Source: Acidobacteriota bacterium
GTDB taxonomy: Bacteria; Acidobacteriota; Terriglobia; UBA7540
Assembly: GCA_021827245.1 (NCBI GenBank)
Contig: JAKAWN010000381.1
Location: 1-6,568 of the forward strand
Length of the DNA: 6,568 bases
Reading direction: 5' to 3'
In this document: in pieces, positions 1 through 6,568 of the stretch
Layout of the letters: each line of letters begins with the position of its first letter
Position numbering within the stretch: the first letter of the stretch is position 1
Notes under the pieces: model-generated
Told to the model about the DNA's origin: nothing
The model's database searches: none
Seen by the model: the letters and a program-made list of their open reading frames with translations, nothing else
Made by a program: the position numbers and the translations under genes

Positions 1-1499
1 CGCTCTTGCTCAGACGTGATTTTTCGAGAAACGCCGATGTGAGTGATCGTCGGCATATACACCAAGTAGCGTCCGGGCAGCGCAATGTGCGAGGTGATGC
101 GCGCTCCCTTCGTTCCCAGCGGTTCTTTGGCGATCTGGACAAGGATTTCTTGCCCCTCTTTCAGCAGCTCGGAAATTTTGACGGGCTGGTTATTGCTGCT
201 GCGGGGAGGAGTGCGACGCGCGTCAAAGCCGCGCTCGTTGCGGATTCCTCTTCGGCCACGGTGCCGACGAGGCGCAACGCGAGGCCGGTGGTGCGGCTCC
301 CGCAGCGTGTACTGCCGCTCACCGCTGGTCCCGGCCTCAGAGCTTGGCCCGCTTTCAGTCGGTTTGCTTTCAGCCGCCGCGCTTTCTGGAGCATCCGGTT
401 CGGCCGCCTCGGCGGCAGGGCCCTCCAAGGCGTCCCTTTCCCCCTCCACACCGCCAAACTCTGGTTCTATCCAGGATCTGCTCGGCTCAGATACTCCGTC
501 TGCTCGCTGTTTTGGAGTTTCCTCCCGCGATTCACTGACTTCCTGACCGGAAATTGCGGGCAATCCTTCTGAGGAACTAGCAGCGGATGATTGCGAAGGC
601 TCGGACGAAACATTCTCCGTCTTCGGCGCTTGCGGTTTTTCAGACTGCGCGACACGAGAGTCGGAGGCTTGCGGCAACGCTTCCGCCGTTTCAGGCTGAG
701 GCAATCCCGATGCAACATCAACGCCAGCCCGACCCGGTTCGGCGGCGGAGGGCGGGCCGACTTCACCGTTGGTCAAACCTCTCGAATGGCTGTATTTGGC
801 CAACGACTCTCCGGGAAGAACCTCAAAAGTGTAGTGAGAAGAAGGAACCGATGGAGTTCTAGGTTGGGATTCCTTCCAACCCTCGGATCGCTGTGGGAAG
901 CGCTGCTCCCCAAAGCCGCGGCGACCACGCCGTCGCCGTTGGCCGCGATGTTCATGCGGCCTTCGAAAGTCAACTCTCTCGCTTGAACCCGATTTCACCG
1001 CAGGAGTGGTTGGAGATGGTTCTGCCGGTTTGGACACGGGTGCCTCCGCAGGCGTCGGCGGCGGACTCTCGACCGTCTCTGCAGCCGACGGCCGGGCTAC
1101 AACCCCGGGTTCGCCCGGCAAAGCACCCTCCGGCGCGGATGGCGGAGGAGCCACAGGCGTTCCAGAAGCGCTTTCGGCAGCAACCGGACCATGCTCCTCC
1201 ACAGCGGGCAGCGATACTGCCGCCGCCTCCCGGCCTTCCAGTTCTTCCAGCACGCCCTCGAATTCTTCCCCATGTAAAGAAAAATCAGAGACGTAGAGGA
1301 AAGCGTCGCGCTCCAGGCCGATGTCCACGAACGCCGACTGCATGCCCGGCAGCACCCTATTCACGCGCCCTTTGTAAATTCCTCCGACTAGTCCGACGTC
1401 GGTATCACGTTCAATATAAAGCTCTGCCAGAAGGTCGTCTTCGCACACAGCCACCCTCGTCTCGTGCGGAGACGATGAAATAAACATCTCCTTGGACAT
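1..1499 (-). CDS. Rne/Rng-family ribonuclease (RNase E/G), N-terminal part; 3' end beyond the window
   Basis: Partial gene of an RNase E/G endoribonuclease, which cleaves single-stranded RNA in rRNA maturation and mRNA decay. I read the frame codon by codon: 499 codons without a stop, then the window ends. Residues 37-73 (GLVGGIYKGRVNRVLPG, then SAFVDIGLERDAFLYVSDF) match the first half of the S1 domain that opens RNase E and G. Residues 441-495 (ISELLKEGQEILVQIAKE, then GTKGARITSHIALPGRYLVY and GVSRKI) match its second half and the start of the RNase-H-like part. Between them lie about 365 residues rich in Pro, Glu, Ser and Ala, where E. coli RNase E has only a few dozen. This insert holds Arg/Gly boxes at 185-200 and 405-425 and a hydrophobic patch at 223-236. 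The catalytic DNase-I-like domain is outside the window. The start is fixed by a strong ribosome binding site. The intact frame argues against a pseudogene. Whether it should be called rne or rng cannot be decided here. Confidence 0.93.
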   Translation of the reverse strand, partial: MSKEMFISSSPHETRVAVCEDDLLAELYIERDTDVGLVGGIYKGRVNRVLPGMQSAFVDIGLERDAFLYVSDFSLHGEEFEGVLEELEGREAAAVSLPAVEEHGPVAAESASGTPVAPPPSAPEGALPGEPGVVARPSAAETVESPPPTPAEAPVSKPAEPSPTTPAVKSGSSERVDFRRPHEHRGQRRRRGRRGFGEQRFPQRSEGWKESQPRTPSVPSSHYTFEVLPGESLAKYSHSRGLTNGEVGPPSAAEPGRAGVDVASGLPQPETAEALPQASDSRVAQSEKPQAPKTENVSSEPSQSSAASSSEGLPAISGQEVSESREETPKQRADGVSEPSRSWIEPEFGGVEGERDALEGPAAEAAEPDAPESAAAESKPTESGPSSEAGTSGERQYTLREPHHRPRVAPRRHRGRRGIRNERGFDARRTPPRSSNNQPVKISELLKEGQEILVQIAKEPLGTKGARITSHIALPGRYLVYMPTITHIGVSRKITSEQE

Positions 1500-1504
1500 G
1501 AAAA

Positions 1505-1510
1505 CTCCTT
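1505..1510 (-). promoter_or_regulatory. Strong ribosome binding site of the Rne/Rng gene
   Basis: On the minus strand AAGGAG lies 5 bases before the ATG at 1499, within an A-rich AAAAAGGAG context. It is the best Shine-Dalgarno site in the window. It fixes the start of the ribonuclease, since no other in-frame ATG near it is so placed. Confidence 0.8.
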
Positions 1511-1737
1511 TTTCGGGGAGCGAGCCGAGGATCTATCAGCCTGAGCGGAGATCAACTCTTGCCCGAACTCCCGGTCCGAAAGGGTCCGGCCTGCCCTAAT
1601 GGATTAGCGGCCTTGCTCTCCTCCGGACGGTTCAAAGTTGCGCGGGCCCAGGGAACGCATGTTTCAGCTTTGCTCTGCCCGCTCCCCAGCCCGCTTCGAT
1701 CGTGGCTGGCATCCTGTCTCTTGCGCCAGGTCGCCTC

Positions 1738-1756
1738 AAAAAGCCTGCGGGAAGCT
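1738..1756 (-). terminator. Weak terminator-like stem and T-run after rodA
   Basis: About 25 bases after the rodA stop, the minus strand can fold AGCT with GGCT (one G-T pair) around a 7-base loop, followed directly by four T. A four-pair stem is too short for an efficient intrinsic terminator. It might attenuate read-through into the ribonuclease gene, or mean nothing. Confidence 0.15.
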
Positions 1757-1781
1757 AAAATCACGTGCCTTTCACCCTCCC

Positions 1782-2870
1782 TCAATTAACAAACCTCTGC
1801 TTCTTGACGCTCATGGCTAGGCCCAGCCCCAGAAAGACGGAGAGCGCGGCCGACCCTCCTTGGCTCATCAAGGGCAACGGGATGCCAGTAATTGGAAACA
1901 GCCCGATCATCATTCCGACATTTACGGCAATCTGAAAAAACAAGATCGCCGAGAATGTCACCAGTAAGAGCGCCCCCGCGCGGTCAGCCGCTTGTTGTGC
2001 ACCGTCGAGAAGCCGAAAAAGCAGCGCCAAGTAGAGCGCGAGAGCGAGAAGCGTACCGACAAACCCCTCTTCTTCAGCGTAGGCAGCAAAAATGGCATCC
2101 GCATGAGAAACTGGGATGAACCCCAGTTGACTCTGCGTGCCATTTCCCAGTCCTTTCCCCCAAACCCCACCTGAGCCGATCGCGATCTTCGTCTCAGTTA
2201 GCTGATAACTGGCGCCTTGCTTGTTCTGACCCGGATGGAAGAAGGTTTCCAGCCGTTGGCGTTGGTATGGCCGCAAAAAATGCCACCCAACCGGCAAGGC
2301 CAACAAACCCACCACGGCAATCAGACCAACCTGGCGCCGTCGAATCCCCACTACAAAGACTCCCGCCACGACAATCGGGAGAAACGTCAGTGCCGTTCCC
2401 AGATCAGGCTCCAGGGCAACCAACAGCATCGGTACCGCGGTTAACATCCCGACTTTCCCCAACTGCCACCATGTGACAGACTTGGTTCGGGTACGGGATA
2501 GCTCGGCCGCTACCAATACTATTATAACCAACTTGGCGAACTCCGACACCTGCAAAGTGAACCCGGCAACGTGAATCCACCGCCTCGCTCCCCCCCTTCG
2601 CGACCCATCCAGGAGCAGCGCGGTCAGGCCCAAAATTGTGAGGCTGTAAAGCCACGGCGTCTGGTCGAGGATTAAGTGGTAGTCAATCGAGCTCAAGACG
2701 ATGGCAAAGCAACATCCCATCCCCACCCAAAAAACCTGATGTACCCATTGATGAGTAAGGTGCGTCTGGGCTGTCGTGCTATAGATTTCCAGGATGCCGA
2801 TAAAAGAAATACCGAGAGCAATCGCCAGCAGTGTCCAGTCTAAGTCGTGGAAATAAAATGACTTGCGCAT
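1782..2870 (-). CDS. rodA: RodA, SEDS-family peptidoglycan glycosyltransferase of the elongasome
   Basis: Integral membrane glycosyltransferase that polymerises lipid II into glycan strands for side-wall growth, paired with PBP2. The 362-residue product has the length usual for RodA and about ten hydrophobic segments, the first at residues 12-30. Family motifs in order are RRWIHVAGFTLQVSE (96-110), EPDLGTALTFLP (154-165), the extracytoplasmic stretch PYQRQRLETFFHP (201-213), IGSGGVWGKGLGNGTQS (231-247), the region around Asp258 (SHADAIFAAYAEEEGF, 255-270), and GIPLPLMSQGGSA (329-341). Asp258 aligns with the Asp known to be essential in SEDS proteins. Two motifs differ from the common form: QVSE for QPSE, and SHADA for the usual HTDF-type stretch. 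The start follows the mrdA stop by 16 bases and has AAGAGG six bases upstream, so mrdA and rodA are one transcription unit. The PBP2 partner next door and the absence of cell-division genes favour RodA over FtsW. Confidence 0.95.
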   Translation of the reverse strand: MRKSFYFHDLDWTLLAIALGISFIGILEIYSTTAQTHLTHQWVHQVFWVGMGCCFAIVLSSIDYHLILDQTPWLYSLTILGLTALLLDGSRRGGARRWIHVAGFTLQVSEFAKLVIIVLVAAELSRTRTKSVTWWQLGKVGMLTAVPMLLVALEPDLGTALTFLPIVVAGVFVVGIRRRQVGLIAVVGLLALPVGWHFLRPYQRQRLETFFHPGQNKQGASYQLTETKIAIGSGGVWGKGLGNGTQSQLGFIPVSHADAIFAAYAEEEGFVGTLLALALYLALLFRLLDGAQQAADRAGALLLVTFSAILFFQIAVNVGMMIGLFPITGIPLPLMSQGGSAALSVFLGLGLAMSVKKQRFVN

Positions 2871-2876
2871 ATACCG

Positions 2877-2882
2877 CCTCTT
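2877..2882 (-). promoter_or_regulatory. Ribosome binding site of rodA
   Basis: AAGAGG on the minus strand lies in the 16-base mrdA-rodA gap, six bases before the rodA ATG at 2870. Its position just after the mrdA stop is typical of coupled translation within an operon. Confidence 0.6.
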
Positions 2883-2886
2883 GCTC

Positions 2887-4860
2887 TTAACGTGTCGCTA
2901 CCAGGTCCCACAAGTCGGAAGCCTGCCCGGATTGCATATGCGGCGTCATCCGAGCTTCCTTCTGTCCCCTCATCGGCTGGTTTTCCCGTCTTTCCGAGTA
3001 GTACGCCTTGATGATCTGGCCTGCAACGGGCGCCGCCACACTGGATTCTCCGCCATGCATGACGAGCACGGACACGACGATATCGGGGTCTTTGGGTGGC
3101 GAAAATCCTACGAACCAGGCATTGTCAATGAATCCCCGCTTGTCAGCTTCCCTCCGAAGGCCCTCGCTGACCACCTGTGCCGTGCCGGTCTTGCCCGCAA
3201 TATCAAGGCCCGGGCATTGCGCACCGGCGCCCGTCCCACCCTCGTTCACCACGCCCCACATACCCCTTCGCAGCGCGTGAACGGTTTCAGATTTCAACCG
3301 GAAGCTGGAAATTATCTTCGAAGGTGGATCGCTCCGCAGGGCGTCGAGTTCAGAGCGGAAAGCCAAGTGCGGACGAGCGAATTCTCCACCGGAAGCAACG
3401 CCTCCGATCATATAAGCCAACTGGAGGGGCGTCACCTCAATGGCGCCTTGGCCGATGGCAACGGACATGGTTTCTCCCCGCCACCACGGGTGCTTAAACA
3501 CTCGCTCGACCCAGCCTGGCGAAGGAATCAAGCCGGGCTCTTCGGCTGGAAGATCAATTCCGGTGCGTTGACCGAGTCCCAAATGGCGCGCATAGTAGTC
3601 GATTTTTCCGATCCCCAGCATTTTGCCCAGGGTGTAAAAATACACGTCGCAGGATTCAACTACAGCCCGATGAAAATTTGTCCAGCCGTGACTTTTCCAG
3701 TCGTGATACGTGTGGCCGTAAAAGGTGACTTCCCCCTGGCAGTCCACTCGGAAGCTGGGTTTAATCGTCCCGGTTTCCAGAGCCGCCGCGCCCGTTACAA
3801 TCTTAAAAACCGATCCTGGGGCGAGCTGTGCCTGGATCGCCTTGTTCATCATTGGCTTCTCGGGATCGTTGATGAGTTCTCTCCATTGGGCGGCGGTAAT
3901 GTGACGCGCAAAGTCATTAGGGTCAAAAGCTGGATGGCTGACCATGGCAAGAACCTGGCCGCTTTGGGGATTTAGGGCCACGATAGCCCCAGCCCGGTCA
4001 CCCAGGGCGTTCTCGGCAGCCATTTGAAGATTGAGATCAAGAGTTAGGCGGATGTCGTGCCCAGGGATGGCCTGGATGGATTTGAGCCTTCCCACTTCTT
4101 GACCGCGACTGTTGACGATCAAACGCTGCATTCCGTCCTGGCCCATCAGGAGCGCGTTATATTCTTCCTCAATACCGGACTTGCCGACGACGTCACCGGG
4201 GCGATAATGCGAGCCGGGCGCGGCAATTTCGTTTTCCGAAACCTCGCCTACGTAACCCAGCACTTGAGCGGCGAGTTCGTGTTCGGGATAAAGTCGCTGT
4301 GATGCTTGGATACTATCGAGCTCAGGATATTCAAGGCGGTGAGATTCGACGAACGCCACGTCCGCCAGGGTGGCCGATGGCTTGATCACAATCGGCTGGA
4401 AGCGGGGTAGCCCGCTAGCTTTTTTGATCTTCAAGGCAAGCGCTGAAGGGTCAAGCCCCAGCCCTCGGGCAATGCCCTGAACGGCCGACGGCGTGAGCAT
4501 GGCTGGATTCTCGCGCCGAAGAAGGATTTTGAAAGCGGGGAAATTATCCGCTAGGACGCGCCCGCGCCGGTCGAGAATACGGCCACGGGGCGCGATGATC
4601 GGAAGGGCTCGAATGCGATTCCGCTCGGCTGCCTCCACATACTCGTAATGCTCAGCAATCTGCAAGCGCCCGTAGCCGATCAGCAAGACGGCGAAAACAG
4701 CCGCCATCGAGTATTGGAGAAAGCTGATTTTCCAAGACGGGAAGCGATTTTCCTCCGGAAACCTGAACTGCATCAACCCCAACATTCCCGAGCGGGCTCG
4801 CCCCCGCCTCGCCGCGGCCTGGAAGCCCCGAGCCCGCGCCGCCCGCTCTGCGTCTTTCAA
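2887..4860 (-). CDS. mrdA: Penicillin-binding protein 2 (class B transpeptidase, MrdA)
   Basis: Membrane-anchored DD-transpeptidase that cross-links new glycan during cell elongation as partner of RodA; a beta-lactam target. In the 657-residue reading, a single membrane segment lies at about 45-66 (FLQYSMAAVFAVLLIGYGRL). The class B pedestal domain follows, opening with PRGRILDRRGRVLADN (91-106), and the transpeptidase domain spans about 285-625. All three catalytic motifs are present: S350-V-F-K353 in APGSVFK with the acylated Ser350, S403-C-D405, and K557-T-G559 in AGKTGTAQV. A hydrophilic tail of some 35 residues ends the protein. The start is uncertain. Codons 1-25 are Arg/Ala-rich, unlike a usual PBP2 N-terminus, and have no good ribosome binding site. 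ATGs at codon 26 (4785) and codon 30 (4773, MQFRFPEENRFP) are credible alternatives. An in-frame stop at 4870-4872 excludes any start further upstream. Confidence 0.95.
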   Translation of the reverse strand: MKDAERAARARGFQAAARRGRARSGMLGLMQFRFPEENRFPSWKISFLQYSMAAVFAVLLIGYGRLQIAEHYEYVEAAERNRIRALPIIAPRGRILDRRGRVLADNFPAFKILLRRENPAMLTPSAVQGIARGLGLDPSALALKIKKASGLPRFQPIVIKPSATLADVAFVESHRLEYPELDSIQASQRLYPEHELAAQVLGYVGEVSENEIAAPGSHYRPGDVVGKSGIEEEYNALLMGQDGMQRLIVNSRGQEVGRLKSIQAIPGHDIRLTLDLNLQMAAENALGDRAGAIVALNPQSGQVLAMVSHPAFDPNDFARHITAAQWRELINDPEKPMMNKAIQAQLAPGSVFKIVTGAAALETGTIKPSFRVDCQGEVTFYGHTYHDWKSHGWTNFHRAVVESCDVYFYTLGKMLGIGKIDYYARHLGLGQRTGIDLPAEEPGLIPSPGWVERVFKHPWWRGETMSVAIGQGAIEVTPLQLAYMIGGVASGGEFARPHLAFRSELDALRSDPPSKIISSFRLKSETVHALRRGMWGVVNEGGTGAGAQCPGLDIAGKTGTAQVVSEGLRREADKRGFIDNAWFVGFSPPKDPDIVVSVLVMHGGESSVAAPVAGQIIKAYYSERRENQPMRGQKEARMTPHMQSGQASDLWDLVATR

Positions 4861-4863
4861 CCG

Positions 4864-4885
4864 CTGCTGCTATAATTTGCAGCAG
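4864..4885 (-). promoter_or_regulatory. Perfect 7-bp stem-loop before the first possible mrdA start
   Basis: CTGCTGC at 4864-4870 and GCAGCAG at 4879-4885 are exact reverse complements around an 8-base AT-rich loop. In the minus-strand transcript the hairpin ends three bases before the ATG at 4860, covering the place where a ribosome binding site would sit. The pairing is seen directly; its role is inferred. It could hold down translation from that ATG, shield the 5' end of the mRNA, serve as a DNA operator, or be an upstream leader element if translation starts at codon 26 or 30. Confidence 0.45.
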
Positions 4886-4892
4886 ACAGCGA

Positions 4893-4921
4893 AGCCTACC
4901 ACGCCTCGGTGGCCTTGACAA
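4893..4921 (-). promoter_or_regulatory. Candidate sigma-70-type promoter for mrdA-rodA
   Basis: On the minus strand TTGTCA (4916-4921, five of six to TTGACA) is followed after exactly 17 bases by TAGGCT (4893-4898), preceded by TGG as in an extended -10. TAGGCT is a poor match overall (three of six) but keeps the first, second and last -10 bases. Transcription would begin near 4883-4888, at the edge of the stem-loop at 4864-4885. Without it, mrdA would depend on read-through from the isomerase gene 148 bases upstream. Confidence 0.3.
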
Positions 4922-5008
4922 GGCGCGCCACTCGCGCGGGGTCGCTGGGTCTTCTCCGGCTGGAATGACCCTATCGGAGAAAGTGAAAGCGAGTAAGGAA
5001 GCAATGCC

Positions 5009-6427
5009 TCAGCACCCGCCGCCCGCATGTTCGTAAACGTCCCATCCCTTGTAGTTGCCGAGGGCTTCTTTAACTGAGCGCGCGTCGTGACTGAGGTTAA
5101 CGGCGACGTGGTGCTCATACCCGTTCTGGCAGATGTAGTGGAGGAGCTCTTGGAGGGCCGGAATCCGAACCACGCCGTAGCCTCCAAAGCTTTTCAACTT
5201 GTCCCGAGTAATTTCGCCTTCGCCCACGTAAGCGCGCATGCGTCCGTGGTAATCATCGGTCGAAACGCGGCAGAACGTTAACGGCCCGCTTTTCAGCGTC
5301 CCTACGACCGTGCCGTATGTATTTTCTTTGCCCACCGAGCCTGCAATGATCTCCTGGAAATCCATCCTGACCTCCTCAAAGAAATGCTTCGGCAGGTTCG
5401 AACAGTGGAAGATCACAGCTTTGTCGGGATCGTCTCCGAAATTGTTGTTCCAGTCAACGATCGCGCTCGGATAACCTGACGCGAGCTGGAGCACGTACAT
5501 GCCAATCATGCCGATCATGTCCGTCTCACAGGCGCTCGGCAGAAGATTGTTGGACATCATGCTCATCAGCGTGCAGGGAACGACGCCGAAAAATTCCTCC
5601 ATAGCGGTCCAGCACTGAACCGAGGAGCCGGCCAACTCGTTCTCGCCCATCCAGCGGTCCACGACAACTCCGAACTTGGCCATCTTGATCAAGGAGGCCG
5701 AGGGAATGCCTTCGGTTGGGACGTAAGCCCTGACACTCTCAATCTTCGATTTGACTTTCGGATCCTCGTCTTGAAGCCGCTCGATGCGGCCAAACACCTC
5801 GGAAAGATCGAGGGTTTCGACCGTAATCCCGGCTCGTTCCATCAGTTTTTCGCTGAAGCGGACCGTGTTGAAGGCTGCGGGGCGCGCGCCGAGCACACCG
5901 ACCCGCACATTCTTCAGGCCTTTCACAATCCGGCAAGTGGCCGCAAACGCTTTCAAATCGGATCGAAAGGAAGGCGAGGCGGGAGCGGCGGTGTGTTCTT
6001 TGGTCAGTGTGTAATGGATTCCGTACTGCCAAAGGTTATTGCACACGGAGATCTTGCCACAGAAACTGTCGCGCCGCGCGCCCATCATCATCTTGGGCGG
6101 TTCGTCTGGGAAGGCTTGAACTAGGACGGGGACGTCGAGGCCGGCCATGCGCAGCGTGTTTGCGACGGCCCGCTCGTCGCCAAAATTGGGAAGGCTCACC
6201 AGGATACCGTCAATCGTGTCACGATGGCGGCGAAACAAGTCAGCGCAGCGCCTGGCGTCTGCAAGCGTTTCCACGGCCCCGAACTTCGTCTCTTCCGGCT
6301 CCAGGCAAACAGCGTTGTAACCCTCTTCCTGCAAGACCCGAAGGATTTCTTTGCGGCCATCCCTCGCCAGCGCGTCCGGGAAGAATCCGCGATTGCCAAT
6401 CATAACCCCTAGACTCGACCGAACCAT
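5009..6427 (-). CDS. L-fucose/L-arabinose isomerase family protein
   Basis: Cytoplasmic sugar-isomerase-family protein; the family interconverts aldoses and ketoses using a bound divalent metal. I cannot tell the substrate from sequence. At about 472 residues it is shorter than E. coli FucI (about 590) and resembles the compact fucose-isomerase-like group. In numbering from the longer ATG at 6442, the N-terminal domain has ILVSLPNFGDE (80-90), typical of the sugar-binding Rossmann-like fold. VRVGVLGARPAAFNTV (179-194) opens the second domain. The C-terminal domain has acidic and His residues placed like the family's metal ligands: E306 in ACETD, D330 in IVDWNNN and H346 in IFHCSN, with GYEHHVAVN at 441-449. 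I chose ATG 6427 because GGAGG at 6436-6440 lies eight bases before it; ATG 6442 adds five residues but has no such site. The gene runs in the same direction as mrdA, 148 bases upstream, and has its own likely promoter. No sugar kinase, aldolase or transporter is in view. Confidence 0.85.
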   Translation of the reverse strand: MVRSSLGVMIGNRGFFPDALARDGRKEILRVLQEEGYNAVCLEPEETKFGAVETLADARRCADLFRRHRDTIDGILVSLPNFGDERAVANTLRMAGLDVPVLVQAFPDEPPKMMMGARRDSFCGKISVCNNLWQYGIHYTLTKEHTAAPASPSFRSDLKAFAATCRIVKGLKNVRVGVLGARPAAFNTVRFSEKLMERAGITVETLDLSEVFGRIERLQDEDPKVKSKIESVRAYVPTEGIPSASLIKMAKFGVVVDRWMGENELAGSSVQCWTAMEEFFGVVPCTLMSMMSNNLLPSACETDMIGMIGMYVLQLASGYPSAIVDWNNNFGDDPDKAVIFHCSNLPKHFFEEVRMDFQEIIAGSVGKENTYGTVVGTLKSGPLTFCRVSTDDYHGRMRAYVGEGEITRDKLKSFGGYGVVRIPALQELLHYICQNGYEHHVAVNLSHDARSVKEALGNYKGWDVYEHAGGGC

Positions 6428-6435
6428 AGCCCATG

Positions 6436-6440
6436 CCTCC
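6436..6440 (-). promoter_or_regulatory. Ribosome binding site that decides the isomerase start
   Basis: GGAGG on the minus strand lies eight bases before the ATG at 6427. It overlaps the other candidate ATG at 6442-6440, so it cannot serve that one. This makes the 6427 start the better choice. Confidence 0.6.
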
Positions 6441-6475
6441 ATGAATCGGCGGAATGATGCGAACGACCGAGTTAG

Positions 6476-6484
6476 ATTCTAGCA
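6476..6484 (-). promoter_or_regulatory. Extended -10 promoter of the isomerase gene
   Basis: The minus strand reads TGCTAGAAT: TAGAAT matches the -10 consensus in five of six bases and has the TG of an extended -10. No good -35 box is present at 16-18 bases, which extended -10 promoters tolerate. The leader to the ATG at 6427 would be about 40 bases. This suggests transcription independent of any gene to the right of the window. Confidence 0.45.
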
Positions 6485-6493
6485 CGGTGTTGG

Positions 6494-6509
6494 GCAGGAA
6501 ATGACCTGC
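6494..6509 (-). repeat. Inverted repeat over the -35 position of the isomerase promoter
   Basis: GCAGG (6494-6498) and CCTGC (6505-6509) are exact reverse complements separated by six bases. The 16-base palindrome spans the place where a -35 element would lie for the -10 at 6476-6481. It could be an operator for a regulator of the isomerase gene. Five-base arms also occur by chance, so this is tentative. Confidence 0.25.
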
Positions 6510-6568
6510 TGCTTTCCGCGGTAGTGTCCTAGTCGGAGCGTGGCCTGAACCGCCTCTTCTTGACAACC

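Follow-up and report, generated by a model that had tools for sequence, protein, structure and literature searches.

The window, by which we mean the whole 6,568-nucleotide stretch of DNA analyzed here, carries at its left edge part of a gene for an Rne/Rng family ribonuclease (Table 1). An open-frame scan found the frame to run without interruption until it exits the window, and the full-length database protein, P0001, is one residue apart from the window translation (S383 in the window, N in P0001). By itself, the 499-residue window piece matches no Pfam family; P0001 matches PF10150 and PF20833, showing that the RNase_E_G catalytic domain is present. Alignment to E. coli RNase E gave an E value of 1.1e-72. 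In the E. coli RNase E structure 2bx2, the AIDIN, DFIDM, and IVRTAG stretches align with D654, D698, R521, and T522, all invariant over 92 rows; we take D654 and D698 to be the catalytic aspartates and R521 and T522 to be the 5'-sensor residues. C756 and C759, invariant over 84 rows, are presumably the zinc-link cysteines. The conservation alignments took in 92 of 120 proteins (A1) and 84 of 240 (A2).

Two genes that share the strand of the ribonuclease gene and lie upstream of it encode a RodA-type cell-shape protein and a penicillin-binding protein 2-like transpeptidase; RNase G of E. coli is likewise encoded near cell-shape genes. Another gene of the window, for a protein of 477 residues containing an L-fucose isomerase C-terminal domain, seems to have no connection with the ribonuclease. 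Two antisense open frames facing the insert and the S1 first half are probably by-products of codon composition.

Table 1 Features of the window, with residues numbered along the ribonuclease
Feature	Residues	Window positions	Strand	Basis
Rne/Rng family ribonuclease	1-499 of 838	3..1499	(-)	Open frame; Pfam on P0001; alignment to solved RNase E structures
N-terminal segment and first S1 half, ending LYVSDF	1-73	1281..1499	(-)	Aligned to 2bx2 and 4oxp
Disordered S1 insert	74-437 (364)	189..1280	(-)	Alignment gap against E. coli RNase E; composition; pLDDT
Acidic leader with predicted helix, GEEFEGVLEELEGREA	77-92	1224..1271	(-)	Low-confidence helix in both models; partly conserved
Arginine-rich block 1	178-201	897..968	(-)	At least 7 K/R in 14
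Conserved short linear motif, FEVLPGESLAKY	225-236	792..827	(-)	Conservation over 92 sequences
Acidic stretch	344-388	336..470	(-)	Net charge -9 over 344-373, -7 over 359-388
Second conserved motif with arginine-rich block, TLREPHHRPRVAPRRHRGRRGIRNERG; consensus TLREPHxRPRFAPRRRRGRR	398-424	228..308	(-)	Conservation
S1 resumes, KISELLKEGQEILVQI	438-499 in window	3..188	(-)	2bx2 and 4oxp alignment
RodA-type cell-shape protein		1782-2870	(-)	PF01098
Penicillin-binding protein 2-like transpeptidase		2887-4860	(-)	PF00905 and PF03717
Protein with L-fucose isomerase C-terminal domain	477 aa	5009-6442	(-)	PF02952
Antisense open frame	189 aa	3-572	(+)	
Antisense open frame	196 aa	893-1483	(+)	

A long disordered insert within the S1 domain

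Two solved structures place the insert. In 2bx2, the stretches that align to residues 3–73 and 437–803 are separated by 12 chain residues, against 363 in P0001. In the Caulobacter RNase E structure 4oxp, chain residues 21–93 align to residues 1–72 and chain residues 163–289 to residues 438–563, with 69 residues at the same junction. The second aligned stretch begins at residue 437 opposite 2bx2 chain position 93, and at residue 438 opposite 4oxp chain position 163. An earlier note on this DNA, made from the letters alone, had described an S1 domain split by a disordered insert of about 365 residues where E. coli RNase E has a short loop, and the alignment gap, composition, and low pLDDT bear this out, with a measured length of 364 residues and an E. 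coli junction of about 12. Its coordinates held in part: the first S1 half does end at residue 73, but the left end it gave, position 225, corresponds to residue 425, and the insert ends near position 189. The note was also inconsistent here, as its own junction at about residue 441 falls at about window position 179, not 225.

The insert is an unbroken, in-frame stretch of the Pro/Glu/Ser/Ala-rich, aromatic-poor kind that the same note had recognized. Pro, Glu, Ser, and Ala account for 51% of its residues, and Lys, Arg, Asp, and Glu for 28%; aromatic residues make up 3.3%, against 9.6% and 5.2% in two parts of the core, and hydrophobic residues 13.7%, against 41% and 34%. A charge-hydropathy comparison puts it with disordered sequences (0.385, with the boundary at 0.426), and its start is acidic, with a net charge of -8 over residues 74–103. 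Codon positions 1/2/3 differ from the nearest named locus (L001) at 0.48/0.48/0.74 in the insert and 0.14/0.08/0.51 in the first core part, differences that fit a loosely constrained coding sequence in the insert.

AlphaFold returned ten-residue block means of about 36–52 pLDDT across the insert, and a helix near its start at low confidence (residues 77–95 in one run, 81–92 in the other). Both runs had shallow alignments, both left unclosed the S1 fold that the earlier note had expected to close, and both gave much of the first S1 half a pLDDT below 50 (residues 32–75 and 34–84), probably because the alignments were shallow.

Distribution of the insert and of C-terminal tails

Both edges of the insert were recognized in 107 of the 120 best homologues listed, and all 107 carry it, at 331–408 residues. 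It is also present in each of the 73 named loci, out of 80, in which it could be measured (seven have no measurable first half), with lengths of 309–706 residues; these loci are mostly assigned to Terriglobia, Bryobacterales, Acidobacteriaceae, and similar groups. One of them, L039, is labeled Nevskia soli, a gammaproteobacterial name, and encodes a Terriglobia-like ribonuclease with a 446-residue insert and the motif described below; it is probably a mislabeled assembly.

Across the phylum, 172 of 199 sampled genomes had an RNase_E_G match. We took one gene each from 104 of the 172, chosen roughly by PF10150 score, so that low-scoring genes are under-represented; 99 were measurable, the other five having no measurable first half. 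Inserts longer than 60 residues occur in 62 of the 99, the longest reaching 805. In a quick, midpoint-rooted tree of the catalytic part (120 rows, including 15 of the 73 measurable named loci, long branches flagged), the insert-bearing genes form one clade of 79 rows (SH-aLRT 98) that also takes in one form with an insert of 57 residues; support is weak on some inner branches. Insert length by subclade runs 57–93, 115–120, 131–304, 167–314, 299–452, and 332–553 residues, and 309–805 in the window's clade. The position of the insert is fixed across orthologues while its sequence varies, the pattern that the earlier note had proposed to look for.

None of the 135 insert-bearing proteins measured has a tail, the C-terminal overhang beyond the catalytic core being at most 8 residues in all of them. 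Proteins with tails group apart, in a clade of 16 rows (support 100); their tails measure 67–300 residues and their S1 loop is short. This clade includes L093, L096, L104, L106, and L110, and in several of its genomes a shorter frame gives another RNase_E_G match. None of 62 insert genes, against 15 of 37 short-insert genes, has a tail or long N-terminal frame (Fisher p 4e-8, a value that ignores kinship), tails alone accounting for 12 of the 37. The association reflects few events and is mostly one phylogenetic pattern. Because the tailed proteins form one separate clade, "relocation" of a scaffold from tail to loop is an interpretation, and a C-terminal tail may have been absent from the S1-insert lineage all along. 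An N-terminal extension as a third scaffold position was considered for the four flagged short-insert genes among the 37 (L115, L116, L133, L139) and not used. That of L115 is probably a non-coding open frame: its near-twin L109 has no extension, and the upstream frame of L115 has no Met. In L133 an upstream Met is present.

The short acidobacterial RNase E/G shares its catalytic core with the insert-bearing form. The 120 listed homologues of L081, a protein of this short form, seven of them named Thermoanaerobaculia, have 492–598 residues (median 497), and the L081 junction measures 30 residues.

The insert-bearing enzyme is probably the main RNA-decay endonuclease of its class: among 31 genomes sampled from that class (the one that holds G001), every one has a single RNase E/G match and one has RNase Y, absence calls that depend on genome completeness. 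RNase J scored over the cut-off in all 31 genomes and PNPase in 30, the 31st having an S1-domain match alone.

Conserved motifs and charge patches in the insert

Most insert positions vary in an alignment of 116 relatives (those of the 120 homologues longer than 770 residues), and three places stay constant: an arginine-rich block near residues 185–195, FEILPGESLAKY at residues 225–236, and TLREPHxRPRFAPRRRRGRR at residues 398–417. In the 92-sequence alignment, 30 positions of the insert reach 90% conservation or more. The insert therefore carries features of its own, conserved motifs at residues 178–201, 225–236, and 398–424.

One of these, FEILPGESLAKY, is near-invariant, occurs in one to three copies per insert, and has the clade-wide form LPGESLAKY. 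L228, P229, G230, E231, and L233 do not vary across the 92 sequences, and each of the 120 best homologues listed has exactly one copy of the LPGES motif. Of 73 named inserts, 72 match the strict pattern: 67 hold a single copy, four hold two, and one holds three. The exception, L014, has a variant, and no match arose in 14,600 shuffled inserts. The sampled genes that bear the motif number 20, of which 14 are multi-copy, 12 with two copies 46–81 residues apart and two with three. At the DNA level, a degenerate pattern for LPGES-like motifs matched 51 of 61 genomes, against 7 of 61 for the reversed control. Of 30 matches followed up at their loci, 22 fall in long frames whose surroundings resemble an insert, two in other frames (371 and 169 residues), five in frames of fewer than 100 residues, and one in no frame; a second protein bearing such a motif may exist. 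PGESLGRF-type sequences also occur outside the ribonuclease in G211, G212, G219, G231, G232, G238, and G253; one match of this type, L205, sits in a 15-residue frame.

Other insert-bearing clades have other motifs. LPGES was absent from all 120 listed homologues (P0241–P0360) of a related, Blastocatellia-type set represented by L168 and named in part Blastocatellia or Pyrinomonadaceae, a set in which FER[IV]x[DE][DE] occurs in 120 of 120, twice in 111, against 3 of 6000 shuffles. The same pattern occurs, in up to three copies, in 16 of 17 related loci, and in none of 120 Terriglobia-type and none of 120 short proteins; neither LPGES nor FERI was found in the 120 listed short-form homologues of L081. 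In the third insert clade, which takes in L136, L137, L143, L146, L147, L153, L159, L163, and L180, nine of ten inserts contain [IV]LPxx[LIFM], eight of them twice, a pattern seen in 1.1% of shuffles. We considered whether the LPGESL of Terriglobia and the ILPxxL of this clade (clade D) share an origin and rejected the idea, as the spacing differs and the clade-D pattern occurs in one of 73 Terriglobia inserts.

In block 1, G186, R187, R188, G192, and R193 are at least 90% conserved; in the second motif, the same level is reached by the consensus residues T398, L399, R400, E401, R405, P406, A409, P410, R411, R413, R414, G415, and R416, the window protein having H at 413 against the consensus R. 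The window insert holds two blocks with at least 7 K/R in 14 residues, compared with a mean of 0.07 in shuffles, and none at the stricter density of 8 in 14. At 8 or more K/R in 14, five of 127 inserts have no block, 54 have one, 57 two, and 11 more, so that 122 have at least one; an arginine-rich block lies within 40 residues of the insert end in only 34 of 127. Acidic and basic patches alternate in the window insert (z 3.8, a value equalled or exceeded in 1 of 1000 shuffles), and charge patchiness exceeds z 3 against shuffles in 119 of 127 inserts and in 0 of 127 catalytic cores.

The insert as a putative scaffold, and its relation to known systems

By analogy with described RNase E enzymes, the insert is on balance probably an expanded S1 surface loop that has been turned into the protein's scaffold and RNA-binding region, and it may do the partner-recruiting job of the E. 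coli tail. Pointing this way are its location at one junction in all the relatives measured, its disordered composition, its conserved arginine-rich blocks, its charge patches, LPGESLAKY, and the lack of a C-terminal tail in the insert-bearing proteins measured. The arginine-rich blocks would bind RNA, the role that AR1-type motifs have in the RNase E of Pseudomonas and E. coli, and the LPGES motif would be the docking site for another degradosome component, for instance PNPase, RNase J, or a DEAD-box helicase. Since both its ends are fixed next to the RNA path of S1, the loop would hold partners and RNA at the RNA entrance, not on a free tail. Against a scaffold count the arginine-rich blocks, which are non-uniform among the 127 inserts, and the motifs, which differ between clades and so make no case for one partner site common to all.

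A broader proposal, which we advance tentatively and consider possible, is that the Terriglobia degradosome is built on the S1 loop rather than on a tail, and that other Acidobacteriota follow the same plan with a motif of their own lineage (LPGESLAKY in Terriglobia, the FER[IV] type in Blastocatellia, paired ILPxxL in the third clade), in one to three copies that would dock a partner at the RNA entrance. Acidobacteriota are abundant in soil. If the proposal is true, the S1-loop degradosome would be an unreported architecture, and it would belong to a group credited with no degradosome in an older survey; and if the insert is a scaffold, a single catalytic core has acquired the disordered recruitment regions of RNase E at more than one site.

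The insert might instead act as a regulatory gate, its acidic leader helix covering the S1 RNA channel and mimicking RNA so that the enzyme stays off until the insert is displaced, a mode of control suggested for Caulobacter RNase E. The acidic leader does directly follow the first S1 half, and at the same junction a helix of the Caulobacter insert reaches into the predicted RNA site, where, in the available portion of PMC4245959, its acidic residues are proposed to mimic RNA. We consider a gate unlikely as the main role, as the leader helix is of low confidence and only partly conserved, and a gate needs neither 300–800 further residues nor the LPGES and arginine-rich motifs.

That the insert mainly promotes phase separation with RNA, like an alpha-proteobacterial tail, draws on the alternating charge patches, which stand well above shuffles. 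Many disordered proteins may show charge patterning by itself, and the exact conservation of LPGESLAKY would be left unexplained; we regard this role, argued by analogy, as rather improbable. The parallel is Sinorhizobium RNase E, where alternating charge patches are among the features tied to phase separation and BR-bodies, patches that lie in its tail (PMC12691583, in the part available). Together with the insert's own charge patches, this makes recruitment or condensates reasonable proposals, and both a gate-like helix and condensate promotion could hold together with a scaffold role.

Passive growth of a tolerated surface loop, drifting in length with little or no function, would account for the spread from 57 to 805 residues within one clade and for the many unconserved positions. 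It fits poorly with 30 positions conserved to at least 90%, with a motif in 72 of 73 inserts and no shuffle, and with charge patterning in 119 of 127, and we give it little credence. A frameshift, misassembly, or two genes read as one can safely be set aside: the earlier note had raised splitting, and the frame is unbroken in many independent assemblies, no stops occur inside the listed matches, the window insert contains no Met from which an ATG second start could be read, and the codon-position pattern is that of coding sequence.

Among known systems, the scaffold read here into the S1 loop has its functional counterpart in the C-terminal region of E. coli and Pseudomonas RNase E, which is likewise disordered and bears arginine-rich and other short motifs; in Pseudomonas, the arginine-rich AR1 binds RNA and RhlB (both from the available portion of PMC11964227). 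That scaffold, however, is a free C-terminal tail with other partner motifs, whereas the acidobacterial one would be a loop closed inside S1. For the Fibrobacteres/Acidobacteria group, a 2011 survey listed an RNase E/G of 511 residues and predicted no degradosome (PMC3071783, as excerpted); the open frames in our 31 genomes of the class span 762–1311 residues.

The positional counterpart is found in other S1 inserts. According to the available text of PMC4245959, S1 inserts of 50–150 residues occur at this site in alpha-proteobacteria, including Caulobacter, and in plants. In the same text, the Caulobacter crescentus insert (PDB 4OXP) is charged and predicted to be disordered, varies between species in sequence and length, and belongs to a fragment that binds RhlB; what is available of that account makes no mention of LPGESLAKY. 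Deletion of the S1 insert of plant chloroplast RNase E greatly lowered activity (as cited in that text); this insert also lies within S1, and is set apart by belonging to an organelle enzyme and, as described there, by a length within the 50–150 range. The acidobacterial insert is similarly highly charged and predicted to be disordered, and differs in size, with 364 residues here and up to 805 in relatives against about 69 in Caulobacter, so that the reported range is exceeded here, while some acidobacterial relatives (57–145 residues) fit it. Caulobacter RNase E also has a disordered C-terminal domain bearing partner sites (PMC4245959, same portion), which the measured insert-bearing proteins lack. 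Among the papers listed by searches of the open-licence literature, none dealt with an acidobacterial S1 insert of RNase E/G. S1 inserts as such are already published, and the acidobacterial form appears to be a new version of that known type.
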